Source: Polyangiaceae bacterium
Lineage (GTDB): Bacteria; Myxococcota_A; Polyangia; Polyangiales; Polyangiaceae
Direction of reading: 5' to 3'
Assembly: GCA_009780955.1 (NCBI GenBank)
Contig: WQZB01000005.1
Span: 1 to 64,000, forward strand
Length of the DNA: 64,000 nt
A program made the translations under genes and the position numbers. Below are positions 1-64,000 of this stretch, in pieces. Below the pieces are notes generated by a model that made no database searches, had not been told where the DNA came from, and saw nothing but the letters and a program-made list of their open reading frames with translations. Numbering within the stretch: the first letter of the stretch is position 1; every line of letters begins with the position of its first letter.

Positions 1-123
1 GACCGCTTTCAAGTTGACGCGAGATCGAGGCGGCGGCGAGGAGCGGACCGGAACAGCCTGCTTCGGCTTTGAGGACCGCACCGCAGCCGCCAACGAAGAG
101 ATCGCGTCAAATCGAAAGCGGTC
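1..123 (+). repeat. Class-1 TIR element, copy A
   Basis: This 123-bp element begins with GACCGCTTTCAAGTTGACGC and ends with GCGTCAAATCGAAAGCGGTC. The two ends are inverted repeats of each other apart from a small AAG/GAT difference. It begins at the first base of the window, so its left flank is unseen. It is near-identical to the copies at 42173, 48212 and 48952. No transposase is encoded inside, so it is a MITE-like or REP-like non-autonomous repeat. One frame is open through it and joins the following membrane-protein gene, but that N-terminal extension is repeat-derived and is not taken as coding. Confidence 0.9.
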
Positions 124-157
124 AGCGGCCTCACCTTTGCATCAATTTGCCGGCATC

Positions 158-739
158 ATGGACGAAGTGGTGCACTCGAACGAGCAACGAAGCGTGCTTT
201 TCCAAAACTGGTGGTCGTTTGTGCTTCGCGGGCTGGCAGCGATTCTTTTCGGCCTCGCCGCCTTCGCCATACCCCACATCACGCTCCGCGTGCTTATCGC
301 GGTTTTCGCAGCCTATGCCCTTGTTGAAGGTATTTTGAGCATTTTGGGTGCCATGCGTGCAATCCGCAACGAGAAGCGATCGCTGCTTCTGCTTTTGACG
401 GGCCTTGTAAGCGTGGCTGCAGGTCTTATGGCGCTTTTCGCGCCGGCGCTCACCAAGATCACAGTCCTTTACGTCATCGCGGCATGGGCATTGTTCACCG
501 GCGTTCTGGCGCTGGTAACCTCGATTCGCCTGCGCAAATTCGTCGAAGGCGAATGGCTGCTTGGCTTGAGCGGCCTGCTTTCGATTCTCTTTGCAATCTT
601 GATTGTGGCCTCGCCACGTGTCGGCGCGCTCGTCATGATTTACCAAATTGGCTTTTACGCGATGGCGTTTGGCATAATCCTTCTTGCCGTTGGTTTCCGG
701 CTCAAGCAGCGCGGCGATACCCCCCACATTATCAGCTAG
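158..739 (+). CDS. HdeD-like DUF308 membrane protein
   Basis: This 193-residue protein has six hydrophobic segments (about 21-38, 43-66, 74-94, 100-124, 132-151 and 155-180) separated by short charged loops. That is the layout of the HdeD/DUF308 inner-membrane family, whose E. coli member is linked to acid resistance. The role here is not shown. The frame is open upstream to base 14, but those codons come from the class-1 repeat (1-123), so the ATG at 158 is preferred. No clear Shine-Dalgarno sequence precedes it. A class-2 hairpin cluster starts two bases after the stop codon and separates this gene from the convergent PilZ gene. Confidence 0.75.
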   Translation: MDEVVHSNEQRSVLFQNWWSFVLRGLAAILFGLAAFAIPHITLRVLIAVFAAYALVEGILSILGAMRAIRNEKRSLLLLLTGLVSVAAGLMALFAPALTKITVLYVIAAWALFTGVLALVTSIRLRKFVEGEWLLGLSGLLSILFAILIVASPRVGALVMIYQIGFYAMAFGIILLAVGFRLKQRGDTPHIIS

Positions 740-740
740 A

Positions 741-884
741 GGGGGCAGACACGGAGGTCTGCCCCTACAACCAAAAAAACGCATATTTCGTAGAGGCGTA
801 TGGCCATACGCCTCTACACGCAACCGCCAATAAAACGCATCAACACGCATATTCGTAGGGGCGGCCCCCTGTGGCCGCCCTTTT
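741..884 (+). repeat. Class-2 hairpin triplet
   Basis: Three palindromes stand in a row: 741-767 (core CAGAC...GTCTG), 790-817 (GTAGAGGCGTATGG and its complement) and 855-880. They are joined by similar A-rich spacers of the type AACCAAAAAAACGCATAT. The array lies exactly between the convergent HdeD-like and PilZ genes. Arms and spacers match the other class-2 arrays in this window (2849, 23256, 44549, 53849, 56311). Confidence 0.85.
855..884 (+). terminator. Possible intrinsic terminator from a class-2 hairpin
   Basis: An eight-pair stem (GGGCGGCC with GGCCGCCC) around a six-base loop is followed by TTTT. It could end transcripts from the HdeD-like gene. It is also the third hairpin of the class-2 array, so terminator function is inferred from structure only. 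Confidence 0.5.
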
Positions 885-893
885 CGACAGCGG

Positions 894-2714
894 TCAGTGG
901 TGCGTGCGCGAGTGCTTCTTCTTCTTCACATGCGCCTCGGGCGCTTTGTCACCGGCTTGGCCTGCCTTGGCAAGAACGAGTTCAAGGGTATCGCCCTTGC
1001 CACGCACTTGGTAGTTTGGAACACCGTCTTTGAAGGTCACGGTGAGCTCGGCGCCACCGGTTTCGTTGGCCACACGAATGGCCGCAATACGCGAATCTTT
1101 CGCGGCAAGCGGCCCTGCTGCTTCGAGCGACTTGCGCCCTGGAATAACCACCGTAAAGCCTGCCGGTTGCGATGCACCATGAATCTTCTCGATCGCGCCG
1201 TCCATCTTGATACGCATCACGTTGCCGTGGCCAACTGGGCCATTGCCAAACGGCGTGACTTTGAGCTTCTTGGGCCCTACAGAATTAGCGGAATTGGCGG
1301 AATTCGCGTTCGCGATCGATGTGTCGCTCGAAGCATCGCTCGCGGCGAGCGCTTTGGCCTGAGCGGCAAGGGGATCATCCTGTCTAGCGGCAGACGCGAT
1401 GGGCGCGATGGGTGCAGCCGCCAACGCTACCGAGGCGGGCGGAGCTGCAGACGAAGACGGCGCGCCATTCGCGCTACTAGCCACCGCCACACTTTCGGCA
1501 GGCGCCACGCTCGCAGCAGGCGCGGGCTTATGCAACGCGATGGCTGCCAGCGTGATCGCTGCCGCCGTTGCACCCGCAACCGCGATCCTCTTTTTGGTGA
1601 TTTTGAAGTGCGGCTTGTTGAGTGCGTGGACCTTCTCGTCGACTTCGCCACCACGCACGACTTTGCGCCCCGCCGCACGCAAGCCGCCACCCGGCGGAGG
1701 CGCGGTTGTCCGGCGAACGGGCGCCGCCAGATCGCCCTGCGCCCCGCCCTTTGCCGATGCCCGCGACGCAAGCACGGCGACCGTGGTTTTTGCACGCTTC
1801 GCCCACCGCGCCAGGGCGGGCCCAATCTTCGCGGTTGCTAGCGCGACGGGATTACGCCTGCCCTGCTCGGATTCGCCGCAGGTGCCATCGGTTTTGATGT
1901 CGGGCATTGCTTCTGGCGTGGTACGCGCGGATGCGTTGGAATCATCTTGATCGTCAATCGATGCATCTTGCACGGAAGGCTGCACAGAAGGCTCATCATG
2001 TGAGCTTGCCTCGCTTGCCATCGGTGACGACGCGAGCGCTTCGGTGCCCACGGCGGCAAGTGCGGCAACCGCCACAGCTTCGCCGTTCGTCATAGCGGAG
2101 CGCGCCGCCTTGTCGTCGTAGCGAAGCGTTACGACGAGCTGCGGAATGCGCGACTCACGCTCCACTTCCACCGACACACGATCGATGAATGCCGGGCGAC
2201 GCTCGCCGTTCGTTGCGTCTTCGAGTTCGAGCCCTTTGCCGACCTGAAGGAAACCGAGTTCGCTGAATGCCGTGACGCTCGATCCGTGAGCGTTCTTGAT
2301 ACGCGCACGCATCGGCGACGCGAGTCCTTCGATGTGCAGACGCACCTTCCGACCATCAGGCACCATGGGGAGTGTGCCGTTTTCGCCCATGCCGACAATG
2401 CGCTTGAGTAGCGCGGTGCTCTGGTTATCGAGGTTGGTAAAGCGGATGCCAAATTCACCACCCTGAGACCCAAGCTTTTCGTTCCATGCAACCTCGCCCG
2501 ATGCAACGACCGACATGCCTAACCCTGCGTCGAAGCAGCACCTGACCGGTTGGCCGATCTCGGGAAGGTAGGCCGTTTTTAGTTGCATTCCCTTTTCAGA
2601 AAGATTGACCGCCTGGGCTTCGAACGACGGGTCAAGCGTGCCACCCATTTCCACGACGCCATCGAAAGGAATTCGGTGTACGCGAGGCGCGCGGCGATCA
2701 GGTTGAGAATTCAT
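894..2714 (-). CDS. PilZ-domain protein with a membrane anchor and AMIN-like domain
   Basis: This is a 606-residue protein. Residues about 6-108 look like a PilZ domain (DRRAPRVHRIPF near the start, NLSEKGMQL in the core), which in other proteins binds cyclic di-GMP. A second beta-rich region follows at about 115-200, then a long Ala/Ser/acidic linker. A single membrane span lies at about 376-395 (IAVAGATAAAITLAAIALHK). After another Ala/Ser linker, an AMIN-like domain sits at about 483-585, and the tail is Lys/His-rich. The start at 2714 is chosen because GGAGGAA lies eight bases upstream. An in-frame upstream start at 2768 lacks such a site. The order suggests cytoplasmic signal sensing coupled to a periplasmic wall- or secretin-binding module; that role is an inference. 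Confidence 0.75.
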   Translation of the reverse strand: MNSQPDRRAPRVHRIPFDGVVEMGGTLDPSFEAQAVNLSEKGMQLKTAYLPEIGQPVRCCFDAGLGMSVVASGEVAWNEKLGSQGGEFGIRFTNLDNQSTALLKRIVGMGENGTLPMVPDGRKVRLHIEGLASPMRARIKNAHGSSVTAFSELGFLQVGKGLELEDATNGERRPAFIDRVSVEVERESRIPQLVVTLRYDDKAARSAMTNGEAVAVAALAAVGTEALASSPMASEASSHDEPSVQPSVQDASIDDQDDSNASARTTPEAMPDIKTDGTCGESEQGRRNPVALATAKIGPALARWAKRAKTTVAVLASRASAKGGAQGDLAAPVRRTTAPPPGGGLRAAGRKVVRGGEVDEKVHALNKPHFKITKKRIAVAGATAAAITLAAIALHKPAPAASVAPAESVAVASSANGAPSSSAAPPASVALAAAPIAPIASAARQDDPLAAQAKALAASDASSDTSIANANSANSANSVGPKKLKVTPFGNGPVGHGNVMRIKMDGAIEKIHGASQPAGFTVVIPGRKSLEAAGPLAAKDSRIAAIRVANETGGAELTVTFKDGVPNYQVRGKGDTLELVLAKAGQAGDKAPEAHVKKKKHSRTHH

Positions 2715-2776
2715 GGTGGGAGTTCCTCCGGACAACTCCGTGTAAGGAGGAACGCCCACCTGGGCCAAATTAATGA

Positions 2777-2798
2777 GACCGCTTTCAAGTTGGCGCGA
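2777..2798 (+). repeat. Class-1 left-end fragment
   Basis: GACCGCTTTCAAGTTGGCGC matches the class-1 left terminus with one substitution (A to G). No right end follows. It lies upstream of the PilZ-AMIN gene in the gap to the carboxylase gene. Confidence 0.7.
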
Positions 2799-2848
2799 CG
2801 GGATGGTCGCAGCCGGCTGTCGTTGCCCATCGTTGTGTTGATTGGCTT

Positions 2849-2930
2849 GTAGGGGCGCGATTTATCGCGCCCTTGGCATTGATAATGGTACCGATCCCTC
2901 GCGATCGGGCGCCATGAATGGCGCCCCTAC
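2849..2930 (+). repeat. Class-2 hairpin pair
   Basis: Two hairpins flank a spacer that contains TACCGATCCC. The left one has core CGATTTATCG and the right one has core CCATGAATGG. The array ends ten bases after the carboxylase stop codon on the minus strand. Confidence 0.8.
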
Positions 2931-2939
2931 ACGCCTTCA

Positions 2940-4514
2940 TCAAAGAGGAATGTTCGTGTGCTTCTTTGGCGGGTTTTGATCGCGCTTGTCTTTGAGCATT
3001 TCGAGGGCGTTGTAAAGGCGCGCACGCAGCGTGCGTGGATAGATGACTTCGTCGATGAAACCGAGCTCTGCGGCCTTGTACGGGTTTGCAAACTTCTCGC
3101 GGTAGTCGGCAATGAGAGCCGCGCGCATGGCAGCGGGATCGGAAGCCATTTCGATCTCTTTGCGGCTGACGATGTTGACCGCACCGTCAGGCCCCATGAC
3201 CGCGATTTCGGCGGTTGGGAACGCGAGGTTGATGTCGCCCCGAATGTGCTTGGACGACATGACGTCGTACGCACCACCGTAGGCTTTGCGGAGAATGACG
3301 GTAACCTTTGGCACCGTGGCTTCGGCGAACGCAAAAAGCAGCTTTGCCCCGTGACGAATGATGCCGCCGTACTCTTGATCGGTGCCTGGAAGAAAACCCG
3401 GAACGTCGACGAAAGTAACGAGCGGAATGTTGAAGCAGTCGCAGAAGCGCACAAAGCGCGCGGCCTTTTGCGAAGCATTCATGTCGAGCACACCCGCGAG
3501 CACCTGCGGCTGGTTGGCGACGACACCCACGGCCCGGCCACCGATGCGCGCAAAGCCAACCACGATATTGGCAGCAAAATCACCGGCAATTTCGAACAAA
3601 TTTTCGTCGTCGACAACCGCGCGAATGACGTCTTTGACGTCGTAAGGCTTGTTCGACTCGATGGGGATCATGGTGTCGAGCGCCGACACTTCGCGCAGTG
3701 GTGCGTCGTGCGTGGGCCTGAACGGCGGATCCTCTTGGTTGTTGAGCGGCAAAAAGGAGAGTAGCTCGCGGATCTGCGCAACGCATGTACGGTCGTCGTG
3801 CGAAGTGAGGTGGCAAACGCCGCTCTTGCTTGCATGCGCGCTTGCGCCACCGAGTTCTTCCTTCGTTACCTCTTCGTGCGTGACAGCGCGAATGACGTCG
3901 GGGCCGGTGATGAACATGTAGCTCGTGCCCTCGACCATCAAGATAAAATCAGTGATGGCAGGCGAGTACACCGCGCCTCCCGCGCACGGGCCCATAATGG
4001 CGCTGATTTGCGGGATGACTCCGCTCGCAAGCGTGTTTCGCAGAAAGATGTCGGCGTAGCCAGCAAGCGACTCGACGCCTTCCTGAATGCGCGCGCCACC
4101 CGAGTCGTTGAGGCCAACGACCGGTGCTCCCACCTTCATGGCAAGATCCATCACTTTGCAAATCTTCTGCGCGTAGGCGCCCGAAAGCGAACCGCCGAAC
4201 ACGGTGAAGTCTTGGGCAAAAACGAAGACTTTGCGGCCGTCGACGAGACCGTAGCCCGTGACCACGCCGTCACCCAAAATCTTTTGCTCTTGCATTCCGA
4301 AATCGATGCAGCGATGCGTGACGAATCGATCGAGCTCGATGAATGATCCGGGGTCCAAAAAAAGATCGATGCGCTCACGCGCCGTAAGCTTGCCGGCTTG
4401 GTGTTGTTTTTTAATCCTTTCTACACCGCCGCCGACGAGCGCGTTTTCGTTCATCTCGTCGAGAAGCTTCATGTGGTGGGGCAAGGGAGCGGAGGGGCTT
4501 TGCGAGATTGGCAT
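2940..4514 (-). CDS. pccB: Acyl-CoA/propionyl-CoA carboxylase carboxyltransferase subunit
   Basis: This 524-residue protein matches the beta (carboxyltransferase) subunit of biotin-dependent acyl-CoA carboxylases. It moves CO2 from carboxybiotin to propionyl-CoA or acetyl-CoA in the cytoplasm. The N-terminal half carries [28 protein letters not shown] and the [12 protein letters not shown] oxyanion loop. The C-terminal half carries [13 protein letters not shown] and [12 protein letters not shown]. The length is typical. The ATG at 4514 has AAAGG seven bases upstream; a TTG start at 4550 is possible but weaker. It lies 59 bp after the KamA-like gene and may share its transcript. No biotin carboxylase subunit is in the window. 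PCC rather than ACC specificity is the usual assignment and is not proven here. Confidence 0.9.
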
Positions 4515-4573
4515 GGGAATACCTTTATAGAGGCCTTGGGCCTCAGGCAATAAGGGTCCTCTGGTGAGCTACT

Positions 4574-5707
4574 TTAAAATGACGGAGGGTCGACCGGCGG
4601 GTCGATGTAAGGAACCTGTTCGCCGCGAAATGTGCGAAGCACCGTGATACCCGCGCTTTTCGACACAACCCAGTTGGGCAATAGCGCAACCTTCCCGTTG
4701 CCCCCCGGCGTATCACAAATGAACTTTGGCAGCGCAATGCCCGTAAGCCGCCCTTGGAGCTTCTCGAGAATTGCAATGCCCGCAGCCAGCGGCGTTCGAA
4801 GGTGCCCGGTACCGCGCACAGGATCGGCCTGCAATAGGTAATAGGGGCGAACCCGCGCGCGAACGAGCCCTCGGAAAAGCGCCTCGAGCACGTCGGCGTC
4901 GTCGTTGACGCCGCGCAGCAAGACGGACTGGTTGTTGACCGGAAAACCCGCGTCGACCAGGCGCTCGCACGCTGCCATCGACTCCGGCGTGAGCTCCTTC
5001 GGGTGGTTGAAGTGCGTCATGATCCAAATTGGGTGATGCTTGCGCAACGCACGGATTAGCTCGCTCGTGACGCGCATCGGCAACGTCACCGGAACGCGCG
5101 TTGCAAGGCGGATCGTCTCGACCGACCGGATCGCACGAATGGCAGCAACGAGCCGCTCGAGCCGCGGTGTTGCCATGACCATGGGATCGCCGCCGCTCAC
5201 AATCACATCGCGGATTTCCGGGTGCGCGGCGATCCAGGCAAGAGCAGGTTCGAGGCACGCGGTGCCCGCTGTAGAAGACGGGCCGCCGCCGTTGCCAACC
5301 ATGCGTGAACGCGTGCAGAACCGACAGTAGACCGCGCACCTGTCCGTCGCAAGGAGCAGAACCCGATCGGGATAGCGGCAAACGAGGTTCGGCGCGACCT
5401 CGTGAGCGACTTCGCCAAGCGGGTCGACCAGATCGCCGGGGATCTCTCTAGACTCTTCGATGCGCGGCACGCACTGCAAGCGCACGGGGCACGAGGGATC
5501 GTGCCGGTCGCAAAGAGACAAATAATAAGGAGTAATAGCGATCGGCATGCCTGCTTTTTCGGCACGGCGCGCGCCTTCGAGTTCTTCCTGCGTGAGCGCC
5601 ATCGCACGCGCAAGGCCATCGACGGAGCGCACCGATTTGCGGATTTGCCCCTTCCAATCACGCGGTCCTCGTGCGGCATCTCTAGTGCGCGTGCGCGTCA
5701 AGGGCAT
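4574..5707 (-). CDS. KamA/EpmB-type radical SAM aminomutase
   Basis: The protein has 377 residues. The radical SAM signature CAVYCRFC (pattern CxxxCxxC) binds the 4Fe-4S cluster. SGGDPM and NQSVLLRGVNDD follow in the barrel, and the C-terminal CDTPGGNGKVALLPN segment is the PLP-proximal motif of the lysine 2,3-aminomutase family. Members either isomerise free lysine to beta-lysine (KamA) or modify a lysine of elongation factor P (EpmB). The length lies between the two, and no efp or genX is nearby, so the substrate is undecided. The ATG at 5707 overlaps the end of the upstream parvulin-like gene by 26 bp, which suggests translational coupling. Confidence 0.85.
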   Translation of the reverse strand: MPLTRTRTRDAARGPRDWKGQIRKSVRSVDGLARAMALTQEELEGARRAEKAGMPIAITPYYLSLCDRHDPSCPVRLQCVPRIEESREIPGDLVDPLGEVAHEVAPNLVCRYPDRVLLLATDRCAVYCRFCTRSRMVGNGGGPSSTAGTACLEPALAWIAAHPEIRDVIVSGGDPMVMATPRLERLVAAIRAIRSVETIRLATRVPVTLPMRVTSELIRALRKHHPIWIMTHFNHPKELTPESMAACERLVDAGFPVNNQSVLLRGVNDDADVLEALFRGLVRARVRPYYLLQADPVRGTGHLRTPLAAGIAILEKLQGRLTGIALPKFICDTPGGNGKVALLPNWVVSKSAGITVLRTFRGEQVPYIDPPVDPPSF

Positions 5708-6731
5708 GTCCCGCGTCGTTCGTGTCGACCTTCACCGTTGCGAGGGCCGCTTCGTCGATTTCAACCTTCACGTTTTTGCGCAGGTCGGCCAAAAGCGCAT
5801 CTTCTTCTGCACGGAGTTTTTCCTGCGCAAGCTTGACGCGAATGGTCCGCTCGGCTTCCTCGAAAGAGCGTTCGTGTGCGGCGAGCTTCTGCGTGAGACG
5901 CACGACGTAGAACTTACCGCCTGAGGCTATGACCTCGTCGGCAACGTCACCCACCTTGGCGATCGCGAATGCCGCGACCCTTACCTCTTCGGGCACTCGC
6001 CCGTTCTCGCCGCGCGGGTCGCCCGGCGGAGAAACAATGCCAACGTCGCCCGCGAGATCGATGGGCGTGCTCGAGCGCGCCGCGGGATCGATCGACTTCG
6101 CACGCACAACGAAGCCCCAGTCGGCCGCCGTTTTGGCTTTCTTCGCGGCAGCGAGTGCCTCGCGCCCTTGGGCATCGCTCGCAGCCGCAAGGAGCGACAG
6201 ACGACGCCGTTCTGGATCTTTGTAGTCTGCACGATGTGCCTCGAAGTAGGCGCGCACCTCATTCTCGGGCAAATCAGCGGGAGCCGGAGCGCCTTTGCGC
6301 GCCTCGGCGAGCATGGCATCGCGCAAAACGGCCCGGAGCTCTTGCTGCGCAAGTGGGTCCTTGTCGTAGCCTTTGGCCACGGCTTCCGTCGCGAGAAGCT
6401 TGACGGTAATCATTTCGTCGAGCAGCTCTTTGCGGCGCTCCGGCGAGCCGTAGCGAAGCCTGTCGAATGAATTCATGTGTTCGAGCGCTGCAGCGAAATC
6501 GCCCAATGTAATGGTGTCGCCCGCAACTTCGGCAATGGGTTTTTGTGCTTGCTCGGGTGTGAGCCGTGCCGCCGCCGTCGTGGTGACGGCGCCTGCGTCG
6601 AACGCCGCGCCGTGCTGACTCGATCTCTTGCACCCTGCAAGCATCGCGCTTTCGCTCGCGCCAATCGCGACGGCCGCGACAAAAGGAACAGCGGTCGCGC
6701 AGACCAACCAAAGGCGAACGTAGCCTTTCAC
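5682..6731 (-). CDS. Parvulin-like (SurA/PrsA type) peptidyl-prolyl isomerase lipoprotein
   Basis: This 349-residue exported protein starts with GTG. Its N-terminal hydrophobic stretch ends in the lipobox-like AMLAGC (Cys about 34). Residues 60-150 resemble the SurA N-terminal chaperone helices ([28 protein letters not shown]). About 155-300 is a PpiC-like region, with [15 protein letters not shown] and [21 protein letters not shown] near its end. A charged coiled-coil tail follows. Such proteins assist folding of outer-membrane or secreted proteins in the periplasm. The core is divergent, so isomerase activity is uncertain. It is divergently oriented from pyrH, with a 41-bp gap, and heads the kamA-pccB group. 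Confidence 0.75.
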
Positions 6732-6772
6732 GGTCGCGAACGCTACCTCGGGCGGCCGTCCCTTGCACGCAC

Positions 6773-7594
6773 ATGGCGCCGCGGCTAATGGACAGCGCCA
6801 TGCGCGATGCGAGTTCGCATGGAACCGGGCCGCTCTCCGGCCCTCGCCTCGACACCGTCGCCCCGCCTCCGCGCGATCCCCTCCTTCGCTATCGGCGCAT
6901 CATTTTGAAGCTCAGCGGCGAGGCACTTTGCGGAACTGCCGGAGGCTTTGGCATTCATCCCGAGGTCCTGCGCGACACCGCAGTCGAGCTCGCCGATGTT
7001 TACGCAGCGGGCGTGCAAGTGGGCATCGTGGTTGGCGGTGGCAACATTTTCCGTGGTCTCAAAGGCGCAAGCGTCGGCATGGATCGCGCGCAAAGCGACT
7101 ACATGGGCATGCTCGCTACGGTGATCAACTCGCTCGCGCTGCAAGACGCGCTCGAAAAGCAAGGCGTGCCCACACGCGTGCAAACTGCACTTGATATTCG
7201 GCAAGTGGCCGAACCCTACATTCGTCGCCGCGCAGTTCGTCACTTCGAGAAGGGGCGCTTCGTCATCTTCGCCGCCGGCACAGGCAACCCTTACTTTTCA
7301 ACCGACACCGCGGCAGCCTTACGTGCGATGGAAGTTCATGCCGAAGCGCTTTTCAAAGCAACGAAGGTGGAAGGAATTTACGATAAAGATCCCGTGACGC
7401 ATCCCGATGCGTGCATGTTCAAAAGCATGACGTTCGACCGCTTCATCAACGATCGAATTGGCGTCATGGACGCCACCGCGGCCACGCTTTGTCGTGACAA
7501 CAACATGCCCATACGCGTTTTCAAGCTAACGGTGCCTGGCAACATCAAGCGCGTGGTGTGCGGGGAACCGATTGGCACCACGGTTGAACGATGA
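6773..7594 (+). CDS. pyrH: UMP kinase
   Basis: PyrH phosphorylates UMP to UDP with ATP in pyrimidine nucleotide synthesis. The amino-acid-kinase fold is clear: [14 protein letters not shown] at the phosphate-binding start, [47 protein letters not shown], and GIYDKDPV near the ATP site. The protein is 273 residues from the first ATG, about 35 more than typical. Internal ATGs at 6788 and 6800 exist and none has a strong Shine-Dalgarno sequence, so the true start is open. Unusually, it is not next to tsf or frr; a HEAT-repeat lipoprotein follows instead. A class-1 derived mini-palindrome sits two bases after the stop codon. Confidence 0.95.
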
Positions 7595-7596
7595 CG

Positions 7597-7621
7597 GACC
7601 GCTTTTCGATTTGACGCGGTC
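7597..7621 (+). repeat. Class-1 mini-palindrome
   Basis: The 25 bases start GACCGCTTTTCGATTTGACG and end GCGGTC. They read as the class-1 right terminus in reverse orientation closed by GGTC. The copy lies two bases after the pyrH stop codon and could fold into a short hairpin. Confidence 0.65.
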
Positions 7622-7658
7622 TCTTCTATTGCAAGCTGCACGGATCTCGAAGGAACCC

Positions 7659-10163
7659 ATGAACCAGACGCCGCGTGCTACCCCCATTGCCATCGCCTTC
7701 GGCCTGCTCGGTGCCCTTGCGGGGGCGGGGCTTTCACTTGGCGGGCTTGCCGGTCTCGCCGGTTGCAGCAAAAAAAGCGCCGAGCAGCAGTTGAGCCAGG
7801 AACAAGTCTCCGAACTTCGCAAAAACGTATCCGCGATGCCCATGCATGAAGCGCTGCCAAAGTGGCGCGCGTGGGCTAAAAATGGCGATGTTCCGAAGCT
7901 GCAGGAAGAGGCATTCGAGCAGCTTGCATGGGCGAAGGATCGCGATGGTCTTCCTCTCATCGTCCAAGGGCTCGACTCGACCGACCACCGCGTTCGTGGC
8001 ACGGCCGCCACCGCACTGCTCGAATATGGTTCGCCAGCGGCCGACAGCGCAAAGCCCGCGCTGCTCAAAGCGCTCAAAGAATCGGACACCAGCGACAAGC
8101 CGCAAATCATTTGGGCGCTTGCCACCCTGCACGAGCCCTCGGCGTTCGATGAAGCCATGGAGGAATACCGCGCGGGGCGCCTCGCAACCGTGCAGCGCCT
8201 CGACGGCAACCCGGCATTCGATCCTGAAGTGATGGCGTCGATGGTGCCAATCGACAAGCTTGCAGGGCTTTCTGACGATCCGAGCGACAGCGTTCGGCAG
8301 CTCGTGGCTACCGCGCTGTCGCGCAATGCCGATCCGAAGTTTACCGATGTTCTCATCAAGCTCGTCGAAGACAAGTCCGTCGAGGTTGCGCGCGAAGCAG
8401 CCGTCGGCCTTGGTAAGATTGGAAGTGAGCGGGCCATGCGACCGCTTCTCGACGCGCTCGCGAAATCCGACAGGGAATCGCGTCAAAGGTTTCTCGAAGC
8501 GCTACGCGACGGCGTGGGCGGCAAGGGTCTTATGCTTGCCCTTCGCAGCATCGACAAAAGTAAGCGCGAGACCGAAAAGTTTCAGACGAAGCTCATTTTC
8601 GACATGCTCAAATCGCTCGAGGATCCGCGCGCGAGCGATTTACTTGTAGAATACATCGCTACGGCGCAAAACCCGCACTGGAAAACTGAAGCGGGGTTGC
8701 GCCTTGCCGAGGTGGGCGATTTGCGTGCGGTGCCAACACTCAGCTGGCGCATGACGCAAGACCCATTAGTCATTTACGACAAAGACCTCGATTTCGAATA
8801 CCGTCAAGACGATAACGAGCGCGTCGTTTCCGCGCGCCTGCTTGCCGACCTTGCCATTCTCAATCCGAGCAAGCGCGCCGAGATCCGTGAGGCTGCTTAC
8901 AACGGCATCTACGCGTGGATTACAAGCAAGCCCCAACCGCATGCCAACGGTATGAGGTTTATGGCAGCCACCGAGGCAAAGGAAGCGTTGCCAAAGATGC
9001 GGGTGTGGGCAAAACCCTCGGTGCCGTTCCCGAAAGAGGGGCAGCAACCACCATTCCCACCGGAGTGGGGCACAGCGCAGAGCGCGCTTCGTTACATCGG
9101 TTGGATGCGAGATCCGGCAGCCTGGCCGATCCTTGACATGCAGCTTCGCCGACGCCCCGCGAACATCGATGCAACGATGGAAGCGCTCAACCAAGGTGGC
9201 ATGGCCGTGATGGGCATGACGTTGCGCGCCCTCGGCATTGGCGCGGCTCACGGCTTTGCGCAATGGGGCGATCCGAAAGCCTACCCATTGCTTGTAAAAT
9301 ACATCGAAGACAAGCAAAACAACGAACAGGCTCGCACCGAGGCTTGTTTTTCGCTCGGGTGGGTCGCAACCGACAACCAGATGCAAGAGGTCGTGCAGAA
9401 AATTCGCGACTTCGACAAGGTCGACCCGAAGGCGCAGTTCATTCGCAGCTGCTACCTCGAAAGCCTCATTCGCCATCCCGTTCCCGAAGCAACCGCGGGG
9501 CTCGTCGATCTCCTCATCAACCAGCTCGATCTCGAAGTTCGGCATCAGGCGGCACGCGCGATTGGCTTTGGTGGCATCACCCGCGAGGTCAAAGATCGCC
9601 TCATGGTAAAGCTTTCCGACTCGGCGGCGCGCAACGACGCGGCGCTCGCCCTGCTCCTCGGCGGCGACGAAGACACCGTGCGTCGCATGATGGGCACTTA
9701 CAACAACATCGACCCAGCAAGCATCGAGGAACTCAAAGCCATTTACTCGCAGACCTTCGGCTACTTTAGTGATCGCAACTACGAGAAAGGCGATGTTGCG
9801 CGTTGGGTCCGCAACGCCACCGCAGTTTCGCGCATTCGCGTTCGCGACAAGCTGCAGATCTGGCCGAGGCTCATTCTCTCGCGCGCCCTTCAGGGTATCG
9901 ACTCCGACAACGGCCCGCATTCGGTCACACGCGTGCAAATGCGCGTGCGCCTCATGCGTGACGCACACGGCGACGACTCGCTGAAGCGCAGCGAAGCCAT
10001 CGCGATTCTGAAATTCATGGGCGAAAACGGGGTGCTCATGGCGCTCAGGAGCGAAGCGGGCCCCTGGCAAGAGCCGGCGCGTCAGGCTCTTTTCGAACTC
10101 ATGAACCCGGCGGCCGTGACCGAAGCACTGCCATCCAAGCCGCAAGCAGGCACCGTGCATTGA
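7659..10163 (+). CDS. Large HEAT-repeat lipoprotein
   Basis: This is an 834-residue protein with a signal peptide ending in the lipobox GLAGC (Cys about 36). The mature part consists of alpha-helical HEAT/PBS-like repeats, for example DHRVRGTAATALLEYG, DKSVEVAREAAVGLGKIG and DLEVRHQAARAIGFGG, spread over almost the whole length. Such solenoids act as protein scaffolds; no catalytic motif was seen. The ATG at 7659 is chosen because GAAGGAA precedes it and the signal peptide follows at once. The frame is open upstream to 7572, but that stretch overlaps pyrH and the mini-palindrome. The next lipoprotein gene starts within its stop codon. Confidence 0.75.
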   Translation: MNQTPRATPIAIAFGLLGALAGAGLSLGGLAGLAGCSKKSAEQQLSQEQVSELRKNVSAMPMHEALPKWRAWAKNGDVPKLQEEAFEQLAWAKDRDGLPLIVQGLDSTDHRVRGTAATALLEYGSPAADSAKPALLKALKESDTSDKPQIIWALATLHEPSAFDEAMEEYRAGRLATVQRLDGNPAFDPEVMASMVPIDKLAGLSDDPSDSVRQLVATALSRNADPKFTDVLIKLVEDKSVEVAREAAVGLGKIGSERAMRPLLDALAKSDRESRQRFLEALRDGVGGKGLMLALRSIDKSKRETEKFQTKLIFDMLKSLEDPRASDLLVEYIATAQNPHWKTEAGLRLAEVGDLRAVPTLSWRMTQDPLVIYDKDLDFEYRQDDNERVVSARLLADLAILNPSKRAEIREAAYNGIYAWITSKPQPHANGMRFMAATEAKEALPKMRVWAKPSVPFPKEGQQPPFPPEWGTAQSALRYIGWMRDPAAWPILDMQLRRRPANIDATMEALNQGGMAVMGMTLRALGIGAAHGFAQWGDPKAYPLLVKYIEDKQNNEQARTEACFSLGWVATDNQMQEVVQKIRDFDKVDPKAQFIRSCYLESLIRHPVPEATAGLVDLLINQLDLEVRHQAARAIGFGGITREVKDRLMVKLSDSAARNDAALALLLGGDEDTVRRMMGTYNNIDPASIEELKAIYSQTFGYFSDRNYEKGDVARWVRNATAVSRIRVRDKLQIWPRLILSRALQGIDSDNGPHSVTRVQMRVRLMRDAHGDDSLKRSEAIAILKFMGENGVLMALRSEAGPWQEPARQALFELMNPAAVTEALPSKPQAGTVH

Positions 10164-10753
10164 GAGGGTGTTTACCAGCCTGCTGCGCGATGTACGTGAT
10201 GGGTTGCGGCGCTCCCTCGCACAATGCGCACAACGCGAAAGAGCCAGGGCTCGACCTCGTCGCGAAGAATGTTGTCGCCGATGACGGCGTCGTGATGCAG
10301 ATGGCGTGCGTGCCAACAGGCCCCGAACTTTGCTTCAACGCCGTCGACGACAACTGCAACGGCATCATCGACGAAGGCTGCGGCTCGGCCACCGGTGTGC
10401 TGCAGTTCATAGCAGCTTGGGGCGACAGCCCGGCCGATGTCGATCTTGTCGTTGTCGATCCGAATGGCAGCAAAATCACGCGATCGTCGCCCACGACAGC
10501 CTCTGGCCTCAAGCTCGAAAAGAGCTGCCCCGACGATTGCCACGGCCAAAACATTGAAAACGTGTATTGTGAAAATAACGACCCTCCACGTGGCCGTTAC
10601 GTCGTCGAAGTGAAGCTCGCCGATGCGCGCGACGCCGAGCTGCCTGTGAAAGTGCACCTGTCGGCGCGCGTTGGCAGTCGCACGTTCTCCATGGATTTCA
10701 CTCTGTCGCCCGAGCAAGGCCAAAACAAACGCGGCTTTACTTTTGAGTTGTGA
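10160..10753 (+). CDS. Lipoprotein with MopE-like metal-binding motif and beta domain
   Basis: This is a 197-residue protein. A short N-terminal hydrophobic segment ends in VMGC, a probable lipobox. CFNAVDDNCNGIIDEGC at about 57-73 is the acidic Cys motif labelled putative metal-binding/MopE-like, very common in Myxococcota surface proteins. Residues 80-195 form a beta-rich domain with DVDLVVVDPNGSKI and PRGRYVVEVKLADARD, similar to YfaP/DUF2135-type modules. The TTG at 10160 overlaps the TGA of the preceding gene. An ATG at 10190 would shorten the signal peptide too much. It converges with the next gene and overlaps it by 17 bp. Confidence 0.65.
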   Translation: MRGCLPACCAMYVMGCGAPSHNAHNAKEPGLDLVAKNVVADDGVVMQMACVPTGPELCFNAVDDNCNGIIDEGCGSATGVLQFIAAWGDSPADVDLVVVDPNGSKITRSSPTTASGLKLEKSCPDDCHGQNIENVYCENNDPPRGRYVVEVKLADARDAELPVKVHLSARVGSRTFSMDFTLSPEQGQNKRGFTFEL

Positions 10754-11756
10754 ACGGTTTGCCGGCGAACGGATTGGCCACGGGAGCCATGGGAGAAAAC
10801 GGCGAGCGTGGCAGGGCTCCGGGCGGCGAAAATGTCCGCGGCTCTTGCATCGCCGAAGCTGGGGCAGGGCTTTCGGTGGGCGCGGCAGGAGCGGTGGTTG
10901 TGGTGGGCGCGCCGCCACCGTAACCGTAATAGCCGTAATAAACGATGCCTGGCGGTATGCTGCGCTCGGTGTCGAAGCGTCCAGCACCTGCCGAGGGATC
11001 AGGCGCCCCCATTGACGATGACGACCAAAAAGGCGGCTCCGTCAAAAACTGCCCGGCACCTGCCGAAAACGAAGGAGGCTCGGGCGAAAGGGCAGCGTTG
11101 ACGTTCTGCCCTTCGCCAGTGGGTTCGCCTTGCGTGGGCGTGGGCGGTTGCTGCAACTGCTGTGGAGTGGGCTCGGCTGCCGCCTGCTCATTCGGCGGCT
11201 CGGGCGACGGCTCCGCCGCTTGCTGCTCTTGCTGGCGCTCTTGCCGCTCACTTTCGATCTTGGCAAAAGCCTTTGCGATAGCCGTTGCAAGCTGGTCGTC
11301 GGACGCGGGCTGGTGGCTTGCGTCATTTGCGGGCGCCGTGCTCGGTTGTTCGGGCTGTTCGGCGGCGGCGGGCATTTGCAGCGCTGGTGGAGGTACGCTT
11401 TGCGGTGTTTGCGGTGAGCTTTCTTGGAGAGATGGGAGCGTCGACGTTTCTGGGAGCTCGGCCGAAGTGAGCTCGGTCGTCGCCACGGGTTCCTTGGCGA
11501 CCGAGCTTGTCGGGTTGACGAGATTTCCGTTCAATAACAAAGCTAAGGTAGTTGGATTTCGCGTAATGGCGTGGTCTCCGTCCTTGGTGAGGCTCCCCTC
11601 GGAAAGCATCGCGGATTGTGCGGTTTGCGCGCGATGCAAACGATCACGCTCGGCGCACGATCCAACGAGAAGCGCGCCTGCGCCCGCCGTGGCCGCGACC
11701 GAACCAAGGACAATACCCGTAGTCATGAGATGCCCGCGCAGGCGCGGTGAAGCCAT
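10737..11756 (-). CDS. Membrane-anchored Pro/Gln/Ala-rich protein of unknown function
   Basis: The family is not recognised. The 339-residue product has one hydrophobic segment near residues 10-33 (TTGIVLGSVAATAGAGALLV), ending in GSC, so it is either a membrane anchor or a lipidated signal. The rest is low complexity: Pro/Gln/Glu-rich at 90-190, then PSAGAGRFDTE and SFSAGAGQFLTE as two related short blocks, a Tyr/Gly patch (YYGYYGYGGG) and Pro/Phe-rich ends. It could be a spacer-like envelope protein. The start is uncertain: ATG at 11756 or GTG at 11777, neither with a good Shine-Dalgarno sequence. Confidence 0.55.
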   Translation of the reverse strand: MASPRLRGHLMTTGIVLGSVAATAGAGALLVGSCAERDRLHRAQTAQSAMLSEGSLTKDGDHAITRNPTTLALLLNGNLVNPTSSVAKEPVATTELTSAELPETSTLPSLQESSPQTPQSVPPPALQMPAAAEQPEQPSTAPANDASHQPASDDQLATAIAKAFAKIESERQERQQEQQAAEPSPEPPNEQAAAEPTPQQLQQPPTPTQGEPTGEGQNVNAALSPEPPSFSAGAGQFLTEPPFWSSSSMGAPDPSAGAGRFDTERSIPPGIVYYGYYGYGGGAPTTTTAPAAPTESPAPASAMQEPRTFSPPGALPRSPFSPMAPVANPFAGKPFTTQK

Positions 11757-11795
11757 GCTTTTGGCGGTGCATCCCACATGCCGTCGTAAATTCGA

Positions 11796-11813
11796 GACCG
11801 CTTGAAAGCGGTC
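11796..11813 (+). repeat. Class-1 minimal palindrome
   Basis: GACCGCTTGAAAGCGGTC consists of the two class-1 tips with the interior lost, leaving eight-base arms and a two-base centre. It lies between two divergent genes. Confidence 0.65.
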
Positions 11814-11898
11814 AATTGACGAGCCGCGCCAAACGCTGCTTGTATGTCGGAATCGGCGTACCGCGCGTAACTGGGTTGCGCCTTATTAGGAGATACAC

Positions 11899-14244
11899 GT
11901 GAACCCAACTGCCATGCTCATCCTCATTGTGGGCGCGCTTGCCGTCTTTTCCTGGTCGGCTTTGCGCCGCTGGCAGCTCCTGCGCATCGGTACATTCACC
12001 CATCGGTTCGACCGTGTTGGTGAGCGCATCGCGGCCGTTTTACGTTACGCCTTCGCACAAGAGAAAATGGGATATTACCAGCCTGCCGGCTGGGCGCACA
12101 AACTCATCTTTTTTGGGTTTCTCATCCTTCTTTTTCGCACGCTCATTCTTTGGGGGCGCGGCTTCGATCCAAGCTGGAACTTGCTCATTTTTGGTCCCCA
12201 TACTTTGCTTGGCAAGTTCTACGAGTTCGCCAAAGACGTGGTTGCGGTTCTCGTCCTCGCGGGCGTTAGTGTCTTTTTTTATTACCGTTTGATCAAGCCG
12301 CAACAGCGAATGACCCTTAGCCGAGAGGCGCTGGTCATTCTTGGCATCATTGCAACGATGATGATCGCCGACATCGTTTACGACGGCGCAACGCTCGCCC
12401 TCACCCCGAAATACCCCGAGCTTTGCGCTGCTGGAACGCCTGCTTCATTCAGTGCACGATGCACGAATATCGCCAAGCTTCTTGCGCCCTTCGCGACGAG
12501 CACGGGCAGCGGGCACGCCGCTGTGGTGGAAACCCATACGGGTTACTCGCTGTTTCCATCGCCTGTAGGGTCGCTCGTGTCACTTGCATTCCGCAATCTT
12601 TCACCAGTCGCGCTCATTGGGCTCGCGCATGCTGGGTTTTGGGGCCACTCGGCGCTCGTTCTTCTTTTTCTGAACATTCTTCCGTACAGCAAACATTTCC
12701 ATATCATTACGGCGATTCCGAATGTCTTTCTCAAAGACCTCGAGCCGCGTGGGCGCCTGGTGCCCATGGGCACGGCCGAGCAGGTTGTGGAGAAGCTGAC
12801 CGAGGCGTCCGAGTTGCCCGATCCCACGAAAGCGCCCATTGGCATTGCAAAAGTCGAGCACCTTACGTGGAAAGCAATTCTCGACTTTTATACGTGCACC
12901 GAGTGCGGTCGCTGCTCAGACAATTGCCCAGCGCACAAGACCGGCAAAATGCTTTCACCGAAGCACCTCACGCTCGCACTGCGTGATCACCTCTACGAGC
13001 ACCAAACCGAGCTTGCCGCTCAAGAGATGCAGTGGGGGCCAAGCCACGACGCGGCCAACGCAGTCACCACGAATGCCGACACCGAGGCCGCTGCCAAGGA
13101 ACCCGAACGCCTCGCCGACGAAGTGGAAGGCGCCAAGCGCCCCGCGCCATACAAGCCCATTGACCTCGTTCCCGAAGTCATCCACCCCGACGTGCTCTGG
13201 GGCTGCACGACATGCCGTGCCTGCGAGGAACAATGCCCCGTGCTTATTTCGTACGTCGATAAAATCGTCGATATGCGGCGAAACCTCGTGATGATCAAAA
13301 ACGAGTTTCCGCACGAACTGCAGAAACCGTTTCAGGCCATGGAGGTCAATGGTAACCCGTGGAACCTTTCACGCATGGATCGCGCCGCGTGGTCCGATGG
13401 GCTCGACATTCCAACCTTTGCGGAAAAACCGAATGCCGAGGTTCTTTATTGGGTGGGCTGCGCGGCAAGCTACGATGACCGCGCAAAAAAGATTGCGCGG
13501 GCAACCGCGCGATTGCTCAAGCAGGCAGGCGTAAACTTCGCCATTTTGGGCCAAGAAGAGTCGTGTACGGGCGACTCGGCGAGGCGTGCGGGCAACGAAA
13601 TGCTCTTTACCATGCTTGCCGAAGGCAACGCAGCGGTTCTGAAAACCTACCAAGAGCAAGGCGGAATCAAAACGGTCGTGACCGCTTGCCCTCATTGCTA
13701 CAATACTTTGAAAAATGAATATCCAGATTTCGGCGTAAAGCTCGAAGTCGTTCACCACACCGATTTCCTCATGGGCCTTGTCGCGTCCAAGCGACTCGTG
13801 CCGAAAAAGCCGGTGCTTGGGCGCGTGGTTTTCCACGATAGCTGCTACCTCGGACGGTACAACGATATCTACGAATCACCGCGCGAGATCCTGCGTTCCA
13901 TTCCCGGGGTCGAGCTCGTCGAGCCCGACTACTGGACGAAAACACGCGGACTTTGCTGCGGCGCGGGCGGCGCCCAAATGTGGATGGAAGAGCAGAACCA
14001 GGATCGCGTCAACGTGAAGCGCACGCTTCAACTCGTTGACACGGGCGCGAAAACCGTGGCGAGCGCGTGCCCGTTTTGCATGACGATGCTGACCGATGGC
14101 TTAAAAAGCAACAACCTCGATGAGAGCATCATGCAAATGGACGTTGCCGAATTGCTCGACAAAAGCTGCGCGGAAGACGAAAAGCAAATCGCCCTAGATC
14201 CAGTCTCATCGAAGGAATTCGCAAGCGCGGTTCCGGCTGAGTAA
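11899..14244 (+). CDS. Membrane-bound Fe-S oxidoreductase (HdrD/CCG type, EMO-like)
   Basis: This is a 781-residue fusion. The first 280 residues hold several membrane spans resembling the NarI/HdrE cytochrome-b region. Two ferredoxin clusters follow, CTECGRCSDNCP at about 333 and CTTCRACEEQCP at about 436. Two CCG domains come next (SCTGDSARRAGNE, ACPHCYNTLKNEYP, HDSCYLGRYNDIYE, LCCGAGGAQMW), as in heterodisulfide reductase subunit D. The same layout occurs in the proposed EtfAB:menaquinone oxidoreductases (EMO), which pass electrons from beta-oxidation flavoproteins to the quinone pool. No etfAB is adjacent, so the donor is inferred. The GTG start has AGGAG seven bases upstream. Confidence 0.85.
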   Translation: MNPTAMLILIVGALAVFSWSALRRWQLLRIGTFTHRFDRVGERIAAVLRYAFAQEKMGYYQPAGWAHKLIFFGFLILLFRTLILWGRGFDPSWNLLIFGPHTLLGKFYEFAKDVVAVLVLAGVSVFFYYRLIKPQQRMTLSREALVILGIIATMMIADIVYDGATLALTPKYPELCAAGTPASFSARCTNIAKLLAPFATSTGSGHAAVVETHTGYSLFPSPVGSLVSLAFRNLSPVALIGLAHAGFWGHSALVLLFLNILPYSKHFHIITAIPNVFLKDLEPRGRLVPMGTAEQVVEKLTEASELPDPTKAPIGIAKVEHLTWKAILDFYTCTECGRCSDNCPAHKTGKMLSPKHLTLALRDHLYEHQTELAAQEMQWGPSHDAANAVTTNADTEAAAKEPERLADEVEGAKRPAPYKPIDLVPEVIHPDVLWGCTTCRACEEQCPVLISYVDKIVDMRRNLVMIKNEFPHELQKPFQAMEVNGNPWNLSRMDRAAWSDGLDIPTFAEKPNAEVLYWVGCAASYDDRAKKIARATARLLKQAGVNFAILGQEESCTGDSARRAGNEMLFTMLAEGNAAVLKTYQEQGGIKTVVTACPHCYNTLKNEYPDFGVKLEVVHHTDFLMGLVASKRLVPKKPVLGRVVFHDSCYLGRYNDIYESPREILRSIPGVELVEPDYWTKTRGLCCGAGGAQMWMEEQNQDRVNVKRTLQLVDTGAKTVASACPFCMTMLTDGLKSNNLDESIMQMDVAELLDKSCAEDEKQIALDPVSSKEFASAVPAE

Positions 14245-14262
14245 TTGCTAGTCTAAAATGTA

Positions 14263-14502
14263 ATGGCCAGATGTCCCATTTGCACCGCCGACGCGAAAAC
14301 GCGCGCCACAAACGGGGCATTTCCGTTCTGTTCACCCCGCTGCCGGACAATCGATCTCGGCAAATGGCTGAACGAAGAGTACCGCGTCGCCGAGAATCAC
14401 ACAGACGATCCGAGCTCCGCTGCACCGGCTACCAACGACGACGCAGAGGACGACTCGTCGTCGAGTCAGCAGCAGTTGTGCCACACTAAAAGCGATGACT
14501 AG
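14263..14502 (+). CDS. yacG: DNA gyrase inhibitor YacG-like zinc protein
   Basis: This 79-residue protein begins with the YacG zinc knuckle CPIC...FCSPRC (Cys-x2-Cys, Cys-x3-Cys), followed by RTIDLGKWLNEEYRV, the family signature. In E. coli YacG binds GyrB and blocks gyrase. The tail after residue 45 is acidic and Ser-rich and is probably disordered. It lies 18 bp after the oxidoreductase gene and overlaps the next gene by 8 bp, so the three may be co-transcribed. Confidence 0.85.
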   Translation: MARCPICTADAKTRATNGAFPFCSPRCRTIDLGKWLNEEYRVAENHTDDPSSAAPATNDDAEDDSSSSQQQLCHTKSDD

Positions 14503-15313
14503 GTCGTTTGTATGGCCCCTTGCTGTTGCAACCTCGGCGCTCTTCGCTTCTTCCCAGGCAGCAGCGCAAGAAATCACGCCGCCGCCGCCAATCAACGCCA
14601 ACGCACCAGGAGGCGCACCAGGCACATTCGGGTCACCCACCGGACCAGGCGCACCGTCACCCGACACCGCAGCAACCATTGAGCAGCTCGACGAAGCGGA
14701 ACGCAAAGACTCGGGCCGAAAGTTCGAGTGGTTCTGGGTCAACGGCGAAATTGGCGGCTCGTACATCAACATGGAGCAAATTTCGTCAAACTCGCTCGGC
14801 CTCGAGCACACGCAGTCGGGTGGGCCCATGTTCGGCCTCGACGCCGGCGTGCGCCTGCTTGTTTTCGTGCTCGGCGCGCGCGTTCGTTACAACGCGCTCA
14901 GCGCCTTCAACATGTGGCAGATCAACGGCGAACTTGGCGTCAAAATTCCAATCAGCAAGTTCGATTTAGGAATCATGGCGCACGGCGGATACTCTTTCGT
15001 TGGGCGGCTCGGCGACGTGACCATCGCCATGGACAGCGACACACCGACGTCCACCGATGCCGTGAAAATCCGAGGATACAACGCAGGTCTCGACCTTACT
15101 CTCGATTACTTTCTCACGCCTTTGTTTTCGATTGGCGTAGGCGCCTTTGGCGATTTTCTCTTTTTGAAACGCCCGCCGATTGCCATTCCCGCTGGCCTGT
15201 CACCCGAAGAGCAAGCAGCCATTTCCCACGAATCACTTTACCAGCAATCCGGCACGAGCGCCGGATTGCAGCTAGGGGGAGCCGTACGCGTCGGCCTGCA
15301 TTTTGGACTTTAA
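14495..15313 (+). CDS. Outer-membrane beta-barrel-like protein
   Basis: A 272-residue protein has a signal peptide ending at SSQAAAQE (about 20-25), a Pro/Gly-rich segment to about 60, and then alternating polar/hydrophobic strands typical of an eight-stranded barrel (FGLDAGVRLLVFVLGARVRY, INGELGVKIPISKFDLGIMA). The end GAVRVGLHFGL fits a C-terminal barrel strand. The specific function is unknown. The ATG overlaps the end of yacG. Its TAA overlaps the TAA of the convergent YciI gene by three bases. Confidence 0.65.
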   Translation: MTRSFVWPLAVATSALFASSQAAAQEITPPPPINANAPGGAPGTFGSPTGPGAPSPDTAATIEQLDEAERKDSGRKFEWFWVNGEIGGSYINMEQISSNSLGLEHTQSGGPMFGLDAGVRLLVFVLGARVRYNALSAFNMWQINGELGVKIPISKFDLGIMAHGGYSFVGRLGDVTIAMDSDTPTSTDAVKIRGYNAGLDLTLDYFLTPLFSIGVGAFGDFLFLKRPPIAIPAGLSPEEQAAISHESLYQQSGTSAGLQLGGAVRVGLHFGL

Positions 15314-15591
15314 ACCGCATAAGGAACCAGAACTTCGTCCCACTCGCGAATTGTCCAGCGAGCCACAATGCCATACGCAACAAATGGATCGACGCTCGCG
15401 AATCTTTCGGCGGCGTCTCGGCTTTTGAAAATGCCCATGGCGCTGCCGGCTGGCAAATCGGTAAACGGACCAATCATGAGCAGTGTTCCTTCGGCGTAAA
15501 ATTTCTGCCAAAGAGCCCGATGGGCCTCGACGTGAGCGAAAACTTTGGACCGGAAGTCTTCGCTCGCTTCATAGAAAAGTACGTACTTCAT
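15310..15591 (-). CDS. YciI-like small protein
   Basis: A 93-residue protein of the YciI/dimeric alpha-beta barrel type, with MKYVLFYEAS at the start, HVEAHRALWQKFYAEGTLL, IGPFTDLPAGSAMGIFKSRD and DPFVAYGIVARWTIREWDEV. The enzymatic role in this family is usually unknown. The ATG at 15591 has AAGGAA just upstream and overlaps the stop codon of the preceding aldolase gene (ATGA), which implies translational coupling. Confidence 0.85.
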   Translation of the reverse strand: MKYVLFYEASEDFRSKVFAHVEAHRALWQKFYAEGTLLMIGPFTDLPAGSAMGIFKSRDAAERFASVDPFVAYGIVARWTIREWDEVLVPYAV

Positions 15592-16946
15592 CGTGTTCCT
15601 TCTTTTCGCGCAGCCACGATGTTGGCAAACGAACGCGAACGAAGTTCGGCCAAGGTCAAGCCCGTGGCAGAAACGTCGGCTTCGTCGAGAGCGCCGCACG
15701 ATAGGCCGCGAAGGAAGAAGTTCACCAAGCCTTGCCCGGTGGCAGCGTCGTCGAACACCTGACCCAAGCGCGTTGCCTTGGTAGCGCGCTCGACGAACAC
15801 GGCAAGCCGCCTTGCCATGGCTTCGCGCTCACCGAGAAAAAACGTGTAAAGCGCACCAAGCCGTGCGGGGATTTGCGCGGGGTGAAGATCCCAACCCTGG
15901 TAAATGCCAACACCTAGCGCGTGGCGAACGTTGGCGGCGTGAAGCTTCCAGGCGGCGTGGACATCGGCCATGTTGTCGGCGAGTTCGGCACAAGTGAGTG
16001 GCAAGGGGCCTGCCTTGTGCCGGCCGATTGGCAAAAGGGTCGTTGCGCCATCGACCACCGCCACGGGTGTGTCAGCAAGTGCAAACTGCATGATCATGCG
16101 CGCGGCATCGCACGCGGGGTGATCGAGGCGTTGCTCGCTCGCCGTCACACCGAGTGCTGCCGACAGATCGTAAGCACCGAGATGCGCGGCCACGGCCCGG
16201 CCTTGCGCCGCGGCGACGAGCGCAGGCAGTGCGCATGCGCCGTTCCGATCGACCAGCGCGCGTGGCGACTCGATCATGAGCTCGATGCCAACGGCGTGCT
16301 GCGGCAGGCCAAGCGCGCCTTCAAGCATGGCAAGCAGGCTTGCGAGTGCCGAAACCTCGGCGGCGGAGTCGACCTTTGGCAAGGTCACGGTGAAGCCCCG
16401 TGGAAGAGCACCAACCAGGCGGACGAGCGTTGTGAGGAACGCGTCGAGCGTTCGCACACTGCGAGCGCGCGTAGCCGGCGAAAGCGCTTTGACTCGAATG
16501 CCAACGATGGGAGAGCTCGCGTCGGCGGCATTCGCGAATGGCGCAAGGTGAGCGAGCTCCGTGGCGGCTCGCACGCTATCGGCGTCTTCTTCGGCGTCAG
16601 GCCGCGGCCCGTAGCCATCTTCGAAATCGATGCACATGGCATCAATGGGAGCGCTTGCAAGCTTTTGCCGAACGCGGTTCCATAACGCCGGGGCGAACGC
16701 GGCTTTGGCACCTACGATCGATCCGAACTGCACGCTGCCCTTTCCGAACGTTTCCATGGCCGACGCTGCAAGCTTTCCAAGCTTGGCTGGCGCTTCTGCC
16801 TTGAACAAGTGCGCGCCACCGTAAAGCACGTGCACCGGCCGCCGCGCGTGCGATTCCCCCGCCACACTGGGGACAGGTTCGCTTTCTTCGAGCCGTGCAA
16901 AAACCGCGTTCACACGCTCTGTTGCAAGAGCCAACGAGACTGTCAT
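15588..16946 (-). CDS. HpcH/HpaI or citrate-lyase-like aldolase (DUF6986-like)
   Basis: This 452-residue TIM-barrel-type protein contains DAMCIDFEDGYGPRPDAEED (acidic metal and CoA-proximal segment), GFTVTLPKVDSAAEV, VGIELMIESPRALVD (the Glu in ELMIE is the usual metal ligand) and HLGAYDLSAALG. These are hallmarks of the CitE/HpcH/malyl-CoA lyase superfamily. GIYQGWDLHPAQIPARLGA resembles the conserved Asp-x-His-Pro motif near the end. The substrate is unknown. The ATG at 16946 starts directly before the family homology; the frame is open further upstream but overlaps the divergent methyltransferase gene. It is coupled to the YciI-like gene. Confidence 0.75.
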   Translation of the reverse strand: MTVSLALATERVNAVFARLEESEPVPSVAGESHARRPVHVLYGGAHLFKAEAPAKLGKLAASAMETFGKGSVQFGSIVGAKAAFAPALWNRVRQKLASAPIDAMCIDFEDGYGPRPDAEEDADSVRAATELAHLAPFANAADASSPIVGIRVKALSPATRARSVRTLDAFLTTLVRLVGALPRGFTVTLPKVDSAAEVSALASLLAMLEGALGLPQHAVGIELMIESPRALVDRNGACALPALVAAAQGRAVAAHLGAYDLSAALGVTASEQRLDHPACDAARMIMQFALADTPVAVVDGATTLLPIGRHKAGPLPLTCAELADNMADVHAAWKLHAANVRHALGVGIYQGWDLHPAQIPARLGALYTFFLGEREAMARRLAVFVERATKATRLGQVFDDAATGQGLVNFFLRGLSCGALDEADVSATGLTLAELRSRSFANIVAARKEGTR

Positions 16947-16970
16947 GGTGCGATGTTGTAAAGGAGTCTT

Positions 16971-17810
16971 TTGCCTTTGACAAACCGAGTCATCCATGGC
17001 GACTGCCTCGACGTTCTTCCGGGCATCGCAGACAGCTCGATCGATCTCATTTACATCGACCCGCCGTTCAACACGGGGCGCATCCAGCGCCGCGATCGGC
17101 TGCGCACCGTGCGCGACGCCGAAGGGGATCGCACCGGCTTTGCCGGCCAGCGCTATCGCACCGAGCGCGCCTCGCGCGACGACGGCTTCGCCGATGCGTT
17201 CGACGACTACCTTGCCTTCCTCGAGCCGCGACTGCGCGAGGCGCACCGCGTGCTCAAGCCAACAGGCAGCTTTTATTTCCATATCGATTACCGCGAAGTG
17301 CACTACTGCAAAGTGCTTCTCGACGGCATTTTCGGTCGCGACTCATTTCTCAACGAAATCATTTGGGCTTACGATTACGGCGCCCGCACGAAAAAGCGAT
17401 GGCCAGCAAAGCATGACAACATTCTTTTTTACGCAAAAAATCGAGCGCAATATCTTTTTGATGTAAGCGAGGTCGATCGCATTGCATACATGGCGCCCGG
17501 CCTCGTGGGCCCCGAGAAAGCGGCGCGCGGCAAGCTTCCTACGGACACTTGGTGGAATACCATTGTAAGCCCCACGGGCAAAGAAAAGCTCGGCTACCCA
17601 ACGCAAAAGCCAATTCGTATTCTAAGGCGCATCGTGTGCGCGTCGTGCCCGAAAGGAGGCATCGTTCTCGATTTCTTTGCGGGCAGTGGAACCACGGGGG
17701 CCGCTGCACTCGAATGCGGGCGCCAGTTCATTTTGGTCGACAGCAGCGAGGCTGCCATCGCAACGATGCGTCGTCGGTTCAACGGCAGGCTCGACATCTC
17801 GTTCGAATAA
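16971..17810 (+). CDS. Orphan site-specific DNA methyltransferase (beta-type order)
   Basis: The protein has 279 residues. The catalytic motif DPPFNTG is near the N-terminus and the SAM-binding motif DFFAGSGTTG is near the C-terminus, the beta-class order for N6-adenine or N4-cytosine methylation. HIDYREVHYCKVLLDGIFG and GYPTQKP are the other family motifs. No restriction enzyme is adjacent, so it is an orphan methylase. The start is TTG at 16971 or 16977; AAGGAG (16961-16966) is 4 or 10 bases upstream respectively. A class-1 copy follows 14 bp after the TAA. Confidence 0.85.
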   Translation: MPLTNRVIHGDCLDVLPGIADSSIDLIYIDPPFNTGRIQRRDRLRTVRDAEGDRTGFAGQRYRTERASRDDGFADAFDDYLAFLEPRLREAHRVLKPTGSFYFHIDYREVHYCKVLLDGIFGRDSFLNEIIWAYDYGARTKKRWPAKHDNILFYAKNRAQYLFDVSEVDRIAYMAPGLVGPEKAARGKLPTDTWWNTIVSPTGKEKLGYPTQKPIRILRRIVCASCPKGGIVLDFFAGSGTTGAAALECGRQFILVDSSEAAIATMRRRFNGRLDISFE

Positions 17811-17824
17811 CAATCGGTGCTCCA

Positions 17825-17996
17825 GACCGCTTTCAAGTTGACGCGAGGTCGAGGCGGGGCCGAGGTGCGTGTGCTGGATAGCACACGCACACGCCGTCGC
17901 ACGGCTCCGTCAGGAGCGGACCGGAACAGCCTGCTTCGGCTTTGAGGACCGCACCGCAGGCACCAACGAAGAGATCGCGTCAAATCGAAAGCGGTC
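17825..17996 (+). repeat. Class-1 TIR element, copy B with internal hairpin module
   Basis: The element is 172 bp, with normal ends but about 49 extra bases in its left half. The extra part contains a perfect 11-bp hairpin (17865-17875 with 17880-17890, loop GGAT) and a 5-bp hairpin at 17893-17905. The copy lies between two convergent genes. Its last bases help form the kinase stop codon (17995-17997). Confidence 0.9.
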
Positions 17997-19737
17997 AAGC
18001 GGCTGCGACGTCTAGCTCTTTGAAGAGCGGCGCCAGTTCGGCAATGGTTCGCAAAGGCTTACAAAACTGAGTCGTCAGCTCGAAAAGCTTCGTTTCGAGT
18101 GCGTCGGCCTCTTTGCCATGCGCCTCGATGCGCTGGCGACACATTGCACGTTCCTGGTCGAGATCTTGCTCGTGCCGTGCGAGTGCGCCTCGAAGCTCGC
18201 GGATCTGAAAATCAAGATCGTTGACGCTTTGACCGGCGCCCTCCACCGCCACCTGCGCTTCGTTCTCCTGCGCGCGCAGAGCAGCCCATTCGTCAACCGC
18301 ACTGGCAGCGGCGCGGTATGCGGCGGACAAGTCGGGCCACGGCTCGGCAAAGGCCGATCGCCCCTCCCAGAACAGCACGTCTTTGTGGAGCGACAGGTAG
18401 TTGTCGCGCGTTCTTGCACTCGCTGCCTCGGCATGCGCGAGGGCCTCGTGAGCGGCCCGAAGATCCTCTTTGGCCTTCGACGCATCGATGCCAAGCGCTT
18501 CGACGGCACAACCAAGTTGAGTGCGTTTTTCTCGCCCTCGCGTTTCGATTTCTTCAAGCTCGCCTTGCGACAAAGCGCCTTCGTTGCGCAGCTCGAGTCG
18601 CTCTTGCACGACGCGACCAACCTCGTCGAGCAATGCCGTAAGATCGTCCGGAGCAAGATCTTTGCTGCCGAACGCACACGTAAGCATTCGCTCGAACACA
18701 ACTAGCCTTCGCATCCAAAGATCGCTCGACGCTGCGCCGAATGAGTCTGCCGATGTCACGTTGCTGACTGGCGCGTCGTCGTCGGTTGGGGGTGCAGGTG
18801 CTTCGCGCTGATGCAAGATCGCGAGCAGCTCGTGGTGGATGCGATGCGCGTCGATCGGGCGATCGTTTGGGTCTTTCGCGAGCGTCTTCACGACGAGCGC
18901 GTCGAGCGCCTCGGGCACACGCGGGTTGCGCGACCGCACCGGCGGCGGTAGTTCGATCATGTGCTTGGTGAAGAACGACGCGAGATTCGTTGCATCGAAC
19001 GGCAAAGTTGCGGTCAGCATCTCGAAGAAGACAACGCCTAACGCATAGAGATCGCTCGAGCCGGTTGCGTCGCCGCCCATGATGCGCTCAGGAGCCATGT
19101 ACTGCGGCGTTCCGAAAAGCTCGCCATGACCCGTGAGGCGCGAGTAGTGACCGCTTTTCGCGATGCCAAAGTCCAAGATTTTCACGAGGTCCGTGCCGTC
19201 GTCGCGTTTGCAGAGAAAGATGTTTTCAGGCTTGATATCCCGGTGAATCACGTCGAGATCGTGCGCGCGTGCGATGCCTCGCGCGATTTGGATCATGACA
19301 TTCAACGCGCGATCGACGTTCATTGGCCCACGGCGAATGCTCACCGCGAGCGACTCGCCGTGGAGCAGTTCCATCACGATGAACGAGCTTCCGTCTTCGG
19401 TGTCGCCCTGATCGAAAATCTCGATGATGTTCGGGTGCGCGAGCATTTGCGCGCTGCGCGCCTCACGCCGAAAGCGTTCGCGAACAACAGGGTCTACGGC
19501 CAGCATTGGGTTCATGATCTTCACGGCAACCGGCCGATCGACGAGCTTGTGCCGGGCGCGATAAACCGTGGCCATGCCGCCTTCGCCGATGACGTCTTCG
19601 ATGACGTAGCGCCCCGAAAGCAACGTGCCGATCCGCGGATCTTGTAGCGGTTCGAGCGAAGCCCCATCGATGAAGCAGTACGTTGCTTCGCTCGGATACC
19701 GCATCGCGCATGTTGTACAGGTCTTCACGGGTTTCAC
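17995..19737 (-). CDS. Soluble Ser/Thr protein kinase with zinc ribbon and coiled-coil tail
   Basis: The 580-residue protein starts with a small zinc-ribbon-like motif (CTTCAMRYPSEATYC). A Hanks-type kinase domain covers about 44-300: GEGGMATVYRA (P-loop), PVAVKIMN (Lys), HRDIKPEN (catalytic loop), DFGIAKSG and YMAPERI. No membrane span follows. Residues about 345-570 are Glu/Ala/Leu-rich and coiled-coil-like. The GTG at 19737 is kept because an internal ATG would remove the first Cys pair. Substrates are unknown. The TGA is formed at the boundary of class-1 copy B. It is divergent from the VanW gene, with a 102-bp gap likely to hold both promoters. Confidence 0.9.
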   Translation of the reverse strand: MKPVKTCTTCAMRYPSEATYCFIDGASLEPLQDPRIGTLLSGRYVIEDVIGEGGMATVYRARHKLVDRPVAVKIMNPMLAVDPVVRERFRREARSAQMLAHPNIIEIFDQGDTEDGSSFIVMELLHGESLAVSIRRGPMNVDRALNVMIQIARGIARAHDLDVIHRDIKPENIFLCKRDDGTDLVKILDFGIAKSGHYSRLTGHGELFGTPQYMAPERIMGGDATGSSDLYALGVVFFEMLTATLPFDATNLASFFTKHMIELPPPVRSRNPRVPEALDALVVKTLAKDPNDRPIDAHRIHHELLAILHQREAPAPPTDDDAPVSNVTSADSFGAASSDLWMRRLVVFERMLTCAFGSKDLAPDDLTALLDEVGRVVQERLELRNEGALSQGELEEIETRGREKRTQLGCAVEALGIDASKAKEDLRAAHEALAHAEAASARTRDNYLSLHKDVLFWEGRSAFAEPWPDLSAAYRAAASAVDEWAALRAQENEAQVAVEGAGQSVNDLDFQIRELRGALARHEQDLDQERAMCRQRIEAHGKEADALETKLFELTTQFCKPLRTIAELAPLFKELDVAAA

Positions 19738-19839
19738 GCTCGGGCTGGCTGATCAGTCTGATCGCTTCCGATGATACAGGTTGAATACTTATTCTGACGA
19801 GCCCATGAGAACAGGTATTCTTTTAGCTCGACTCGGTGG

Positions 19840-21537
19840 ATGACCGAGCGCCGGCGAGGCGTTTCAATGTCTATGCATTTTCCCAGTCCCGAAGGGCAAC
19901 CACTCCCACATGCTCGCCCCTGTCCGCCAGCCACGTCTGCGCGACCAGCGGACACGAAAGCTCCACAAGGCAAGCGGCGGCGACTTTGGTTCGCCATGGT
20001 TACCGTGCTGCTTGCGAGCGATCTGGCGGTGGTGGTCGCGCTGCGATCTCGGTATCTGCCAAACGCGGTCGTGCTACCTGGCCTTACGATCGACGGCGAG
20101 CGCGTTCCAAATGGCGCTGACGTTGCCAAGGTTCGGGCAATCGTTGAAGCGCACGCCGAAGCGCTTGCTCAACGCCAAGTGCAGCTCGTCGTGACTGGCG
20201 ATGGCGAACCCGTGGCGCCAATGTCGCTTGGGGCTCTTGGCGTGCGCGTCGATGTCGACAACACCATGCAGAACGCAACTAGCATCGGGAAAAGCGGCGG
20301 GGTTTTCGCGCGAGCCAAGGCGGCCAACGCTGCACGCGCCGGGCACATCGACGTTGCGCTTCGCACGGAGTTCGATCGCGACGTCGCCCGGCCGGTGCTC
20401 GAGAAGATCAAAAAGGCCAGAGACACCGAGCCCGTTAACGCGCGTCTCGATCTCGACAAGGGCGCTGTCATCCCCGAGAAAGAAGGCCGATCCGTTGACG
20501 TCGAGGGGATCATGGCGAAGATCGACTCGAGCGCGCGTGAGCCCGCCCGGGGCAACCTCGTCATCGAAATGCCCACGGTTGCCGTTGTTCCTCGCATCAC
20601 TTCGGCATGGCTCGGCAGCCTTGACATGGGCACCGTTGTCGCCGGATATGACACGTACTTTTCGCGTGGCGGGGATCAGAAAAAGCGTGGAAAGAACATT
20701 GACAACGCTGCAAAAAGACTAAACGGGCTCGTGATTTCGCCCGGCGAGCAAGTCAGCTTCAACGACGTCGTTGGCGAACGCAGCGAAGCAAACGGCTTTC
20801 AGAAAAGCTGGGAAATCTACAAAGGCGAGATGGTTGAAGGGATCGGCGGCGGCACCTGTCAGGTGGCTTCTACCTTCCACGCGGCTGCGTTCTTTGCCGG
20901 GTTCGACGTGCTCGAGCGGCTGCCGCACTCACGCCCAAGTGCGTACATTCCCATGGGGCTCGATTCTACGGTTGTTTATCCCGACGTGGATCTCAAGGTG
21001 CGAAACCCATATGATTTCCCAATCGTCGTTCGCGCGAAAACCGAAGGCGGCAAGCTGCACATCGAGATGCTCGGCAAAACGCACCCGGTCGATGTGAGCT
21101 TCGGCCGCGAGCTCGTTGGCACGGTTCCTTACAAACGCAAGGTCGTGGAAGACAGCAGTCTTTCGGGCAACAAGGTGCTCGTCAAGCAGCACGGCATCAA
21201 CGGCTTTCGCATCAAGCGCTCGCGCGTGCTCAAAAGTGCGGGCCATCGCAAGAAGGAAGAGACGACCGACTTCTACCCGCCAACCACGGAAATCTACCAC
21301 GTGCCCGTGGGCTTCGATGTGTCGATGCTGCCACCACTTCCGGGCGGCGACGACGACGATTGGGATTTCAGTGGCAGTGTCGCGTCTTCCACCACCACGA
21401 CGTCATGTGCAGATTGCACGAATACGAGCGGCACGACGGAGACAGAAGGCGTCGAGTTCGTCAACGGACCTGGGGCGCATGCGCCAACGAATGCCCAAGC
21501 GAATCCTGAAAAAACGATTTGGGTGAATCGCCATTGA
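19840..21537 (+). CDS. VanW family protein with PG-binding-4-like domain
   Basis: A 565-residue protein has one membrane span at about 50-68 (WFAMVTVLLASDLAVVVALR). Next come a peptidoglycan-binding-4-like region (about 75-250) and a VanW domain (about 265-420) with GEQVSFNDVVGERSEANGF, GIGGGTCQVASTFHAAAFFA and PHSRPSAYIPMGLDSTVVYP. A Lys-rich segment and a Ser/Thr-rich tail end the protein. VanW domains occur near vancomycin-resistance genes and in wall-associated proteins; the biochemical role is unknown. Starts at 19840, 19867 or 19873 are all possible. The next gene, a lytic transglycosylase 65 bp downstream, supports a cell-wall role. Confidence 0.85.
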   Translation: MTERRRGVSMSMHFPSPEGQPLPHARPCPPATSARPADTKAPQGKRRRLWFAMVTVLLASDLAVVVALRSRYLPNAVVLPGLTIDGERVPNGADVAKVRAIVEAHAEALAQRQVQLVVTGDGEPVAPMSLGALGVRVDVDNTMQNATSIGKSGGVFARAKAANAARAGHIDVALRTEFDRDVARPVLEKIKKARDTEPVNARLDLDKGAVIPEKEGRSVDVEGIMAKIDSSAREPARGNLVIEMPTVAVVPRITSAWLGSLDMGTVVAGYDTYFSRGGDQKKRGKNIDNAAKRLNGLVISPGEQVSFNDVVGERSEANGFQKSWEIYKGEMVEGIGGGTCQVASTFHAAAFFAGFDVLERLPHSRPSAYIPMGLDSTVVYPDVDLKVRNPYDFPIVVRAKTEGGKLHIEMLGKTHPVDVSFGRELVGTVPYKRKVVEDSSLSGNKVLVKQHGINGFRIKRSRVLKSAGHRKKEETTDFYPPTTEIYHVPVGFDVSMLPPLPGGDDDDWDFSGSVASSTTTTSCADCTNTSGTTETEGVEFVNGPGAHAPTNAQANPEKTIWVNRH

Positions 21538-21602
21538 ACGCGTGACGAAAACGTCGTGACGAGTTTGACGCCGACTTCATTCGGTGCGCATGCTCGCTCC
21601 CC

Positions 21603-23249
21603 GTGAAAAGTGCCGCCGTTTTGCCAATGGCCATCGCGTTTGCTTACTTGAACGTTGCGAACATCGGCGCGGCACACGCGGCTCCGCCGCATGCAGGCGT
21701 TGCGAGCAAACCAGCCCAACCAGCTAAGAGAACGAGAACGGCGCCGGCACGCGCCAGAGGATCGGCCGCGAAAAGGGCCGGGACGTCGAACTCCACAAGT
21801 AAGTCGAGCGGACCAACGGTCGACGACACCGCCTCGATCGCTGATACCCCTGAGCGTCGCGCGCTCTATGCCGCGGAGCGCGAGCTCTTTCCGCCGGCCT
21901 CTGCCAACGTTGCCTATCCTGCCTATCCTGGTATGGCGTGGCCTGACGAGCTGCCATTTCGAGTCACGAGCAACAAAGATCGCCCGCGCGTGCATGCCTC
22001 GGGCTTGCCGCCCGCACCTCCACCAAGCGCGCCCATGTTTGCCGAGGGCGGCAGCGATTTGTCGTGGCTTATGAAACTCGAAATGTCCGATTTGCCCGTG
22101 CGTTGGGATCCACGAGTGATTCGTTATCTTGAATTTTTCAAAAACGATCCGCGCGGCCATGGCATTCTTGCCAAGTGGATTCGGCGATCCGGCCGATACA
22201 AAGATTCAATTCGTAAAATACTCCAAAGGAAAGGTATTCCCGAAGATCTTATTTGGCTTTCCATGGTCGAAAGCAGCTTCGATCCGAACGCGCGATCGCG
22301 AGCCGGCGCCGTGGGACTATGGCAGTTCACACCGAAAACCGGGAAAATTTACGGCCTCGAGAAAAGCCGCGGGACGGATCCGCGCAGAAGCATCGTGGCT
22401 TCCACCGAGGCCGCGGCCGACTTTCTGTCCGAGTTGTACAGGCGCTTTGGCAGCTGGGACCTTGCCATGGCCGCATTCAACATGGGTTACGGCGGCATGC
22501 TTTCGGCGGTGCGCAAATACAACACGAACGACTTCTGGGTGCTATCCAAGCTTGAAGGGGCGGTGCCGTGGGAAACCACACTTTATGTGCCGAAGATCCT
22601 CGCTGTGGCGATCGCATCGAAGAACCTCGCGATCTTCGGCTTCGAAGACATCGTCCTCGAGCCGCCGATGGGCAGCGAAGAGGTGCTTGCTCTTCCAGGC
22701 ACTACGCTCGCTACGGTTGCGAAGGCCGTGCGGCGCGAATCGGTGCGCAAAAAATCGACCGATCGGTCAATATTATTGGATGGCAAGTTTGCCGTAGTCG
22801 TCCCACAAGACGTTGCGACCTACATTTATCCCGATCGCCGCCGAATCTTTTATCGCGTCGTAGCAGACAGCACGCTGGATGAGATCGCCGCCATGTTCAA
22901 GACTCCACCTGACGATCTTGCTCGTTGGAATCGTGTTGATCCGGCGGCGCGACTGATTGAAGGCATGACAATGCAGATCTTCGTTCCACAGGGCGTCGAT
23001 CTGTCGGGCACCGAGGTGCTGTCCGAAAGCGAGGTGCACCCGGTTGTGGTAGGCACGAGCGAATTCTTCGAGCTCACCGACGACAAGGGGCGCAGCCGCA
23101 TCGCGATCCCCGCAAGAGCGGGCGATACGCTCGAGTCGATTGGGAAAAAGCACGGCGTCAGCGCGGCGCTCATGGAGCGCATCAATCGCCGGAGCCGCGA
23201 CGAGGTGCTTGCAGCAGGCGACAACGTCGTCGTGTGGGTAGCAAAATAG
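21603..23249 (+). CDS. MltD-like membrane-bound lytic transglycosylase
   Basis: This is a 548-residue exported protein. The signal peptide ends near AHAAPPHA and is followed by a basic low-complexity region. The SLT domain (about 200-330) shows ESSFDPNARSRAG (catalytic Glu), GLWQFTPKTGKIYGL, RRSIVASTEAAADFL and AAFNMGYGG. Two LysM-like modules follow, one near 415-465 (YRVVADSTLDEIAAMFKTP) and one at the C-terminus (IPARAGDTLESIGKKHGVS). It would cleave glycan strands of peptidoglycan in the periplasm. The start is GTG at 21603 without a clear Shine-Dalgarno sequence. A class-2 array lies just after the stop codon. Confidence 0.9.
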   Translation: MKSAAVLPMAIAFAYLNVANIGAAHAAPPHAGVASKPAQPAKRTRTAPARARGSAAKRAGTSNSTSKSSGPTVDDTASIADTPERRALYAAERELFPPASANVAYPAYPGMAWPDELPFRVTSNKDRPRVHASGLPPAPPPSAPMFAEGGSDLSWLMKLEMSDLPVRWDPRVIRYLEFFKNDPRGHGILAKWIRRSGRYKDSIRKILQRKGIPEDLIWLSMVESSFDPNARSRAGAVGLWQFTPKTGKIYGLEKSRGTDPRRSIVASTEAAADFLSELYRRFGSWDLAMAAFNMGYGGMLSAVRKYNTNDFWVLSKLEGAVPWETTLYVPKILAVAIASKNLAIFGFEDIVLEPPMGSEEVLALPGTTLATVAKAVRRESVRKKSTDRSILLDGKFAVVVPQDVATYIYPDRRRIFYRVVADSTLDEIAAMFKTPPDDLARWNRVDPAARLIEGMTMQIFVPQGVDLSGTEVLSESEVHPVVVGTSEFFELTDDKGRSRIAIPARAGDTLESIGKKHGVSAALMERINRRSRDEVLAAGDNVVVWVAK

Positions 23250-23255
23250 GAATTC

Positions 23256-23399
23256 GTAGGGGCGCGATTCATCGCGCCCGCCCGCAACATTTTCGAATCC
23301 ATACCATTGGCCGATCCCGAGGGCGCGATGAATCGCGCCCCTACATCCAGGAAATAAAAATAGCGCATTTCGTAGGGGCGTATGGCCATACGCCCCTAC
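23256..23399 (+). repeat. Class-2 hairpin triplet
   Basis: The hairpin cores are CGATTCATCG, CGATGAATCG and TATGGCCATA, in that order. The spacers include TACCATTGGCCGATCCCGA and an A-rich stretch. The array sits between the convergent transglycosylase and FadL-type genes. Confidence 0.85.
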
Positions 23400-23411
23400 T
23401 CGCCAGATCGA

Positions 23412-24857
23412 CTAGAATTTGTATTGTACACCAACCCCTAGGATAATGGCGTGCGCGCTGTAATCGCCGCCGTTGATGGACTCCGTGGCAGTTGGGTTAC
23501 CCTTGACGGGGTTGACGAGCGGCACTTGCGCCGTGGCCGGATCCACATGGGTGTCGTCGATGAGCTCGACTGCAACGACCGCGTCCGCACGCCAACGGTC
23601 GCCGAGATGTACGCTGCCGCCGCCGCCAATGGTGACTTTGTTGGCATCGTAGGTAAGAGCCGACACCCATTCATTAGGAATTGCGCTTGTCTCGTAGGCG
23701 CCACCCACCCGCAAATCGATACGGTTTTCTCTAAAGATGCTGTTCGTCGAGAATTCGAGACCCGCACGATAGGAATTGGAGTCTTGAAAGTGGCGCGGTA
23801 TGGAAATAGGGGCAACTCCGAACGGGCTTGGGAACCCGGTAATATCGTAAAGCTGGATGTTCTTCGATCGCACGTCGATCGTGTCGTGCATACTCCAAAA
23901 CTCGCGAACGTAACTCACCTCGAACCGCAGTGTGTTATCGGCCTTGGGATTCGTGCGCAGCTCGATGCCGGCGCGGAAAACGGGGGGAAGTTTGAATTTC
24001 ACCCTGGCGTCTTCTCCGCGTTGGTAAGCATTGTCGAACGGGGCTGCCGTTGGCAGTCGCACCTGGATGGTCGCAGGCGCGTTCACCCAGAACGGCAGCT
24101 GCCCCGACACACCAATGCGTATGTGCTTGTCGGGTTCGGCTATGATTCCCAAGTTGCCGCTTGGCGCGATGATGGGCCCGACACTGAGTTGGGATAGTGC
24201 ATCGTACGAAGGATCTTCGGGCGCGCTGATGACCCCGCCGGCCGGGCTCGTGTTCAAAACCATTTTGGTTTTGAACGTGCCAACGAGCGCCTGAAGACCA
24301 AATCCAATGCGAAATTGCTCGACGGGTTTGTACGCAAAATAGCCGCCGACAATGGCGAGAAGCGAGCCGTCGAGGGATACGAGCGAGTAGCGTTGGGGCG
24401 CCGGCTGGCCATTGATCGTCTGCGGAAAGGATGCAATGGCGGAATACGGTGAAAGTACACCAAAAGCCAATGTATATTGTTTTTCTTTGCCAAAGTTGTA
24501 GCTGCCCGCAATGGTTGGAATTGGCAAAAACGGCGTGGTGCCTTTGACGGCCGGATATTCATAGGTGTGAACGGCTCCGCTCGCGTCGGTAACTTGCGTT
24601 TGGCGTGCGAAGGACGATGAGTAATTGAGCCACGAAAGATCGATGAACAGCGCGGTGCCGGCGTCGGCAAGGCCGGCCGGGTTGTACCAAATGGCGCCGA
24701 GGTCGTCGGCGCCGGCCACGAACGCTCCTCCGCGCCCAAGAGGGCGTACACCGCGATCTTCGGTGAACAGGCCCGCCGCCCGCGCGTTTGCGGTGAAGCC
24801 GAGAACCATTGCAGTGCCCAGCGGCACTAGCCAAGCTCGATATTTTGGATATTTCAA
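23412..24857 (-). CDS. FadL/OmpP1-type outer-membrane porin
   Basis: This 481-residue outer-membrane protein has a signal peptide ending near NARAAGLF. The FadL hallmark follows: RPLGRGGAFVAGADDLGA and WYNPAGLADAG, the hatch region. Beta strands continue to a terminal YKF, as in barrel proteins. The family imports long-chain fatty acids or other hydrophobic compounds across the outer membrane. The start is taken as TTG at 24857 because an internal ATG would cut the signal peptide. It lies 101 bp downstream of the giant lipoprotein gene on the same strand, so the two may cooperate. Confidence 0.85.
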   Translation of the reverse strand: MKYPKYRAWLVPLGTAMVLGFTANARAAGLFTEDRGVRPLGRGGAFVAGADDLGAIWYNPAGLADAGTALFIDLSWLNYSSSFARQTQVTDASGAVHTYEYPAVKGTTPFLPIPTIAGSYNFGKEKQYTLAFGVLSPYSAIASFPQTINGQPAPQRYSLVSLDGSLLAIVGGYFAYKPVEQFRIGFGLQALVGTFKTKMVLNTSPAGGVISAPEDPSYDALSQLSVGPIIAPSGNLGIIAEPDKHIRIGVSGQLPFWVNAPATIQVRLPTAAPFDNAYQRGEDARVKFKLPPVFRAGIELRTNPKADNTLRFEVSYVREFWSMHDTIDVRSKNIQLYDITGFPSPFGVAPISIPRHFQDSNSYRAGLEFSTNSIFRENRIDLRVGGAYETSAIPNEWVSALTYDANKVTIGGGGSVHLGDRWRADAVVAVELIDDTHVDPATAQVPLVNPVKGNPTATESINGGDYSAHAIILGVGVQYKF

Positions 24858-24958
24858 GTGGTCACCGTTCGTGATTCGGAGATGTCGTCGCCACCCTTCC
24901 GAGAAGAGCCGCGACGACGTGGGAATTATCGCGTGGGTTGGGCGCGTGGTCTTGTGCG

Positions 24959-27900
24959 CTACTTCGTTCCTTGGCGGATTACTTCGTAAAACTGTTCGAG
25001 CCCGTGCTCTTTGTTCGTGAGAAAGTCGACGACTTCGTCGCTGACGTTCGCGTAGTCGGATTTCGCGAGCGTGCCCCCGTAGGGCTGCGTGGGATCGACC
25101 CGGTTGACGTCGGCAGCCACATCAAGAATTACTTGAATTGGTGCCTGCCCTTTGAAATCGCCATCGTTGATCGGCGTAACAAGGTTCTTGAGCGCCACGG
25201 CAAGCACCTGATTCGGATCGACCTCACGAGCGCAAATCTCCGTACCGCCGGCGTTGTAATATCGTCCGCTCGTGCGTGAAAGCAGCGCCATCTGCGCATC
25301 AACGAAGCTTTTCTGCGTAATGTGCCCTGAGCTGTCTTTCACCGAAGCGCCGAACGCGGACGCGGCCAGGTGCGCGAGCGGGACCAGATTCTGTTCGTCG
25401 CGCAGCAGCTGAACGATGTCGTCGGCGAATGCGAGCACACCTGTCTGCGCGGCGTTGGGCGATGCACTATCGAGCAAGTACTGCAGAAGCAATTCGATCT
25501 GCTTACGCCCTTCGGGATCGCGACGAACCACGTCAGCGACTTCGAGGCTGGTCGCCGCGAGAGGACCGGTGAGCATGTCTTGGGCCTTTTTCGGGAGCGT
25601 GTCGAGCGCCCAATCGCACCTTGCATAGGGCGGCGAGAAGGAGTTCGGGCAATTCGCCAAGAGCTGCGAGCGAAGCAGATCGACGACCGTGGGCCCCAAC
25701 TTCGTAATGGTGGGATTCTTGAAAGCCGCCGTGGACCCCGAACCCGTGATCGCAAGGAACTGATCGGCAAGCTGCGAGCGCGCCTGCTGGAAGGCCGCGT
25801 GCCTGCCCGTGTCGTCCGGATGCTGCGCCTCGTAAGCCGCGTACTGGGTGTCGATGGCGTCGAGCGCGTTGGTCACGAGGTACATGGGAGTGACCTGCGG
25901 AACGAGTGTGCCGTCGTTACGCGTCGTGGTGGACTTGCCGTTGCGATCGACGAGCTTGAGGGTGTTCTTTGCGTAGTTTGGATCGAGCGCCGCGCGCGTG
26001 GCCGCGGCCATCACGTCAACGCCGGTAATGGCTGTCGATCCCGCAGCCGTGCACGAGCCATTCGCGTTGGCCGCGTCGCAGCGCACAATCGGCATTTGAT
26101 TAATGGTTCTTACGAGCTCGCTCACCGCCGGAACGATATCGGTCGCAAACGTATCGACGATAATCGGCTCATACGAATTCGCGCCGTCGCGCGGGCAAGG
26201 CCCGCCCCCAATCACACGGCATTCTTCGTAGCTTGCCGAGGCATCGGGGAAATGCTTGTATGTTGCAGCGTTGAGCGCGAGGTATAGGTCTTCGCGCTTG
26301 TGCTTGACAAAGGCGCTCAACAACGGCCGTACCGCGTCGAAAAAGCCGAAATGCTCGAACGTGAAGATCGTGCCGTGCTGGCGCTGCTCCAGCCACTCGC
26401 CGTCGGGGCAATCGCGTAGGCCATGGATTTTGCCGTCTGGCCACGCATCGACCGCGGTTGGATTCGGATCGTCGATGATGCGTTCCGGGCACACGCTCGA
26501 GCCGGTGTGCTCGCCTTCGGCATCTTCGAGATACGTTTTCGTCGTTGTGTTGACGTTGTCGTTCTGGAAGTCGAAAAACGTGTACCGGCTCAACCATTCC
26601 GGTTTTGGCGCGAGCACCTTTGAGCTCGTGTCTGTCCAAAAATTCGTGATGCCACACGAATTTTGCAGGATGTCGACGGTGGTCGCTCCGAGGTGGAAGA
26701 GTACTAGGTCAACGCCGTTTCGAAGGGTGTCGTTGCGCATGTAAATCGTGCCCGGCGGCGGGGTTTCGTTGTTGCGGCCAAGGGCGGGATCGGCTGCGGC
26801 GTTCACCATCGCATCGACGTAAGAACCCCCGAGATTTTTTAGTATGTAAACTTCGCATTCCTTGTAGGTAGTGGGGCCGCCAATGCCGGTTACGTTCGAC
26901 AAAGACAAGGGCATCGTGAGAGGGAGACCCAAGTATTTCACATGGACTACTGCACCTTCTTTGTTGCACTTGGTGACGCCGGTGGTATCCGCGACGAGCT
27001 GCATCCAGCGCGTGAGCGCGCTGCGATTGCTGCCGGTTTGGGGTGCGCTACGGTCGACCGGCGTAACCATTTCGCCGGCGCTGTTCGTGGTTTCATTCCA
27101 CGGAGGCCCGTTGAGATCATTGATGTTGTAAACGATAGAGTCTTTGAAGTGGGCGTCGTTGGCGTACACTTGGCCAATTTGTTCCGTGGCCGGATCGGCA
27201 ATGGCGCGGAGCAAATCTTCAAGCAAGCCGGGTTCTTGGGCGATTTGCCCCATGATGTCGAACGTGTCGTCCCAATACGTCGACGTGGGCGGAATCTTCG
27301 CTTCGGTATGCGTTTTGGCAATGTCGAGGGCTGTAAGCAAATCGCCAACGGCGCGCGCAAGTGGCATGGGTTGATTGGCAATCAAGTCGTGCGCCATGGC
27401 GAGCGTGGCGTCGGTGTTTCTGTCACCGAGCATCACGCCCGCCGCGTAAACCAAGTCAAGTATGGGCGAATCAACCCCAATGCCGTCGTACGAAACCGAT
27501 GGCGCATTCGCGTACGTTTTGGTGGCCTTCACGCGCGGCCCCACCGTCACGTAGGCGCCAGCAAGCAAGTTCATGAGGGTTTCGTGATTCGCTGCCGGAT
27601 CGGGATTCACGAGCGCCAAAAGGTCGGTCATGACGCGCGCCGCCGCCGTGCGACTCGTGTCGATGTAGTCGTAAAGAAGCTGGCCATTGACGAGCGGCCG
27701 ACCGTAAGGGTCGCGCGTGACGTTGTCGACCGTGCCTGAATTTGGGAATGGCGTGGGCGCAACCGAGTTATCGGACGTGACAAACTGGCCCGTGTCATCG
27801 ACGTCGGGCAGCCCGTCGCCGTCGCTGTCGACGAAAGGCGATGGAACACCGCCGCCCGCGAGCGCCGCGTACCCGCGCGAATCGCGCTTGACGATGTAGT

Positions 27901-29008
27901 TCGGCGGGTTATTGCCGAAGGAGTCGTCGGTTACGAAGACGACTTGCGAGGCGATCTCGAGGTTGTCACGCGGCCTCGACAGCAAAACGCGACCGGTGGC
28001 AGGATCGGTCGTTGTAACTAGCGGCGGCAGTGCGGGATCAACGGTAACGTCGAGCAGCTCACTTTGGGCTGCTGCGAGCAGCTGGTTGAGTGCCGCATTG
28101 CCAGGCCCAGGCACCGGAATGCGCGCGCCCGTGTCGTCGTACTTAGGGTTGAGACTGAAAGGTTGCGAGTCGGCCGACAGCAGACTCAGGCTCGCGTTCG
28201 ACAGATCACGCAAATTCGGGTACGCAACCACCGGGCGCACTGGCCCCAATGCCGTGTCGATGGGGTAGTAGCCCTGGCGACCCGACATGCGCGCCCACGC
28301 GGCTTGGGCTTCAGCCAAGTTTTTGAAATCGTCAACGACGCGCGAAAGCGATTCGGTTGAATTAGGCAACGTGCCGTCGTTGTAAAGGGGGCCCATGCGA
28401 CCGAGCCAATCGGCCACCGCGGTGGGGAACGAGCCCTGGCCACCGGTTGGCGCCGCACTGCACGACTTGGTTTCGTCGGCGTTGTCGAGATCTTTGATGG
28501 CGACAGTTTCTTTTGGAAACGTCGCATCGAATGCACGAATCAGATCGGCGCGCCGCCGTGCGAGCGCCTCGATGCGACCAACCGATGTGCTCCGCGATTG
28601 TTGTTGCGCCGCCATGGTCACGGTTTGGCCATGCACGTTGACACCCGTAGCAATGGCTGGAAGTGCGGCTTGATCGACAACGCTCGCGTAGGTGCCAGCC
28701 GCAGACTTGTGACAAATATCGTGAAAGGATGCGCCGGAGAGATCTTCGGTCAGCACCTGAGCCCCCACGCGATCGCAAATGACACCGAACATTTCTTCGC
28801 CGACGGTGCCTCGCTCAGGCAACGTGCGTGACGTGTCGAACTTCGAGCATGCAGGAACAAGGACAGCAAGCGTGGCAAGCGCGAATGGCGACATGGCCAG
28901 GACAGTCGGCGCCGAACGCGCTACCGAATGGATCGATGGATCCCCGCCAGGGCCCCATGGTTTAGACTGCAAAGTCCTCGCCTGGCTTAAGCTTCGACGC
29001 CGTTTCAT
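24959..29008 (-). CDS. Giant lipoprotein of unknown function
   Basis: The 1349-residue product is not recognised by family. The long N-terminus ends in a lipobox-like VLVPACSKFD (Cys about 53). Later there is a calcium-binding-type loop DSDGDGLPDVDD near residue 395 and eight or more Cys residues, for example CNKEGA, KECEVYI and CPERIIDD. No repeats or catalytic motifs were seen. GGAGG lies seven bases before the ATG at 29008, so that start is preferred to 29020. The downstream FadL-type porin gene suggests an outer-membrane uptake or surface role, but that is only contextual. Confidence 0.7.
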   Translation of the reverse strand: MKRRRSLSQARTLQSKPWGPGGDPSIHSVARSAPTVLAMSPFALATLAVLVPACSKFDTSRTLPERGTVGEEMFGVICDRVGAQVLTEDLSGASFHDICHKSAAGTYASVVDQAALPAIATGVNVHGQTVTMAAQQQSRSTSVGRIEALARRRADLIRAFDATFPKETVAIKDLDNADETKSCSAAPTGGQGSFPTAVADWLGRMGPLYNDGTLPNSTESLSRVVDDFKNLAEAQAAWARMSGRQGYYPIDTALGPVRPVVAYPNLRDLSNASLSLLSADSQPFSLNPKYDDTGARIPVPGPGNAALNQLLAAAQSELLDVTVDPALPPLVTTTDPATGRVLLSRPRDNLEIASQVVFVTDDSFGNNPPNYIVKRDSRGYAALAGGGVPSPFVDSDGDGLPDVDDTGQFVTSDNSVAPTPFPNSGTVDNVTRDPYGRPLVNGQLLYDYIDTSRTAAARVMTDLLALVNPDPAANHETLMNLLAGAYVTVGPRVKATKTYANAPSVSYDGIGVDSPILDLVYAAGVMLGDRNTDATLAMAHDLIANQPMPLARAVGDLLTALDIAKTHTEAKIPPTSTYWDDTFDIMGQIAQEPGLLEDLLRAIADPATEQIGQVYANDAHFKDSIVYNINDLNGPPWNETTNSAGEMVTPVDRSAPQTGSNRSALTRWMQLVADTTGVTKCNKEGAVVHVKYLGLPLTMPLSLSNVTGIGGPTTYKECEVYILKNLGGSYVDAMVNAAADPALGRNNETPPPGTIYMRNDTLRNGVDLVLFHLGATTVDILQNSCGITNFWTDTSSKVLAPKPEWLSRYTFFDFQNDNVNTTTKTYLEDAEGEHTGSSVCPERIIDDPNPTAVDAWPDGKIHGLRDCPDGEWLEQRQHGTIFTFEHFGFFDAVRPLLSAFVKHKREDLYLALNAATYKHFPDASASYEECRVIGGGPCPRDGANSYEPIIVDTFATDIVPAVSELVRTINQMPIVRCDAANANGSCTAAGSTAITGVDVMAAATRAALDPNYAKNTLKLVDRNGKSTTTRNDGTLVPQVTPMYLVTNALDAIDTQYAAYEAQHPDDTGRHAAFQQARSQLADQFLAITGSGSTAAFKNPTITKLGPTVVDLLRSQLLANCPNSFSPPYARCDWALDTLPKKAQDMLTGPLAATSLEVADVVRRDPEGRKQIELLLQYLLDSASPNAAQTGVLAFADDIVQLLRDEQNLVPLAHLAASAFGASVKDSSGHITQKSFVDAQMALLSRTSGRYYNAGGTEICAREVDPNQVLAVALKNLVTPINDGDFKGQAPIQVILDVAADVNRVDPTQPYGGTLAKSDYANVSDEVVDFLTNKEHGLEQFYEVIRQGTK

Positions 29009-29062
29009 TACTGCCTCCATACATCAAGCTTTGTGAACGAAAGAACGAATGAAAGGAATGCT

Positions 29063-30490
29063 ATGCTCGAGAAAACAACCGCTGTAATTCTTGCTGCCGG
29101 CCTCGGAAAGCGGATGAACAGTTCGCTACCGAAGGTGCTGCACTTGGTGGCGGGTCGACCGCTCATTCACTTCCCTGTGCATGCGGCACTCGAAGCAGGT
29201 TGCGATAAAGTTGTCGTTGTTGTGGGTCACGGCCGCGAACGAATCGAGAAGTTTATCTTCAATAATTTCGGCACCAACGGCAAGGTGAAAACTTCAGTAC
29301 AGAAAGAACCTTTGGGAACAGGTGACGCAACGCGTTCTGGAGTTGACACAATCGGTCACAATACTGGACGAGCGGTCATTTTTTATGGAGATGTACCCCT
29401 GTTGACCGGACAAGATATTGCGGCTGTTGCCAAGGCTCTCGACGCCGACCCATCGGCTGTTTTGGCCATTGCCACGTGCACCACCGACGATCCTTTTGGT
29501 TACGGCCGCATCGTACGCGATGCATCGGGACATATTGTGGAAATCCGCGAACAGCGCGATTTGCGCACCGATACCGAGCGAGCCATCAAAGAATGGAACC
29601 CTGGCATTTATGTGGCTCGCCTTGGGTTTTTGAAAGAAGCTCTTTCGTCGCTCAAGCCGAATAATGCACAAGGCGAATATTATCTGACTGATATAGTCAG
29701 TTTTGCAACGCAGCGCGGCGACCGGGTTGTTGGAGTGCCGTCACGCGCCGACGTGATGTGTGGGGTCAACGACCGCGCCCAACTCGCAGATGTGGACCGT
29801 GCCATGTGCGCTCGCATCGCGCACCATTGGCGAACCCAAGGCGTGACGATTCGCGATGGCGCGCGCGTTGAAGACGGCGTGGTCCTTGGCCGCGACGTAA
29901 CGATTGAAAGCTTTGCGGTTTTGCGCGGCACCACGAGCGTGGGCGAAGGCGCAACCATCGATGTTGGGTGCGTGCTGACGAACGCAGACGTTGGCCAAGG
30001 TGTCACGCTCAAGCCGTACTCCATCGTGACCGATTCCATTGTGCGAGCGCGCGCGCAAATCGGCCCCTTTTCGCACTTGCGTCCGAAAAGCATCATCGGC
30101 GAAGAGGCCCATGTTGGCAATTTCGTCGAAACGAAGAAAACAACGATGGATCGCGGCGCGAAAGCAAACCACCTCGCCTACCTTGGCGACGGCGTCATTG
30201 GCGCGGGCGCGAACATCGGCGCGGGGACTATCTTCTGCAACTACGACGGCTTTCAGAAGCACACCACACGCGTCGGCACGAATGCCTTTGTCGGCTCCGA
30301 CTCGCAGCTCGTTGCGCCCGTCACCGTGGGCGACGGTGCGTACATCGGAACCGGAACCACCGTCACGCGCAACGTGCCTTCGGGTGCGCTGGCCATCGGC
30401 CGCGCCAAGCAGGAAAACAAAGAAGGATATGCAGATCGATTGCGCGCGCGTCTCAAAGCGCAAAAAGAATCTGCAAAGGAATCGGAGTAA
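29063..30490 (+). CDS. glmU: Bifunctional GlmU: UDP-GlcNAc pyrophosphorylase and GlcN-1-P acetyltransferase
   Basis: GlmU acetylates glucosamine-1-phosphate and then couples it to UTP, giving UDP-GlcNAc for peptidoglycan and LPS. The 475-residue protein has the N-terminal nucleotidyltransferase signature LAAGLGKRMNSSLPKVLH, then GTGDATRSG and YGDVPLL. The C-terminal left-handed beta-helix contains GPFSHLRPKS, GNFVETKKTTM, HLAYLGDGVIGAGANIGAGT and NYDGFQKH (acetyltransferase site). The ATG at 29063 has AAAGGAA upstream. Only seven bases separate it from murA, which fits a wall-precursor operon. Confidence 0.95.
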   Translation: MLEKTTAVILAAGLGKRMNSSLPKVLHLVAGRPLIHFPVHAALEAGCDKVVVVVGHGRERIEKFIFNNFGTNGKVKTSVQKEPLGTGDATRSGVDTIGHNTGRAVIFYGDVPLLTGQDIAAVAKALDADPSAVLAIATCTTDDPFGYGRIVRDASGHIVEIREQRDLRTDTERAIKEWNPGIYVARLGFLKEALSSLKPNNAQGEYYLTDIVSFATQRGDRVVGVPSRADVMCGVNDRAQLADVDRAMCARIAHHWRTQGVTIRDGARVEDGVVLGRDVTIESFAVLRGTTSVGEGATIDVGCVLTNADVGQGVTLKPYSIVTDSIVRARAQIGPFSHLRPKSIIGEEAHVGNFVETKKTTMDRGAKANHLAYLGDGVIGAGANIGAGTIFCNYDGFQKHTTRVGTNAFVGSDSQLVAPVTVGDGAYIGTGTTVTRNVPSGALAIGRAKQENKEGYADRLRARLKAQKESAKESE

Positions 30491-30497
30491 ATAGCTT

Positions 30498-31781
30498 ATG
30501 GATGCACTTCGCATTCGAGGTACGGGAAAACCACTCAAAGGCACGGTGCGAATCAGCGGCGCGAAGAACGCCGCGCTACCCATCTTGTGTGCCACGCTGC
30601 TCTCCGACGGCGAGAGCCTTCTTCGCAATGTGCCGAAGCTCCGTGATATGGAAACAACATCGGCGCTTCTGCGTTTCCTTGGCCGCGACGTTCATTTCGA
30701 CGCGCCCGAAATTCGCGTTCGCGCAGGCTCGCAAGTGCGCCCCGAAGCGCCGTACGAGCTCGTCAAGCAGATGCGCGCAAGCGTCTTGGTTCTTGGTCCG
30801 CTGGTCGCGCGCTTCGGTCGTGCGAAAGTTTCGCTTCCTGGTGGATGCGCCATTGGCGCCCGGCCCATTGACCAACACCTCAAAGGCCTCGAAGCCATGG
30901 GCGCCAGCATCCGCCTCGAGCGCGGCTACGTCATCGCCGAGGGTCCAGGCAATGGCGGCCGGCTTCGCGGCGCCGAAATTTCGTTCGATCTGCCCACGGT
31001 TACGGGCACCGAAAACCTCATGATGGCCGCAGCGCTCGCGAAAGGTCGCACCACGCTCGTCAATTGCGCTCGCGAACCCGAGGTCGAAGAGCTCGCACGA
31101 ATCCTCAACAAAATGGGCGCCGAGGTGAATGGCGCCGGCACCGACGTCATGCACATCGTGGGTGCCGACCGCGGAACCCTTGCACCCTTCGACCACGCGA
31201 TCATCCCCGACCGCATCGAAGCAGGCACATACATGGTCGCTGCCGCGATGATTCAAGGCGGTGACGTGCTGCTCGAGGGCGCCGAAATAAGCCACCTCGA
31301 GGCGCTTTCAAGCAAAATGCGTGCAGCAGGAGTCGATATCTCGAGCGAAGGGCAAAGTGTACGGGTGCGAAGAAGCGGCCCGCTTCGTGCGACGAACATC
31401 ACAACCGCACCCCACCCCGGTTTTCCCACCGACATGCAAGCGCAATTTCTCGCGCTCATGGCCATCGCGCACGGCGAAAGCGTCATCAGCGAAACCATCT
31501 TCGAGAATCGCTTCATGCACGTTCCCGAGCTTCAGCGCATGGGCGCCAGCGTCGTGGTTCGCGGAAACACCGCGGTTGTGCAAGGGGTCAAAAAGCTTTA
31601 TGGCGCATCGGTCATGGCAACCGATCTCCGGGCAAGTGCTTCGCTCGTCATCGCGGGCCTATCCGCCGACGACACCGAGATCCGCCGCGTTTATCATCTC
31701 GATCGCGGCTACGAATGCATCGAAGAAAAGCTTCGCGGACTCGGCGGCAACGTCGAGCGCGTACGCGGTGCGGAAGCGTGA
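30498..31781 (+). CDS. murA: UDP-GlcNAc 1-carboxyvinyltransferase
   Basis: MurA transfers enolpyruvate from PEP to UDP-GlcNAc, the first committed step of peptidoglycan synthesis. The 427-residue protein has the usual length and motifs: [16 protein letters not shown] at the start, [16 protein letters not shown] with the catalytic Cys (the fosfomycin target in other bacteria), [13 protein letters not shown], and [13 protein letters not shown] near the end. It is preceded closely by glmU, and its TGA overlaps the ATG of hisG, so the three are probably co-transcribed. Confidence 0.97.
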
Positions 31782-32458
31782 TGTCCGCGCCGCTCATCAT
31801 GGCATTGCCAAAGGGGCGGTCGCTCGGCCCAGTGGCAACTCTCCTTTCGGCCGCTGGCATGCGCCCGCGGCCAACGGAAGAGAGCTCGCCTGCCACGCTG
31901 TACGAGGCGCTCACCGGTGAGAGCCGCGCGCTCATTCGCCATGCTATCGTCGCCGACTGCCCTGTCGATGTGCTCCTTCTCAAGCCTGACGACGTACCCA
32001 CGTACGTTGAATACGGAGCCGCCGATATGGGCATATCAGGGCGCGACGTTCTCAGCGAGCGCGAGGTCGACGTTTATCAACCCGTTGATCTTGGCGTTGC
32101 GAAGTGCCGCCTCGTCGTGGCTGGGAAAGCTGGCGCGCCGCTCGCGCGCGCGGGCCGCATGCCGCGTGTTGCAACCAAGTTTCCGCGCAGTGCAGCGGCC
32201 CACTTCGCGCAAAAGGGCATTCAGGTCGAAGTGGTCAACGTGCAAGGGTCGGTCGAACTCGCGCCGCTCGTGGGTCTTGCCGATTTCATCGTCGACCTCG
32301 TGGAAACAGGCGCGACCCTTGCGCAAAATGGCCTCGAAGTAAAAGAGGTCATTTCCCACGTTTCGTCGCTGTTCGTCGTGAATCGTGTATCATACAAATT
32401 ACACGCCGACGTCGTTGGGCCGCTCATCGACGCTTTGCGCGCCGCCACTACGGCGTAG
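31781..32458 (+). CDS. hisG: ATP phosphoribosyltransferase, short form
   Basis: HisG joins ATP and PRPP in the first step of histidine synthesis. At 225 residues this is the short (HisGS) form without the C-terminal regulatory domain. Motifs include IMALPKGRS at the start, YGAADMGISGRDVL, VATKFPRSAAAHF, VQGSVELAPLVGLADFIVDL and VETGATLAQNGL (PRPP loop). Short forms normally need HisZ as partner; no hisZ is in this window. The ATG at 31781 overlaps the murA stop codon. Its own end overlaps the convergent ComEA-like gene by 11 bp. Confidence 0.93.
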   Translation: MSAPLIMALPKGRSLGPVATLLSAAGMRPRPTEESSPATLYEALTGESRALIRHAIVADCPVDVLLLKPDDVPTYVEYGAADMGISGRDVLSEREVDVYQPVDLGVAKCRLVVAGKAGAPLARAGRMPRVATKFPRSAAAHFAQKGIQVEVVNVQGSVELAPLVGLADFIVDLVETGATLAQNGLEVKEVISHVSSLFVVNRVSYKLHADVVGPLIDALRAATTA

Positions 32459-33131
32459 CTCCGGCGTCGGGTGCCGGCGCGTCGAGACGCACCAGCGGTC
32501 TCCACTTTCTGATGAAGCTTCGACCAACACCTTTGACACGCATAAGGTCCTCGATGCGTTGAAAGCGACCAACGCGATGGCGAAGCGCAACGATGGCATT
32601 GGCGCGCTTGGCACCAACCCCTGGCAACCGCCGCAATTCGTCCTCGCCGGCGCTGTTCAGATACACCGGATCAGAAGGCGTTGCCCGGCTTGGCCGGCTT
32701 GCCGATCCGCGCTCATTGCGCTCATGTTCGCCTGGTGCCGCGGTGGCGGAGTCAGTGGCCTCTGCCGTGTTGGCTTGGGGCGCAGCCGTTGCGATGGCCG
32801 GCGCCGTTGCAGATGGCGCCACGGCGGCGGCCGGCTCCGCGCGGGCACCGTCGTTGTTGCTCCTTTCACTTGGAGCGCGGTTCTTCTCATTTAGAGCGCT
32901 TGAAGCGCTTGGAGCTGGCTGCGTTGCCGTTGCGGCCGTTGCATCAGAGCTGACAACGGCCGATCGCCCAATGTACGACAACAAGACGAGCGCGATGCCA
33001 ATGCCGAATGCACGGACAAGCAGCGGCGCGAACGTGGACTTTTGCACTTGTTCGCGAAAGCGCTCGCGCAGGGCGCGCAACTTGCTCGAGATCTTCGATT
33101 GACCGGGTGTGGCGGAAGCAGGCTTGTTCAT
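32448..33131 (-). CDS. ComEA-like membrane-anchored helix-hairpin-helix protein
   Basis: A 227-residue protein has one membrane span at about 40-56 (VRAFGIGIALVLLSYIG) and a long Ala/Thr/Ser linker. A C-terminal helix-hairpin-helix pair lies at about 155-215 (LNSAGEDELRRLPGVGAKRA, LMRVKGVGRSFIRKWRP). This is the ComEA architecture, which binds double-stranded DNA during natural transformation. The linker is unusually long. The ATG at 33131 has AAGGA seven bases upstream. No other competence gene is close by. Confidence 0.75.
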   Translation of the reverse strand: MNKPASATPGQSKISSKLRALRERFREQVQKSTFAPLLVRAFGIGIALVLLSYIGRSAVVSSDATAATATQPAPSASSALNEKNRAPSERSNNDGARAEPAAAVAPSATAPAIATAAPQANTAEATDSATAAPGEHERNERGSASRPSRATPSDPVYLNSAGEDELRRLPGVGAKRANAIVALRHRVGRFQRIEDLMRVKGVGRSFIRKWRPLVRLDAPAPDAGATP

Positions 33132-33320
33132 TGGTGTGTCCTTGGTAATGAGAGGCCTCGTGCGCGAGGCTCTTGGCGCCGTCATTGCGAGCCTTGGGCC
33201 AGCATGTCGCCCGCGGAATTTCAGCCTTTTTTCGTCCTTGGATTTGTCGCGGACAGATTTGGGGCTGGCGCCGACAGCCCGTGCTAAAATCGTAAGGATC
33301 TGACCCGTGGAGGATTGACT
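33132..33320. promoter_or_regulatory. Divergent intergenic region
   Basis: About 190 bp separate the divergent comEA-like and DUF362 genes and must hold both promoters. A perfect small hairpin (GCCTCGTGCGCGAGGC) and a GCTAAAATCG stretch near the DUF362 start are visible. No confident -35/-10 pair was identified. Confidence 0.35.
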
Positions 33321-34454
33321 ATGCCGCGTTTGCAGCCTGCAGATATTGAACAGGAACTTTCGCAGCTTGCATCGAAAGGCGATGTTGGGGGCGAATTGAG
33401 CCACGAATCAGGCATGGGTCGGCGCGCTTTCTTGGGAACCGCGGCCGTAGCCACCGCAACCCTTGCATCGGCCGGGGCGTTCGCTGGGCCCGCGGCAGGC
33501 GCGGTAGGCGCAAATCTCGCTGCGTCGCCACCCCAAGGCTTCTCGCCCATGTCGGCGCCTGGGAAGATCGTCAAGGTTTCGAAGGCCAATAGCCTGAAGC
33601 CAAATGGGCTGTATCCGAAAGACGACGACGCGAAAGCCATGCTCGAAAAAGCCTTGTGCGAGTTCACGGGAAAACGCGACATGCCCACCGCGATTGCACA
33701 ATTCATTCATAAAAACGATATCGTTTGCGTCAAAGTCAATGGCATTGCCAAGCAAAACATGAGCAACAACAAAGAGCTCGTTTTGCCTTTTCTCGAGGCC
33801 ATGATCGAATCGGGCGTAAAGCCCGAAAACATTACCGTGCTCGAGCAATATGGTAGTTACCTCGAAGGCACGCGCATCAGCGCAAGCAACGTTCCGAAGG
33901 GCGTCAAAATTGCCATTCACAACAATGGCAACGCGACCATGGAAGATCGGCTCATTCCCGGAACAGGCGTTCGCACGAAGTTCGTCCGGTACCTCACGGA
34001 AGCCACCGCGGTCGTCAACTTTGCGCTCATCAAAGATCACTCGATTTGCGGCTACACGGGGCTACTCAAAAACATGACGCATGGTTGCACCATCAACCCA
34101 AGTGACTTCCACGCGCACCACGCAAGTCCCCAAATTGCGCAATTGTACGCGCAAGACGTCGTCAAAAGCCGTATGCGCCTAGGCATCGTCGACGGCTTCA
34201 AAGTCATGTACGACGGCGGCCCGCTTTGGAAGCGCCCCGAAGCCGTCAAGCCACACGAAGCAGTTTACGTAGCCACCGATCCGGTGGCAATGGATGCCAT
34301 CGGCTGGGACATCGTCGAAAAGTATCGCGCCGACGGCAAGCTCAAGTCGCTCACCGAATCAGGGCGCGAGCCAGCCTACATCAAAGCCGCCGCCGACCTT
34401 GGTCTTGGCATTTTCGACCGCTCGCAAATCAAGGTCAAAGAATTCGTTATTTGA
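33321..34454 (+). CDS. Tat-exported DUF362 protein
   Basis: This 377-residue protein has a twin-arginine signal (GRRAFLGTAAVATATL, residues about 34-49), so it is probably folded before export. The mature part matches DUF362, with IVCVKVNGIAKQN, VNFALIKDHSICGYTGLLKN and DPVAMDAIGWDIVEKYRADG. DUF362 proteins often accompany Fe-S or other cofactor chemistry, but no Cys cluster of the CxxC type is seen here. The ATG at 33321 has GGAGG seven bases upstream. The gene converges with thrS, with a class-2 hairpin between them. Confidence 0.85.
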   Translation: MPRLQPADIEQELSQLASKGDVGGELSHESGMGRRAFLGTAAVATATLASAGAFAGPAAGAVGANLAASPPQGFSPMSAPGKIVKVSKANSLKPNGLYPKDDDAKAMLEKALCEFTGKRDMPTAIAQFIHKNDIVCVKVNGIAKQNMSNNKELVLPFLEAMIESGVKPENITVLEQYGSYLEGTRISASNVPKGVKIAIHNNGNATMEDRLIPGTGVRTKFVRYLTEATAVVNFALIKDHSICGYTGLLKNMTHGCTINPSDFHAHHASPQIAQLYAQDVVKSRMRLGIVDGFKVMYDGGPLWKRPEAVKPHEAVYVATDPVAMDAIGWDIVEKYRADGKLKSLTESGREPAYIKAAADLGLGIFDRSQIKVKEFVI

Positions 34455-34460
34455 TGATTC

Positions 34461-34487
34461 GTAGGGGCGCCATTCATGGTGCCCTAC
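34461..34487 (+). repeat. Class-2 single hairpin overlapping the thrS 3' end
   Basis: GTAGGGGCGCCATTCATGGT leads into GCCCTAC as an imperfect palindrome. It carries the thrS stop codon, and a T-run (TTTCT) follows the right arm. It could act as a terminator for the DUF362 transcript. Confidence 0.75.
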
Positions 34488-36417
34488 TTTCTGATACCAG
34501 CAACTCGGCGAACGTAACGCGTGGCATGGCACCGAGCTCGCCCTTGTCGCGCGAGCGGACAGAAACGGTGCCGGCTTCCGCGTCTTTCGGGCCAACCACA
34601 ACAATGTAAGGCACACGCATAAGTCGGGCAGCACGAATCTTCGCGCCGAGTTTGTCGGCCGACCAGTCGCTGTCCACACGCAAGCCTTGGGCGCGAAGTT
34701 CTGTCAGCACACTGCGGCCGTAAGCTTCGCTCTTGTCGCTCACCGAAACGATTGTTGCTTGCGTTGGCGCGAGCCACGTGGGCAAATTGCCACCGCAGTG
34801 CTCGATCAAAACGCTGATGAAGCGCTCGAGCGAACCAAGCACAGCACGGTGGAGCATGATGGGGCGATGCTCTTTGCCGTCTTCGCCGACGTAGGAAAGA
34901 TCGAAGAGTTCGGGAAGATGAGGATCGTACTGAATCGTGCCAAGTTGCCAACTGCGTTTGAGCGCGTCGTAAACGTGGAATTCAATTTTTGGACCGTAGA
35001 ACGCGCCCTCGCCCGGCACGCGCTCGAATGCGAGGCCTGCACGCTCGAGACCTTCGGCGAGCGCTTGCTCGGCCATGTTCCAGGTTTCATCCGAACCAAC
35101 CCGCTTTTCAGGACGAAGCGCGAGTTTGATGTCGATACGGTGGAAAGCCAATGCCTTATAAACGGCATAAAGCATGGCAATGAATTTTTCAATTTCACTA
35201 GGCACTTGCTCGCGCGTGCAGAAGATGTGCGCATCGTCTTGGCAGAACGAGCGCACGCGCGACAAGCCGTGCACGACGCCGCCACGCTCGTAGCGATGCA
35301 AGCGCCCGAAATCGGCCATGCGCCACGGCAGTTCACGATAGCTTCGACGGCGCGCGCCGAAGATCACGCAGTGGCTCGGGCAATTCATGGGTTTGAGGGC
35401 GAACGCGTTATTTTGAAGTTTGCGAGCCAACGTCGTGGCCGCCACGCCCTCTTTGGTCATTTCCTCTTGCACAAGATCTTCCGTCCAGAGGCGATACATA
35501 TTCTCGTTGTAATTGCCGAGATGACCGCTCGTGCGAAAAAGCTTTGGGTCGAAAGCCTGCGGGGTAATGACTTCGTCGTAGCCGAATTCGGCATAAAGCT
35601 TTCGCATGTAATCGACGAGACCGTTGTAAACGAATGCGCCGCGCGGCAAAAAAAACGGCATGGCTGGCGAAGAGGAATCGAAAAGAAACAAATCGAGCTC
35701 TTTCCCGAGCTTGCGGTGATCGCGCGCTTTGGCATCTTCGAGAAGCTTGAGATGCTCGCCCAGGGCTTTCATATTAGGAAACGCGGTGCCATAAATGCGT
35801 TGCAACATGGGATTGTTTTCGTTGCCGCGCCAGTAGGCACCCGCCACACTCGTGAGCTTTATGGCGCCAAGGCTGCCCGTGCTCGGCACGTGCGGGCCCT
35901 CGCAAACATCAACCCACTCGGCTTCCTTTGCGCCGTGCTTGTAGAGGCTGATTTCTTCACCCTCAGGAATCGCACGAATGATTTCAACTTTAAAAACTTC
36001 GCCCATCTTCTCGAACATCGCGAGCGCTTGCTCGCGCGTGACAACCTCGCGGCGAAACGGCGTGTTGGTTTTTACGATTTCCGCCATGGCCCGCTCGATT
36101 CTCGCGAGATCGTCATCGGTGAAGCCGTCGCCGGGCTTGTCGAAATCGTAATAGAAACCGTCTTCGATGGCCGGGCCAATGGTGACTTTCGTGCCTGGGA
36201 AAAGCTTTTGTACTGCATCGGCCATGACATGCGCGGTGGAGTGGCGAATGACCGCGAGCCCCTCTTTGTCCGTTGCGCGAACAACCTGGATGTCGGCCGT
36301 GGCGTCAACCGGCGAATGAAGGTCAACGATGCGATTTTCTACACGAATCGCAACCACGTCGTCCGAAAGGAGTCCTTTTTGTTTGACGAGATCGCGTGCG
36401 GAGATTCGTTCGCTCAT
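34474..36417 (-). CDS. thrS: Threonyl-tRNA synthetase
   Basis: ThrRS charges tRNA-Thr in the cytoplasm. The 647-residue protein has the expected order: an N-terminal TGS-like domain, an editing domain with RHSTAHVMADAV, a class II core with the zinc and active-site segments MNCPSHCVIF, HRYERGGVVHGLSRVRSF and QDDAHIF, motif 3 MLHRAVLGSLERFI, and a C-terminal anticodon-binding domain (KIRAARLMRVPYIVVVG). The last residues (ESRAP) and the TGA are inside a class-2 hairpin, so the original C-terminus may have been slightly different. Confidence 0.97.
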   Translation of the reverse strand: MSERISARDLVKQKGLLSDDVVAIRVENRIVDLHSPVDATADIQVVRATDKEGLAVIRHSTAHVMADAVQKLFPGTKVTIGPAIEDGFYYDFDKPGDGFTDDDLARIERAMAEIVKTNTPFRREVVTREQALAMFEKMGEVFKVEIIRAIPEGEEISLYKHGAKEAEWVDVCEGPHVPSTGSLGAIKLTSVAGAYWRGNENNPMLQRIYGTAFPNMKALGEHLKLLEDAKARDHRKLGKELDLFLFDSSSPAMPFFLPRGAFVYNGLVDYMRKLYAEFGYDEVITPQAFDPKLFRTSGHLGNYNENMYRLWTEDLVQEEMTKEGVAATTLARKLQNNAFALKPMNCPSHCVIFGARRRSYRELPWRMADFGRLHRYERGGVVHGLSRVRSFCQDDAHIFCTREQVPSEIEKFIAMLYAVYKALAFHRIDIKLALRPEKRVGSDETWNMAEQALAEGLERAGLAFERVPGEGAFYGPKIEFHVYDALKRSWQLGTIQYDPHLPELFDLSYVGEDGKEHRPIMLHRAVLGSLERFISVLIEHCGGNLPTWLAPTQATIVSVSDKSEAYGRSVLTELRAQGLRVDSDWSADKLGAKIRAARLMRVPYIVVVGPKDAEAGTVSVRSRDKGELGAMPRVTFAELLVSESRAP

Positions 36418-36428
36418 GCCGACACTAG

Positions 36429-37271
36429 TTACTCTGCCTCGGCGGTGTCGCTCTCAGAATTTTGACACACGCCTTCTTTGACGCCGTCAAAAACCAGTGC
36501 CCATGCGCCGAACACGTCGGTGCACGTGGTGCCGTCATCGCAATCGCCTGCTTCGCCGACACGGCACCACTTTGCACACTCGCTGTCGATGCACGCGAGA
36601 CCTGGCCCGCAGTCGTAATCGTCCGCGCATGAATCGTGGCTCGCGCCCAAACCCGCGGTGTCGCAGTCGGTCGCATGGTCTCGGGGGTACAGCTCGGGGA
36701 ACCAAATACACGTATTCGAACCGCATGCGGCTTGTGGGAAACGCGGATCGCACGCGACGGTGCACACGCCCACGCTCGGCCACCCATCGACACGAACGCA
36801 AAGATCCGCGCCGGGCACACTGCACGTGTCGAGCTCTGGGGCACAGTAAGGTCGACATGCACCATACATACATGTGAGACCAGCGCTGCATTCGCTAGCC
36901 TGCTCGCAGGGTCGGCCGAGTGTGATGTGCCCTGCTGTCACGCACGAAGTCGTGCCAGCCACAGGCTCTGTGACGACGCATGTTTCGTTGCTTGCGCAGC
37001 CGCATTGTGGAGCGAGCCCGCAACGGTGGTTCGGCAGAGCGAGTTCGCACGGCTCGGGTTCGGAATTTCCGTCGTCGTCTGGTGGCGCAGGCGAAGAGGA
37101 AGAGGGCGAGGGAGATGCGTTATTCGAAGGAGTATCGGCCGGCGCGACAACGTCGGTCGACGAGTCGCTCGTGGACGACGGCACCTCGCGCGAGCACGAA
37201 GACGCGGCCGCCATGGCGATCGCATTCAGCACGAAGACCATCAACGCAACGATTCTCGATAGTTTCACCAC
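36429..37271 (-). CDS. Cys-rich lipoprotein of unknown function
   Basis: A 280-residue exported protein. The hydrophobic N-terminus ends in AAASSC, a lipobox. A Ser/Pro/Asp-rich spacer follows and then about 25 Cys residues in blocks such as CGLAPQCGCASNETC, CEQASECSAGLTC, CDTAGLGASHDSC and CADDYDCGPGLAC. This disulfide-rich pattern is frequent in secreted Myxococcota proteins; the function is unknown. GTG at 37271 (or 37268) is chosen because the signal peptide starts there. The frame is open further upstream but overlaps the divergent EEP gene. Confidence 0.65.
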   Translation of the reverse strand: MVKLSRIVALMVFVLNAIAMAAASSCSREVPSSTSDSSTDVVAPADTPSNNASPSPSSSSPAPPDDDGNSEPEPCELALPNHRCGLAPQCGCASNETCVVTEPVAGTTSCVTAGHITLGRPCEQASECSAGLTCMYGACRPYCAPELDTCSVPGADLCVRVDGWPSVGVCTVACDPRFPQAACGSNTCIWFPELYPRDHATDCDTAGLGASHDSCADDYDCGPGLACIDSECAKWCRVGEAGDCDDGTTCTDVFGAWALVFDGVKEGVCQNSESDTAEAE

Positions 37272-37328
37272 AAAAGCTTGACACGATTTTGACGCACCTG
37301 CCTCCGCTCGGAATCTAGACTGATAACG

Positions 37329-38255
37329 ATGGGTCGCGTCCGCGTCGTCACGTACAACGTGCGTTACTTCGGTCACGGCACGCGCGGCCTCGCGAGCACG
37401 GGCAAGCAAATGGAGCGCATTGCCAATGCTTTTGCAACGCTCGAACCGCTCGCGGACATTCTCTGCCTGCAAGAAGTCGAGACCATGTCGCTCCGGTCGA
37501 ACATCGCGCACCCAACGCACCAGCGGCGCACGCAACTCGAGCGGTTGATGCTTGTTCTGCACGAGGCACTAAGGAACGCCGGCAAGCGCGACACCTACGA
37601 GGCGTACTACTTTCCGGCCCATACCTACGGCTCGAGCAGCCGGCCCATCTACACCACAGGCCTCGCGGTGATCGCGCGCCGTGACTTCCATGTACTTTCT
37701 CACAACGCGGAGCAACCGCACGACATCACCGACCGGTTCATTCACCCGGTCAAGCGCCTCAAGCAAACGCGAATCTGCGCGCACATGCGCGTCATCCTCG
37801 AGCGCGGCGTCAATCTCGATATTTTCAACACGCATCTCAGCCTTCCAACAACCTTCTCACGCGCGTTCTGGCTTGAGTCGCGGCGGCTCGGTTGGGGGCC
37901 GAACCAAGTGACCGAAGCGAGAAACCTCGTCGAGTTCGTGGCGCGCGAAAGGCAGAGCGAGCGTTACCTCGTCGTCGGCGACTTCAACGCGCTCGCCGGC
38001 TCGCCCGTCTATCGCGAACTCACGACGAGCGGCCTTCGCGACGCATTCGCTCGCTACCACGGCATGGATGAATCCGCGCTAAACGAGTTCCCAACCGCGG
38101 GCTTCATGAACCTTCGCATGCATGTCGATCACGTGTTTTCAGGCAAAGACCTCACGTGGCTCAACTTCGACGACACGCATCGGTTCGACCAGCATACAGG
38201 GCACTTCAAAGGCCTGTCGGATCACACACCTATCGTGGGAACCTTCACGTTGTGA
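37329..38255 (+). CDS. Endonuclease/exonuclease/phosphatase (EEP) family protein
   Basis: A 308-residue soluble protein with the EEP fold: VVTYNVRYFGHG, ILCLQEVE (metal-binding Glu), NTHLSL, YLVVGDFNA (Asp/Asn pair) and GLSDHTPIVGTF (catalytic Asp-His). Members hydrolyse DNA, phosphoinositides or sphingomyelin. No signal peptide is seen. The substrate cannot be told from sequence. It is divergent from the Cys-rich lipoprotein gene, with a 57-bp gap. Confidence 0.85.
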   Translation: MGRVRVVTYNVRYFGHGTRGLASTGKQMERIANAFATLEPLADILCLQEVETMSLRSNIAHPTHQRRTQLERLMLVLHEALRNAGKRDTYEAYYFPAHTYGSSSRPIYTTGLAVIARRDFHVLSHNAEQPHDITDRFIHPVKRLKQTRICAHMRVILERGVNLDIFNTHLSLPTTFSRAFWLESRRLGWGPNQVTEARNLVEFVARERQSERYLVVGDFNALAGSPVYRELTTSGLRDAFARYHGMDESALNEFPTAGFMNLRMHVDHVFSGKDLTWLNFDDTHRFDQHTGHFKGLSDHTPIVGTFTL

Positions 38256-38366
38256 TGCGCTCTCTTCATCGTTGGACTGATGGCGGATGCAGTGCGATGG
38301 ATAGGCACGGGGTGCCGATGCTAGGCTGGTGGCTAGGCACTATTTTCGCACACGAACCTTCCTAAG

Positions 38367-40109
38367 ATGCGCTCCAATCCAACCGACAATTTGTTTCGTC
38401 GGTCACCAGAGACGCCCATCGTCCTCTGGATTTGCGCGGCGGTGTGCGCGCATTTCATGCTGGGTGGTGGCACCGAAGAGGTATCAAAAGAGCTACGTGA
38501 ACAACGCGATGACCGGCGTTACATCGCAATGCTCGGTTCAAAAACGCGCGACCGCATCCGTGCAACCGAGATGACGTTCGATGTCGCGGTGGTTGACGAG
38601 GGCACGCCCTCGAATGACCCGAGTGAGCTGCCAAAGCCACCGAAGCCCGAGCCGAAAAAGCCCGAAGAGCCCCAAAAGCCTTTGGAGCAGAAAAAGCCCG
38701 AGCCGCCGAAGCAAGAAGTCAAAGTCGTCACGAAAGGCAACGAACCGCCGCCAAAGTACGACGCGGTGCCGCTGCAGCCCGAAAAGCGCATTGCCGTAAA
38801 GCAGCACGCGGCGAAAAATCAGCCCGATAATCCAAATGCCAAGTTTATTGCCAACGAGGCAAACAAAGTCGAGCAAGAATCGGTTGCTACGCAAACCGCG
38901 CACGACCAGGACGACGAAAACCCAACGCCAGGTGCAAACAAACCTGGCGGGCCGAAAGACCACACCGGCGACAGCGATCGCACGAAAATAGCCGACAGCG
39001 ACGAGCACAAAGGCGAGGCGAATCGCGCCCCCGGCGAGAAAGGCACAGAATTCGATATCCAAAAAGATCCGCGTCCGCTCGAGAAGCCAGCAGGCGCAGC
39101 TGTGGCTAACCTTCCCGCGGCCCACGCGCCACCAAAGGCCGGTGGCGACGGCCGCCAGCCACAATCCCCCGCAACGGCCGCAGCGCCGCCAGCGCTCGTG
39201 CCTGGTACACCGGCCGCGCCATCGCCAGACGGCGCGTCAGGAACGTGGTCGTTCAACCCCATCGTTCCCGGTGCGCGCGCGTCGAACACGAGCGATCCTG
39301 TGCCGGGTACAACGAACCAGAACAGGCCCATGCCAGAGGCCAGAAATCACACGAAGTGGCTTGGCCTTGGCGGCAAACCTGGTCCTGGTCAAGTGAATCT
39401 GAACTTGTCACAAAGCGGCGTGGTCGCCGTTGTCGGGTCCGACGAGCTGCGCAAAGAGCGCGAGGCCGACGGCGAACGCCGCAGAAGCGAGCACCGCGGC
39501 TCGTGGTCGGCGTCGAATTTCGAACGCTGGCGCAACGCAATCGAGAACTACGTCTCGAGCGTGAAACCGGGCAACCAAACCGCGCTCAATACAGCGGCCG
39601 TGCCGTTCGCCACATACCTCAATTCCATTCACAATCGAATTCACCCGATCTTCGCGGATAGCTTCCTTGGTTCGCTCGACAACCTGCCGAAGAACCATCC
39701 CATGAACGACATGAAGCTTTTGACGCGTCTCGAAATTGTCGTAAGCCCCAAAAATGGGCGCGTAGTCAAAATGGGCATCGTCAAAACGAGCGGCATTACA
39801 GCGTTCGACATTGCCGCACTCGACAGCGTCAATCGCGCGCAGCCTTTCGGCCCAGCGCCCAGCGCCATCATATCGGCCGACGGCAACGTTTACCTTCATT
39901 GGGAATTCCACCGAGACGAAGTCTTTGCGTGCACAACCGCCAACGCGCGGCCATTCATGCTCAACACACCGGCCAAGTCACCAAGCCCTGATTCGCCGCC
40001 GCCTGCACCAAGCCCTGCGCGGCCATCGCGCGAGCGCGGCGCGCCTCCTCCCGTGAATATACACGAAATGCGCGAAGGCTCCGCCACAAGTACGCACGCG
40101 CACGGCTAA
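38367..40109 (+). CDS. TonB-like energy-transducer family protein
   Basis: The 580-residue protein has one N-terminal hydrophobic segment (about 16-33), then a Pro/Lys/Glu-rich rigid spacer (about 88-130) as in TonB. A long disordered Gly/Pro/Asp region follows (130-370). A TonB-C-like domain lies near 440-530, with LEIVVSPKNGRVVKMGIVKTSG and FDIAALDSVNRAQPFGPAP. Its tail beyond the domain is again Pro-rich. No exbB/exbD or TonB-dependent receptor is in the window, so the partner is unknown. Confidence 0.75.
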   Translation: MRSNPTDNLFRRSPETPIVLWICAAVCAHFMLGGGTEEVSKELREQRDDRRYIAMLGSKTRDRIRATEMTFDVAVVDEGTPSNDPSELPKPPKPEPKKPEEPQKPLEQKKPEPPKQEVKVVTKGNEPPPKYDAVPLQPEKRIAVKQHAAKNQPDNPNAKFIANEANKVEQESVATQTAHDQDDENPTPGANKPGGPKDHTGDSDRTKIADSDEHKGEANRAPGEKGTEFDIQKDPRPLEKPAGAAVANLPAAHAPPKAGGDGRQPQSPATAAAPPALVPGTPAAPSPDGASGTWSFNPIVPGARASNTSDPVPGTTNQNRPMPEARNHTKWLGLGGKPGPGQVNLNLSQSGVVAVVGSDELRKEREADGERRRSEHRGSWSASNFERWRNAIENYVSSVKPGNQTALNTAAVPFATYLNSIHNRIHPIFADSFLGSLDNLPKNHPMNDMKLLTRLEIVVSPKNGRVVKMGIVKTSGITAFDIAALDSVNRAQPFGPAPSAIISADGNVYLHWEFHRDEVFACTTANARPFMLNTPAKSPSPDSPPPAPSPARPSRERGAPPPVNIHEMREGSATSTHAHG

Positions 40110-40180
40110 CGGCTAATCGCCGCGCCCGCATCAGCACAAAAGCGGCCAAGATGGTGTAGGTTGCGCCGGAATTGGTGACA

Positions 40181-41176
40181 ATGAGCGCGTCCAAGCCAAT
40201 CGAAAAAAAGCGTGATCGTGGCAGCGGCAAGCGAGGTCCCAACCTTGCGTGGGCGTCGGGTGCGCTCATGCTCGGCGGCGCGGTCGGCATTTTGGCAAAA
40301 GTGTTTGGCGTGCTCATCGCGCCCGGCATGCTTGGAATTGCCGAACAAAGCGCGATGACTAGGACCGAGACTTTGACCTCGACGCTTGCCTACGTCCTCG
40401 TGGCCATGCTGGTTGCCCTGGTGAGCACAGGGACGTTCGAGCTCGCGCGAAGCCCGAGCATCAGCGCGCTCATGCACGGCTTCGTAGTTACGATTTCCGG
40501 GCTCATCATAGCGCTCGCGTCTCCAGCCGTCGTAGATAAGCTGCACCCCTTCGCGGCCTTCGCGCTCGCCATTTTCTCCGCCATGGTCGCGTTCGCAGTA
40601 GGCATCCTCGTGGCACGTGTCCCGCACACCCGAGCACTCGGGGTCGCGCTCATTTTTCTTGCCATATGTGGGCTTCTGCAGCCAACCGCGTGGGGCGCTG
40701 TCACCCTCGCCAGCGAGCACGTAAGCCTCACGGCGTTCAACGTTGGTCGGATCGCCGGCACGGTCGCCATCGTCGTCCAAGGCATCACAACGTTGCTCAT
40801 CGCTGCATGGCTCGCAGCGCGCTCGCGCGTCAGCCGATTCTTCGTGAACGGCGCTCTCGTCTTGGCCTTTGCCATCACCTACCTCGCTGCGCGCGATCAC
40901 GCTCCGTCGTCGCCCGTGATCGCCGTCCTTCGCGCGTCGCTTCTTCGGGTGGTAAGCATGCCGGCATCGAGCACTGTATCCACGGTCGCGGCCTTCTTGC
41001 TGCCCGCGTCGCTCTTGCTCGCCGTCATCGCATTGGCTCAGCGCCGGCTGCCTGTAGCCATCAAGGCACCGTTCGCATTTGCGCTTTTGTCGTTGGGGGG
41101 CTTCGACGTACCGCTGCAGGCACTTGCCATCACTACCGCCGCCACATGGGCCCTGCTCGCAACGACCGACACTTGA
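40181..41176 (+). CDS. Polytopic membrane protein of unknown function
   Basis: A 331-residue protein with about nine hydrophobic segments after a basic N-terminus (KPIEKKRDRGSGKRG). Ala/Val/Leu-rich helices alternate with short loops. No conserved motif was recognised. The ATG at 40181 is preferred to the GTG at 40172, since the spacing from GGTG is better. It is followed by the tRNA gene without a visible terminator. Confidence 0.6.
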   Translation: MSASKPIEKKRDRGSGKRGPNLAWASGALMLGGAVGILAKVFGVLIAPGMLGIAEQSAMTRTETLTSTLAYVLVAMLVALVSTGTFELARSPSISALMHGFVVTISGLIIALASPAVVDKLHPFAAFALAIFSAMVAFAVGILVARVPHTRALGVALIFLAICGLLQPTAWGAVTLASEHVSLTAFNVGRIAGTVAIVVQGITTLLIAAWLAARSRVSRFFVNGALVLAFAITYLAARDHAPSSPVIAVLRASLLRVVSMPASSTVSTVAAFLLPASLLLAVIALAQRRLPVAIKAPFAFALLSLGGFDVPLQALAITTAATWALLATTDT

Positions 41177-41213
41177 CAGCCAGCCCTAAAAACAGTACCT
41201 CGGCCTCTCTTTC

Positions 41214-41285
<72 letters not shown>

Positions 41286-41359
41286 CAACGAACTCCACAC
41301 GTCGCGAGTCCCCTACGTCGATTGGGTCGATTGCTCTGCACGAGCAGGCAATCGCAGCG

Positions 41360-43579
41360 TTGCGCGAGCTGCTTGCCGGCTTCGAGCGTGCCGAGCGTGC
41401 AGGCAAAGCCGCCGGTGGCGCGGTTCTCGGTGACGTTCGGAACAACCCCCGCCATCGTCAAGAAATCTACCTTGGGCTCGTGACTGTGCTGATGCGCATG
41501 GTCTTCGTGCTCTACGCCGAGCCGCGCGGTCTTTTGCCGAGGGAAAGCGATTTGTACTCGCTTGCCCGCCTGCATGCGCAGTTGCTTGAAGACTGCAAGG
41601 CAACCGGGACAGGCGGGAAAACGGGAGCAAGCGCGCTTGACAATCGCTGCGGCGCGTGGGCATGCGTCATCACACTTTTTCGCGTTCTGTACGACACTAA
41701 AAAGGGCGCGCTTTTCAATCCCGCCACCTATCCATTCTTGGATGCCCGACCGCACGTAAGCGACGGCGTGGTCTTTCGCGTTCTCGATCACCTCCTGGTG
41801 CCGAACGGCGAGCGGCTCGAATACGAAAGTGTCGACGTCGAGCAAATCGGCGACGTGTACGAAGGGCTAATGGGCTTCGAGCTACGAGTCACGCAAGGCG
41901 AATCGCTGCATCTGCAACCTAGCGAGGAGCGGCGAAAAACGGGAAGCCACTACACTCCGCGCAGCCTGACGCAACTCGTGGTGCAAACAACGCTGCGCCC
42001 GATCCTCGATGCCCTTGGCCCACAACCAACACCGGGGCAGATTCTCGCCCTCAAGATTTGTGATCCTGCGATGGGCAGCGGCGCATTCCTCGTCGAAACT
42101 TGCCGTCAGCTTGGCGATCACCTCGTGGCTGCATGGCACCGCGAGCAACCCCCGATGCGCAATGAGAATCCAGACCGCTTTCAAGTTGACGCGAGATCGA
42201 GGCGGCCGGCGAGGAGCGGACCGGAACAGCCTGCTTCGGCTTTGAGGACCGCACCGCAGCCGCCAACGAAGAGATCGCGTCAAATCGAAAGCGGTCTTGC
42301 ACGCTGCATGATCGCGCAGCGTTGCATCTACGGCGTCGACAAGAACGAGCTGGCCGTGAGCCTCGCGCGCCTGTCGCTTTGGCTCGTCGCCTTCGCGAAA
42401 GACCATTCGTTCACGTTCGTGGATCACGCGCTTCGACAAGGCGACTCGCTGATTGCATTCCACTGGGAAATCGAGTTCCCCGAAGTTTTCGACCATGGCA
42501 ACGGAGCGGGCTACACAAGTGGGTTCCATGCCTTTGTCGGCAACCCGCCGTGGGTGTCTTACGCAGGCCGAGCCGCGCAGCCACTCGATGAGGCGAAGCG
42601 CGCCTATTTCAAAGAGTTCTACGAATCTTTCGGCGGGTACCGAAACTTGCAAGGAATGTTCGTTGAGCGCTGTGCAAAGTTACTTCGTGCCTCCGGACGC
42701 CTGGGGCTAATCCTACCCAGTTCGATGTCTGAGCAAGACGGCTACAGCCCAACCCGCTTGGTGCATGATCGGCTCTGCGTTTGCGACGACGATCTTCCTG
42801 ATCTCGGCGAAAAAGCCTTTGCGGGCGTGTTCCAGCCATGCATGCTGCTAAGGTCCACCCGGCGCGCGTCGCCCGTTACCATCAACGTTGCTGCATGCTG
42901 GCCCATCGAGCGCCCTGATCTCGATGCCGCGTCGCGTGCTCTCATGGCAAAGATGAATCGGCCACCTTTGCCAGAGTGCCTTTTCGGTGAGCGCGGTCTT
43001 CAGTCATCACGCGATGACACCGGACACTTGACCACTGCACGAAATGCGATCCATTCGGTGCCGCTGCGTGTGGGTGGCGACATCGAGCCGTTCCTTCTCA
43101 AGCCACCGTCGCAATTCGCGGACCCAGCGTGGTTCGGCACGAGACTTCGTTCTGCCGGGCAGTGGGCGGAGGTTCGCGTGCTCATTCGGCAGACGGCGCG
43201 CTTTCCAATAGCAACGCTTTCCGATGGCACTGCCTTCCGCAACTCAATCCTCGCCGGGTTTGCGAGCATTGATTATCCGGCTGAATTTCTCGTCGCGTAT
43301 CTGAACTCAACGCCGATTCGTTGGCTGCACTACGTCCGATATCGCGACGCGCGCCAAGGAATGCCGCAGATGAAGATCGGGCACTTGCGCGCGATGCCGT
43401 CGCCGCCGGCTGGCTCCCTGGTTGCCGATCTGGCCAGGATGGGACGCGCCCTGTCGTCTGCCAACGTTGGCCTTCTTCCGAGCGCACACAACGCAATCGA
43501 TGACGCCGTGGCCCGTGCGTTCAACCTTACGAAGCGCGAACGCGCGCTTCTGAAAGCATGGGCAAAGGCAACTCGATGA
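41360..43579 (+). CDS. N6-adenine DNA methylase of Eco57I/type IIG kind, probably 5'-truncated, with an internal repeat
   Basis: The protein has 739 residues from TTG at 41360. LMRMVFVLYAEPRGLLP is the segment preceding the methylase in Eco57I-type enzymes. CDPAMGSGAFLVETC is the SAM motif, CIYGVDKNELAVSLARLSLW follows, and FVGNPPWVSY is the catalytic NPPW motif. LLRASGRLGLILPSS and a target-recognition-like C-terminus complete it. The frame is open from within tRNA-Val and no ATG or GTG lies before the conserved part. Full-length relatives have a nuclease or helical N-terminus, so this one looks truncated. Residues from DRFQVD to QIESG come from class-1 copy C. It overlaps the second methylase by 4 bp. 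Confidence 0.75.
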   Translation: MRELLAGFERAERAGKAAGGAVLGDVRNNPRHRQEIYLGLVTVLMRMVFVLYAEPRGLLPRESDLYSLARLHAQLLEDCKATGTGGKTGASALDNRCGAWACVITLFRVLYDTKKGALFNPATYPFLDARPHVSDGVVFRVLDHLLVPNGERLEYESVDVEQIGDVYEGLMGFELRVTQGESLHLQPSEERRKTGSHYTPRSLTQLVVQTTLRPILDALGPQPTPGQILALKICDPAMGSGAFLVETCRQLGDHLVAAWHREQPPMRNENPDRFQVDARSRRPARSGPEQPASALRTAPQPPTKRSRQIESGLARCMIAQRCIYGVDKNELAVSLARLSLWLVAFAKDHSFTFVDHALRQGDSLIAFHWEIEFPEVFDHGNGAGYTSGFHAFVGNPPWVSYAGRAAQPLDEAKRAYFKEFYESFGGYRNLQGMFVERCAKLLRASGRLGLILPSSMSEQDGYSPTRLVHDRLCVCDDDLPDLGEKAFAGVFQPCMLLRSTRRASPVTINVAACWPIERPDLDAASRALMAKMNRPPLPECLFGERGLQSSRDDTGHLTTARNAIHSVPLRVGGDIEPFLLKPPSQFADPAWFGTRLRSAGQWAEVRVLIRQTARFPIATLSDGTAFRNSILAGFASIDYPAEFLVAYLNSTPIRWLHYVRYRDARQGMPQMKIGHLRAMPSPPAGSLVADLARMGRALSSANVGLLPSAHNAIDDAVARAFNLTKRERALLKAWAKATR
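42173..42296 (+). repeat. Class-1 TIR element, copy C, inside the methylase gene
   Basis: This copy has 124 bp because it carries one extra C (GGCGGCCGGCG instead of GGCGGCGGCG). It is translated as part of the methylase. Without the extra C, the entry frame would hit TGA within the element (CGGCTTTGA). With it, the frame is open to the end and continues into the conserved CIYGVDKNE motif. Confidence 0.9.
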
Positions 43580-44511
43580 GTGCCCCTAAACTTTTCTGGC
43601 CTGGCAAAGAGCGGGCTCTGAAATCGCGTCCAATCGGAAGCGGTAAAGCGCCAAAAGTGTGGATGGCCGAAGGCTACGGTCGTCTCATCCACGGCGACAA
43701 TCTCGCGGCGCTCGAGTCTCTCTTGCCGGAGCTGACAGGCAAGGTAATGCTCGCCTATCTCGATCCGCCGTTTCTCACGAACAGGGCGTTTCGAACGCAC
43801 GGGAATGAATTTGCTTTCGACGATCGCTGGTCGGGGCGCGCCGAATATCTCACGGCGCTCGGTCAGCGCCTCGTGCTCGTCCGCGACCTCGTCGCGCCAA
43901 ACGGCTCGGTGGTCATCCACGTCGACCCGAAGATGAGCCACTACATCAAAGTGCTTGGCGACGAAGTCTTTGGCGACGATGCCTTCGCGAGCGAGATCAT
44001 TTGGCGATACCGGCGCTGGCCGAGCAAAACTTTGAATTTTCAGCGCGTGCACGACGTGCTTTTGCGCTTCCGAAAGGATCCGAAAGCAAAGCCTCGCTTC
44101 AACATGCTTTACGAGCCGCTCGCGCCGTCAACGGTCGCAACGTGGGGCACGAACAAGCAGCGTGCTGTTTTTGAAGCCAACGGGCGCCGCAAGCGCTCGC
44201 AAACAACCTCTGAAAAAACCAAGGGCGTGCCCATGGGCGATGTGTGGGACATCGGCATCATCGCGCCGGTATCACGCGAACGAACGGGCTACCCGTCCCA
44301 AAAGCCGGAAGCGCTGCTCGATCGGCTCATCACCTCGCTCACCGATCCGGGCGACATGGTGCTCGACCCCTACATGGGCAGTGGAACCGCCATTGCCGTT
44401 GCTGCCAAGCGCGGACGCATGTTCGTGGGCATTGACGAGAGCGATGTCGCTCAAGAGATCGTCCGCACGCGGCTCGTAGCAGCGGGCGTGCAAATGGCCG
44501 GCGCCGCCTGA
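43576..44511 (+). CDS. Site-specific DNA methyltransferase, second methylase of the locus
   Basis: A 311-residue beta-order methylase. LIHGDNLAALESLLPEL leads into DPPFLTNRAF (catalytic motif), HVDPKMSHYIKVLGDEVFG follows, and the C-terminal DPYMGSGTAIAVAAKRG binds SAM. The ATG at 43576 overlaps the TGA of the upstream gene (ATGA), so translation is coupled. Near the N-terminus, residues of KSRPIGSGK are encoded by a stretch matching a class-1 right end at 22 of 24 bases. A restriction partner was not found. Confidence 0.85.
   Translation: MSAPKLFWPGKERALKSRPIGSGKAPKVWMAEGYGRLIHGDNLAALESLLPELTGKVMLAYLDPPFLTNRAFRTHGNEFAFDDRWSGRAEYLTALGQRLVLVRDLVAPNGSVVIHVDPKMSHYIKVLGDEVFGDDAFASEIIWRYRRWPSKTLNFQRVHDVLLRFRKDPKAKPRFNMLYEPLAPSTVATWGTNKQRAVFEANGRRKRSQTTSEKTKGVPMGDVWDIGIIAPVSRERTGYPSQKPEALLDRLITSLTDPGDMVLDPYMGSGTAIAVAAKRGRMFVGIDESDVAQEIVRTRLVAAGVQMAGAA
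43621..43644 (+). repeat. Class-1 right-end fragment within the second methylase gene
   Basis: The stretch begins AAATCGCGTCCAATCGGAAG and ends CGGT. It differs from the right end of copy E at two of 24 positions. It could be a fossil insertion, but chance similarity cannot be fully excluded. Confidence 0.55.
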
Positions 44512-44548
44512 CCAATTTCGATTTAAAAGCAAGCATTTTATTGCATTC

Positions 44549-44673
44549 GTAGGGGCGCCATTCATGGCGCCCAACCGCTGGCGGATCGCCGATACCGAGA
44601 GCGCGCGATGAATCGCGCCCCTACAACCAACAAAACGCACATTCGTAGGGGCGCAGCATGCTGGCGCCCCTAC
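44549..44673 (+). repeat. Class-2 hairpin triplet
   Basis: The cores are CCATTCATGG, CGATGAATCG and GCAGCATGCTGGC. The spacers include GCCGATACCGAG and AACCAACAAAACGCACATT. The array lies between the second methylase and the GH13 gene, both on the plus strand. The frame of the GH13 gene is open back into it. Confidence 0.85.
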
Positions 44674-44685
44674 CGCGCGCCGCGC

Positions 44686-47600
44686 GTGAACGAGTCGCAG
44701 GCTGCGATCGCAACGCAAACCAAAGGGCTTTACCTTTTCAGTCCTTTTGGTCGGCCTCGAGCGGAGCTAAAAGCTCAGATCATGCACGCAAGGAAAACCG
44801 CTCGTGACGCGTACCTTCCGACGCGCAACGACGACGCGTTCTTCACTCCCCGCGGCGATATCACCTTCGCCGGCACCACGGCAGCACGCGTTTTCGCCCA
44901 TCGCGTGAACGAAACCGACAGGCGCTCAGGAGAAGCGCTTTTGCGCCCCGCCGAGCTCGCCGCAATGGCGCTCGTGCACGAGATCTTCCACGTTGTCATC
45001 GAGCTATTCCGAAAGCGTCATCCCACGAGCTTCGAGCGTTTGCTCGCCAAGCTCGACGTCGATCTCGCGGGCACCACGCGCGAAACGGTGCTCGCGTTTT
45101 TGCACACGTTTCCTCCTCCTGCCATCTACAGCCACGTGCGCGGCGACGGCAACGAAACGCCCGAGAAGCTCGTTACCCGCGAAGGGCGCAAAGCCGAAGA
45201 CGTGTTCACCGAAGAGGTGCTGCTTCTCTGGCTCGTCAATCAGAACCCGGCGTACGATCCGGTGCGCAGCATCGTCACCGATTACGATCTCGGCCACGCC
45301 TACCAAGCCTTGGTGCGCGAGGCGCGAAGCCACTTCGACAGCGAAGCGCCTTTCGGACCGCGAGGTCAGAGCCTCATCGATTTGCTCCTCGAACCAAGCC
45401 GCCGCAAACCGAAGTCGATTCTCGAACAGCTAAAACTCATCGAAGAAGAATGGGGCCAAGCCCTTGGACTCGACCAGCTCGATATCTGGCGACGCGTGCT
45501 TTGGGCACGCGACTTTTTGAACGAAGAGGGCAAGTACTTCTATCGAGGTGGCCCTGGCCCAGGCTCGCCCTTGCTCGACGCGATGCGTTTTCGCCGCTCG
45601 GAGGCAGAGCCAAAGGCATTCAGTGCCGATCTCGATTGGATGCCGCGCGTCGTGCTCATTGCAAAAACGGTTTACGTGTGGCTCGACCAGCTCTCGAAAC
45701 AATACGGCCGGCACATCGAAAGGCTCGATCAGATCCCTGACCAAGAGCTCGACATTCTGGCTTCGCGCGGGTTTTCAGGGCTCTGGCTCATCGGGCTTTT
45801 CGAGCGAAGCCTGGCGTCAAAGAAGATCAAGCAAATGCGCGGCGATTCGGACGCGGTGGCTTCGGCCTATTCGCTCAAGTCGTACGACATTGCTTGGGAG
45901 CTTGGCGGTTTTGCCGCTTACGAGAACCTCAAGCACCGCGCATGGCAGCGCGGTATTCGCCTCGCGGCTGACATGGTTCCAAACCACGTGGGCATCGATG
46001 CCAATTGGGTCATGAACCACCCCGACTGGTTTTTGCAGGCCGATCATCCGCCGTTTCCGAGCTATCGCTTTGGCGGCGCCGATCTCAGCGACAACGATCG
46101 CGTCGGAGTTTTCATCGAGGAGGGCTACTGGTCCAACACCGATGCAGCCGTTACTTTCCGCCGTCACGATCGGCACACCGGCCACGATCGCTATTTGTAC
46201 CACGGCAACGACGGCACGAGCATGCCGTGGAACGACACCGCGCAGCTCGATTACACCAAGCCCGAGGTTCGCCACGCGATCATCGAGACAATCTTGCATG
46301 TTGCACGCATGTTCCCGATCATCCGCTTCGACGCGGCGATGACGCTCGCGAAGCGGCACTTCCAACGCCTTTGGTTCCCGCTACCCGGCAGTGGCGGCGC
46401 CATTCCTTCACGCTCCGATTACGCGCTGACGCAGGAAGAGTTCGACCGAAGAATTCCCGTCGAATTTTGGCGCGAGGTCGTTGACACGGTCGCCGAGCGC
46501 GCCCCCGATACGCTTCTTCTTGCTGAAGCGTTCTGGATGATGGAGGGCTATTTCGTTCGAAGCCTGGGCATGCACCGCGTCTACAACTCGGCGTTCATGA
46601 ACATGCTCAAGCGCGAAGAGAATCAGAAATACCGCGAAACGATAAAAAACGTTTTGGGTTACGAACCTGAGATTCTCAAGCGCTTCGTCAACTTCATGAA
46701 CAACCCTGACGAGGAAACGGCGGCCGTTCAGTTCGGCGGCGACGACAAGTACTTCGGCGTGTGCGTGCTCATGAGCACCATGCCGGGCCTGCCCATGTTT
46801 GGTCACGGCCAAATCGAAGGCTTTCACGAGAAGTACGGAATGGAATACCGACGCGCGAAGTGGGACGAGCGACCCAACGAAGGCTTCGTGGCCCGCCACG
46901 AGCGCGAGATTTTCCCGCTTTTGAAGAAGCGATATCTCTTCAGCGGTGTCGACCGATTCGCGTTCTACGACTTCGTGGCCGATGGCGGCGGTGTCGACGA
47001 AGACGTGTTCGCGTACTCGAATCAAGTCGGCGACGAGCGCGCAGTTGTATTTTACAACAATAAATTCAAAAGCGCGCGCGGGCGCATCCACACGAGTTGC
47101 CCGTCGCTCGGCGAAGACGGGCAAGGGCGCACGACTCACATCGCCAACGTGCTTGGCCTTTCCGCGGCAGGCGGCGATTGGATGCGCTTTCGCGACATGA
47201 CCAAGGGGCTCGAATATTTGCGTCACGTGGCCGACATTGGCGGCGGCTTTTTCTGGGAGCTTGGCGCGTTCAAGTACCACGTTCTGATGGAATTCCGCAG
47301 GGTCACGGCCACCGCGGAAGAACCGTGGGACAATCTCGCGGCCTCACTCGGTGGCCACGGGGTGCCTTCGCTCGACAGGGCCCTCGTCGAGCTGCGTTTC
47401 AGGCCCGTACACCAGCCGCTCGCGCATGCGCTTTCGCGAGGACATGTCGACTATTTGCTCTCGGGCTGGGATGACAAAAAACGAAAGGTGAAAGACGACG
47501 TGCTCGCGGCGTTGGGCGAGCGGCTCGGTCACTTTGCCGACGGGCTTGGATACATGCGCGGTGATCTTGCTCCGAACGTGCGAAAAGGCGTGCTCGACAA

Positions 47601-48228
47601 GGCGCGTGCACGCTTCGAAGTCGTCATGAGCATGGCGCACGCGCCATCGGACGACTCGCAGCCATCGCATAAGCCGCCGAACGCCGTCAAACCGGAAGAG
47701 GCGTCCGCACAGCAATCGCAGGATTCCCTCAAACCGGAAACCGCATCCATGTACGTTGCGCCGTCGGTGCTCGTGCGGTGGGTAGAGCTGCGAGCGGCTG
47801 TCGACATGATCAAGACAGTCGAGGCAATCGCAGCCACGCCTGCAGGCATTGTTTCGTCGTGGGAGCTCGCTCTGCCGGTGACGAGTGCGCAGGGCGACTC
47901 GTACGAAGCGCAGCTCGAAGCAACCTTGGTGTTACTCGCTGCAACTCTGCCCGAGGCGCCGTTGCGCCAAACCATGCGTGCGGCGCTGTCCGATACGCGC
48001 GGTGTGACATTTCTCGGTGTACACGACGCAGGCGGAGAACGCTGGCTCGTCAAAGAGCGCTTCAACGAGCTTGCAGCCGCCCTTGCCGAGCGCAACGTCG
48101 CGCTCGGCATCACGAGTCGCGCGATCGCGCAAAGCCAGGCAACCGAAGTTGCGGCCATCGCCGATCGCGAGGGCTATCGAGCCGCCGCTATCGAAAAAGC
48201 ACTAGCAGCCAGACCGCTTTCAAGTTGA
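44686..48228 (+). CDS. Giant GH13 alpha-amylase-like protein
   Basis: The protein has about 1180 residues, much longer than typical amylases. After an N-terminal 350-residue helical region, the GH13 barrel shows ADMVPNHVGIDANWV (region I), IIRFDAAMTL (nucleophile Asp), LLAEAFWMME (acid/base Glu) and FMNNPDEETA (third acidic residue). A C-terminal helical part of about 350 residues follows. It likely acts on alpha-glucans or maltosides; specificity is unknown. GTG at 44686 is chosen because codons upstream come from the class-2 array; no good Shine-Dalgarno sequence is seen. The stop codon (TGA at 48226) lies inside class-1 copy D, so the last residues (RPLSS) are repeat-derived. Confidence 0.8.
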   Translation: MNESQAAIATQTKGLYLFSPFGRPRAELKAQIMHARKTARDAYLPTRNDDAFFTPRGDITFAGTTAARVFAHRVNETDRRSGEALLRPAELAAMALVHEIFHVVIELFRKRHPTSFERLLAKLDVDLAGTTRETVLAFLHTFPPPAIYSHVRGDGNETPEKLVTREGRKAEDVFTEEVLLLWLVNQNPAYDPVRSIVTDYDLGHAYQALVREARSHFDSEAPFGPRGQSLIDLLLEPSRRKPKSILEQLKLIEEEWGQALGLDQLDIWRRVLWARDFLNEEGKYFYRGGPGPGSPLLDAMRFRRSEAEPKAFSADLDWMPRVVLIAKTVYVWLDQLSKQYGRHIERLDQIPDQELDILASRGFSGLWLIGLFERSLASKKIKQMRGDSDAVASAYSLKSYDIAWELGGFAAYENLKHRAWQRGIRLAADMVPNHVGIDANWVMNHPDWFLQADHPPFPSYRFGGADLSDNDRVGVFIEEGYWSNTDAAVTFRRHDRHTGHDRYLYHGNDGTSMPWNDTAQLDYTKPEVRHAIIETILHVARMFPIIRFDAAMTLAKRHFQRLWFPLPGSGGAIPSRSDYALTQEEFDRRIPVEFWREVVDTVAERAPDTLLLAEAFWMMEGYFVRSLGMHRVYNSAFMNMLKREENQKYRETIKNVLGYEPEILKRFVNFMNNPDEETAAVQFGGDDKYFGVCVLMSTMPGLPMFGHGQIEGFHEKYGMEYRRAKWDERPNEGFVARHEREIFPLLKKRYLFSGVDRFAFYDFVADGGGVDEDVFAYSNQVGDERAVVFYNNKFKSARGRIHTSCPSLGEDGQGRTTHIANVLGLSAAGGDWMRFRDMTKGLEYLRHVADIGGGFFWELGAFKYHVLMEFRRVTATAEEPWDNLAASLGGHGVPSLDRALVELRFRPVHQPLAHALSRGHVDYLLSGWDDKKRKVKDDVLAALGERLGHFADGLGYMRGDLAPNVRKGVLDKARARFEVVMSMAHAPSDDSQPSHKPPNAVKPEEASAQQSQDSLKPETASMYVAPSVLVRWVELRAAVDMIKTVEAIAATPAGIVSSWELALPVTSAQGDSYEAQLEATLVLLAATLPEAPLRQTMRAALSDTRGVTFLGVHDAGGERWLVKERFNELAAALAERNVALGITSRAIAQSQATEVAAIADREGYRAAAIEKALAARPLSS

Positions 48229-48334
48229 CGCGAGATCGAGGCGGCGGCGAGGAGCGGACCGGAACAGCCTGCTTCGGCTTTGAGGACCGCACCGCAGCCG
48301 CCAACGATGAGATCGCGTCAAATCGAAAGCGGTC
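48212..48334 (+). repeat. Class-1 TIR element, copy D
   Basis: The 123-bp element differs from copy A at one base. It lies between convergent genes and contributes to both stop codons: TGA of the GH13 gene (48226-48228) inside the left end, and TGA of the lipoprotein gene (48333-48335) at the right boundary. Confidence 0.95.
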
Positions 48335-48878
48335 AAAAGAACTTGCCGAGGTTATCGACTGCGGTGCCCAGCGATGAAAGGCTACTTTTTAGCCCTTCGC
48401 GTGCCGTGGTCCAACTATCGTTCGGCGCGCTGTTCAGCGCATTGAGTTTTGATTGCGCCTCGCCTCGCGAAGACTGGTATTTCGTCCATTCCGTATCAAA
48501 GGCCACTTTCTTATCGCCCTGAAAGCTTTGGGCCTTCTTTTTGTATTGGTTCGCCGTGGAATCAAGAATGTCGATTCGTGTCCTCGCCGAATTGGCCACA
48601 CTCTGGCGGTCTTGAGCGATTGCCGACTTTGCGTCGGAAACGTCTCTCTGCGCATCGGCAACGTCGTGTTGGCCACGGGTCACGGCCGCGGATCTGTCTT
48701 CTCCATATTGCGCATCGACCGAATTGACGTTCTTGCGCGCGTCGACCTGGGCGCTCGTGAGCCTTGACTCCGCCGACGCGAGATTCTTGCTCAAATCATT
48801 TTTTTGGGAACACGCCACGAGTCCGAGCGCGAGTGTCGTACCAACAGTAACCGTTGCCATTCGTTGGATTGCCTTCAT
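48333..48878 (-). CDS. Small coiled-coil lipoprotein
   Basis: A 181-residue protein with a signal peptide ending in LGLVAC (Cys 23). The mature part is helical and Ala/Ser/Asp/Lys-rich, with heptad-like spacing (LASAESRLTSAQVDARKNVN, DVADAQRDVSDAKSAIAQDR), resembling Lpp- or PspA-like coiled coils. The family is not recognised. AAGGAG lies six bases before the ATG. The gene is bracketed by class-1 copies D and E in the same orientation. Confidence 0.7.
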   Translation of the reverse strand: MKAIQRMATVTVGTTLALGLVACSQKNDLSKNLASAESRLTSAQVDARKNVNSVDAQYGEDRSAAVTRGQHDVADAQRDVSDAKSAIAQDRQSVANSARTRIDILDSTANQYKKKAQSFQGDKKVAFDTEWTKYQSSRGEAQSKLNALNSAPNDSWTTAREGLKSSLSSLGTAVDNLGKFF

Positions 48879-48951
48879 GACCTACTCCTTCGCAAAGTGC
48901 GCGTGCTGCGTCCCGATGTCGGGTGCGAGCGCCGTGCCGCGATTAGACCCG

Positions 48952-49074
48952 GACCGCTTTCAAGTTGACGCGAGTTCGAGGCGGCGGCGAGGAGCGGACC
49001 GGAACAGCCTGCTTCGGCTTTGAGGACCGCACCGCAGCCGCCAACGACGAAATCGCGTCAAATCGAAAGCGGTG
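48952..49074 (+). repeat. Class-1 TIR element, copy E
   Basis: The 123-bp element has four differences from copy A, including G for the final C. Together with copy D it brackets the small lipoprotein gene as a direct repeat. It ends 10 bases after the stop codon of the HAD gene. Confidence 0.95.
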
Positions 49075-49084
49075 CGCGCTGCCG

Positions 49085-49825
49085 TCACATCCCGCGCGGC
49101 ACCGCTGTCCGGCGCGTTCGCATACCTCCGAACCGCGGCGCGGCAGTCACGGCGTCATGGACGCCCTTGGCGATGGGCGAATCATCGAGCCGAGACGCCA
49201 GCTCCGCCGGTCCGTCGTAGATCGCGATAGCGCCTTCGAGCTCTGCGTCTTTCCACCCACCCGTGCGCAGCACAATCGCCGCGACTCCTGCACGTTTGGC
49301 TGCTGCAATGTCGTACGGCGTGTCACCAACGAAAACGGCTTCTTCGGCCGGAACACCGATGCGCCCGAGTGCTGCGTCGACGAGATCGGGATCGCCCTCG
49401 GCTTGGTCGACGTCCTCCATTGTGACCACGTAGTCCATCAGATCGGCAACCGCCGCAACCCGGAGCAGATGATCGAGATCGGAGGCCAACGCCAGCGTCA
49501 CGGCCACGCACGAAAGACCGCGCGAACGCACTCGGTCGACAAGCACGCGAGCGCCCGGCAAAGGACCAAGGTCGGGCAAATAGTGCGCCTTGAATACGGC
49601 CGAGCGATGTTCGGCGAGCGCGCGGCCTTCGAGCGAGTCTGCATCGATGTCGACCAGCTCGCGAAGGAGCCGAGCTTGGCTCATGCCGATTCGCGATCGC
49701 ACATGCTCGAAGGGTACGCTTTTTCCGTGCCCCCGCAGAGCGTCGAGCCATGCGTGGGCGTGCGCGTCGTTGCTGTCGAGAAGCGTTCCGTCGATGTCGA
49801 ACAGGACGGCCCGAATTCGCGCCAT
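49085..49825 (-). CDS. HAD-superfamily phosphatase (phosphoglycolate phosphatase-like)
   Basis: A 246-residue protein with the four HAD motifs: AVLFDIDGTLLDS (nucleophile Asp), a Thr/Ser around CVAVTLALASD, a Lys/Arg helix region, and VFVGDTPYDIAAAKRAG (acidic motif IV). The cap domain is inserted after motif I, as in class I phosphatases or beta-phosphoglucomutases. The substrate is unknown. The ATG at 49825 has AAAGG upstream. The C-terminal 25 residues are basic and low in conservation. Confidence 0.8.
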   Translation of the reverse strand: MARIRAVLFDIDGTLLDSNDAHAHAWLDALRGHGKSVPFEHVRSRIGMSQARLLRELVDIDADSLEGRALAEHRSAVFKAHYLPDLGPLPGARVLVDRVRSRGLSCVAVTLALASDLDHLLRVAAVADLMDYVVTMEDVDQAEGDPDLVDAALGRIGVPAEEAVFVGDTPYDIAAAKRAGVAAIVLRTGGWKDAELEGAIAIYDGPAELASRLDDSPIAKGVHDAVTAAPRFGGMRTRRTAVPRGM

Positions 49826-50038
49826 TGCTTACCTTTCGTTACGCCTTGGCCTGCATTGGCACGCGGCATTCAAAAGAATGCAGTGGACGTGCCTTGCGCA
49901 CATTTGAGTGCACCGCAAAAGTCGATGAGATTACGGGCGAGATCGCGCGCTTTCAAAATGCTTCTACGCACGAAATTCGAGGCGAGATGCATCGGGTGAG
50001 GCGAGACAGCTTTCGCTCCACACCCCGCGGCACGCAGA
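49826..50038. other. Intergenic region, no gene seen
   Basis: About 210 bp separate the BtuF-like and HAD genes, which both run on the minus strand. No RNA gene, repeat or clear promoter was recognised. Confidence 0.4.
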
Positions 50039-50935
50039 CTATGGGATATTAAGCGCTGGGTGGACAGCCCTTGCCAGCGTTGCGAGCCCATCGGCGACGC
50101 GCGGTCCTGGCCTGAGCACACTCTCGTCGGTAATTGGCACGACGTGATCCTTTTCGACGGCGCGGACTTTGTTCCAACCTGGCGTGTCTTTGCCAATGCG
50201 CGATTGACCGTGCGCTTCGGCGATGGCTGCGTTCACGATGACGTCGGGGTCGAGCGTGAGCACGCGCTCGACACCAAGGATTGGATAGGCGCCGCCTTCG
50301 GTGATCACGTTGTCGCCTCCCGCATGGCGGATCATTTCGTCGGCAAAGCTGCCTGGGCCTGCAACGCTGAGTGGCTCAAGACCAAAAACGAGCAGGATAC
50401 GCTTATGTGGTTCGCCCGCAACAGCGGCTTCAATGGCCGCCACGTGACGGTCGATTGCCATGGTGGTTCTACGCGCTTGTGCGCTGTGGCCAACCTTTTC
50501 TCCAAGCCCAAGGATCATCGCGTTGATTTGTGAAAATGTCTCGGTCTCTGGGAAATAGGTGTATAGGCCATGTTGTTCAAGATTGTCTTTGAGCGCCGAG
50601 CCGGCGGGGCCGCGCGCGCCCGTGACAAGATTCGGGCGGAGCGAAAGAATGGCCTCGAGATTCGGATCCACGAAGCCGCCAACCGAGGGCAATTTCAAAG
50701 CTTCTGCGGGCCAATCGCAATAGCGCGATCGACCCACCACGACGTTTCCCGCACCAATGACGAAAAGCGCCTCGGTGGTTGAAGGCGAAAGCGAAACGAC
50801 GCGATAGCGAGGCGATACGTCGGTTGCATCGGCGTCGCCAACACCGCCACCGCTCGCATGGCGGCAGGCTGCCAACAAGGCGGCCGCAATGGCCGCAACA
50901 GCCATGAGCCACATCCCCCATTTGATAGATGGCAT
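50039..50935 (-). CDS. BtuF-like periplasmic substrate-binding lipoprotein
   Basis: A 298-residue protein with a signal peptide ending in the lipobox ALLAAC (about Cys 24). It belongs to the cobalamin/siderophore-type (cluster A-III) binding proteins: RVVSLSPSTTEALFVIGAG, VVGRSRYCDWP, LEAILSLRPNLVTG and the late GPRVADGLATLARAVHP. In Myxococcota such proteins usually bind B12 or a corrinoid; no ABC permease or ATPase is next to it. The start at 50935 follows the response-regulator stop codon by 10 bases, so the three genes may form an operon. Confidence 0.8.
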   Translation of the reverse strand: MPSIKWGMWLMAVAAIAAALLAACRHASGGGVGDADATDVSPRYRVVSLSPSTTEALFVIGAGNVVVGRSRYCDWPAEALKLPSVGGFVDPNLEAILSLRPNLVTGARGPAGSALKDNLEQHGLYTYFPETETFSQINAMILGLGEKVGHSAQARRTTMAIDRHVAAIEAAVAGEPHKRILLVFGLEPLSVAGPGSFADEMIRHAGGDNVITEGGAYPILGVERVLTLDPDVIVNAAIAEAHGQSRIGKDTPGWNKVRAVEKDHVVPITDESVLRPGPRVADGLATLARAVHPALNIP

Positions 50936-50945
50936 AGTCAATCAA

Positions 50946-52325
50946 TTATCCGCGCTCTAATACGCCATATTTATGCAATTTCTCAATGAGCGCAGGCCGC
51001 GAGATCCCGAGTCTTCGCGCTGTTTCGCTTTGGTTTCTTTGCGCCCTATCGAACTCGGCAACAAGAATAGATCGCTCGAAGGCTTCGACACGTGCGCGTA
51101 GCGGCGCGCTTGGCCCCGGGTCGCCGCCGTGCCGCCGCGATTCGCTCGGCGGCGTTTGGTCGAGCGAACGCCAGAGCGCAAGACTCAGATGATTTTCGGA
51201 GGTAAGTGCAAGCAGCCGCGCAATTGTATTTTCGAGCTCGCGCACATTGCCAGGCCACGAATACTCCGTGAGCGCACCGACGAGCGCCGGGTCGAGGGTC
51301 ACCTGCCCCATGCCGTAGCGATTCGCGTAGGTGCGCACGAAAGCATGAGCGAGGGGCGGAATGTCTTCGGGTCGTTCGCGCAGCGGCGGAACGCGAATGG
51401 GCACGACATTGAGGCGATAATAAAGGTCTTCGCGAAATCGCCCTGCCTTTGCTTCAGCGGCCAAATCGCGGTTGGTTGCAGCGACGAGACGAACATCCAC
51501 GTGTTCCGGGCGCCCGCCAACAGGTTGCACTTCGCCTGATTGAAGAGCACGAAGTACCTTGGCTTGTATCGGCATGGGCAGCTCGGCAATCTCGTCGACA
51601 AAGAGCGTGCCTTTGCTCGCCTGCTGGAAATAGCCCGTGCGCGCTTGGTGCGCGCCCGTGAAAGCGCCCTTGGTGTGGCCAAAAAGCTCGGACTCGGCGA
51701 GCTCGCTCGGGATCGCGGCAGCATTGAAACGAACGAAAGGCTTGTCGGCGCGTCGTGAGTGCGCATGCAGCGTGGCCGCGAGGACATCTTTGCCAACACC
51801 GCTTTCGCCGGTAAGCAGCACGGTGACATCTTTCGGAGCGACGCGCACGACAAGGTCGAGAACGCGGCGGACCGCGGGGCTTTCGGCAACGATGGGCCGG
51901 CCGATGGCTGCCTCGGTTCGCAGGCGTGCGTTTTCCAGTTTGAGGTTGCGCTGATCGATGGCGCGCGTTACCGACAGGACGATTTCGTCGGGATCGAACG
52001 GTTTCGGCACGTAATCGAACGCCCCGGCCTTCATGGCGGCAACGGCGACGCGCTCGGAGCCGTGTGCGGTCAACATAATCACAGGCACGCTTGGATCGTG
52101 GGCACGCAGAGTGGCAAGAACTTTCATGCCGTCAACGTCTGGCATGGCCAGATCGGTAAGAACCACGTCGGCACCACGGGCCTCAAAGGCTGCAATGCCA
52201 CTCGCACCACCGCCAGCGCAGTCGACGTTGTAACCGACATCGCCAAGAACAGCGTCGAGCGTGAAGCGCATGGAAGGCTCGTCGTCGATGACGAGAACAC
52301 GTGCCATAGTTGCAGCTTTTATCAT
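50946..52325 (-). CDS. NtrC-type sigma-54 response regulator
   Basis: A 459-residue protein. An N-terminal receiver contains VLVIDDEPSM and VVLTDLAMPDVDGMKVL (phospho-acceptor Asp). The AAA+ domain has GESGVGKDVLA (Walker A) and GHTKGAFTGAHQ (sigma-54 contact). A Fis-type helix-turn-helix (RNQSETARRLGISRPALIEK) ends the protein. It activates sigma-54 promoters when phosphorylated. The ATG at 52325 overlaps the kinase stop codon (ATGA). An internal ATG at 52307 directly before MARVLVID is also possible. The cognate kinase is the upstream gene. Confidence 0.93.
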   Translation of the reverse strand: MIKAATMARVLVIDDEPSMRFTLDAVLGDVGYNVDCAGGGASGIAAFEARGADVVLTDLAMPDVDGMKVLATLRAHDPSVPVIMLTAHGSERVAVAAMKAGAFDYVPKPFDPDEIVLSVTRAIDQRNLKLENARLRTEAAIGRPIVAESPAVRRVLDLVVRVAPKDVTVLLTGESGVGKDVLAATLHAHSRRADKPFVRFNAAAIPSELAESELFGHTKGAFTGAHQARTGYFQQASKGTLFVDEIAELPMPIQAKVLRALQSGEVQPVGGRPEHVDVRLVAATNRDLAAEAKAGRFREDLYYRLNVVPIRVPPLRERPEDIPPLAHAFVRTYANRYGMGQVTLDPALVGALTEYSWPGNVRELENTIARLLALTSENHLSLALWRSLDQTPPSESRRHGGDPGPSAPLRARVEAFERSILVAEFDRAQRNQSETARRLGISRPALIEKLHKYGVLERG

Positions 52326-53782
52326 TCAGGCTGCGTGGATGGCGCTGCGATTGCGCCCGTGCTTGCAAGCATTGAGCGAGGGTTCGGCAGCTTCGCGAGG
52401 TTAGAATTCGACGCTTCGGCGTTCGCTGGGAGCAAGATCGTGGCGGTTGTGCCGCGCCCGCACTTACTTTCGAAGCAAAGCGATCCGCCGTGCTGCTCGA
52501 TGATGCCGCGCGCGATGGCAATGCCGAGCCCCGAGCCGCCTTCTTTGGTTGTGAAATAGGGCTTGCGGATGCGGGCAAGGACTTCTGGAGCCATGCCCGC
52601 GCCGCGATCTTTCACTTGGATTTGCGCGGCGCCATCGGCGCAACTTTTGGCGACTTCGATGCTGACGTCGGAGCCTCCGGGTGAAGCCTGCATCGCGTTG
52701 AGCACGAGGTTCAAGATGGCTTGACGCAATTTTTTGTTGTCGGCAAAAATCATGAGCTCGCGCGAGCCGCGGACTTCGAGATTCACGCCAACGTCGGTTG
52801 CGCGCGTTTCGAGAAGAAGCACGAGCTCGCGCGCGATGTCGAACGGGCGAACCTCGGCGAGGTCGAGCTCGCCCAACCCACGCGAGAAAGAAAGAAAGCC
52901 TTCCACGATGCCTTGCAGGCGCTCGGCCTCGGCCGACACAATCGCGAGGCGCTCTTTGACTTTGGCGTCGGTTGCGTTGCGCGCAACATGGGTGGAAAGC
53001 CCCTTGATGGCTGCGAGCGGGTTTTTCACCTCGTGGGCGAGACGCGCGGCAATGCCTTCGAGGGCACGCGTGCGGCCTTCGCTTTCGTCGCAAAGCTCTT
53101 CGCGACGCACGGCCAGCTCGAGGCCAATGCGCTCGTAAGCACGCGTGACACCACGGCCGATTTTGAAACACGAAGCAGCTGCAACAAGGCCGCTAATCAG
53201 CGAAAGCGCAACGTATTCGTCGCTTGCCCACTGCATTTGCGGTGCAAGCGGAGCAAAAAGCAAGACGAGCCTGGTGTGTGCGGCAAGGGCCATGATGCCG
53301 AGCCCGACAACGAAGCCGCCGAAGAGCAAAGGGCGCCGGTCGGCGAGTTCTGGATTCAACGCCGAGGTGAAAAGGATTGGAACGGTCATCAAAAGCAGCG
53401 GACTCGCGAGGCCCCCCGTGTTCGCAATGGAAACGAGGATTGCCACGAGCACCACAGCGAGCGCAATCGTTGTGCGCTCGCCGCGTCGTTTCTGTGCAAT
53501 GGCCGCAACGACCATGCAAATCGTGTAAGCTACAAGCTGAATGACAACGCGCAGGCGTGGGGCGCCGCGCAAGGCAAGCACGCCAACCACGATGACTTGG
53601 AAAGGCAACATCATCACCAGGCGCTTGCGCGAGGTCACATCGAGCATTTCGGCGAAAACGCGTCTTCGCACCGCCAGAAAGCGCTCGTTGTGCTGCTCTT
53701 CTTGCGCCGAGAGGCTGTCGCGAACGCCACTCCCACCACGTGCGCGACTGTCGCGGCCTTCCATCATGTCTTTCAAAAGCAT
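52322..53782 (-). CDS. Membrane sensor histidine kinase
   Basis: A 486-residue protein. Six hydrophobic segments occupy about 50-195, without a large extracytoplasmic loop. The dimerisation/phospho-acceptor helix has ARLAHEVKNPLAAIKGL (His). The catalytic ATPase domain shows NLVLNAMQASPGG (N box), DRGAGMAPEVL (G1) and GGSGLGIAIARGI (G2). It should phosphorylate the NtrC-type partner directly downstream. The ATG at 53782 is preferred to the GTG at 53824, as GAGG lies upstream. The signal sensed is unknown. Confidence 0.9.
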   Translation of the reverse strand: MLLKDMMEGRDSRARGGSGVRDSLSAQEEQHNERFLAVRRRVFAEMLDVTSRKRLVMMLPFQVIVVGVLALRGAPRLRVVIQLVAYTICMVVAAIAQKRRGERTTIALAVVLVAILVSIANTGGLASPLLLMTVPILFTSALNPELADRRPLLFGGFVVGLGIMALAAHTRLVLLFAPLAPQMQWASDEYVALSLISGLVAAASCFKIGRGVTRAYERIGLELAVRREELCDESEGRTRALEGIAARLAHEVKNPLAAIKGLSTHVARNATDAKVKERLAIVSAEAERLQGIVEGFLSFSRGLGELDLAEVRPFDIARELVLLLETRATDVGVNLEVRGSRELMIFADNKKLRQAILNLVLNAMQASPGGSDVSIEVAKSCADGAAQIQVKDRGAGMAPEVLARIRKPYFTTKEGGSGLGIAIARGIIEQHGGSLCFESKCGRGTTATILLPANAEASNSNLAKLPNPRSMLASTGAIAAPSTQPE

Positions 53783-53848
53783 ACCGCAGCAGCCTCGCTT
53801 GTTCGATGCCGCGCATGCAGCCACGTTTCAGGATTTGGCGTGGCGGCG

Positions 53849-53975
53849 TGAGGGGCACCCACAAGGGATGCCCCTACGAAGAATGCGTTTTGTTAGCGGT
53901 CGCGTGTAGGGGCGTATGGCCATACGCCCCTACGAACGGGTCTTGATGGCTGTAGGGGCGCAGCATGCTGCGCCC
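53849..53975 (+). repeat. Class-2 hairpin triplet read into a protein tail
   Basis: The cores are CACCC...GGATG (with AGGGGCACCC/GGATGCCCCT arms), TATGGCCATA and CAGCATGCTG. The minus-strand protease gene runs through the second and third hairpins. Confidence 0.85.
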
Positions 53976-55164
53976 GGCGAACCAAAGCACCTACAACGAA
54001 GAGGAACCCAAGGCCTATGCGCGACCACGGCGGCTCGGTCGCGCCGACCGCGGCGAGCGAGCTGACGGCGACGGAGCATCCGGCGCTGCTGGGCGGAGTA
54101 GTAGGCGCTGCTACGCTCGGCGAGCTCGGCGCCGTGGTTGGAGTTGGCGTTGGCGCGGCCGGCGCCGGTGTGTTTGCCGCTACACCACTGTCTTCGGCAG
54201 CGCCCGCGTCGGGTGCGTCCGGGACTTGCGGCTCAGTAGCATCGCCGGTCCACGACGGCTCGGGGTAGAGCGTCCAGTTCTGCGAGGCTGTTTCGACCGT
54301 GCTGACAACCATATCGCGAAAGGCATCGAGACGCGTGTAGATTGCACCTTCACACGCGGTCTTTGTGGTTTCTCCACGTGACAGAACGCCGAAGGAGACG
54401 GCGCCTTGGCCGCCGTTCGCGGAAAAAGAGTTGTCGTCGAACGCGCTCGAGCCGCTGTCACCCGGGCATGCTCCGTCGCCACCGCCGAACTCGCTTGCGC
54501 TCATCGCCGCAGTGGGACACGAAACCGTGGCCGTTGGGCACTCGATGGGTATGCCTTGACGGATGTAACGCGTGCCCGCAGTGCCGGTACTTGGCGCCGT
54601 CATTCCGTAGCCAATGGCAGTGTATGTGCGGGCGTAGCGCGCGCTTGTCATGGGATACTCTACGCCCGGTGTGATGGGGGTTGCTTCGGAGGCGTCGATC
54701 GTGTCGGCGAGCACCAGCAGCGCGATGTCGTTGCCGCAGACGTGGGTGTCACTCGGAGTGACGAAGCTATCGACCGCGTGCCACGTTGGGTTGCCCGAAA
54801 GCATTTGCGGCGACGTAGTAATCGCAAAGGCTTTGGCTTGCTGACTGCCGAAAGTGGGGCTTTGCGAGCAGTCGATGATTTCTGGTGATGTTTGAACGCA
54901 GTGGCGTGCGGTGACAACGACGTTCGGCGCGATGAGTGCGCCCGAACACACGGCAGCACATGGCGGGTTATTGCCGCCCGTGGGACCGATGCACACACCC
55001 ACCGCAAACGAGTGCGTTGTGTCAACGGTGCCGCCTTGAATGGCCTGTTGGGCAAAAGAAAGCGGGCCATCATCAGCCACGGAAGCCGAGTTTTGCGAGC
55101 AGCTAGCAACAGCAAACGCGAAAACCGCGACTCCCGTGGACACGGGCAGCCAATCAAACCTCAT
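53893..55164 (-). CDS. Trypsin-like serine protease lipoprotein with MYXO-CTERM-like tail
   Basis: A 423-residue protein with lipobox AVASC (Cys 22). The S1 protease domain spans about 43-290: IQGGTVDTTHSFAVGV, VVTARHC (His), NDIALLVL (Asp) and GACPGDSGSSAF (Ser). A Pro/Ala/Thr-rich linker follows, then SAGC and a hydrophobic stretch with basic end (IGLGFLFVVGALVRR), which resembles MYXO-CTERM. The final 24 or so residues (AQHAAPLQPSRPVRRGVW onward) are encoded by the class-2 array, so the original C-terminus has been replaced or extended. Confidence 0.85.
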   Translation of the reverse strand: MRFDWLPVSTGVAVFAFAVASCSQNSASVADDGPLSFAQQAIQGGTVDTTHSFAVGVCIGPTGGNNPPCAAVCSGALIAPNVVVTARHCVQTSPEIIDCSQSPTFGSQQAKAFAITTSPQMLSGNPTWHAVDSFVTPSDTHVCGNDIALLVLADTIDASEATPITPGVEYPMTSARYARTYTAIGYGMTAPSTGTAGTRYIRQGIPIECPTATVSCPTAAMSASEFGGGDGACPGDSGSSAFDDNSFSANGGQGAVSFGVLSRGETTKTACEGAIYTRLDAFRDMVVSTVETASQNWTLYPEPSWTGDATEPQVPDAPDAGAAEDSGVAANTPAPAAPTPTPTTAPSSPSVAAPTTPPSSAGCSVAVSSLAAVGATEPPWSRIGLGFLFVVGALVRRAQHAAPLQPSRPVRRGVWPYAPTRDR

Positions 55165-55514
55165 GACAAAAGCTCCAAGTTATCCAAGTGAAATTTGTAC
55201 TCTAAGGTGCAGGACGATCGCGCCTGCAAAGCATACGTGACTAGCGTGACCGTCTTGTGCGACTGGAAAATTCTATGAATTCACATTTTAAAGAGCAACG
55301 CGGGCACTAAGCCGCGCCAGGGCAGCCGCGGGACGTCGCGGGAGCACGCGTGACGCAGGCTCGCGCGCTGCTTTTTACTGCCCGGAGTCGATTACGATTT
55401 TGCAATCGCTGTGAAGTTTGGCCTTACATGCCGCCTCCTAACCTGCTGAACTGCGCTGCCGCACCGACTCGCTGGTGCGACACATCATTCAACGGACAAC
55501 GGAGGACATGCGCA
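55165..55514. other. Gene-free stretch upstream of an outer-membrane gene
   Basis: This 350-bp region separates the divergent protease and outer-membrane genes. A frame is open from 55350 into the next gene but has no typical start. GGAGG before 55515 supports that start instead. No repeat, RNA or convincing promoter was recognised. Confidence 0.4.
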
Positions 55515-56300
55515 ATGAGGACTGCTCTAACGTTAACGGCGGGTATCGCGGTGGTACTGCTCGCGCCTGCGGCTTTGGCTCAAGACCAGGGAGGGGCGGG
55601 CGCGCCGCCTCCACCACCACAAATGGCCCCTCCACCGCCCCCACCTGGGCACCATGCGCCTCCGCCTGCACCCAACGACGACGACAACGGCCCTTCAGAC
55701 CACGAAAAGTACGCCGTCGGCCACTTGGCATTTGGCTACATGGGGTTCAGTGACGTCCCAATCTACCCTGCTACTGGCACCACTATCGGTACTGTCTCGG
55801 CTCCCGTTGCTGGCGTCCGTTATTGGTTCAACGAAAAGTTCGGGCTCGACGTGGGCATTGGCCTTTGGGAGCAAAGTAGCTCCAGCACCAACGGCAGTAC
55901 GACGACAAGCAACCCAAGCCAGCTTGCCATTGCCTTGCACGGCGGCGTGCCAATTACTTTTTATCACCAGAAGCACTACAAGTTCCTTTTGGTTCCGGAG
56001 CTAAACATCGGCTTTGCGCATTCGAACGTGCCGGGAACTGGCGGTGCGGCCGACACTTCTCTCAACGGCTATGTCATCAATCTCGGCGCACGCGCCGGTG
56101 CCGAAATTCACTTTGGCTTTATTGGGATTCCGCAGCTCGCACTTCAGGCAGGTCTCGGTCTATACATAAACCAAGAACATGTATCGGCGTCCCAAAGTGG
56201 CGTCTCGGCTTCGGCGAATAGGTTCACGCTCTCCACAACGGCAAAAGGCAATCCGTGGGATATCTTTGCCGGCAGCATCTTCGCGCTTTATTATTTCTAG
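55515..56300 (+). CDS. Outer-membrane beta-barrel-like protein
   Basis: A 261-residue protein with a signal peptide ending in APAALAQD, a Pro-rich segment (APPPPPQMAPPPPPPG) and an acidic stretch (NDDDNGPSDHE). From about 70 on, amphipathic strands suggest a barrel (VRYWFNEKFGLDVGIGLWEQ, FLLVPELNIGFAHSNVPG, LGARAGAEIHFGFIGIP). It ends in FALYYF, an aromatic-terminated strand. It is similar in layout to the protein at 14495. The ATG at 55515 follows GGAGG by ten bases. Function unknown. Confidence 0.7.
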   Translation: MRTALTLTAGIAVVLLAPAALAQDQGGAGAPPPPPQMAPPPPPPGHHAPPPAPNDDDNGPSDHEKYAVGHLAFGYMGFSDVPIYPATGTTIGTVSAPVAGVRYWFNEKFGLDVGIGLWEQSSSSTNGSTTTSNPSQLAIALHGGVPITFYHQKHYKFLLVPELNIGFAHSNVPGTGGAADTSLNGYVINLGARAGAEIHFGFIGIPQLALQAGLGLYINQEHVSASQSGVSASANRFTLSTTAKGNPWDIFAGSIFALYYF

Positions 56301-56310
56301 GCCGCGGTAG

Positions 56311-56404
56311 ATCCTGAGGGCGCGATGAATCGCGCCCCTACAACCAAAAACGCATATCCGTAGGAGCACCCCTTGTGGGTGCCCTATGGGGCGGCCCCTA
56401 CGGG
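56311..56404 (+). repeat. Class-2 hairpin array overlapping mqnD
   Basis: Core CGATGAATCG is followed by the AACCAAAAACGCATAT spacer, then GTAGGAGCACCCC/GGGTGCCC and GGGGCGGCCCCTA. The TAG of mqnD (minus strand, 56398-56400) is part of the last element. Confidence 0.8.
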
Positions 56405-57255
56405 GCTATTTCTACATACGCGCCGTCGGGCAAAAGCCCCGCGGCGCGTCCGCGTTTAAAAAGCTCGTCGAGTGCGCGGCGAACATCGTCGGGTGCATCG
56501 AGCGTGTCGTCGTTCGCATACATCGCGAGGTAACGATCGAGCGACGAGGCGTCGAGGCCAACATCGGTGCGCGTTTCCTCGGCGAGCAGCGCGCGCGCCA
56601 CTTCATCGCGGTGCTCGGCTGCCCAGCGAATCGATGATTGGCATACACGAGAAATCGTTTCGATGGATTCGGCGCCAAGGCTGCGCCGAATGGCATTGCC
56701 ACCAAGAGGAAGTGGCAACCCACCCGTGGCATGCGCCCACGCCTCGCCAATGTCGGTGACTTTCACAGTGCCTTCGCGTTCGTAGAAAAGCCGGCCTTCG
56801 TGAATGAGCAGCGAAGCTTCGACCTTTCCACTTCGCAGCGATTCGAACGCCGCTGCATAAGGCGCAATGGGCACGACCACCGGCTCGAAATCGCCGAGTA
56901 GCAATCGCAAAACCAGATATGCCGTGGTTCGCATGCCAGGCACGCCAATGCGCTTGCCTTGCAGCGATGCGAGCGTGCGCGGCTCACGAGCCACGAGCAC
57001 CGGGCCGTAGCCCCGCCCGACCGACATGCCGTGCGGCAGAAGCAAGTAGTTTTCCGAAATGCGTGCATATTGCGCAATCGACACGGCAATGACGTCGGCA
57101 TCGCCGGATTCGGCGCGCTGGTTCAGCGTTTCGGTGTCGGCGCGCTCGGCGGTGAAGGTGAGGCCTTCGGTATTCACCTTGCCGTGAAGCAATGGCCAAA
57201 ACATGAAAATGTCGTCGCTGTCGGGCGAAAATGCGAGCGCAATAGGGCTTTTCAC
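56398..57255 (-). CDS. mqnD: MqnD, 1,4-dihydroxy-6-naphthoate synthase (futalosine menaquinone pathway)
   Basis: A 285-residue soluble enzyme of the MqnA/MqnD periplasmic-binding-protein-like family. LAFSPDSDDIFMFWPLLHG, DVIAVSIAQYARISENYLLL, GYGPVLVA, IGVPGMRTTAYLVL, SLLIHEGRLFYE and GGLPLPLGGNAI are the family motifs. MqnD converts cyclic dehypoxanthinyl futalosine to dihydroxynaphthoate in menaquinone synthesis. Other mqn genes are not in the window. The last residue codons and TAG lie in a class-2 hairpin. It is preceded by a class-1/class-2 composite element. Confidence 0.93.
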   Translation of the reverse strand: MKSPIALAFSPDSDDIFMFWPLLHGKVNTEGLTFTAERADTETLNQRAESGDADVIAVSIAQYARISENYLLLPHGMSVGRGYGPVLVAREPRTLASLQGKRIGVPGMRTTAYLVLRLLLGDFEPVVVPIAPYAAAFESLRSGKVEASLLIHEGRLFYEREGTVKVTDIGEAWAHATGGLPLPLGGNAIRRSLGAESIETISRVCQSSIRWAAEHRDEVARALLAEETRTDVGLDASSLDRYLAMYANDDTLDAPDDVRRALDELFKRGRAAGLLPDGAYVEIAP

Positions 57256-57278
57256 AACGCCGTCGTACCGCGGGACTA

Positions 57279-57337
57279 GACCGCTTTCAAGATCCCGAGG
57301 GCGCGATGAATCGCGCCTCTACAACCAACAAGCGGTC
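57279..57337 (+). repeat. Composite class-1/class-2 element
   Basis: The 59-bp element has class-1 tips (GACCGCTTTCAAG and AGCGGTC) enclosing a class-2 hairpin (GGGCGCGATGAATCGCGCCT, then CTACAACCAACA). The right tip forms the stop codon of the neighbouring minus-strand gene. Confidence 0.85.
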
Positions 57338-58208
57338 AAAGAGAGTCGACGATGACCTTTTCGCGATCCGCAGCGCGCTCAGCGGCCTCGATCGACAACA
57401 CATCGGCGTCGTGCATCAAATCCGAGCGATGTAACCCCACGGTTGCAAGGAGGGCACGCGATGGCGTAAGCCCAAGGTCGGGCGCGTGGACAAAGAGCTT
57501 GCCGAGTTGTTCGGCGTAGGCCCGAGCGAGCGTGCGGAAATCAATGTTGTCGAAGACCTTTGTACGGCGCCGGCTTGCCGCGGCCGATGCCATCAAGCTT
57601 GCCGTAAGCACATGATAAAGGCCCGCGAGACGAAGCTTGGCCACCCTGTCTTTGTGAGCAAGAATGCGACGAAGAAAGTGCGCATTGAGCGGCACGTGAA
57701 ACGACTCGTCGCGCGTGAGAATGGTGAGCATTTGGCGGATTGCCGGATGCTGTTTCGCGGTGCGAAGGGCGATGCGATACGTGGTGGAGCCAATCGTTTC
57801 GAACATGAGATTCGTGAGCACAATGCTCTCGTGGCGCTTGGCTCGCGCGTAGAGGTGATAGAAAGTGCTCGTGGTTGGCCCCATAGGCCGAAGCTCGCCA
57901 CCAAGGAACGGAAGGAACTTGGTGAGAAGCTCGCGGTGCCAGCCCTCTTCGTCGCCATAAAGGCGCAACGTCTCGGCGAACTCTGGATCGGCCTTTTCAA
58001 CTTCCGAGGCAATTTCGTGCGCCTGGCGTAGCCCCGATTCTTCAGCACGAAAGGCTGCGTTGAAGAAGGCAATGGCGCCATTCTGTTCTTCGGAGCTTGC
58101 CCAGTTGATCGGCGTCGAGAGATCGAGCACTTCGTCGTACATGCGCTCGCGACGCTTTTTGAGAAGACCAAGCCAGTGTGCCGTTGGGAGATCGTTCGTG
58201 GTGGCCAT
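57336..58208 (-). CDS. Ferritin-like diiron protein, possibly AurF-type oxygenase
   Basis: The 290-residue helical protein carries spaced carboxylate/His motifs suited to a diiron centre: RAEESGLRQAHEIA, YGDEEGWHRELL, NLMFETIGSTTYR, DESFHVPLNAHFLRR. That arrangement resembles ferritin-like oxygenases such as AurF or other N-oxygenases; a specific substrate is not evident. The ATG at 58208 is preferred because conserved sequence starts right there. The TGA (57336-57338) is created at the composite repeat. Confidence 0.65.
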   Translation of the reverse strand: MATTNDLPTAHWLGLLKKRRERMYDEVLDLSTPINWASSEEQNGAIAFFNAAFRAEESGLRQAHEIASEVEKADPEFAETLRLYGDEEGWHRELLTKFLPFLGGELRPMGPTTSTFYHLYARAKRHESIVLTNLMFETIGSTTYRIALRTAKQHPAIRQMLTILTRDESFHVPLNAHFLRRILAHKDRVAKLRLAGLYHVLTASLMASAAASRRRTKVFDNIDFRTLARAYAEQLGKLFVHAPDLGLTPSRALLATVGLHRSDLMHDADVLSIEAAERAADREKVIVDSL

Positions 58209-58311
58209 AGCGCAGGTGACGCCTAGCACGTCTTCTTGGCAAGATCTCTTGTCAACCACATAAAAAAAAGAACCACGATGAACGGCTTCGGTGTTTTAGA
58301 ATCTTTCTTTT

Positions 58312-59847
58312 ATGTCCATCGACAACGACGACGACGAGAACTTCGCAGCTTTGTTTGAACGTGAGGCTGGCGCGCAAAACACGCGCAACACGCGAAAGCA
58401 GCGGCGCGTGCCGCGTGTTGGCGAGCGGCTCGAAGGGGTGGTGGTGCAAGTTGGGCGCGACGCTGTCTTCGTCGAGCTCGACGGCAAACTGCAAGCCCTG
58501 CTCGAAGCCGACGAGGTTCGCGAGCCTGACGGTTCCATTGCGCTTTCGGAAGGCGACAAGATCACCGCGCATGTGGTCGAAGTCGACGAGAAGAGTGGCG
58601 TCGTTCGCCTTGGTCGGTCAATGGGCAAGGCAGCGAGCCTTGCCGCTCTCGAGCAGGCTATGGCTGCGGGGCTTGGCGTCGACGGCAAAGTAACGGCTTC
58701 GAACAAAGGCGGAATCGAGGTCGACTTGGGCACTGCGCGCGCTTTCTGCCCGATGTCGCAAATCGACGACAAGCGCGTTGGTGACGCCGATATTCAGGCG
58801 CTTTTGGGCCAAACGCTCCAATTTTTGGTAACTGCCATTCGCGACGGCAAAAGCGTAGTTGTATCGCGGCGCGCATTTTTGCAAAAGCAGGCGGCCGAGT
58901 TGGCCGAGCGCGCCATGAGTCAAATCACACCCGGTGCGGTGCTCACCGGCACGGTGACGAGCCTTCGCGACTTCGGCGCTTTTGTCGATCTCGGCGGCGT
59001 TGAAGGGCTCATTCCCCGCACAGAAATCGCGCACGATCGCAGCCTGTCCGTGGGCGATGCTTTGAAAGCCGGCGACACGGTCGAAGTGCAGGTGCTCCAA
59101 GTCAAAGACAGCGAGGCCAGCGAGGCCAACGCGACGAAAGCGACGAGAGCGACCAGACCGGAGAGCGCTTCGACAAAAAAGATCACGCTGTCTCTCAAGG
59201 CGCTCGCAGTCGATCCGTGGGCGGAGCTGTCAATCGTCGAAGGTCGCGTTATTTTGGGCACGGTCACCCGCCTCGCAGAGTTTGGCGCTTTCGTGCGGAT
59301 TGCATCCGGCGTCGAAGGGCTCGTTCACGTCTCCGAGCTTGGTCGCCGTACGCCCACACCCAATGCACCCGGTGCGCCGAGTGCGATGCCTTCCGAAGGC
59401 GACGAGATGCGCGTGGTGGTCAGCAAGATCGACCGCGTGTCGCGCAAAATCTCCCTTGTACCTGCTCCCGATGGCGCGGAGGTTGGCACAACCATCGTTA
59501 CCAACGCCCAGGTAAGGGTGGGTGCCATCGTGAGCGGCGTTGTCGAGCGCATCGAGCAATACGGACTATTCGTGCAAATCGACGGCACAACAGGGCGCGG
59601 AGGTCGAGGTCTCGTCCCCATCGCCGAAATCGGTGTTGCTCGAGGAACCGACTTGCGCAAGGCATTCCCCATCGGCACAGCCGTCACCACGAAAGTGCTC
59701 GAAACCGGCGAAGGCCGTCTCCGGCTTTCGATCAGAGGCGCCAAAGACGCCGAAGAGCGAGCGGCTTTCGAAGCCGCACGCGGCAAAGCAAGCGCACCAG
59801 CATCGCTCGGGACGTTCGCGGATTTGCTCAAAGGCCGCAGGCTTTAG
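58312..59847 (+). CDS. S1 RNA-binding domain protein (RpsA-like)
   Basis: A 511-residue protein with several S1 (OB-fold) repeats, at about 40-105, 115-185, 200-295, 310-385 and 405-480. Recognisable pieces are GERLEGVVVQVGRDAVFVEL, LTGTVTSLRDFGAFVDLGG, EGLIPRTEIAHDR, LGTVTRLAEFGAFVRIASG and GLVHVSELGR. It is shorter and more irregular than ribosomal protein S1 (usually six repeats) and could be an S1 paralogue that binds mRNA on the ribosome. The N-terminus is acidic. The ATG at 58312 follows an A/T-rich leader. Confidence 0.8.
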   Translation: MSIDNDDDENFAALFEREAGAQNTRNTRKQRRVPRVGERLEGVVVQVGRDAVFVELDGKLQALLEADEVREPDGSIALSEGDKITAHVVEVDEKSGVVRLGRSMGKAASLAALEQAMAAGLGVDGKVTASNKGGIEVDLGTARAFCPMSQIDDKRVGDADIQALLGQTLQFLVTAIRDGKSVVVSRRAFLQKQAAELAERAMSQITPGAVLTGTVTSLRDFGAFVDLGGVEGLIPRTEIAHDRSLSVGDALKAGDTVEVQVLQVKDSEASEANATKATRATRPESASTKKITLSLKALAVDPWAELSIVEGRVILGTVTRLAEFGAFVRIASGVEGLVHVSELGRRTPTPNAPGAPSAMPSEGDEMRVVVSKIDRVSRKISLVPAPDGAEVGTTIVTNAQVRVGAIVSGVVERIEQYGLFVQIDGTTGRGGRGLVPIAEIGVARGTDLRKAFPIGTAVTTKVLETGEGRLRLSIRGAKDAEERAAFEAARGKASAPASLGTFADLLKGRRL

Positions 59848-59983
59848 GCATGGCAGTCATGTTGTCGCTGCGCATGTGACTTCGACGTGCCGTGGCTGTC
59901 GCGGTTGTCGCGTGATCGTCGTCAAACTATTACCAAACAGTGACGGCATCGCGTGTGCTTGACAAGGCACCATATAGGCAAGC

Positions 59984-61438
59984 GTGAGCCACTTGTCCGA
60001 GTCCGAAAGTCTCCTCGTCTTCTCCGACGTCCATTTGGGCAGCGACATCCTCGATGGCGCCGAAAACAAAGCGCGTCGTTCTGCCACCATCGATTCCGAT
60101 CTCGCCGAACTGCTCGCGCACTACCGAAGCACGCCACCACGCGGCGCGCGGTGGCGCATCGTCATTGCCGGCGACTTCATCGATTTCATTGGCATGAGCA
60201 TCCCTGCCGAGGCAACCACACGCATTGCACTTGAAACGCCACCGAACGAGGAAGAGCGCGAGCACGGTCTCGGTAACGCCGCCGATCACGCAAGGCTCAA
60301 GCTTCGTCGTGTCGCAGAACGTCACGCCAACGTATTTTGCGAATTGGCCATGTTCGTGGCCGATGGTCACGCGCTAACGCTCGTGCATGGCAATCACGAT
60401 ATCGAGTTTCATTGGGATGACGTAAAAAATGATTTTCGCGAAATTCTTTTTTCGCTTGCCACTGCCAACAATACCTTTCTCCATCGCATCCATCGCGAAA
60501 GCTTTTTTTCGCGCATCGAGTTCAACCCTTGGTTCTATTACCGTGACGGTATCTGCTACATCGAGCACGGTCATCAATACGACGCGTTCTGCGCAACCAC
60601 CCACGTCATGGCGCCCGTTTCACCACTCGATCCGCGCCGCGTTGCCCGCTGCTTCTCCGACACATTCCTTCGCTTCGTCGTTCGGCGCACCGTTGGCATG
60701 AAGGAATACGGGCACGAGCACGTCGGCCTTTTCTATTATGTTGGATTCGGTCTGAAGCTCGGCATGCTTGGCATGCTGCAGCTCGTTTGCCACTTTACGG
60801 CAGCCGTTGTGGCGCTGTTTCGCTTGCGGCGCGCGTATTTGTCGGAGGCCGCTGCCGTTCTGCGCGCCGAGCACGAGCAGCGCATTTTGAAGCTCGCCGA
60901 GGCGACGCGCCTGGGCAAAGACAAGTTGCGCGCGCTGCTCTCGCTGCAGGTGGCGCCGATTTCTTCGTCGATCCGTGGAATTCTCGCCAGCGTTCTGCTC
61001 GATCGAATCGCGCTCGCATTGCTCTCGGCCTTCACATTCGTTCTGCTTGCGGCTCTGTCTGCGTTTCACGGGCATGTCTTCTGGGGCGCGCTCGGCGTGC
61101 TCGTGACATGGTCGCTGCTCAATCGCTATTTGTCGTCGCGGCGTGAGGTCGATCCGGCGAAAGTCATGACCGAGCGCGCGGCTCATCTTGCGCGACTCTT
61201 CCCCGCGGCATTCGTGGTGATGGGGCACACCCACGTACCCACGATGTCATCCGCAGGCAGCGCCACGTACGTCAACGTTGGATCTTGGGCAGAGGAAGAC
61301 GACGCGCAAACGAATTACCGCGCAGCGCGAACGCATCTCGTCATTGAGGTTGGTGACCGAGGCGCCGAGGCCACGTTCTGCACATGGGAAGCTTCAGGCC
61401 CGCGCGCGTTCGAGCTACCCAAATCGAAAGCGGTCTAA
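59984..61438 (+). CDS. Calcineurin-like metallophosphoesterase with a membrane segment
   Basis: The 484-residue protein has the dimetal motifs VFSDVHLGSD (DxH), IAGDFIDFIG (GDxxD), LVHGNHDIEF (GNHD) and FVVMGHTHVP (GHTH), plus EHGHQYDAF. Between them at about 245-275 and 340-385 are hydrophobic segments, so it is probably membrane-associated. LpxH-like UDP-diacylglucosamine hydrolysis is possible but unproven. The start is GTG at 59984. The last residues (SKAV) derive from a class-1 right end, and TAA follows it. Confidence 0.8.
   Translation: MSHLSESESLLVFSDVHLGSDILDGAENKARRSATIDSDLAELLAHYRSTPPRGARWRIVIAGDFIDFIGMSIPAEATTRIALETPPNEEEREHGLGNAADHARLKLRRVAERHANVFCELAMFVADGHALTLVHGNHDIEFHWDDVKNDFREILFSLATANNTFLHRIHRESFFSRIEFNPWFYYRDGICYIEHGHQYDAFCATTHVMAPVSPLDPRRVARCFSDTFLRFVVRRTVGMKEYGHEHVGLFYYVGFGLKLGMLGMLQLVCHFTAAVVALFRLRRAYLSEAAAVLRAEHEQRILKLAEATRLGKDKLRALLSLQVAPISSSIRGILASVLLDRIALALLSAFTFVLLAALSAFHGHVFWGALGVLVTWSLLNRYLSSRREVDPAKVMTERAAHLARLFPAAFVVMGHTHVPTMSSAGSATYVNVGSWAEEDDAQTNYRAARTHLVIEVGDRGAEATFCTWEASGPRAFELPKSKAV
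61420..61435 (+). repeat. Class-1 right-end fragment
   Basis: CAAATCGAAAGCGGTC is the exact class-1 right terminus. It encodes the final residues of the phosphoesterase and abuts its TAA. Confidence 0.8.
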
Positions 61439-61516
61439 AGCCCGGACACAAAAAACCTTTACACGACCGTATGAGGCTCGTAGCCAGCGAGCTTGAGATC
61501 GTGCACCATCCTGATG

Positions 61517-62587
61517 TTATCGTCGAAACACGTCGTCGATGCGCTCGGCGACAAGGGTCCGCTCCGTCCATCGACGGAGCTCGTCAACCGTTGCCTTGGC
61601 GATGCGACTCTCAGCGGCGACATCGAGGGCACCGAAGCGCAGGCGAAGAAGGCTCGTGAGCGTGTCGCTAATGCCTTCGCGGAGCCCTTGCTGGACACCT
61701 TCGCGGAGCCCTTGCTGGACGCCTTCGCGCAGCCCTTGCTGGACGCCTTGCTGGACGCCTTCGCGCAGCCCTTGCTGGAGCCCTGCTTTGCGGCCTTCTT
61801 CGATGAGTCGCTCGGCAAGTGTCACGTAGGCCTCCTGAACGTTTTCGCCAACGTCCTCGGCGAGAATGGCGTCGATGATGTTGGCATGTTCATCGTTGCG
61901 AACATACGCAATATAGCGCAAAATTGCTTCTAGCCCTTCTCGTCCATTCTCCGCCTCGCCGAGCTCGCGAAACGCCTGAGCCCACAGGGTCAGGGCGTCG
62001 GCGGAAAACCGCCCGCCTCGAGCCGTCCGCAGCGCCCACAAGACCAACCGCGACACCGCCGTCATCGCGCGGCCGTAGAGCTCCTCGTCGCTCGCGTGGC
62101 TCAGATCGTCCACACAAAATTGGAAGTCAGGCACGTACGCTCGCGCCGCTTGGAGTGACTCGCCATCCAAGTCGATGAGGTCCAGCAGGCGCGTCGCCGC
62201 CGTCCAGCCGGTCTCACTATGGTGAAGAACCACGGGGATGACGGCCGGCAGCCGCCGCGCGTCGGGGTGATCGCGCAACCAGTTTTCCCACACCCGGCAA
62301 ATGTAGCCGAGAAGCCGATACGGCATCAGCCCATCGACCGTGCTTTGGTGCTCGAACAGAAGATAGAGAAACGCTTCGCGCTCGCGGAGTTGAACCGAAT
62401 AAAGAAGGTCGGTGTGTCGTTCGCGGAGCGTCTCGTCCACGAAGCTTCCGGGGCGGAGCTCCAGGCTCTTGAAGTCCATCGCCTTGACGAGCGCCGAAGG
62501 AAGCACCGAGCAAAACTCTCCCGCTGCGTTCGTGACGTCGGAGAAGACACGCTTGAAGAGCGCATCGTGCGGGTTATTGCTCGCCAT
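61517..62587 (-). CDS. Rpn family PD-(D/E)XK nuclease/recombination-promoting protein
   Basis: A 356-residue protein. NPHDALFKRVFSD opens the domain; ERHTDLLYSVQLREREAFLY and LFEHQSTVDGLMPYRLLGYI contain the nuclease acidic residues, and IPVVLHHSETGW follows. The Rpn/YhgA family was linked to RecA-independent horizontal gene transfer. The C-terminal part has near-exact 8-residue repeats (QQGLREGV) encoded by a 24-bp tandem repeat. The ATG at 62587 begins the conserved domain. Class-1 fragments lie on both sides, and a truncated TetR gene adjoins it. Confidence 0.85.
   Translation of the reverse strand: MASNNPHDALFKRVFSDVTNAAGEFCSVLPSALVKAMDFKSLELRPGSFVDETLRERHTDLLYSVQLREREAFLYLLFEHQSTVDGLMPYRLLGYICRVWENWLRDHPDARRLPAVIPVVLHHSETGWTAATRLLDLIDLDGESLQAARAYVPDFQFCVDDLSHASDEELYGRAMTAVSRLVLWALRTARGGRFSADALTLWAQAFRELGEAENGREGLEAILRYIAYVRNDEHANIIDAILAEDVGENVQEAYVTLAERLIEEGRKAGLQQGLREGVQQGVQQGLREGVQQGLREGVQQGLREGISDTLTSLLRLRFGALDVAAESRIAKATVDELRRWTERTLVAERIDDVFRR
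61673..61780 (-). repeat. 24-bp tandem repeat in the rpn gene
   Basis: About four copies of a 24-bp unit, close to TTCGCGGAGCCCTTGCTGGA plus four bases, with one 12-bp partial copy, encode QQGLREGV-type octapeptides. Copies differ by one or two bases. Confidence 0.85.
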
Positions 62588-62660
62588 GGCAATCGCAGGC
62601 TGCACGCGCGAGCTTCGGATGTCTATGCCCACGGCCCGATGCGGTTCTCAAACTGGACGC

Positions 62661-62936
62661 GGCTTATTAGAGCGAGCCGTGCGTCATTGGGCGGCCTTCG
62701 ATCCAGCGGTGCAAGCTGCGGTTCGCGCCATCGATCGTCGCAGGCTCGACTATCTCGAGGAACTGCTCGTCAAGCGGGGGCTCACGGTGACGCTTTCACA
62801 AATGCGCGCACAAATTCTTTATTGGGCTTTTCTGGGTTTTGCGCTGTCGAGCACGCAGCTGCCAGGAGCGCGAATGCAGTCCTTGCTCGATGAGCTCCTG
62901 CAGATGGTCTCATCGGCACGCTTTCAGGTTGATTGA
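62661..62936 (+). pseudogene. C-terminal remnant of a TetR-family regulator
   Basis: The 91 readable residues resemble the ligand-binding C-terminal part of TetR regulators (AVRHWAAFDPAVQAAVRAI, RRRLDYLEELLVKRGLTV, QILYWAFLGFALSSTQLPG). No start codon or helix-turn-helix precedes it; the upstream part is occupied by the rpn gene on the other strand. The final residues (RFQVD) and TGA come from a decayed class-1 left end. Confidence 0.7.
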
Positions 62937-62961
62937 CCAGGTTGACCAAGTTGACGCAATC
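62918..62961 (+). repeat. Decayed class-1 left ends
   Basis: Two degenerate matches to the class-1 left tip lie close together: ACGCTTTCAGGTTGAT and GACCAAGTTGACGCAATC. They flank the end of the TetR remnant. Confidence 0.6.
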
Positions 62962-63230
62962 TAAGGCCCCGCGTCGAGCCCCCCCTCGAGAATGGGCGGA
63001 GGCGCCGGTGGTGCGGGCGGCGTTGGGCTCGGCGTTGGTCTAGGTAGAGGTGCGGGCGGCGGCCCAGGCGGAACCGGGCTCGGCGGCGTTGGAGTCGGCG
63101 CGGGCGCTTGCGCATGTGCACGCGTGCGGCCAATCGCAGCATCGGCAACCATGCCGAACGCGAACATGCTGACAACGGCGACCGCAGCGAATCTGTCGCC
63201 CGGGCCGCGCTTTGGAGCTCGCAGACTCAT
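62961..63230 (-). CDS. Small exported Pro-rich protein
   Basis: An 89-residue product with a hydrophobic N-terminal segment (AAVAVVSMFAFGMVADAAIG) and a tail made almost entirely of Pro/Ala/Thr (APAPTPTPPSPVPPGPPPAP). No family is recognised. It may be a wall-spanning or linker-like peptide, or a decayed gene. Its stop codon lies at the decayed class-1 end. It is the last of three minus-strand genes at the window edge. Confidence 0.5.
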   Translation of the reverse strand: MSLRAPKRGPGDRFAAVAVVSMFAFGMVADAAIGRTRAHAQAPAPTPTPPSPVPPGPPPAPLPRPTPSPTPPAPPAPPPILEGGLDAGP

Positions 63231-63284
63231 GAGTCACGGTAGTGCATCTGGCAGGCCACCTCACCGCGTTGCTGTCGCGTTGCC

Positions 63285-63533
63285 CTATTGCGCGTTCAGC
63301 CGAGCCAGCACATACACCACGAGCGCACCGACCCACAAACTTGCGCGCACGCGCATGCATTCGCGCCACGCCCAATACGGCGCGAACGGCAGAAGGGCGA
63401 GCGACACGGGCCCACGCCACCACGGACGCCTGCGCACGAGACCGAAGACAATTACCACGTGCACGGTGACCAAGAGCGCAAAGGCAAGGTTCAGGGCCGT
63501 GACAACGACGAGGTTCTTGAAGTGGGGGCTCAT
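63285..63533 (-). CDS. Small membrane protein
   Basis: An 82-residue protein with two or three hydrophobic segments (LVVVTALNLAFALLVTVHVV, GPVSLALLPFAPYWAW and SLWVGALVVYVLARL). No family is recognised. The ATG at 63533 overlaps the TGA of the upstream lipoprotein gene by 4 bp (ATGA), supporting co-translation. Confidence 0.65.
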   Translation of the reverse strand: MSPHFKNLVVVTALNLAFALLVTVHVVIVFGLVRRRPWWRGPVSLALLPFAPYWAWRECMRVRASLWVGALVVYVLARLNAQ

Positions 63534-63997
63534 TTGGTTGGGATCGACGATGTCTGCACGTGCGCGCCGCTCGGATCCACGATGGCGCCGGGAAGTGTCT
63601 TGGCAACGGCGAGCGGCGCGGGCTCGCTCACCTCGTTCCCAACGCGATCGCGCCACGCACCTGGCGCCATCAATAGCATTCCAGATGCGTCGCGCACCGT
63701 GGTCCACGGAGCGAACTTCGCATTCGCTGGAGGCATAACCCATCGCCCGCGCTTCCATGCCCACCGCCGGCCTTGCCACGACCACTCGCCGTCAATCCAC
63801 ACGGCGCCTGAATGACTCGGCTGCGCGGGGATGATCTCCACACGCGCGGGCGGCGGATTGTACGGAACCCGAGCGAGCGCCTGCGTCGTCTGCGCCGCGA
63901 ATTCCGGTTGCGGCAGGCGTTTGGGGTCGCACGCGGCCGTCGCAATCGCGGCAATCGCGATGCACACCTCGGCAGCGTGCTTGCACCTCACTTGCAT
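63530..63997 (-). CDS. YXWXGXW-like repeat lipoprotein
   Basis: A 155-residue protein with a signal peptide ending in ATAAC (Cys 23). The mature part contains GEWSWQGRRWAWKRGRWV, a Trp/Gly repeat like the YXWXGXW motif of some envelope proteins, then APWTTVRDASGM. The function is unknown. Its ATG is at the window edge, and the signal peptide starting there supports it as the true start. Confidence 0.6.
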   Translation of the reverse strand: MQVRCKHAAEVCIAIAAIATAACDPKRLPQPEFAAQTTQALARVPYNPPPARVEIIPAQPSHSGAVWIDGEWSWQGRRWAWKRGRWVMPPANAKFAPWTTVRDASGMLLMAPGAWRDRVGNEVSEPAPLAVAKTLPGAIVDPSGAHVQTSSIPTK

Positions 63998-64000
63998 GCG

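Follow-up and report, generated by a model that had tools for sequence, protein, structure and literature searches.

The window analysed here is the whole stretch of 64,000 nucleotides from contig WQZB01000005.1 of a Polyangiaceae bacterium. On its minus strand, the ORF at 894–2714 runs from an ATG at 2714 to a stop at 894–896 and is translated into a protein of 606 aa (P0001). M1 is invariant across 27 aligned proteins, and the sequence GGAGG is present upstream, ending ten bases before the ATG. Scans for a consensus promoter and terminator gave nothing exceeding shuffles, and a defence-system library gave no match. The gene can be divided as follows.

894–2714, minus strand: whole gene of the PilZ-PilZ'-TM-AMIN-like protein, 606 aa (translation; 40 of 41 family genomes have relatives)
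2394–2699, minus strand: PilZ domain 1, residues 6–107, with RR at 7–8, R14 and an NLSEKG motif at 37–42 (Pfam, 45 bits; motif table)
2103–2360, minus strand: putative second, degenerate PilZ-like domain, residues about 119–204 (hhalign; Pfam PilZ above the cut-off in L051 and L052)
1587–2102, minus strand: long disordered cytoplasmic linker, residues about 205–376, with a conserved RRTTAPPPGGG (alignment, motif counts)
1530–1586, minus strand: single membrane span, residues 377–395, flanked by basic residues on its N side (N-in, C-out) (Kyte-Doolittle scan)
1266–1529, minus strand: flexible periplasmic linker rich in Pro/Ala/Ser, about 88 residues (residue composition)
945–1265, minus strand: putative AMIN-like domain, residues about 484–590 (hhalign; best PDB profile match M. 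xanthus PilQ, E 0.16)
897–944, minus strand: short C-terminal tail rich in Lys/His (translation)

A search with P0001 finds matches at E ≤ 0.001 in 40 of 41 genomes from the same taxonomic family, including the window's own genome (G000). The only family genome without a match, G001, is 80% complete. In a Polyangiaceae MAG (L005), residues 1–606 are matched, with 63% identity in the best segment. Alignments were built from 30 loci of the family genomes and L005, leaving out L006 (the window itself) and L007 (the same place as L005). This gave 30 N-terminal modules (A3), 28 C-terminal domains (A1), and 27 proteins holding both ends (A2); L016, L019, and L034 were excluded from the full-length set, as their two ends did not turn up in a single frame. 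Averaged over columns, identity is 51% in the N module and 50% in the C domain, compared with 33% across the full length. A sequence-only reading of this gene had proposed the order PilZ, linker, one membrane span, and AMIN-like module. This order is borne out, and in the 27 aligned proteins a single reading frame preserves the two ends and the layout. Such conservation indicates more than a chance fusion, and judged from these alignments the PilZ-AMIN-like protein is a conserved family.

Sampling at the class level gave matches in 70 of 115 genomes. All 16 genomes from the same order (G000 counted) belong to these, and many of the weaker matches span PilZ alone. Sixteen class-level loci were inspected by eye, four from the same order (L044–L047) and twelve from other orders. 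In eight of these twelve (L048, L050, L051, L052, L053, L055, L057, and L059), PilZ and PilZ' occur together with a span and an AMIN-like end. A contig end truncates L056, L058 has both PilZ domains and the span without the C domain, and a lone PilZ without a span is seen in L061 and L062. At the phylum level, 130 of the 140 sampled match, and among the matches listed, the C domain is reached in the same order only. No relatives were found in the viral contigs searched.

The Kyte-Doolittle scan places a hydrophobic stretch at the expected position in all 27 aligned proteins. It is the only one at the threshold used in 26 of them, and L033 has two. The 15 residues preceding the span carry a net positive charge in 22 proteins. 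The periplasmic linkers are 64–150 residues long among the aligned relatives (88 in P0001), with P/A/S/T/G making up 51–75%. The single span, the first PilZ domain, and the conserved layout are direct results of these computations. Two short motifs were seen in the linkers. RRTTAPPPGGG (1683–1715, minus strand; residues 334–344) is conserved within the otherwise variable cytoplasmic linker, and a looser form of it is present in 25 of 27 proteins. VPLFGxTPxxT, in the periplasmic linker (for example at residue 399 of L030), is seen in 17 of 27 relatives and is missing from P0001 and its closest kin.

The first PilZ domain is matched by Pfam PF07238 at residues 6–107 with 45 bits, against a gathering cut-off of 22.5, and this is the sole Pfam family matched by P0001. 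At E ≤ 1, every one of the 27 aligned proteins matches PilZ, with 5.1e-16 as the best value. The sole NCBIfam match of P0001, TIGR02266 (a Myxococcota PilZ paralog family), stays below its cut-off with 28.8 bits against 68.7. The earlier reading overlooked the second PilZ at about residues 119–204, where P0001 has no Pfam match. The equivalents of this domain in L051 and L052 pass the Pfam PilZ cut-off with 24.7 and 24.9 bits, two of the nine fragments scanned. In the other-order members, domains 1 and 2 align in register (hhalign probability 94.2, 74 columns), and domain 2 of the family is homologous to domain 2 of the other orders (98.6). PilZ 1 against PilZ 2 gave a probability of 0.7 for the family alone and 11.9 with the other orders added. 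Based on these profiles, the duplication is made clear by the other-order members, whereas its signal is lost within the family alone, and the assignment of the second domain as PilZ' is supported. A PDB profile search with the N module returned urease and cytochrome chains at E 0.07–0.26, which are taken as chance. Two PilZ domains with an output domain are also described for PixB of M. xanthus, which binds c-di-GMP; its output domain is a GNAT acetyltransferase, and the available part of that description mentions no span or AMIN domain (PMC8316039).

The motif table of 41 N modules bears on c-di-GMP binding. R14 is present in all of them, and the (D/N)xSxxG motif, NLSEKG in P0001, in 32. A canonical RxxxR ending at R14 is found in four (L009, L024, L048, and L057), and the other 37 are non-canonical; most have RR, then five residues, then R14. 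P0001 contains R7-x3-R11, yet R11 is not conserved whereas R8 and R14 are. The window genome has five GGDEF matches, each with a GG(D/E)EF motif, and c-di-GMP is therefore likely made. One GGDEF protein (L097, G000:C25:6590-7060) has an N-terminus resembling an FHA domain by eye. With the second motif kept and the first having an altered Arg spacing, c-di-GMP binding by the PilZ module is plausible but uncertain. The module may instead have lost this binding, leaving a constitutive scaffold that joins the cell wall to a cytoplasmic protein partner. The RR-x5-R spacing of most members, the loss of the second motif in 9 of 41, and the degenerate second PilZ would fit such a scaffold; RR, R14, and (D/N)xSxxG are nonetheless retained in most members, and the four canonical RxxxR sequences also speak against it. 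We regard a non-binding scaffold as possible, on the unlikely side.

The earlier reading had suggested a domain search by HMM and took missing HMM support for either domain as a sign against it. In that search PilZ exceeds the Pfam cut-off and AMIN (PF11741) is matched at E ≤ 1 in none of 27 family members, P0001 included, so that by Pfam the AMIN part fails; the more sensitive profile-profile comparison backs it. Here, 30 Pfam AMIN matches taken from the family genomes served as the reference alignment. With the pooled profile, the C domain against AMIN gave an hhalign score of 40.2 over 85 columns; the family alone gave 36.7 over 43 columns, and the more distant members 37.4. The best of 40 column shuffles gave 11.9, 12.7, and 14.9, respectively. 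The other-order members alone gave 29.8. Column shuffles remove strand periodicity and are a mild control; the comparison of AMIN with PilZ 1 and PilZ 2, at 11.6 and 11.6, is the fairer one. For the family alone, it is only the C-terminal half of the domain that aligns, and its counterpart is the first half of AMIN. When the target AMIN proteins were reversed, whole-sequence E-values reached 0.047–0.21 at best, whereas the true proteins gave 2e-05 to 4e-08. Based on these profiles, AMIN homology of the C-terminal domain is supported. Two residues of the domain, Gly513 and Phe561, are invariant.

It could be argued that the C-terminal domain is another small beta domain and not AMIN. Such a domain would explain why the family has no Pfam AMIN match and why the PDB profile search gave M. 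xanthus PilQ only at E 0.16, ahead of PCSK9 prodomains, which start at 0.67. Against it, the hhalign values are well above the shuffled and PilZ controls, and Pfam AMIN matches that stay below the cut-off (E 0.0025–0.027) lie at the right place in three of the ten more distant members. We consider a non-AMIN domain very improbable. Structure models of the window protein and L005 reached a mean pLDDT of only 47.3 and 50.9. The AMIN domains of PilQ and AmiC are homologous-looking beta domains; unlike P0001, these proteins have a secretin or amidase context and no cytoplasmic part, and the P0001 domain lies beyond the Pfam AMIN threshold.

The gene neighbourhood shows no constant operon partner across 21 neighbourhoods, as called by a crude gene caller. 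A carboxyltransferase-type cluster is nearby in five of them, and the commonest neighbour cluster includes kinase-like proteins and is too mixed to interpret. In the window, the neighbours at 14–6731 are ordinary: a DUF308 membrane protein, a carboxyltransferase, a lysine 2,3-aminomutase-like radical SAM protein, and a rotamase-type chaperone. The same genome encodes a second membrane PilZ protein (L001, G000:C68:9319-9639), with PilZ, a long disordered linker, and one apparent span; its tail is Pro/Ala-rich, without an evident periplasmic domain.

Alg44 of P. aeruginosa has the topology of an inner-membrane PilZ protein, and its periplasmic domain is of the membrane-fusion type; it is not known to have a second PilZ or an AMIN domain. 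Alg44 is part of the alginate machinery, whereas P0001 has no membrane-fusion type Pfam match and the 21 neighbourhoods show no conserved operon as for an Alg44-like co-polymerase. The resemblance lies in a c-di-GMP-binding PilZ domain carried by an inner-membrane protein that belongs to a complex spanning the envelope, as described for this alginate co-polymerase (PMC4443731). In PflA, an AMIN-like beta-sandwich is part of a flagellar scaffold. By comparison with PflA, or with Alg44 in alginate export, the AMIN-like domain might bind a protein or a polysaccharide-export partner rather than peptidoglycan. AMIN-like sandwiches can be scaffold parts (PMC11870540), and the VPLFGxTP motif, seen in 17 of 27 members, might serve as a docking peptide. 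The lack of a conserved operon partner in the 21 neighbourhoods and the absence of this motif from P0001 and its nearest relatives weigh against partner binding, which seems quite unlikely to us.

The link to a secretin proposed in the sequence-only reading has been weakened. That reading named secretin or peptidoglycan binding as what the c-di-GMP level could be connected to; the secretin would here be PilQ of the type IVa pili, which carries AMIN domains. Of the 41 family genomes, 38 indeed have PilQ (TIGR02515) over the cut-off, the exceptions being G000, G020, and G035. Six genomes were examined for PilM, which exceeds the cut-off in four of them, G000 and G020 being the other two. Thus, the PilZ-AMIN-like protein is kept in G000 and G020 where neither PilQ nor PilM exceeds the cut-off, and it does not occur only with both, as would be the case for a part of the type IVa pilus machine. 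Provided that the assemblies miss nothing, these two genomes refute an obligatory PilQ role. No constant neighbour was seen either, and coupling to PilQ is considered very unlikely. The window genome has two secretin matches and no Pfam AMIN domain; 33 of the 41 family genomes contain such a domain. In G004, a member of the same genus, both PilQ and PilM exceed the cut-off, so type IVa pili appear to have been lost in G000. The protein is retained where the type IVa pilus appears lost, suggesting a role beyond pili.

We tentatively favor, somewhat short of an even chance, a bitopic inner-membrane protein that works by placement as a wall-tethered cytoplasmic PilZ module, with c-di-GMP acting on PilZ. 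The tandem PilZ module would sit in the cytoplasm. The AMIN-like domain, in the periplasm on its long flexible tether, would most likely grip peptidoglycan, perhaps septal or polar, like known AMIN domains, and so park the PilZ module at certain cell-wall sites. Binding of c-di-GMP to PilZ would then set clustering or cytoplasmic partners at those sites. Peptidoglycan binding, c-di-GMP binding, and the choice of site are what we infer here. Long low-complexity linkers on both sides of the membrane suggest placement rather than a rigid transmembrane switch, and the length and composition of the periplasmic linker make a rigid signal across the membrane unlikely. LapD, which relies on a degenerate EAL domain together with a HAMP relay, differs in this respect, as the long flexible linkers make a HAMP-type relay unlikely for the PilZ-AMIN-like protein. 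The LapD/LapG system is similar in that the cytoplasmic c-di-GMP state is described as being read out in the periplasm (PMC3032545, PMC5231407). The earlier reading did not know this combination of domains as a characterised system, and no description of PilZ with AMIN was found in the literature searched, which covered few subscription papers; a single protein that combines PilZ with a membrane span and an AMIN-like domain is apparently undescribed there.

In Myxococcus, a c-di-GMP burst at cytokinesis has been suggested to localise a landmark protein that may bind peptidoglycan and that contributes to the placement of PilQ; in the part of the source available, this protein is postulated and not named (PMC11255338). 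The AMIN domains of PilQ are described as peptidoglycan-binding and required for polar recruitment (PMC10653833). It can be speculated, with little confidence, that the present family is a c-di-GMP-controlled, peptidoglycan-reading landmark of Polyangiales and related orders, in which the wall domain would recognise the septal or polar wall and PilZ would time the recruitment of clients. With PilZ and an AMIN-like domain in one chain, the protein may be a concrete, testable candidate of the postulated landmark type in Polyangiales.

Follow-up and report, generated by a model that had tools for sequence, protein, structure and literature searches.

A mobile palindromic element inserted in frame in protein-coding genes of two sister species of Polyangiaceae

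The closest described systems are the Rickettsia palindromic elements (RPEs). In the work of Ogata et al. (2000, 2002), as related in PMC2229807 and PMC10969869, these are palindromes of 105-146 nt that lie in frame in conserved genes, and for one RPE-bearing enzyme of Rickettsia, Gmk, both translation and activity have been demonstrated (PMC2229807). In-frame palindromic repeats of a similar kind have been reported in protein genes of Wolbachia (Ogata et al. 2005, as cited in PMC2229807), and gene fusions of the 107-bp Correia and 127-bp ERIC elements are also on record (PMC2229807, PMC2759123). The occurrence of palindromes in frame in housekeeping genes has been described as nearly unique to Rickettsia and Wolbachia, and a 2024 review treats the same happening elsewhere as only conceivable (PMC10969869). 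Our literature search, which covered a minority of subscription journals, returned no report of such an element for the group of the Polyangiaceae bacterium studied here. In this genome and in that of a sister species (G010), in-frame insertion of a mobile palindrome is real, and a DNA methylase gene is the first-seen of at least 12 cases.

Like the RPEs, the present element is palindromic (here 121-139 nt), has terminal inverted repeats and a stable hairpin, and occurs in frame in many unrelated conserved genes whose orthologues lack the insert, as well as between genes, in small genomes. An earlier, sequence-only reading of the locus had pointed to this resemblance, which holds for the way of working (in-frame inserts, hairpin, insert-free orthologues); no sequence kinship is claimed. 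Unlike the RPEs, the element belongs to another bacterial group, of high G+C, and forms one main family of ~190 mostly intergenic copies, most of which (the 123-nt form) cannot pass a frame. Its likeness to the Wolbachia repeats, by description, lies in in-frame palindromes within protein genes, although those repeats were described in Rickettsiales. With the 127-bp ERIC/RU-1 and 107-bp Correia elements it shares a MITE-like character, a similar size, open frames fused to genes, and TA at the ends. As with Correia (155 bp versus 107 bp), a stop-containing form is kept intergenic, here 123 or 172 nt versus 124 nt. ERIC/RU-1 and Correia have TA at their termini and a target-site duplication, whereas in the present element TA is common on one side only. 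The QMITE1 and QMITE2 families of Coxiella likewise overlap annotated bacterial genes, but QMITE1 is 300-400 bp long with small ORFs of its own and is not an in-frame spacer of housekeeping genes (PMC5896051). These comparisons suggest that the element works in the same way as the palindromic elements of Rickettsia and Wolbachia, and we do not file it as an RPE.

The window analyzed is the first 64 kb (64,000 nucleotides) of contig C5 in a 4.2-Mb genome of 112 contigs. A repeat had been read at 42173-42296 as inserted in frame in a DNA methylase; it lies at exactly that position, is 124 nt long, and sits inside an open 783-aa ORF (Table 1). The window also contains three 123-nt copies, one 172-nt long form, and remnants. 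The element's arms are inverted repeats of 22-23 nt with the terminal sequence GACCGCTTTC, its main form is 123-124 nt, and it contains no ORF other than the read-through frame. The long form, seen at 17825-17996 and in other copies, combines the same arms with additional internal sequence, and copies as short as 46-90 nt are present too.

Table 1. Element copies, their parts, and the methylase genes in the window
Feature	Position	Strand	Remarks
Palindromic element, 124-nt copy in methylase	42173..42296	+	~42 codons in frame; absent from homologues
Left terminal inverted repeat of methylase copy, GACCGCTTTCAAGTTGACGCGA	42172..42194	+	91% complementary to right arm
Right terminal inverted repeat of methylase copy, TCGCGTCAAATCGAAAGCGGTC	42275..42297	+	91% complementary to left arm
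Extra-base site of methylase copy	42206..42209	+	GGCGGCCGGCG in this copy; GGCGGTCGGCG in most of the remaining 124-nt copies; GGCGGCGGCG in those of 123 nt
123-nt element copy at contig end	1..123	+	
172-nt long-form element copy	17825..17996	+	Stops in forward and reverse phase-0 frames
123-nt element copy	48212..48334	+	Its TGA (element base 17) is the stop codon of gene 44608-48228
123-nt element copy	48952..49074	+	
Lone left arm of element (remnant)	2777..2798	+	
Weak partial match to long-form element (remnant)	7598..7677	-	17.5 bits
Host ORF, N6-adenine DNA methylase, 783 aa	41228..43579	+	Eco57I and N6_Mtase domains; DrmMI is the best match in PADLOC; shorter at the N-terminus than homologues
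Second DNA methylase (N6_N4_Mtase)	43558..44511	+	Overlaps 3' end of first methylase

Element copies were sampled from ~120 stretches (732 kb) fetched around copies in the genome and were classified with a codon-usage gene finder; the sample contains ~170 full or partial matches. Genome-wide searches with the arms returned 369-397 matches versus 0 for a reversed-pattern control; because each pattern is matched by both arms, we infer ~190 elements in this genome. The DNA of the methylase copy recurs at dozens of other places in the genome with 95-100% identity, which, together with the empty control, excludes chance resemblance. Length could be measured in 118 copies, of which 24 are 124 nt and the 123-nt form is commoner. 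The extra base of the 124-nt copies is a T in 20 and a C in 4. It had been claimed that every other copy lacks the extra C, which is correct for the window but not for the genome, and the 124-nt form is thus a standing length variant rather than a one-off repair. As RNA, the element is predicted to fold into one long hairpin of -69.8 kcal/mol, versus -43.5 kcal/mol for shuffled sequences (z-scores of -7.2 and -7.9). Compensatory changes between the arms exceed expectation, with 14 observed versus 2.4 expected at position 2 and 8 versus ~0.1 at positions 3-10. These double changes indicate that matched arms matter or are copied together.

In the methylase, which is followed by the second methylase and then by an amylase-like ORF, the insert is read as DRFQVDARSRRPARSGPEQPASALRTAPQPPTKRSRQIESGL between CDPAMGSGAF and CIYGVDKNELAV. 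The interval from the SAM motif to YGVDKN is 80 residues here and 43-45 in six of the seven close homologues (L072-L080) in which it is measurable. Motifs I and II are naturally farther apart in L074 (69 residues) and in the distant L081 and L083 (66 residues), at the same place, so the loop tolerates changes in length, as had been supposed from the sequence. The proposed comparison with homologous methylases thus shows the segment to be inserted rather than native, since close homologues lack it and the same DNA lies at many intergenic places. In a predicted structure of the methylase, which is too poor to be used (mean pLDDT 44), the insert falls in a low-confidence coil between two helices. 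When the 123-nt copies of the window are placed in the entry frame of the methylase, they stop at TGA after CTTCGGCTT, again as first read. The extra base within GGCGGCCGGCG is indeed required to keep this frame open; the further suggestion of a special rescue of this copy does not hold, as the 124-nt form is a common subfamily.

Eight in-frame intragenic copies were found in this genome and four others in G010. The hosts in this genome are the methylase, mtnA (methylthioribose-1-phosphate isomerase), an S9 peptidase, a glycosyltransferase, an AddA/RecB-like helicase-nuclease, an MFS transporter with a 139-nt variant, an Rsm22-like methyltransferase, and a protein-kinase-like ORF that has no Pfam match. 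In G010 they are tsaB, a luxE-like gene, a PMT_2 glycosyltransferase, and a LigD-like gene. Relatives are insert-free for 10 of the 12 host genes, the other two being the LigD-like and kinase-like genes. Alignments with insert-free relatives of the same genus or family place the gap at a length-variable stretch of the orthologues in mtnA and in the MFS, glycosyltransferase, S9, Rsm22-like, and AddA-like genes. The tsaB, luxE-like, and PMT_2 genes of G010 were aligned with insert-free relatives that include the present genome. None of the insertions compared is common to both species, so their origin postdates the split between the two. The LigD-like gene (L211:2051-3649) encodes phosphoesterase and polymerase domains and no ligase domain, and its 121-nt element occupies the site of the relatives' ligase domain; this case is ambiguous because the domain is absent at the same spot. 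The kinase-like ORF (L169; contig C54 of this genome, near 16076-16111) has a second, diverged stretch ending in SRRESSGL, which matches the right arm weakly (19.3 bits) and is perhaps an older insertion. Three further candidates (C23:36207 and L229 and L240 of G010) were dropped, their ORFs being antisense to or ahead of a real gene.

Every one of the 12 intragenic copies, in both species, has a 3n+1 length (124, 139, or 121 nt), a further point against the extra base as a private repair. In mtnA, the luxE-like gene, and the PMT_2 gene, the filled version exceeds the empty orthologues by exactly 126 nt, as expected for a 124-nt element with two added bases. In this genome, lengths of 1 mod 3 are found in 8 of 8 intragenic copies and in 27 of the 110 others (Fisher p 3e-5), although this rule is not independent proof of selection, since it follows partly from the open frame by which intragenic copies were recognized. 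All 12 use one phase from the element edge, GAC CGC TTT, in both orientations and would yield DRFQVDA...SRQIESG or DRFRFDA...SRQLESG. In the other phases a stop is reached immediately or after a short distance, at TA|G, T|GA, or the TTGA of base 17. This pattern of length and phase is what a survival filter would predict. No selection on the inserted peptide was seen in the used frame, in which codon changes versus the consensus comprise 3 synonymous and 22 non-synonymous ones. Most likely, the inserted peptide is a tolerated passenger and not a selected domain.

Outside this set, most full-length copies are intergenic in sampled sequence that is 88% coding, and ~7% of the sampled copies are intragenic. 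Convergent spacers are favoured, holding 37 of 106 placed copies while making up 15% of the intergenic length. Across the genome, elements often provide the stop codon of the adjacent gene: among 117 gene 3' ends at most 60 nt from an element edge, 64 have their stop at base 1 (TA|G), base 2 (T|GA), or base 17 (TTGA) of the element. Insertion into stop codons, or trimming of gene ends by the element, may account for this. Two such genes lie in the window, 44608-48228 with the element at 48212-48334 and 17995-19704 with the element at 17825-17996.

An unlikely explanation, though the likeliest of the alternatives, is that insertion killed the methylase and the other hosts, whose ORFs would be open merely because the events are recent. 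Intragenic copies are young, differing from the consensus at 2-6 positions, the ligase domain of the LigD-like gene in G010 is gone from the place of insertion, and the methylase itself is not full length. Its match to the DrmMI profile PDLC02643 (E 9.6e-119) begins well inside that profile, and it lacks the N-terminal part of homologue L072, or ~230-270 N-terminal residues of its homologues. The sole start codon ahead of the conserved region lies within tRNA-Val 41214-41286. With its short N-terminus and a start codon inside a tRNA gene, the methylase makes the poorest case for a working protein and, from its sequence, may be a shortened gene that remained at a tRNA, a relic, or an island edge. 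Several of its internal loops are also shorter than in L072. A much better case for working hosts is provided by mtnA and tsaB. The tRNA modification t6A depends on TsaB, an essential protein in most bacteria. Both mtnA (this genome) and tsaB (G010) are single-copy, the remainder of each protein is well conserved, and both pass the NCBIfam cut-offs despite the insert (MtnA, 411.8 versus 271 bits; TsaB, 124.6 versus 69.3 bits). Moreover, killed hosts should include off-frame or stop-containing copies in conserved genes as often as in-frame ones, and no clear cases were found. The single-copy status and the above-cut-off scores are the best indirect signs that host proteins may still work, and the inserted segments would then be translated.

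Removal or skipping of the segment at the RNA level, by self-splicing or bypass, such that it never reaches the protein, is very improbable. The strong RNA hairpin and precise ends are compatible with such a process, but the open frame and 3n+1 length of every intragenic copy would be needless for a spliced or bypassed element, and a search of Rfam returned neither a ribozyme nor an intron. At 124 nt, the element is also too short for a known self-splicing intron. Still more improbable is an assembly artefact in which contigs were misjoined through the repeat. Several contigs do start or end exactly in a copy (C5:1, C54:1, C65:1, C45 end, and C8 end), so the element breaks the assembly; yet on either side of each intragenic copy lie consecutive, in-frame halves of one protein, an arrangement that misjoining would not create, and two independent genomes show such copies. 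That the segment is native methylase sequence, with the other repeats derived from it or alike by chance, is scarcely credible despite the continuous ORF and the long loops of some homologues at this place, as DNA 95-100% identical to it occurs at dozens of sites, mostly outside genes, all close homologues lack it, and copies in either orientation in unrelated proteins, mtnA and tsaB among them, refute it.

The best overall explanation, which we consider highly probable, is a non-autonomous, MITE-like palindromic mobile element that multiplied in this lineage, is kept inside genes by a filter on phase and length, and is tolerated as a loop segment. A transposase acting in trans would have moved the element. 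A copy inside a gene would survive only if it entered the open phase of its orientation (GAC CGC TTT...), and it would have to be 3n+1 nt long, such that, with two more bases, whole codons are gained (126 nt for the 124-nt form). The host protein would then tolerate ~42 added residues in a loop whose length varies among orthologues.

The flanks bear on how the element moves. TA is found on the left flank in 50 of 92 copies and on the right flank in 17, and identical flanking dinucleotides number 14 versus the 16 expected from shuffled flanks. A simple TA target-site duplication was considered and given up, as TA stands on both sides in just 9 of the 92 copies. The IS630-type transposase (DDE_3, PF13358) is absent from both genomes. 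In the sampled stretches, arm pairs 1.0-1.5 kb apart hold unrelated genes and no transposase that would mark an autonomous partner, and no longer relative with matching ends was found there. No element match was obtained in viral contigs or plasmids as a possible vehicle. Of 184 genomes of the order, the element occurs in two, this genome and G010, which belong to one genus, and not in the other 182. Both carriers are small, at 4.2 and 4.8 Mb versus 6.6-11.9 Mb for the rest of the genus.

We are evenly divided on whether a palindromic lineage outside the Rickettsiales has independently become protein-inserting. Its 3n+1 subfamily, open in one phase in both orientations, would be spreading through coding genes of two reduced-genome sister species as a 41-42-residue spacer in housekeeping enzymes, and its 3n form would stay intergenic or supply gene-end stops. 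A second, unrelated case beyond Rickettsia and Wolbachia would be a natural test of how mobile elements enter proteins. The test material consists of the same element in at least 10 host proteins, with insert-free orthologues in a sister species, and a single-base length variant would decide survival inside versus outside genes. Because each species lacks the other's insertions, MtnA or TsaB can be compared directly with and without the insert.

Two other repeats were seen in the window. A second palindromic repeat, GTAGGGGCG...CGCCCCTAC, occurs at 774-821, 2844-2939, 23312-23403, 44592-44633, 53890-53937, 56309-56350, and 57290-57331; it is found too inside degenerate copies of the 124-nt-type element and is like the GTAG-tagged REPs (PMC3733652). 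At 61641-61808, a tandem repeat based on a 12-nt unit codes for a repetitive segment.
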